Positions 1-15,452 of a DNA stretch of 15,452 nucleotides are shown here, one piece after another. The stretch is from positions 1 to 15,452 of the forward strand of contig JAADBR010000107.1 of assembly GCA_009995705.1 (NCBI GenBank), given 5' to 3'. The position numbers and the translations under genes were made by a program. Position 1 is the first letter of the stretch, and the number at the start of each line of letters is the position of its first letter. The notes beneath the pieces were generated by a model. It saw only the letters and a program-made list of their open reading frames with translations. It had not been told where the DNA came from and ran no database searches. The stretch comes from Microcystis aeruginosa W13-11 (GTDB taxonomy: Bacteria > Cyanobacteriota > Cyanobacteriia > Cyanobacteriales > Microcystaceae).

Positions 1-345
1 AGAAAGCAACTCAATCACCACATCAGGAGCTTTTTCTTCTTCCCAGACGACCCAGCTTTTCCGTTCTCTTCGAGGCACGTCCAACACCACAAATACATCA
101 GGTCCGCGATAATCCTCGTTCCGCACTTGATTGGGGCTAAAGTAAACAAACATATTGCCCCCCACAAACGCTTCTCGTCCTTGGGTTTTTAACCACCCGG
201 AGAGCGGTCTGACTAATAACTGCATTTGCAGTCCGTGTCGCTGGGTTTCCATGGGAATACCGTCATCAGAAAGTAGTTCATCTTGGGTAGGTGGGAGCTT
301 TATCTCTGGTGGGTTAGCTGCAATTAGGATTGTCTCTTGAGCCAT
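1..345 (-). CDS. Uma2 family (DUF820) putative endonuclease, 5' part
   Basis: The first 115 codons of a minus-strand gene are visible; the 3' part runs off the left edge. The protein starts MAQETILIAANPPEIKLPP. It contains the family-typical stretches GNMFVYFS (63-70), RGPDVFVVLDV (80-90) and the segment ending in VIELLS (110-115). In Uma2/DUF820 proteins these surround the acidic residues of a PD-(D/E)XK nuclease-like fold, here probably Asp83 and Glu112. The family occurs in many copies per genome in cyanobacteria and its biological role is unsettled; some members have been linked to mobile elements. The ATG at 343-345 fits the usual family start. The call rests on motif recognition and is fairly secure for the family, not for nuclease activity. 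It has no evident link to the sugar cluster that ends about 150 bp upstream of it. Confidence 0.82.
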   Translation of the reverse strand, partial: MAQETILIAANPPEIKLPPTQDELLSDDGIPMETQRHGLQMQLLVRPLSGWLKTQGREAFVGGNMFVYFSPNQVRNEDYRGPDVFVVLDVPRRERKSWVVWEEEKAPDVVIELLS

Positions 346-493
346 GGGTTGGTTGGGGTGAACAACTGATGCCACTTTCTTATCATAAACCATTGTCAAT
401 GTCAACCCAATTGCTACCGCATTTGTGCTGCCAAGCCTTCGGCTCGTTTTAGGTTATGGAATTTTGTCAAGATTCTCTGACTCTATTACAGTT

Positions 494-2635
494 CTAATCT
501 TTTATGTAAATCTTACAATTTTTCAGGATACGGTCATCTATGTTTTTCCCTGACTCTACAAGTTTGTAATTATTCTCATAGAGTAATTGTAAAAAAGTGC
601 CATGAATATTTTCTTTTATGGGAATTGGATTTATCATGGGACATAGGGTGACAATTGGATTGAATTTATTGAGACTATCAAGAAAACGGGTCTGAAAAGA
701 ATTGTCTCCAGAGAAGAAAGTAATAGAAATTATATCGGGATAAAACAATACCTTTCTGTTTTTGTGAAGATAATAATAGGATTCAAACCGATCAGAAATT
801 ATAATTGATGGACGGTTTAATTGCTTTTCTAATGTATCTACTCTCTCAGACAAGCTGGATAAAGCAGACATTTCCGAATAGCTTTTAGGGATTTTAAAAT
901 TGGATATAGTTAAAGGGATAAATTTTACACAAGCGATTAGGGACATAATAATAAAGGGCATGATTAATACACTGACAAGGGAGAGTCTTAATAACTCAAA
1001 CGAATTGGGCAATAGGATTGGCAAAAACTCCCTAAATGCCATTTTATTCTGCAGCAATTCTGGTTCAGATTCAGACATTTTTTCTCGACAATAACTAAAG
1101 ACATAATCAATCAAACAACCATAGGAAAGAAAAAATGGAAGTGATACAGATATCAAATTCCAAGGATGACTTCTATTGACAAAATAAAAGAGGCTAACTA
1201 TTCCCCAGATGGCAATTACAAAACGATACTTAGCGTTTTTATCTTCAATGGGACTTTGAAAAGATTGTATGATGTTAAAACCGTAAACAACCATAAATAT
1301 CATCCACATATTATCTGGAAAAGGCAAACCATAAAAGCCAAAGCCAGATTTAACAGTAGAACCCGTATAATTAGAAAAATTGATAAATTCTCCAGCAATA
1401 ATTCTAAAGCCAAAAATAACTATGGACATGATAATGATAAGATTGATACTAAATCCAGTTAATTTTTTAATCATGTTTTTTGCGCTAAAACCATCTACTT
1501 TGAACTCATTCCAAATGGAGATAAAGAAATACATAATCAAGACAACTATACCAGAATCAAAATTACTTAATAGAGCCATTGCCACTAGAAAATCTAGAAG
1601 CACATCTTGTAAGTTAATTGTTAAAAACTTCAAGGAAAAAGTAGCTTTATCGAGAAATTTTCTTTCAGATGTATATAACAAAGTAACCAGCAGAAGACAA
1701 GGAAATAAAGTTCTTAAAGGAAAATATTGAAAGTATAAATCTTGGGTTACTACCTTACCATAAAAATAACTCCAAAATAGGCAGCTAATAAATACTAAAA
1801 TTCTGATCAATGGATTTTTGTAGATAGCTTTAACTATTAAATAGTAAAGAATAATCTGAAGAGCAATCAAACTACACACAACAATTTTGATAGACAATAG
1901 ACTATTTCCTATTAATCGTGATAGTAGGCCAAGCCAAAGATAATATCCGCCATATATACTTTTAAATCCATCGTCAACAAGGGGAATAAAAGGGGAATCA
2001 CTATTAATGGCCGCTAATGGGAAGAGAACCAAATTAAAATGGTAGTTCGATGGATTAGTATAAACCAGACTCCAAGCAACTGATGTCACCGTTACTAAAA
2101 CGCCAATAAAAACTATATTCTCAATCAATAATGTTCTCAAAAATTTACGAAGGGAAAATAAGTATAAGAGAAAAAATAAAATAACTGTTAAAATTAATGC
2201 GACTGGAATTAGCACCAAAAAATTCAAGCTTAATAAATAAGTTGTCAGCTCATCTGAGTTGGATGACATCTCGGGTCTAATATAGCGCCTGAGACTTTCA
2301 GCAGTTCCTTGGGTAAAGAGCCTTTGAATTGCTATCGTGTTGAAAACAAGACCAAGTCCCCACGAAATTAAAAACTCAAGATTACGACTTTGATTTGTGA
2401 CTTGCCAATTATTGATTATTTTTGATAAAATAGAACTAAAATAGTTCAAAACTTTACCCAAGAATATAGGTAAAACAATAATTGAAATTGAAATAAATAG
2501 ATACCACATTGCTTCATACCTTTCATTTCCTTTCAATCTGCCAAATCTTGTGGTAAGAAGATAATTTACATCGATAAAAATAAGTAGGAACGCCCCTACT
2601 CCTTTGAGCCATTGATCGATCATATTTTTGTTCAT
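494..2635 (-). CDS. Large polytopic membrane protein, possible GT-C type glycosyltransferase
   Basis: This 713-residue protein has many hydrophobic segments over roughly residues 1-600, then a soluble C-terminal domain of about 110 residues (from about 600). A loop near 208-245 reads SDSPFIPLV-DDGFKSIYGGYY. An acidic pair followed by a 'KS.YG' stretch in an early loop resembles GT-C type membrane glycosyltransferases that use polyprenyl-linked sugars, but I cannot name a family. The N-terminal block of about four hydrophobic segments (12-190) precedes that loop, so it may be an added domain. It is the last gene of the minus-strand polysaccharide cluster, 75 bp after rfbH, with a perfect hairpin between them. 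Coding DNA looks more AT-rich than the neighbouring rfbH, as is common for exchangeable glycan genes. The ATG at 2635 has no clear Shine-Dalgarno; a second ATG lies four codons in. A flippase-like or modifying membrane role is also possible. Confidence 0.72.
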   Translation of the reverse strand: MNKNMIDQWLKGVGAFLLIFIDVNYLLTTRFGRLKGNERYEAMWYLFISISIIVLPIFLGKVLNYFSSILSKIINNWQVTNQSRNLEFLISWGLGLVFNTIAIQRLFTQGTAESLRRYIRPEMSSNSDELTTYLLSLNFLVLIPVALILTVILFFLLYLFSLRKFLRTLLIENIVFIGVLVTVTSVAWSLVYTNPSNYHFNLVLFPLAAINSDSPFIPLVDDGFKSIYGGYYLWLGLLSRLIGNSLLSIKIVVCSLIALQIILYYLIVKAIYKNPLIRILVFISCLFWSYFYGKVVTQDLYFQYFPLRTLFPCLLLVTLLYTSERKFLDKATFSLKFLTINLQDVLLDFLVAMALLSNFDSGIVVLIMYFFISIWNEFKVDGFSAKNMIKKLTGFSINLIIIMSIVIFGFRIIAGEFINFSNYTGSTVKSGFGFYGLPFPDNMWMIFMVVYGFNIIQSFQSPIEDKNAKYRFVIAIWGIVSLFYFVNRSHPWNLISVSLPFFLSYGCLIDYVFSYCREKMSESEPELLQNKMAFREFLPILLPNSFELLRLSLVSVLIMPFIIMSLIACVKFIPLTISNFKIPKSYSEMSALSSLSERVDTLEKQLNRPSIIISDRFESYYYLHKNRKVLFYPDIISITFFSGDNSFQTRFLDSLNKFNPIVTLCPMINPIPIKENIHGTFLQLLYENNYKLVESGKNIDDRILKNCKIYIKD

Positions 2636-2672
2636 TTATCTAATTTAATTTGAAGTATTATTGATAATTATG

Positions 2673-2696
2673 GACAATTCTGACGGCAGAATTGTC
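2673..2696. repeat. Perfect 10-bp hairpin between rfbH and the membrane-protein gene
   Basis: GACAATTCTG (2673-2682) and its exact reverse complement CAGAATTGTC (2687-2696) flank a 4-nt loop ACGG. It lies 15 bp downstream of the rfbH stop and about 40 bp upstream of the next gene. No run of T follows the stem on the minus strand, so it does not look like a classical intrinsic terminator. It may stabilise the rfbH transcript end or reduce read-through. Confidence 0.6.
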
Positions 2697-2710
2697 GGCT
2701 TGAGCTTGTG

Positions 2711-4048
2711 TTAACTCCTACAAAATGCTCTCATAGTTTCGGCTACATACTCTAACATCTCCTTGGTTAATCCCGGAAATACCCCAATCCAAAACACTCC
2801 TTCCATGATTTTATCTGCATTACTCAAATCCCCAATAACTCGATAATTTAATCCTTGATACAGAGGTTGTCGCAGTAAATTACCCCCAAATAATAGCCTT
2901 GTGCCGATGCGTTTTTCCTCCAAATGCTTAACTAAATCATTACGGCTAAAAGGCGCATCTTCCTTAACTAAGATAGGAAAGCCGAACCAACTCGGTTCAG
3001 AATGGGGACTTGCTTCGGGCAGAACTAAAACATCTTGTAAGTCTTGTAATTTTTGATGTAAAAAGGCGAAATTTTCCCAGCGCTTTTGGATAAATTCTGG
3101 CAATTTATCCAGTTGAGCTACCCCTACAGCCGCTTGCATATCTGTCATCTTCAGGTTATAGCCCACATGAGAATAGGTGTACTTATGGTCGTAGCCAAAG
3201 GGTAAATCTCCTAACTGCCAACCGAAGCGTTTATTACAGGTATTATCTACCCCCGGAGGACACCAACAATCTCTCCCCCAGTCGCGGAAAGATTCGACAA
3301 TCTTTTTCAAGCGGGTATCACTGGTTAAAATCGCACCCCCTTCTCCCATGGTCATGTGATGGGCGGGATAAAAGCTAACCGTTGCTAAATGCCCAAAGGT
3401 GCCGGTTTTTTGCCCTTTATAGAGACTTCCCACTGCGTCACAGTTATCCTCAACTACCCAGAGGTCATGTTTTTCGGCAAAAGCCATCACCGCTTCTAAA
3501 TTAAACGGATTTCCCAAGGTATGAGCGATCATAATGGCTTTGGTCTTTTCTGACAGGGCTAATTCCAGCTGCTCGATGTCAAGGTCATAACCGGGTAATT
3601 TAACGTCTAAAAAGACCGGAATTAGCTGATTTTGGAAGATAGGATTAACTGTCGTGGGAAACCCTGCCGCAACGGTAATCACCTCATCCCCCGGTTTAAG
3701 TTGTTTTTCTGCCAATTTAGGGGAAGTTAAGGCACTTAAAGCCACTAAATTCGCTGAAGAACCCGAATTGACTAATAAACAATGTTTTACTCCCATCCAC
3801 TGGGCAAAACGTTCCTCAAATTCTGCGGCATATCTGCCCGTCGTGAGCCAGAAATCTAGGGAAGAATCCACTAATTTCACTAATTCTTGCTCATCAAATA
3901 CCTTACCCGAAACTGGAACATAGGTTTGCCCCGCCACAAAAGCCCGGGGTTGAAATTTGAAGTCATAGTATTTTTGAACCGCTTGGAAAACTTGCGACCG
4001 CAGTTCTGCTTCGGTAGTTGTACTGGGGGGAGAAATGGATTGAGTCAT
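2711..4048 (-). CDS. rfbH: RfbH: CDP-4-keto-6-deoxy-D-glucose 3-dehydrase (E1)
   Basis: This 445-residue protein has the usual length of RfbH/DdhC. The family uses pyridoxamine phosphate plus a [2Fe-2S] cluster to remove the C3 hydroxyl of CDP-6-deoxy-4-ketoglucose, working with a separate reductase (E3). Two diagnostic features are visible. The lysine that binds PLP in ordinary aminotransferases is replaced by histidine (His230 in [14 protein letters not shown]). The cluster ligands follow the E1 spacing C-X57-C-X1-C-X7-C at Cys203, Cys261, Cys263 and Cys271. Other fold motifs are NSGSSANL (94-101) and [11 protein letters not shown] (198-208). The gene follows the GT-B-like gene by 20 bp, so the two are probably co-transcribed. 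The ATG at 4048 gives the family start, with no strong Shine-Dalgarno. No reductase partner is in the window, so it must be encoded elsewhere or be a general ferredoxin reductase. Confidence 0.95.
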
Positions 4049-4068
4049 GATTTATGCAATAATGTTCG

Positions 4069-5112
4069 TTAGAAAAACCGCTCGATGAAACTGTTAATTG
4101 TTCTGTCTTTAAAATTGTCTAATTTCAATTTAGAACAACGTCTCCAGAAAAGGTTTTTTTTCTGACTTTCCGTTAATTCAATCCATTCATTATAGGTAGG
4201 AAACGCAAATTCCTCAAAAAATTTTATAAATCTTTCACAACCTTTTTCTGCGGTAAAATCCTTAGCCCTTTCCCTGGCATTGCTGACCATATTAGCATAA
4301 AGGTCGGGACTACTCTTTAACTTACTAACTGCTGATATAGCTTCGTCCAGAGAATTAACCAAAAGAAAGTCTAAGTCGCTTTTCTTTTCTGCCAAGATTG
4401 AGGACTCTGGAGTCACGATGGCTGGAACACCAGTTCGCCAACAATTGATTAATTTATTAGCGGGTTTGTTGATGTATGGATTGCCATCGAAACTTCTGGC
4501 AGTAATAACCACATCTATATTACTATAGTCGTTCCACTTTTTAGGCTCAAGAATTGGTAACCATTTGCATCCTAGAGAAGATAGAGCATCACGCCATTTA
4601 TCCGATTTCAGATCTTCTGCTAATTGAGATTGATGACCAAGATAAGCCACATTTTCAACTAGACAGCCACGCTCTTTCAATCGAGGGATCAATCCGGGCT
4701 GAGGCCAAAGTGAAACAAGGCAATAAGGATTCCAAATAGAATTACGGTTCTTCTGGAAATCCACGGGATTATTAACAATATTTATATGGGCAGGTGGATA
4801 AAACTGTTGATCAGATTTCACCACAATTAACATAGCATTTCCTGGATATTTGTAAAAACGGGTAGGTCTCCCAAGATATTTTTTGATCTCTAGCAAGGTT
4901 TTATCAAAACTCTTTCTATCTGCGAACACAATTCCTTCCTCAGGAATTGTGTTAATAACTTCACAATCTAAACCTGCCTTTTTAAGATAGATATAACTCG
5001 TCGCAATTTCCCCTGAAAAATGATCATGAATACCAAGGAAAGAGTCAGGATCTTGTCTGTTAAGTAACCGCATCTCCCTTTCACTTGTTGCGTAGAAGTA
5101 AACTTTGGTCAT
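4069..5112 (-). CDS. GT-B-like glycosyltransferase of unknown specificity
   Basis: This 347-residue soluble protein has no signal peptide or membrane segment. The N-terminal half carries a Rossmann-like start (MTKVYFYAT) and scattered charged segments. The C-terminal half contains VVITARSFDG (201-210) followed by KPANKLINCWRTGVPAI (216-232) and a helix-rich tail. The 'KP..KL...W..G.PAI..PES' pattern matches the nucleotide-sugar-binding half of GT-B glycosyltransferases, where a lysine and nearby residues contact the donor. Donor and acceptor cannot be read from sequence. It sits between rfbG and rfbH, 20 bp upstream of rfbH, so a role in adding a CDP-linked deoxysugar or another residue of the same glycan is plausible. 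Upstream are an inverted-repeat element and 284 bp without a gene, so it may have its own promoter. The family assignment is moderately sure. Confidence 0.68.
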   Translation of the reverse strand: MTKVYFYATSEREMRLLNRQDPDSFLGIHDHFSGEIATSYIYLKKAGLDCEVINTIPEEGIVFADRKSFDKTLLEIKKYLGRPTRFYKYPGNAMLIVVKSDQQFYPPAHINIVNNPVDFQKNRNSIWNPYCLVSLWPQPGLIPRLKERGCLVENVAYLGHQSQLAEDLKSDKWRDALSSLGCKWLPILEPKKWNDYSNIDVVITARSFDGNPYINKPANKLINCWRTGVPAIVTPESSILAEKKSDLDFLLVNSLDEAISAVSKLKSSPDLYANMVSNARERAKDFTAEKGCERFIKFFEEFAFPTYNEWIELTESQKKNLFWRRCSKLKLDNFKDRTINSFIERFF

Positions 5113-5123
5113 ATTTGTAGAAT

Positions 5124-5148
5124 TTATCCTAATGGTGATGTACGAAGT
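5124..5148 (+). repeat. Dispersed short repeat, copy 1 (left-half match)
   Basis: This stretch, TTATCCTAATGGTGATGTAC plus five bases, matches 9501-9525 at 22 of 25 positions by hand alignment. The similarity weakens to the right. It lies just upstream of the GT-B-like gene start and next to the inverted-repeat element at 5174-5387. It may be a remnant of a dispersed non-coding element. Confidence 0.4.
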
Positions 5149-5173
5149 CTCTGGTTTTGAGGAACGCTGGAAT

Positions 5174-5387
5174 GTAGTGGATTGTTTCAGCTAATTTGGT
5201 GTATTAGAAAAATGCTAAGTACCTAAGCAAAATTAATTACACATATCTAACCCCCTCTTGCCTTTTGCCTCTTGCCTTTTGCCTATCTTTACTAGGAAAT
5301 TAATTTTGCACGACTACTTATAAATTCTATAATCTAAGACTTTAAGCCGAAATCTATTGTCCTATTTTAGCTGAAACAGTCCAGTAA
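5174..5387. repeat. Nested inverted repeats, MITE-like non-coding element
   Basis: Two nested pairs of inverted arms are visible. The outer pair is ATTGTTTCAGCTAA (5181-5194) against TTAGCTGAAACAGT (5366-5379), 13 of 14 positions, extending imperfectly to about 5174 and 5387. The inner pair is GCAAAATTAATT (5227-5238) against AATTAATTTTGC (5298-5309), perfect, with TAAGTA/TACTTA at its outer side (5216-5221 and 5315-5320). The centre holds a 14-bp tandem repeat. There is no ORF inside. The form resembles a miniature inverted-repeat element, possibly one inserted in another. It separates rfbG from the next gene of the cluster and could act as a terminator or insulator, or simply be a remnant. 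Confidence 0.55.
5255..5282. repeat. Two perfect tandem copies of a 14-bp CTCTTGCCTTTTGC unit
   Basis: The unit occurs at 5255-5268 and again at 5269-5282, in the centre of the nested inverted repeat. Similar TTGCC/TTTGCC runs are, as I recall, common in intergenic DNA of cyanobacteria. No coding role is seen. Confidence 0.7.
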
Positions 5388-5396
5388 CAATAAGTA

Positions 5397-6542
5397 TTAT
5401 GGAACACAAAAGCTACCTACTTTTTCACTGAAGACATCGGCCTGGTATAGATCGATTTGTGATCGAGTTAAGTTTTGAAACCCTTGATTATTGCTAGGTG
5501 CAATTTGAGCCGCTTGATAATACCATGTCACCGTTTCCTTGAGGGTTTGCCGAAAATCCCAGACGGGTTGCCATTTTAGGGTATGGAAAGCCTTATCTGT
5601 GACTAGATTAAGCAATTTAGCCTCATGAACAGCATTCGGATCACTTTGATCGAGCCAAGTACCTGGCCAAAGTTGTAGGATAGACTCAACTAACTCTTTA
5701 ACTGGGCGATTAGAAGTCAGAGACGGACCGAAATTGAACGCCCCATATAACCCCCGGCTGTCTTGCTGCCAATTAGCCGTCATCAACTGCTCATAAATCG
5801 ACTCAGCCAACCGTAAATACCCCCCCAAAGGCTCTAAAACGTGCTGCCAAGGGCGAGTCGCTAAAGGGTTCCGCACGGGAATCGCTTCGGACTTCATCAA
5901 GGCCCGCATCGCATCGGGTACAATCCGATCTAGAGACCAATCTCCGCCACCGATGACATTTCCGGCCCTGGCGCTGGCAATGCCGATGGGGGTTTGAGGG
6001 GTTTTAAAGAAGGAATTTCGCCAAGATGCGATCGCCAATTCCGCCCCCGCTTTGCTAGAACTATAGGGATCATAACCCCCTAACGGGTCATTTTCCCGAT
6101 AACCATAGACCCATTCCCGATTCTCATAGCACTTATCGCTAGTAATAAACACGGCGGCACAGGGATTAGTCAGGCTTTTCAGGGCCTCTAAAACGTGAAT
6201 AGTCCCCATAACATTTGTGTTCCACGTTTCCACCGACTCCAGATAAGAAAGCCGCACTAGGGGTTGCGCTGCTAAATGAAAGACTACATCCGGTTGCCAT
6301 GAAGCGATTAAACGAGTTACTAACTCAGCCTCTCGAATATCCCCTATATGGTGACTCAAATTTTTAGCTAAGTCTAATTGGTTAAATAAAGCGGGGGTGG
6401 TATTGGGAGCTAAACTGAGGCCTTTTACCGCTGCCCCCAGATGGAGTAACCAAAAGGCCAGCCAAGACCCCTTAAAGCCAGTATGACCCGTGATAAAGAC
6501 CTTTTTGCCTGGCCAAAATGCTTTCTTTACCATATTTTCCAT
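5397..6542 (-). CDS. rfbG: RfbG: CDP-glucose 4,6-dehydratase (intact copy)
   Basis: This 381-residue NAD-dependent short-chain dehydrogenase of the extended type converts CDP-glucose to CDP-4-keto-6-deoxyglucose, the substrate of RfbH. The NAD-binding glycine motif is GHTGFKG (19-25). The dehydratase active site TSDKCYEN (134-141) supplies Asp136 and Lys137, and the catalytic YxxxK is Tyr160-Lys164. Length is near the usual 355-380. The ATG at 6542 overlaps the 3' end of an rfbF stub by 16 bp, as the equivalent ATG at 8531 overlaps full rfbF, so this start is ancestral. Here the stub replaces a working rfbF, and rfbG is about 2 kb from its partner with a glycosyltransferase gene between. Its transcription may depend on a promoter in the inserted DNA (6777-6806). 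The first about 93 codons are duplicated at 8253-8531. Confidence 0.95.
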   Translation of the reverse strand: MENMVKKAFWPGKKVFITGHTGFKGSWLAFWLLHLGAAVKGLSLAPNTTPALFNQLDLAKNLSHHIGDIREAELVTRLIASWQPDVVFHLAAQPLVRLSYLESVETWNTNVMGTIHVLEALKSLTNPCAAVFITSDKCYENREWVYGYRENDPLGGYDPYSSSKAGAELAIASWRNSFFKTPQTPIGIASARAGNVIGGGDWSLDRIVPDAMRALMKSEAIPVRNPLATRPWQHVLEPLGGYLRLAESIYEQLMTANWQQDSRGLYGAFNFGPSLTSNRPVKELVESILQLWPGTWLDQSDPNAVHEAKLLNLVTDKAFHTLKWQPVWDFRQTLKETVTWYYQAAQIAPSNNQGFQNLTRSQIDLYQADVFSEKVGSFCVP

Positions 6543-6624
6543 CTAGCTTGTCCAGTGTCATAAAGGTGATTGAGTATTTCCATTTCTCGGTAAGTATCCA
6601 TGCACCGCCAAAACCCATCAGGCT
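6264..6624. repeat. 361-bp direct repeat, copy A (end of rfbF stub and start of intact rfbG)
   Basis: It aligns without gaps to 8253-8613 at a constant offset of 1989. I count about 35 mismatches, so about 90% identity. The copy spans the last 31 codons of rfbF and the first 93 of rfbG. Similarity ends sharply at 6624/6625, where the rfbF stub meets unrelated DNA. Towards lower coordinates rfbG simply continues. Confidence 0.93.
6527..6624 (-). pseudogene. rfbF: 3' stub of a second rfbF copy
   Basis: Read on the minus strand, this encodes PDGFWRCMDTYREMEILNHL then YDTGQARWKIW and a stop at 6527-6529. It matches the C-terminus of the full RfbF with two substitutions in the aligned 31 residues after the junction (Gln to Arg, Leu to Ile). 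Everything 5' of this is missing and replaced by unrelated sequence, so no enzyme can be made. It marks one breakpoint of the rfbF-rfbG rearrangement and keeps the original 16-bp overlap with rfbG. Confidence 0.9.
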
Positions 6625-6866
6625 CGTCCCGGAAGGAGAGGGGAGCTATTATTGTCCACAAGTCAAATAGACTCGCTATACTGGGTTTTCAGTTAATTTC
6701 AACAGCTTTGTGCAAGTAATCCCTGAAAAGAGTCTTCGTGAAGGCTTAAACCTATCACCCTAACTCTTTGGTATCCACTATACATGAACTTGACCGAGGA
6801 TGTCAATTGGTTAAGGGGCTTTGACAATTCATCTAGTCCTGCTATATATAGGCTGTAATTAAACTT
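6625..6866. other. Non-coding DNA between GT87-like gene and rfbF stub
   Basis: About 240 bp with no plausible ORF on either strand. It belongs to the DNA inserted between the two rfbF-rfbG repeat copies. The only structure I can support is a promoter-like pair facing rfbG at 6777-6806. The rest may be a remnant of an older element, but I recognise none. Confidence 0.5.
6777..6806 (-). promoter_or_regulatory. Putative sigma-70 type promoter facing rfbG
   Basis: On the minus strand a perfect -35 TTGACA (6801-6806) is followed, after an 18-nt spacer, by TATAGT (6777-6782). Transcription would start near 6770 and run through the rfbF stub into rfbG. It lies in the inserted DNA, so rfbG could be expressed although separated from rfbF. 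The match is by eye only. Confidence 0.5.
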
Positions 6867-8186
6867 TTATCCAGAAAATTTGCCAGACAATCTCTTATGT
6901 ACTAAACTTTTTAGCCATTCAGGCATAGAGAGAATTGCCATGTATAATAAATTGGCAGCTAAGAGCCAATTGATCATTTCATCAACTAACCAAGGATATA
7001 AGAATGGACTTGCGTAAAAGGTTACCACTATAGCGACTAAAGCCATACTGCAAGGTAAGCTTAATTGATTTTCTTGCTTAATCCAATCCAAGATTTGAGG
7101 AAGGGCAAAGATGAGAAAAGTTAATTTGTAATCATAAAGCATGCCGATAACAAGAAAATTTCCTAAATGAATTGCTGCCGCAAGACGGAAGTAATCAATG
7201 TGTCGACTCTTATCTAAAGATTTGTCCAAATCGGTTGAGATAAAATCCGAACTAAGCCATTCTTTAAAATTTTTAAATTTCGACAATAAAACTCTGGTTA
7301 AGATTGACATAGTATATAAAATCATAATTATATATATCATATATTTGACCGTCCCTTTAATATCAGTTTCGCCGCTAGTAAGCTTTAATAGAATATATTT
7401 GACTGCACTAAAGAGGACTTTATAGCCAAAACTATACCAAATCCTCCCATCATGAATGCTTGAGATAGTTTTCATCTCCCCTACACTAGCGAGAAAATAA
7501 GTAATAAAAGCAGTGGTAAAAATAGCCGACAAGAACAGAAATAGATTTCTTTTTTCTTTAATAATTACTGCCAGACCGAAAATGGGAAATAGTTTAATAA
7601 CTCCCCAAAAAAATATTAACAAATAGGCACACAACCTAAAAATTAATGCTCGGCTATTTTTAATTATTATTAGTCCGACACCAAGCCAGGAATAGATAAC
7701 AATGTCTACGTTGCCACGTTCGACTAAAAGCATTACCGGTGGTGAGCATAAAATTAGGGCATAAACTATAGCTTCTTGATAATTTAATCTGCCAATGATA
7801 ATTAAAGTTATCACATAAAAGATTAGAGCAAACAAAACTCCTAAAAATATAGTATTACGCTGCCCTAACCCCAGCCAAGTTAATGAAGACCAGCTACTAG
7901 GATAAGCTATTTGAGTGAAGCAGGAATTATTTGTGAGGGAAACTTTGCCTGTCAATCGATCACAATCAAAAGCACCTAATACGGCTGCAAGATCGATAAA
8001 AGGGTTTTCAGCCGCAGGAACCCCAAGTCTCCACCAAAAATTGTGATAGGGAACAAAAAAGTTAGCTAGATACAATAACCCAAAATACCCTAAGAGTGCG
8101 GCAATTACCAAAAATCTGCCATCAATTTTTGATTGCTGTTTGAGCATTTTCCTAATCTGGATATGTATTGAATTTACTATGTCCAC
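6867..8186 (-). CDS. GT87-like (DUF2029) polytopic membrane glycosyltransferase
   Basis: A hydrophobic protein with about 10 membrane segments. With the start chosen here it has 439 residues. GT87-like features are an early non-cytoplasmic loop rich in acidic residues (PFIDLAAVLGAFDCDR, about 62-77), the LLVERGNVD stretch (about 154-161) and KLFP (198-201). GT87 enzymes, such as mycobacterial mannosyltransferases, take sugars from polyprenyl phosphate carriers; the sugar here is unknown. The GTG at 8186 is preferred because a perfect AGGAGG lies 6 nt upstream. An in-frame TTG at 8225 would add 13 residues but has no ribosome binding site. A possible -10 TATACT lies on the minus strand at 8238-8243. 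The gene is the main cargo between two diverged rfbF-rfbG repeats, and its AT-rich DNA suggests acquisition from another source. Confidence 0.82.
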   Translation of the reverse strand: MDIVNSIHIQIRKMLKQQSKIDGRFLVIAALLGYFGLLYLANFFVPYHNFWWRLGVPAAENPFIDLAAVLGAFDCDRLTGKVSLTNNSCFTQIAYPSSWSSLTWLGLGQRNTIFLGVLFALIFYVITLIIIGRLNYQEAIVYALILCSPPVMLLVERGNVDIVIYSWLGVGLIIIKNSRALIFRLCAYLLIFFWGVIKLFPIFGLAVIIKEKRNLFLFLSAIFTTAFITYFLASVGEMKTISSIHDGRIWYSFGYKVLFSAVKYILLKLTSGETDIKGTVKYMIYIIMILYTMSILTRVLLSKFKNFKEWLSSDFISTDLDKSLDKSRHIDYFRLAAAIHLGNFLVIGMLYDYKLTFLIFALPQILDWIKQENQLSLPCSMALVAIVVTFYASPFLYPWLVDEMINWLLAANLLYMAILSMPEWLKSLVHKRLSGKFSG

Positions 8187-8192
8187 TTTGTG

Positions 8193-8198
8193 CCTCCT
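8193..8198 (-). promoter_or_regulatory. Shine-Dalgarno AGGAGG deciding the GTG start of the GT87-like gene
   Basis: Minus-strand AGGAGG is followed by 6 nt and then GTG at 8184-8186. A perfect Shine-Dalgarno is uncommon among the genes of this window, so it is strong support for the shorter reading frame. Confidence 0.75.
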
Positions 8199-8252
8199 GC
8201 TATTAAAGGATTGATTATCTGTCAATGACCTGAGTTCAGTATAAGACGCTCA

Positions 8253-8531
8253 TTGCGCTGCTAAATGAAAGGCTACATCTGGTCGCCATGAAGAGATTAA
8301 AAGACCTACTAACTCAGCCTCTCGAATATCTCCTAGATGGTGACTCAGGTTCTGAGCTAAGTCTAATTGCTCAAATAAGGTGGGGGGGGTATTAGGAGCT
8401 AAACTGAGGCCTTTTACCGCTGCTCCCAAATGGAGCAACCAAAACGCCAGTCAAGACCCCTTAAAGCCGGTATGACCAGTAATAAAGACCTTTTTGCCCG
8501 GCCAAAATGCTTCCTTTACCATATTTTCCAT
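8253..8531 (-). pseudogene. rfbG: Truncated rfbG copy with internal stop
   Basis: The minus strand from the ATG at 8531 reads MENMVKEAFWPGKKVFITGH, TGFKGS, then a TGA at 8451-8453 where the intact copy has TGG (Trp27, 6462-6464). In-frame similarity continues to the AAQ at about residue 93, then ends at the junction at 8253. The NAD-binding motif is present, but the active site and the whole C-terminal two thirds are absent. An in-frame ATG restarts a 62-codon ORF after the stop; nothing suggests a working product. It overlaps the 3' end of full rfbF by 16 bp. Confidence 0.92.
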
Positions 8532-8613
8532 CTGGCTTGTCCAGTGTCATAAAGGTGATTGAGTAGTTCCATTTCTCGGTAAGTGTCCATACACTGCCAA
8601 AACCCATCATGCT
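8253..8613. repeat. 361-bp direct repeat, copy B (end of full rfbF and start of broken rfbG)
   Basis: Partner of 6264-6624 with about 90% identity. It stops sharply at 8252/8253, inside what was rfbG codon 93. Towards higher coordinates full rfbF continues. Many of the differences are synonymous, so the two alleles diverged while still functional and were brought together later. Confidence 0.93.
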
Positions 8614-9346
8614 TATAGACGGCGAGTTCTCCTAAAGCGGCCAGGGTTCTTAGGGGCTGTGCCTCAAAAGTCGTCGCATCTCCCTCAATTAAATCCAAAA
8701 CCTTGCGATTTAAGACAAAATAGCCCCCATTAATCCATCCCTCAGCCGTTTGTGGCTTTTCTTGGAATTGAGTGACTAGATTACCCTCAATGATTAACTC
8801 GCCAAAGCGAGAAGAAGGACGAACCGCTGTCATAGTGGCTAATTTGCCATGGGAGTAATGGAAATCCAACAGATCCGCAATATTCACATCACAAACCCCA
8901 TCCCCATAGGTGGCTAAAAAGATCTCGCTTCCACTTTGGTCTATATAAGGGGTGAGACGTTTAAGACGGCCTCCCGTCATGGTTTCCTGTCCTGTATCAA
9001 CTAACCAAATACGCCAGTCTTCTTCCTCGTGTCCACTATCGAGTTTGGTCACTTTTTTATTGCCTAACTCTAAGAGAACATCACTTTGATTCCAATCATA
9101 GCTAAAGAAATAGTCCCGAATCATTTCCCCTTTATACCCTAGACAGAGCATAAAGTCAGTGAAGCCATAGTGGGCATAAGTTTTCATGATATGCCAAATA
9201 ATTGGCCGATTTCCGATGGCAATCATCGGTTTAGGTCGAAATTCGGTTTCTTCCCGCAGTCGGGTTCCTTTGCCACCACACAAGATGGCCACGAGAATGT
9301 TAGACTTATAGTCCTTAACTGTTAAACTGACCGATTGTACTACCAT
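8516..9346 (-). CDS. rfbF: RfbF: glucose-1-phosphate cytidylyltransferase
   Basis: The enzyme joins CTP and alpha-D-glucose 1-phosphate to make CDP-glucose, the first committed step of CDP-deoxysugar synthesis. The nucleotide-binding start is LCGGKGTRLREET (22-34) with Lys39-Pro40 of the substrate site, WRIWLVDTG (111-119) and metal-binding TYGDG (146-150). At 276 residues it is about 15-20 longer than typical RfbF, because of an N-terminal extension before ILVAILCGG. A GTG at codon 19 would give a more usual length but has no Shine-Dalgarno, so I keep the ATG. A TATAAT lies only 3 nt upstream of that ATG, so either the transcript is nearly leaderless or the true start is internal. The stop overlaps the broken rfbG start by 16 bp. 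It is the first gene of the minus-strand cluster. Confidence 0.94.
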   Translation of the reverse strand: MVVQSVSLTVKDYKSNILVAILCGGKGTRLREETEFRPKPMIAIGNRPIIWHIMKTYAHYGFTDFMLCLGYKGEMIRDYFFSYDWNQSDVLLELGNKKVTKLDSGHEEEDWRIWLVDTGQETMTGGRLKRLTPYIDQSGSEIFLATYGDGVCDVNIADLLDFHYSHGKLATMTAVRPSSRFGELIIEGNLVTQFQEKPQTAEGWINGGYFVLNRKVLDLIEGDATTFEAQPLRTLAALGELAVYKHDGFWQCMDTYREMELLNHLYDTGQARWKIW

Positions 9347-9349
9347 TAG

Positions 9350-9355
9350 ATTATA
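9350..9355 (-). promoter_or_regulatory. TATAAT box just upstream of the rfbF ATG
   Basis: A perfect -10 hexamer on the minus strand, 3 nt before the annotated ATG. No good -35 is seen; the best is a weak TGTCAC-like match about 18 nt upstream. If used, initiation would fall at or inside the annotated start codon. Confidence 0.3.
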
Positions 9356-9500
9356 TGGTGAAAGGCTTTTAGAGTGACATCATCTTATCGAGGCAGTTTA
9401 ACACGGGATTCCCGATTGTGTGCAATATCTGTTTAAAAAAATTTTTGTTAAGCGGGTGTCTCTAGTTTATTGCTAAACAGGCTCTTAAATCTTCTAGCAG

Positions 9501-9552
9501 TTATCTTAATGGTGAGGTACGAGGTTTTCCTTTTGGGGAGTCGGTCGTCGGC
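9501..9552 (+). repeat. Dispersed short repeat, copy 2 (upstream of GT39-like gene)
   Basis: Its left half (9501-9525) matches 5124-5148 at 22 of 25 positions. Its right half (9519-9552) matches 11304-11337 at 29 of 34. The common core is TTTTGGGGAGTCGGTC. The copies on either side of the GT39-like gene have the same orientation. Confidence 0.55.
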
Positions 9553-9644
9553 CGGCGATGCCAAATCAGGTTATACTTCATCCTTATCAGCAACTAGGAC
9601 TGGAAATTTGCGCTACCATAGGAAGATAAATATTCGGGGATACG

Positions 9645-11261
9645 GTGGCAAAACTACCAGACAATTTTAGGATAAAAATACCGACAATTATGGGGAAATC
9701 AATCAATAAAGTCCGAGGAACGGCACTGATTTTAGGGATTCTAGCGATCGCCTTTGCCTTTTTCACGAGGATTGTCAGTATTTTTGAATACGTTACTTTC
9801 GATATCGGACCCGATCCCGATCAGATTAGCGGTGCTTATCTTTGGATGGATATGTGGAAGGGAAACTTTCCTCAATTAGGACCCGCGGGTGGGGGTGGAA
9901 AATATGGATTCGTAATTCCTCCCCTCTATGGTTATTTAGCATTTCCTTTGACAATTTTCGGTGCCGATCCCGAATTTCAAGTCCTTACCAATGGCCTATT
10001 TTCTTTTCTATCGATTCCCCTCTTAATCTACTTTGTTTATCAACTTTTAGAAAATGTAGAACAAGATAAACGTCTGCTCCTGTCTAGTTTAGCAGGATTT
10101 TGGTATAGCATGATTTATACGGACTATTTCATTAATAATTTTTCCTGGGGACCTAGCCCAATACCCTTTTTTATGCTCGTTTTTGCTTTACTCTATCGCT
10201 TCCAGATAGAAACGACTAAGCCGCTGCTCTATCAGGCTATAGCTTGGATATTCTTCGGGATTACCGTCGCTATATTGGTGAGTTTACACAGCACCACAAT
10301 GTTAATTATCCCAGCGACTTCTGTTATCGCCTGTCTGTGGTTTGTTTATCGCAATCGCAATGATACTCGTAAATGTCTTTTGCCTTTTCTATCGATTCTC
10401 TCTGCAAATCTCGCCTTGATTATGTATTGGCACAGTGAGATAGTTGGGAGATTTGCCAATACGAGGGGAATCGTGAGAGTGCTCACGGAAAAGGGGGCAA
10501 GTGCCGAACCATCAAGCAATCTGTTCACTCGTATATTTAAAGCGATTTGGGAAACGGTTTATCTGGGCAATCAAGTATTTTTTTTGAATGACAACATATC
10601 GATTTTTAATGTCGTAGTTTCGGCTACTTTTTTTGTCATTTCTCTATACATAGTCATCAAAAAATATCGAGGCAATAAAACAATAATCGGCTTTTTGGCG
10701 ATTACTTGGATAATTTTTCTCTACGCTTCCTCTAATTATCCTGATGAGCATTTTTATTCCCATCGTAAAATCTTACTCTGGTTTGCTCCTATTCTTCTGG
10801 CGATCGCCAGCCTAGCCTATCTAAACTTGACTAGGACTTTCCACAGGATCCTCGCTCTAGTTCTAGCAATTATCATCGGCTATTCTATCGCAACTAATCT
10901 GTATTTTAATCAACGTTATCTTGCTAGTAAATACGGTTCCGAAAGACTCCTATCCGTGGCCGATACAGTGGAAATTATCAATCAGATTCCGGTTGGTTCA
11001 ACCCTTTGCGATCCGGCTAAGAAAGGCAAAAGAAAAGAGCATGGCCAGTACGATTATATCGATACCTTTATGACCAAAAGAGAGCTAATGATCACCAATG
11101 CCTGCCCATCGGGTAGTTATTACATACAGCCGAAATTTAAAATGGCTATGCAAATGAACGATTTATTTCCAATTTTTACCCTCGTCAAAACTCCCCCTCT
11201 CGAACGCCCGATGACTTCCCTTCTGGAAACCCCAGAAGCCTATCTCCATAAAATCGAGTAG
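9645..11261 (+). CDS. GT39-like polytopic membrane glycosyltransferase
   Basis: A 538-residue protein with about 10-12 hydrophobic segments starting at 25-45. The first loop reads TFDIGPDPDQISGAYLWMDM (51-70) then WKGNFPQLGP, with Asp53, Asp57 and Asp59. An acidic first loop followed by 'G..P..GP' is typical of GT39/ArnT-like (PMT superfamily) enzymes that transfer sugars from polyprenyl phosphates on the outer face of the membrane. The C-terminus carries a short soluble domain of about 100 residues with several cysteines. The start is GTG at 9645 with GGGGA 4 nt upstream; an ATG at 9690 is the alternative. It is transcribed away from the rfb cluster and flanked by direct repeats (9519-9552 and 11304-11337), so it may be a separate acquired unit. 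The substrate is unknown. Confidence 0.76.
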   Translation: MAKLPDNFRIKIPTIMGKSINKVRGTALILGILAIAFAFFTRIVSIFEYVTFDIGPDPDQISGAYLWMDMWKGNFPQLGPAGGGGKYGFVIPPLYGYLAFPLTIFGADPEFQVLTNGLFSFLSIPLLIYFVYQLLENVEQDKRLLLSSLAGFWYSMIYTDYFINNFSWGPSPIPFFMLVFALLYRFQIETTKPLLYQAIAWIFFGITVAILVSLHSTTMLIIPATSVIACLWFVYRNRNDTRKCLLPFLSILSANLALIMYWHSEIVGRFANTRGIVRVLTEKGASAEPSSNLFTRIFKAIWETVYLGNQVFFLNDNISIFNVVVSATFFVISLYIVIKKYRGNKTIIGFLAITWIIFLYASSNYPDEHFYSHRKILLWFAPILLAIASLAYLNLTRTFHRILALVLAIIIGYSIATNLYFNQRYLASKYGSERLLSVADTVEIINQIPVGSTLCDPAKKGKRKEHGQYDYIDTFMTKRELMITNACPSGSYYIQPKFKMAMQMNDLFPIFTLVKTPPLERPMTSLLETPEAYLHKIE

Positions 11262-11303
11262 AAACACGTCAACCGTGATAGCGGAATTGGATCGGGATAT
11301 TCT

Positions 11304-11337
11304 GACGAAGTTTCCGTTTTGGGGAGTCGGTCATCAG
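11304..11337 (+). repeat. Dispersed short repeat, copy 3 (downstream of GT39-like gene)
   Basis: It matches 9519-9552 at 29 of 34 positions without gaps and has the same orientation. It lies in the 104-bp gap between the convergent GT39-like and SRPBCC genes. Confidence 0.55.
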
Positions 11338-11365
11338 CAATTTCATAGCCAAGCCGATGATTAGC

Positions 11366-11818
11366 TCACCTTGGCGGCGTATTACTGGCAATATTGAGCG
11401 CATAAAGGCGAAAACGCTCTAAATCAGCTTGCAGGGTTGATTCCACCACTCGACCGAGGAAAAGATTATCCATCAATTTTCCTAACCAACCGGGTATGGC
11501 ATAGGCTGCTGTCAGTCGCACAATACTCCTACCATGACGGTCATAGAAACGAATCGCCCCGCGGTTAGGCAACCCGTCCACGGATTCCCATTGAATTATC
11601 TGATGGGGGACAATTTTCATTATCCGTGACAACCAAGTAAATTCTAGACCACCACTGGCTAACTTCCAACGGGAAAGTTCTGGCTCCTCCTCGAGAATCT
11701 TCACCGATTCGATCCATTTCATCCACTGGGGCATTTGTTCTAAATCTGACCAGAGTTCCCAAACCAGATCGATCGGCGCGTCCACTTCTACCTGTACACT
11801 ATGTTCTAACCAAGTCAT
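11366..11818 (-). CDS. SRPBCC family protein (cyclase/dehydrase or COQ10-like)
   Basis: A 150-residue protein with the SRPBCC (START/Bet v1-like) pattern: an opening strand EHSVQVEVDAPIDLVWELWS (5-24), then W-x-x-W segments (QWMKWIESVKI), a central 'GGLEFTW' strand and a long C-terminal helix ending in RFRLYALNIA. These proteins form a hydrophobic ligand pocket; cyanobacterial members of this type are often annotated as cyclase/dehydrase, and ligand and role are mostly unknown. The ATG at 11818 fits the family start. It diverges from the cupin-tyrA pair across 105 bp, which probably holds both promoters. It is not related in function to the sugar genes as far as can be seen. The family is quite sure; the role is open. 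Confidence 0.82.
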   Translation of the reverse strand: MTWLEHSVQVEVDAPIDLVWELWSDLEQMPQWMKWIESVKILEEEPELSRWKLASGGLEFTWLSRIMKIVPHQIIQWESVDGLPNRGAIRFYDRHGRSIVRLTAAYAIPGWLGKLMDNLFLGRVVESTLQADLERFRLYALNIASNTPPR

Positions 11819-11923
11819 TCGTTAATTCTGGCGATGCTGAATATTTCTATGATAACGGCTATTAGTCTTTAGCTTTTCACTCAATGATAAAATAAAAAAC
11901 AATCTTCGAGGTTTAATTTTACT

Positions 11924-12286
11924 ATGTTAATCAGAAAACTGCTCGAATGTGAGGAATTCATCGCCGGTGATCATACCCGATTGCGTGAGTTATTGCATCC
12001 CGATAAACAGCCCTTAAATCTACGTTATAGTTTAGCCCACGCCCAGGTAGATGTGGGGGAAACTTCTACTCCCCACGCTTTAAAAACTGCGGAAGTTTAT
12101 TATATTCTCCAAGGACAAGGGGAAATGCACATCGATGAGGAAGTGCAATTAGTGACTGTCGGTGCTGCCATTTATATACCTCCTCTAGCTAAACAATATA
12201 TTCATAATTGTGGAGAGGAACCCTTAATTTTCCTGTGCATTGTTGATCCGGCTTGGCGACTGGAAGACGAAATTATCTTTGAGTAA
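11924..12286 (+). CDS. Small single-domain cupin protein with altered metal site
   Basis: A 120-residue protein. Cupin motif 1 is at 45-64: Gly45, His51, Glu57 and Gly64 keep the usual spacing, but the second histidine position is Leu53. Motif 2 is at 80-95: Gly80, Pro86 and Asn95 are kept, but the expected histidine is Gln91, with His94 three residues later. So two of the four usual metal ligands are replaced, and metal binding may be weak, different or lost. It lies 5 nt before tyrA, so the two are almost certainly co-transcribed. A link to aromatic amino acid metabolism is suggested by position only. The ATG at 11924 is the natural start; no strong Shine-Dalgarno is seen. Confidence 0.85.
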   Translation: MLIRKLLECEEFIAGDHTRLRELLHPDKQPLNLRYSLAHAQVDVGETSTPHALKTAEVYYILQGQGEMHIDEEVQLVTVGAAIYIPPLAKQYIHNCGEEPLIFLCIVDPAWRLEDEIIFE

Positions 12287-12291
12287 AACTA

Positions 12292-13137
12292 ATGAATATT
12301 GGCATTATTGGACTGGGTTTAATCGGTGGTTCCTTGGGGTTAGATTTTCGATCGCAAGGTTATAAGATTTTGGGAGTTTCCCGTCAACTATCCACCTGTG
12401 ATATCGCTGCACAAAAAGGAGTGGTAGATGAATCTAGTACCAGTTTAGAATTATTAGCCACTGCCGATTTAATCTTTATTTGTACTCCCATACATTTAAT
12501 TGTGCCAACTTTGGAAAAATTAACTCCCTATTTAAAAACCGAAGCCATTGTCACCGATGTGGGATCAGTTAAAGGGGCAATTGTGGACAATTGTAGTCAA
12601 TTATGGCCGAATTTTGTCGGTAGTCATCCCATGGCTGGGAAAACCGAACAGGGAATTAATGCTGCACAATTGGGTTTATTTGTCGATGCCCCATATCTGA
12701 TTACTCCCCTTGAATCTACTCCTAACTTTGCCGTGCAAATCCTAACCGAAATAGTAGAAAAATTAGGCTGTAAAATTTATTATTCTTCCCCCGAAGAACA
12801 CGATCGAGCCGTGGCATGGATTTCCCATCTGCCAGTAATGATTAGTACCAGTTTAATCCAAGCTTGTGGGAAAGAACAAGACCCGAATATTCGCAAATTA
12901 GCAGAAAATTTAGCTAGTTCTGGTTTTCGCGATACCAGTCGCGTCGGTGCTGGCAATTCCGAATTAGGTTTAATGATGGCTAAATACAATCGTCAAGCTT
13001 TATTGATATCCTTGAAAAATTATCGTCAAAATCTTGATCAAATTATTGACTATATTACAAGAGAACAATGGCAGGAACTAGAGGAAATTCTCGTCTCTAG
13101 TCATCAATATCGAGCCAATTTTCTTCAATCAAAATAA
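12292..13137 (+). CDS. tyrA: TyrA: arogenate (prephenate) dehydrogenase
   Basis: A 281-residue TyrA of the single-domain type. It performs the oxidative decarboxylation that yields tyrosine from arogenate, or 4-hydroxyphenylpyruvate from prephenate. The N-terminal Rossmann fold has GLGLIGGS (7-14). At the end of strand 2, Ser30-Arg31 replace the acidic residue of NAD enzymes, suggesting NADP preference. The catalytic histidine is His112 in GSHPMAGKTEQG (110-121). Further motifs are TDVGSVKG (88-95), EEHDRAVAWISHLP and SSGFRDTSRV. Characterised cyanobacterial enzymes of this form, as in Synechocystis, are NADP-dependent arogenate dehydrogenases, so arogenate is the likelier substrate. No ACT or chorismate mutase domain is present. 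It follows the cupin gene by 5 nt. Confidence 0.95.
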   Translation: MNIGIIGLGLIGGSLGLDFRSQGYKILGVSRQLSTCDIAAQKGVVDESSTSLELLATADLIFICTPIHLIVPTLEKLTPYLKTEAIVTDVGSVKGAIVDNCSQLWPNFVGSHPMAGKTEQGINAAQLGLFVDAPYLITPLESTPNFAVQILTEIVEKLGCKIYYSSPEEHDRAVAWISHLPVMISTSLIQACGKEQDPNIRKLAENLASSGFRDTSRVGAGNSELGLMMAKYNRQALLISLKNYRQNLDQIIDYITREQWQELEEILVSSHQYRANFLQSK

Positions 13138-13205
13138 CATTTTTCCCAGCAATTATACCCCAGCACTGTATTATAGATTTATTCTCAGTAAATCAGTAAA
13201 ATAAT

Positions 13206-13664
13206 ATGAACACCTTTTTTGACTTTGAAGCCGAATTTGTTGACTCCTTACGTTGCCTACCGATGGCTGTGAGAATGAAACTAGATACCTGTGGAGTTAA
13301 ATTAAAATTATCCCATTGGATGCAGTTGAGTCAACCAGAAAGAATGGTATTAGTTAATATGGCTTGTACGACGGCAGCAGAAGCTGCAATTTATCGAGAT
13401 TTTCTGCAAAAATTAATCACAGAAAAAACTGGCAATCCCGCAGGAGAACTAGCAATAGATACCCATCCCGCTTGGCTAGATGATAGCCAGATTCCTGATA
13501 CAGTCCTGGAAAAAGCTAGAGAATTAGAGATTGAAATTAGTTTAGAACAATGGCAAAAATTGCAACCATTCCAACGTTTTGCCCTGATTAAACTCAGTCG
13601 TCCCAGTCACGAAAATCTCAACTTTTATCCTGCCCTCAAAGAGTTCCATATAGTCGATGCCTAA
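13206..13664 (+). CDS. narM: NarM-like nitrate reductase-associated protein
   Basis: A 152-residue soluble protein. The start (FDFEAEFVDSLRCLPMAVR, then KLDTCGVKLKLSHW) and the end (QRFALIKLSRPSHENLNFYP) match the nitrate reductase-associated protein family as I remember it. In Synechococcus, NarM is needed for activity of the ferredoxin-dependent nitrate reductase NarB, perhaps in maturation. Two halves each carry an 'L..W..L...(E/Q)R' segment (about 36-48 and 115-130), hinting at an internal repeat of a helical unit. It begins 68 bp after tyrA, and no narB, nrt or moa gene is next to it. I do not see a clear NtcA site (GTA-N8-TAC) in the gap, so its control is not evident. The ATG at 13206 is the family start. 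Confidence 0.85.
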   Translation: MNTFFDFEAEFVDSLRCLPMAVRMKLDTCGVKLKLSHWMQLSQPERMVLVNMACTTAAEAAIYRDFLQKLITEKTGNPAGELAIDTHPAWLDDSQIPDTVLEKARELEIEISLEQWQKLQPFQRFALIKLSRPSHENLNFYPALKEFHIVDA

Positions 13665-13772
13665 CTCAAGAACCTATGCCAGATTAATTAAGTCCCTTCC
13701 TATCTTACTATCATGACAAGCAAAAGGGCGATCGAGTCGATAAATTAGTATTTTAGACCAGATCGATCTCGA

Positions 13773-13964
13773 TTATACCGTTTCCATCCAGTCAAAAACT
13801 TGATTCAATTGCGACAAATCAATTAAACCGTACTGCCATAAAACCATCGGCAAAGAACCCACCGATGCTTCACAGAGACGCACAGCCATATCGAGGGAAC
13901 GGGGGGAAATTGCTAATTTTTCCAAGAGGAAAGTGCGGAGTTGTTTTTGTTGATGAGCTTCCAT
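13773..13964 (-). CDS. DUF2949 family small protein
   Basis: A 63-residue protein with no signal peptide or membrane segment. The pattern 'LRTFLLEKLAISPRSLDMAV' followed by LPMVLWQYGLIDLSQLNQVF and DWME is characteristic of DUF2949, a short cyanobacterial family of unknown role. It appears all-helical. Convergent with narM across about 108 bp, and divergent from the GT2 gene. An 18-bp palindrome lies about 80 bp upstream of its ATG. The small size makes start and reality less certain, but the conserved motif supports a true gene. Confidence 0.8.
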   Translation of the reverse strand: MEAHQQKQLRTFLLEKLAISPRSLDMAVRLCEASVGSLPMVLWQYGLIDLSQLNQVFDWMETV

Positions 13965-14043
13965 GATTAAAGATCATTTATAATGACAATCTGATTATTG
14001 AATAACTTATCCTTTATTAAAAAGAGATGCTTCCCTCACGGGG

Positions 14044-14061
14044 ATCACCCAATTGGGTGAT
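14044..14061. promoter_or_regulatory. Perfect 18-bp palindrome ATCACCCAATTGGGTGAT, operator candidate
   Basis: The sequence equals its own reverse complement over all 18 bases. It lies between the divergent DUF2949 gene and GT2 gene, 35 bp upstream of a TATAAT facing GT2. Only four T follow it on the plus strand and no gene ends just before it, so a terminator is less likely than a dimeric regulator site. Confidence 0.45.
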
Positions 14062-14096
14062 TTTGTCCAGCAATCGCAATAATTTAAGAGTCTATC

Positions 14097-14102
14097 TATA
14101 AT
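14097..14102 (+). promoter_or_regulatory. TATAAT box upstream of the GT2 gene
   Basis: A perfect -10 hexamer 131 bp before the ATG, without a recognisable -35 at 16-19 bp. It could be an activator-dependent promoter of the kind common in cyanobacteria. Weak evidence. Confidence 0.3.
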
Positions 14103-14233
14103 ATGTCCTACTATCCCGAAATTGCTAGTGGGGATATCAACACTTTCTTTACTTAGAAAAACGATAAAGGGGAACTTTTAGGATAAGCTATTGATAACCT
14201 AGTTTTTGCTCGAGTAGGAGAGAATTGCCCCCA

Positions 14234-15211
14234 ATGAGTCATGCTCCTCAAGTTTCCGTGATTATTCCTTGCTATAATCAAGGTCGCTATCTTGATGATG
14301 CGATCGCATCTGTTTTAGTGCAAACATACCAAAGTTTTGAAATCCTTGTCGTTGATGATGGCTCCACAGAACCAAAAACCATCGAGATTTTACAAGATTA
14401 TCAACAGCCAAAAACCAGGATCATCCGCACAGAAAATCACGGGGTTGCCACAGCGAGAAATCTAGGAATTGCCCAAGCGCAAGGAACCTATATTCTTCCC
14501 CTTGATGCTGATGATAAAATTGCCGATTCCTATCTAGAAAAAGCGGTTACTTTGCTAGAAAGTAATGAGCAATTAGGTATAGTTTATTGCGAAGCGGAGT
14601 ATTTTGGTGATCAACAAGGAATTTGGCCGCTGCCTGAGTATAAATTTCCCGATATATTAGTAGATAATATGATATTTTGCTCGGGTTTGTTTCGGAAATC
14701 CGACTGGGAAACTGCGGGGGGCTATAATACTAATTTAATTTATGGTTGGGAAGATCACGATTTCTGGCTATCTCTGCTCGAATTAGGTCGAGAAGTCTAT
14801 CGTATCCCAGAAGTGTTATTTTTCTATCGACAAAAAGCTGATTCTATGAGTCGCTCAATGACCGCAGAACACTATATCTATTCCTACACCCAACTTTTTT
14901 ATAATCATCCCCAACTTTACTCCCAAAATATCCAAGCCATTTTTGCTGCTTTAGTCACATTAAAAGTTGATATATTCGCTCAGTTGGAACAGGCTAGAGA
15001 ACGAATTAAACAATTAGAAATTCATGAACAAGAATTGCAACAAGACTTGCAAAAAAACCAATTGGATTATCGAGAAAGAGACGAGGAATTACAAAAAGCT
15101 GAGAGTAAAATAGCCGCCATGGAAAAAAGTAAATTCTGGCAAATGAGAAGGGCTTGGATTAAAATGCAAAAATTGCTAGGTTTGCTGGAAAAAGACCCAA
15201 TTTACTCCTAA
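14234..15211 (+). CDS. Family 2 glycosyltransferase with C-terminal coiled coil
   Basis: A GT-A enzyme of about 325 residues, cytoplasmic. The N-terminal strand is QVSVIIPCYNQGRYLDDAI, followed by LVVDDGS (about 38-44), the metal-binding DAD in LPLDADD (91-93) and a later acidic base region GWEDHDFW (171-178), all standard for GT2 inverting enzymes. After the catalytic domain (to about 225) comes a charged heptad-like helix (about 250-298) and the tail SKFWQMRRAWIKM. The coiled coil may mediate self-association or hold the enzyme in a complex. The start is ambiguous: AGGAG (14216-14220) is 13 nt before the ATG chosen here and 4 nt before an in-frame TTG at 14225, which would add three residues. 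Donor and acceptor are unknown. It ends 33 bp before a strong terminator, opposite gmd. Confidence 0.88.
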   Translation: MSHAPQVSVIIPCYNQGRYLDDAIASVLVQTYQSFEILVVDDGSTEPKTIEILQDYQQPKTRIIRTENHGVATARNLGIAQAQGTYILPLDADDKIADSYLEKAVTLLESNEQLGIVYCEAEYFGDQQGIWPLPEYKFPDILVDNMIFCSGLFRKSDWETAGGYNTNLIYGWEDHDFWLSLLELGREVYRIPEVLFFYRQKADSMSRSMTAEHYIYSYTQLFYNHPQLYSQNIQAIFAALVTLKVDIFAQLEQARERIKQLEIHEQELQQDLQKNQLDYRERDEELQKAESKIAAMEKSKFWQMRRAWIKMQKLLGLLEKDPIYS

Positions 15212-15244
15212 AAGTCAGGTAAAAATGGCGATGGATCAAGGCGG

Positions 15245-15280
15245 GGGTGGGTGGCCCCTCCCTAACCCACCCGGCTTTTT
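15245..15280 (+). terminator. Intrinsic terminator of the GT2 gene
   Basis: An 8-bp perfect stem GGGTGGGT (15245-15252) with ACCCACCC (15265-15272) and a 12-nt loop, followed by GGC and five T (15276-15280). It starts 33 bp after the GT2 stop. Its T-run overlaps the stop codon of the convergent gmd gene. On the opposite strand there is no T-run, so it should work mainly on the plus strand. Confidence 0.8.
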
Positions 15281-15452
15281 AATCGACGGCAATTAAGGAA
15301 CGATTGCGAAGATAAGCCAAATCTTTTAATAACTGTCCGCTATCACTACCGTTATTAAGATTAATCCCCAAAGCCGCTAAATCCGCATCTACCATTAACT
15401 TTACCAGTCCCTCGAACGTTACCGACGGCTGCCAACCTAATTTCTCTCTGGC
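15279..15452 (-). CDS. gmd: GDP-mannose 4,6-dehydratase, C-terminal end
   Basis: Only the last 57 codons and the stop are in the window; the gene runs off the right edge. The visible peptide begins AREKLGWQPSVTFEGLVKLM followed by VDADL, the typical C-terminus of GMD, where 'A...LGW.P...F..LV..MV..D' is strongly conserved. The enzyme makes GDP-4-keto-6-deoxymannose, precursor of GDP-fucose, GDP-rhamnose or GDP-perosamine. After the conserved part there is a tail of about 30 residues (GINLNNGSDSGQLLKDLAYL and on) that is probably lineage-specific. A GDP-fucose synthase gene often lies close to gmd and may lie beyond the edge. This indicates that the sugar locus continues to the right. Confidence 0.85.
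   Translation of the reverse strand, partial: AREKLGWQPSVTFEGLVKLMVDADLAALGINLNNGSDSGQLLKDLAYLRNRSLIAVD

Follow-up and report, generated by a model that had tools for sequence, protein, structure and literature searches.

The CDP-sugar operon of Microcystis aeruginosa W13-11 contains the junction of two of its genes twice, with a glycosyltransferase gene in between. This arrangement raises the question of how the gene came to lie there and whether the duplicated junction still recombines. The stretch of DNA analyzed, referred to as the window, comprises 15,452 nucleotides; all features described below lie on its minus strand.

The duplicated rfbF-rfbG junction

NCBIfam profiles for RfbF, RfbG, and RfbH all scored above their cut-offs. 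Full-length rfbF, encoding glucose-1-phosphate cytidylyltransferase, is located at 8516..9346 (TIGR02623, 342.6 bits, cut-off 300.25), full-length rfbG, encoding CDP-glucose 4,6-dehydratase, at 5397..6542 (TIGR02622, 472.7 bits, cut-off 278.45), and rfbH, a later member of this pathway encoded on the same strand, at 2711..4048 (NF011936, 758.1 bits, cut-off 423). An earlier note on this DNA had described a conserved sugar operon with a cassette at its shared junction, which can now be specified as a CDP-sugar operon rfbF/rfbG/rfbH with this junction present twice.

The two copies are direct repeats of 361 bp each (6264-6624 and 8253-8613, offset 1989). They differ at 35 of 361 positions without any gap, in agreement with the earlier count, and are long enough at 90.3% identity for homologous recombination; beyond both ends, identity drops to background. 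Each repeat spans the rfbF-rfbG junction, as had been noted, with 98 bp of rfbF and 263 bp further, reaching into rfbG. The operon-upstream copy R1 (8253..8613) consists of the live 3' end of rfbF, of which the last 98 bases fall inside the repeat, and a dead rfbG stub, which has 90 codons if MVK is taken as the start and 93 if MEN is. This stub is interrupted by an in-frame TGA at 8451-8453, and a second TGA is located right at the breakpoint. The operon-downstream copy R2 (6264..6624) combines a dead 3' stub of rfbF with the live start of rfbG. The earlier description of full rfbF with broken rfbG on one side, and an rfbF stub with full rfbG on the other, was thus correct. The longest perfect tract between R1 and R2 measures 31 bp in the window and 108 bp in genome G008. 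A repeat-family listing of the window grouped the first 300 bases of R1 and R2 as a family.

The glycosyltransferase and the adjacent spacer

R1 and R2 are separated by 1628 bp of DNA with a single ORF of more than 80 aa (6867-8225), corresponding to the approximately 1.6 kb with a GT87-like gene reported before. This ORF starts with TTG; a GTG at 8186, preceded by AGGAGG, is the likelier start, because an in-frame TAA lies directly before the GTG in G002, G004, G008, and G010 and close homologues mostly have 439-444 aa. The gene at 6867..8186 would then encode a GT-C (GT87-like) glycosyltransferase of 439 aa. The reading frame is open in all nine copies examined; the copy of G011 is truncated and contains an in-frame TGA.

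A Pfam search with the window protein yielded no domain at E<=1. A homologue search, in which the 7998 candidates sharing most words with the query were scored, led to 118 homologues, of which 13, at 27-45% identity, carry PF09594. We therefore use the name GT87-like. A profile of the homologues gave no match at E<=1 to the sequences of solved structures. The predicted fold matches that of the GT-C mannosyltransferase PimE, to which the window protein is 10% identical, and thus suggests a GT-C fold. PimE belongs to family GT87 and uses a polyprenyl-phosphate donor; in GT-C enzymes, an acidic catalytic residue is expected in the first outer loop. Residue D65, a candidate, is invariant across 31 aligned sequences. 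Origin of the cargo from a neighboring sugar cluster was rejected: around the distant homologues in G068, G278, G011 (contig 60), and G043, the stretches examined gave no hit to rfbF, rfbG, or rfbH at E<=1e-8.

Between the end of the gene and R2 lies a spacer (6625..6866). Its R2-adjacent part is retained in G001, G004, G008, G009, and G010, which have another gene inserted, and also in G005, from which the GT87-like gene is gone. Upstream of R2 and rfbG, the spacer contains a sigma-70-like promoter candidate, TTGACA-18-TATAGT (6777..6806), with 11 of 12 consensus matches. TTGACA is found in 11 of 11 spacers compared and TATAGT in 10 of 11; the whole spacer is conserved, and the candidate is to be read as a consensus match only. 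Promoter-like sites within 6200-9700 showed no clear excess over shuffled sequences (15 vs. 9.4, sd 3.2). A structured leader RNA in the spacer was considered and rejected, with no Rfam match in the window and folding z values of -1.5 and -1.9.

Distribution of the cassette and divergence of its repeats

Twelve species-representative Microcystis genomes were compared. The glycosyltransferase gene occurs in the same setting in eight of them (one copy degraded), a remnant in one, and an uninterrupted junction in two, with no match in the remaining genome. G012, one of the eight carriers, contains three cassette units in tandem with a perfect tract of 1,890 bp. The uninterrupted genomes, G003 and G006, have a single junction copy and no cassette gene. 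They occupy different places in a three-gene core tree, where the nearest nodes have 68-85% support, and an AU test did not reject their grouping (p 0.0503). With this modest core-gene support, their empty state may reflect either loss of the cassette or its original absence. Among the outgroups, rfbF directly precedes rfbG in 19 of 22 loci tested, and the junction is uninterrupted in Leptolyngbya.

The R1-type joint reads GC[A/G]CAA directly followed, across the joint, by TGA in all eight ends reaching it (the window, G001, G004, G008, G009, and three in G012); G002 and G010 carry deletions at this point, and R1 is broken earlier in G005 and G011. Furthermore, copy-specific substitutions of R1 and R2 are common to different genomes. 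The shared breakpoints point to an old arrangement of single origin and not to a recent entry.

Nineteen of the 35 differences between R1 and R2 are polymorphisms also found in other copies; the others are rare states, 11 specific to the upstream R1 and five to the downstream R2. The 11 R1 states are each found in at most one other copy. Nine of them are located in the dead rfbG stub, seven of these in codons altering an amino acid or a stop; the R1-specific changes in this stub are ordinary drift. The dead halves of the repeats are under weaker constraint than the live halves. In a set excluding G009 and G011, dN/dS was 0.26 (0.15-0.42) for the dead rfbG stub, which does not look neutral, and 0.47 (0.12-2.64) for the dead rfbF stub, an interval that includes 1. 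When the R1/R2 labels were swapped within strains, the asymmetry had p 0.12 in rfbG and p 0.023 in rfbF.

For the rfbG part, dS between R1 and R2 is 0.29 and dN 0.066, and repeat copies from one genome (mean identity 0.9235) resemble each other no more than copies from different genomes do (0.9244; permutation p 0.73, nine strains). These values bear out the earlier view that the copies are not a recent tandem duplicate. General homogenization within genomes is likewise unsupported by this comparison (rfbF part alone, p 0.10); local cases are G008 (95.6%) and the G012 array. The assumption of two separately evolved alleles, joined later, is true in part: differences are shared with other copies, and sites are mosaic among the repeat copies, indicating recombination within the genus. 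Such genus-wide recombination explains the mixture without a single join of two foreign alleles. A whole cassette allele may have been imported from another strain into the lineage of the window. The repeat-copy tree, in which all but three nodes are below 60 and R1 and R2 of the window are not sisters, is uninformative on origin.

Origin and proposed recombination of the cassette

We consider it probable that the glycosyltransferase cassette in the Microcystis CDP-sugar operon is old, arose once, is bounded by repeats, and recombines through them. The coding junction of the operon, present before and after the GT87-like gene, would serve as portable homology. Homologous recombination of the RecA type between the repeats would delete the cassette and restore a seamless rfbF-rfbG junction; the same process could multiply the cassette or exchange its alleles between strains. 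As the live rfbF end lies outside in R1 and the live rfbG start outside in R2, one crossover leaves two intact genes and no scar, provided that it falls upstream of the first stop in R1. A stop at codon 7 is present in six of nine R1 copies and limits scarless crossovers in these to the first ~110 bp. With a longest perfect tract of 31 bp, recombination in the window may be rare.

The earlier note had proposed a recent entry of a glycan cassette into an intact rfbF-rfbG junction of this lineage, joining diverged alleles by recombination. Both the divergence of the repeats and the shared polymorphisms would fit this proposal, which is nevertheless hardly credible, since breakpoints and copy-specific substitutions are common to genomes and the cassette or a remnant is found in 9 of 12. 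One ancient template-switch or illegitimate duplication, followed by decay only and without a role for recombination between repeats, agrees with the decayed R1 copies of G001, G002, G005, G010, and G011, and with a cassette devoid of terminal inverted repeats of at least 12 nt and of a second transposase-sized ORF; it is unlikely in view of the mosaic sites, the G012 array, and the two uninterrupted genomes, whose separation in the core tree is not significant. A transposon with target duplication was also rejected, as the cassette has neither such terminal repeats nor a transposase- or recombinase-sized ORF; smaller transposase-free elements remain compatible. None of 12 inverted pairs of at least 12 nt within 6600-8300 pairs the cassette ends. 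A plasmid-borne cassette was discarded because the plasmid set, searched by megablast only, gave no near match, and phage carriage because the six pattern matches to viral contigs included no relative.

More plausible, albeit still doubtful, is that G003 and G006 represent the ancestral empty state and that the interrupted locus, and with it the cassette, was later passed through the genus by homologous transfer. The outgroup junctions and the AU test leave room for this, as does the frequent homologous recombination in Microcystis described in PMC10433662; the separate positions of G003 and G006 in the three-gene tree argue against it. This account overlaps with that of an old recombining cassette and differs only in the source of the empty state.

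A related case is the wzy locus of Salmonella Typhimurium, where, according to PMC12074656, an O-antigen gene flanked by direct repeats is reversibly excised. There, too, direct repeats enclose a surface-glycan gene, some strains have a single repeat without the gene, and homologous recombination is discussed as one possible mechanism. The wzy repeats are 113 bp long, match exactly, and lie between genes; their excision was observed, together with a circle and with reversion in co-culture. The Microcystis repeats, in contrast, are 361 bp long, 90% identical, and coding sequence of two flanking genes, and excision is a prediction. Reversible excision of an O-antigen gene between repeats is thus already known; in Microcystis, it is the operon's own coding junction that forms the repeats. 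In Salmonella, horizontally acquired glycosyltransferases diversify lipopolysaccharide; PMC3688519 names them as operons, apparently not as a cassette flanked by copies of a junction between host genes. No description of the Microcystis locus was found in searches of open-licence PubMed Central or in passages of PMC4390846 and PMC10433662, which does not prove its absence. The locus also calls for caution: in a frequently recombining genus, many synonymous differences between copies of 90% identity do not necessarily indicate a recent foreign join.

A glycan-modifying gene can thus occupy an operon at no cost to its neighbors when a coding junction doubles as recombination homology, making scarless healing possible. 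The product would be a GT-C enzyme decorating a surface glycan from a lipid-linked sugar, so that cassette number would alter the cell surface, for instance as phages encounter it. Tentatively, the duplicated junction might even be a working switch: recombination there would keep adding, removing, and multiplying the glycosyltransferase in Microcystis populations while both sugar-nucleotide genes stay intact. If so, bloom cells would carry different numbers of cassettes (0, 1, 3) and, as a result, differ in their surface glycan and in their sensitivity to phages; if active, the arrangement would provide bloom-forming Microcystis with a simple means to vary its surface sugars.

Gene order and the interrupted rfbF-rfbG junction

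The minus strand of the window carries, in this order, rfbF (8516-9346), the interrupted rfbF-rfbG junction, rfbG (5397-6542), a further gene (4069-5112), rfbH (2711-4048) and a gene encoding a 713-aa protein (494-2635). The direct repeats described in the earlier note were recovered at 6264-6624 and 8253-8613 with 35 mismatches in 361 positions, no gaps and sharp ends. The upstream copy, R1 (8253-8613), contains the end of full rfbF and the start of rfbG halted by an in-frame TGA; the downstream copy, R2 (6264-6624), contains an rfbF stub and the start of full rfbG. The 1628 bp between them, termed the cassette, hold a single sizeable gene, GT87-like, whose best start is the GTG at 8186, preceded by AGGAGG; this start was preferred because an in-frame TAA directly precedes that GTG in G002, G004, G008 and G010 (G numbers denote compared genomes). 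The rfbG product showed 90-94% identity to four named Microcystis loci, followed by Leptolyngbya with 68%, which identifies the window as Microcystis DNA. The genome nearest to the window was G001, having 27% of the window's sampled words in common.

A sigma-70-like promoter candidate, a consensus match only, adjoins R2 in the spacer (6625-6866) that separates the cassette gene from R2; it is kept in the 11 spacers compared and may drive rfbG while the cassette is present. Past this candidate, a hairpin fold is possible at 6627-6770 in the window and G002, with z values of -1.5 and -1.9 and thus little advantage over shuffled sequence.

The gene between rfbG and rfbH (window 4069-5396) has a weak glycosyltransferase match (E 0.13) and is also found in G001; 10 other genomes gave no match between or near rfbG and rfbH. 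The window and G001 encode an RfbG of 381 aa; G005, G008 and G012 encode one of 372-377 aa. Between rfbH and the 713-aa gene, G001 and G012 carry rmlC-like, epimerase-like and GT2 genes, which are missing at window 2635-2711. An ORF adjoining rfbF (9645-11261) encodes 538 aa, a product without Pfam match, and lies between 34-bp direct repeats (85%) at 9519-9552 and 11305-11338. G002 lacks this gene and has a single 34-bp copy next to the right flank found in the window, a pattern that either excision or an unoccupied site would leave, in one clean case; the gene is also missing from G003, G005, G011 and G012, which are rearranged there.

Distribution and divergence of the repeat copies

Twelve species-representative Microcystis genomes were surveyed. 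The cassette was located between both junction copies on a single contig in G001, G002, G008, G010 and G012, and was split across two contigs in G004, G009 and G011, the cassette gene of G011 being truncated with an in-frame TGA. G005 kept R2 and part of the spacer, having lost the cassette gene, with rfbF about 45 kb away; rfbF and rfbG were directly joined in G003 and G006, and no match was obtained in G007. Eight R1-type ends extend to the joint, one each in the window, G001, G004, G008 and G009 and three in G012; all have the sequence GC[A/G]CAA|TGA and continue into a common leader. The R1 joint carries deletions in G002 and G010, and in G005 and G011 the break comes earlier. The R2-side joint was identical across the 11 copies compared, save for a small change in G005. 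Both joints being common to the genomes, the arrangement reflects one event, inherited or spread, and not many.

In G001, G004, G008, G009 and G010, the GT87-like gene is separated from the retained spacer portion by about 1.5-2.9 kb of additional DNA (locus L116, 2972-4624; similar in L108, L112, L117 and L119). In G001 and G008 this DNA contains a 300-aa gene in opposite orientation with homologues in other cyanobacteria; in G001 it also holds a DDE transposase. Five Microcystis genomes have a gyrB frame of 643-659 aa and seven have one of 891-1078 aa (loci L154-L165); the added length may represent inteins or another insertion.

Comparison of R1, R2 and uninterrupted copies revealed copy-specific states common to several genomes. 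A stop at rfbG codon 7 occurred in six of nine R1 copies (not in the window, G004 and G009), in 0/9 R2 and in 0/2 uninterrupted copies. C at position 4 was found in 6/9 R2 and 0/10 R1 copies; this change adjoins the breakpoint and could be part of the original joint. Apparently, the arrangement is old, with joints and copy-specific states common to genomes, and the recent entry of the cassette proposed earlier was not borne out.

The earlier note had further regarded the repeats as two separately evolved alleles joined later. In the rfbG part, window R1 and R2 differ with dS 0.29 and dN 0.066, and they are indeed no fresh duplicate; pooled dS across strains was 0.19-0.23 among R1, among R2 and between R1 and R2. 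Polymorphisms with each state in at least two other copies account for 19 of the 35 differences. Another 11 are R1 states present in at most one other copy, nine of them in the rfbG stub, seven of these nine in codons altering an amino acid or stop; the remaining five are correspondingly rare R2 states, four in rfbG, three of these synonymous. Accordingly, the two copies combine shuffled variation from across the genus with drift in dead gene parts, rather than being simply two foreign alleles, and the earlier interpretation is supported in part. Recombination was detected by a PHI-like test (50 sites; 0/2000 permutations as low as observed).

Furthermore, constraint was weaker on whichever repeat half is dead: dN was 0.059 in R1 vs 0.035 in R2 for the rfbG part, and 0.017 vs 0.053 for the rfbF part, a second calculation being in agreement. 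Codon bootstrapping supported both asymmetries (fraction of replicates with higher dN in R1: 1.000 for rfbG, 0.003 for rfbF); a stricter label swap within strains gave P-values of 0.12 (rfbG) and 0.023 (rfbF). The dN/dS was still 0.26 (0.15-0.42) for the dead rfbG half and 0.47 (0.12-2.64, an interval including 1) for the dead rfbF half, suggesting that these halves either are refreshed by live copies or died recently.

Copy number and comparison with Salmonella wzy

G012, a two-contig assembly, carries three cassette units in tandem. Units 1 and 3 show no mismatch over 1,890 bp, a tract whose ends fall within the repeats; the intervening unit 2 differs by about 5%. The three G012 spacers have a motif in common which is absent from the other eight compared, and gene copies 1 and 2 differ with dS 0.054, every between-strain pair examined reaching at least 0.104; motif and low dS indicate that the array probably grew in place. 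G003 and G006, both uninterrupted, stand apart in a three-gene species tree, but with modest support, and a tree forcing them together was not rejected (AU P-value 0.0503); loss of the cassette through recombination between repeats is thus likely.

Salmonella Typhimurium wzy is described as a glycan gene located between direct repeats and reversibly excised; its repeats are identical and 113 bp long, the deletion spans 2558 bp, PCR detected a circle, and reversion occurred in co-culture (PMC12074656). On paper, the Microcystis cassette would work like this system. The difference is that in Microcystis the repeats consist of the flanking genes' own coding junction, so that a crossover at the right place within them would restore both rfbF and rfbG. 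Active switching at this duplicated junction is possible, though less likely than not; the best reading, which we hold with good confidence, is an old repeat-bounded glycosyltransferase cassette whose copy number has been changed by recombination.
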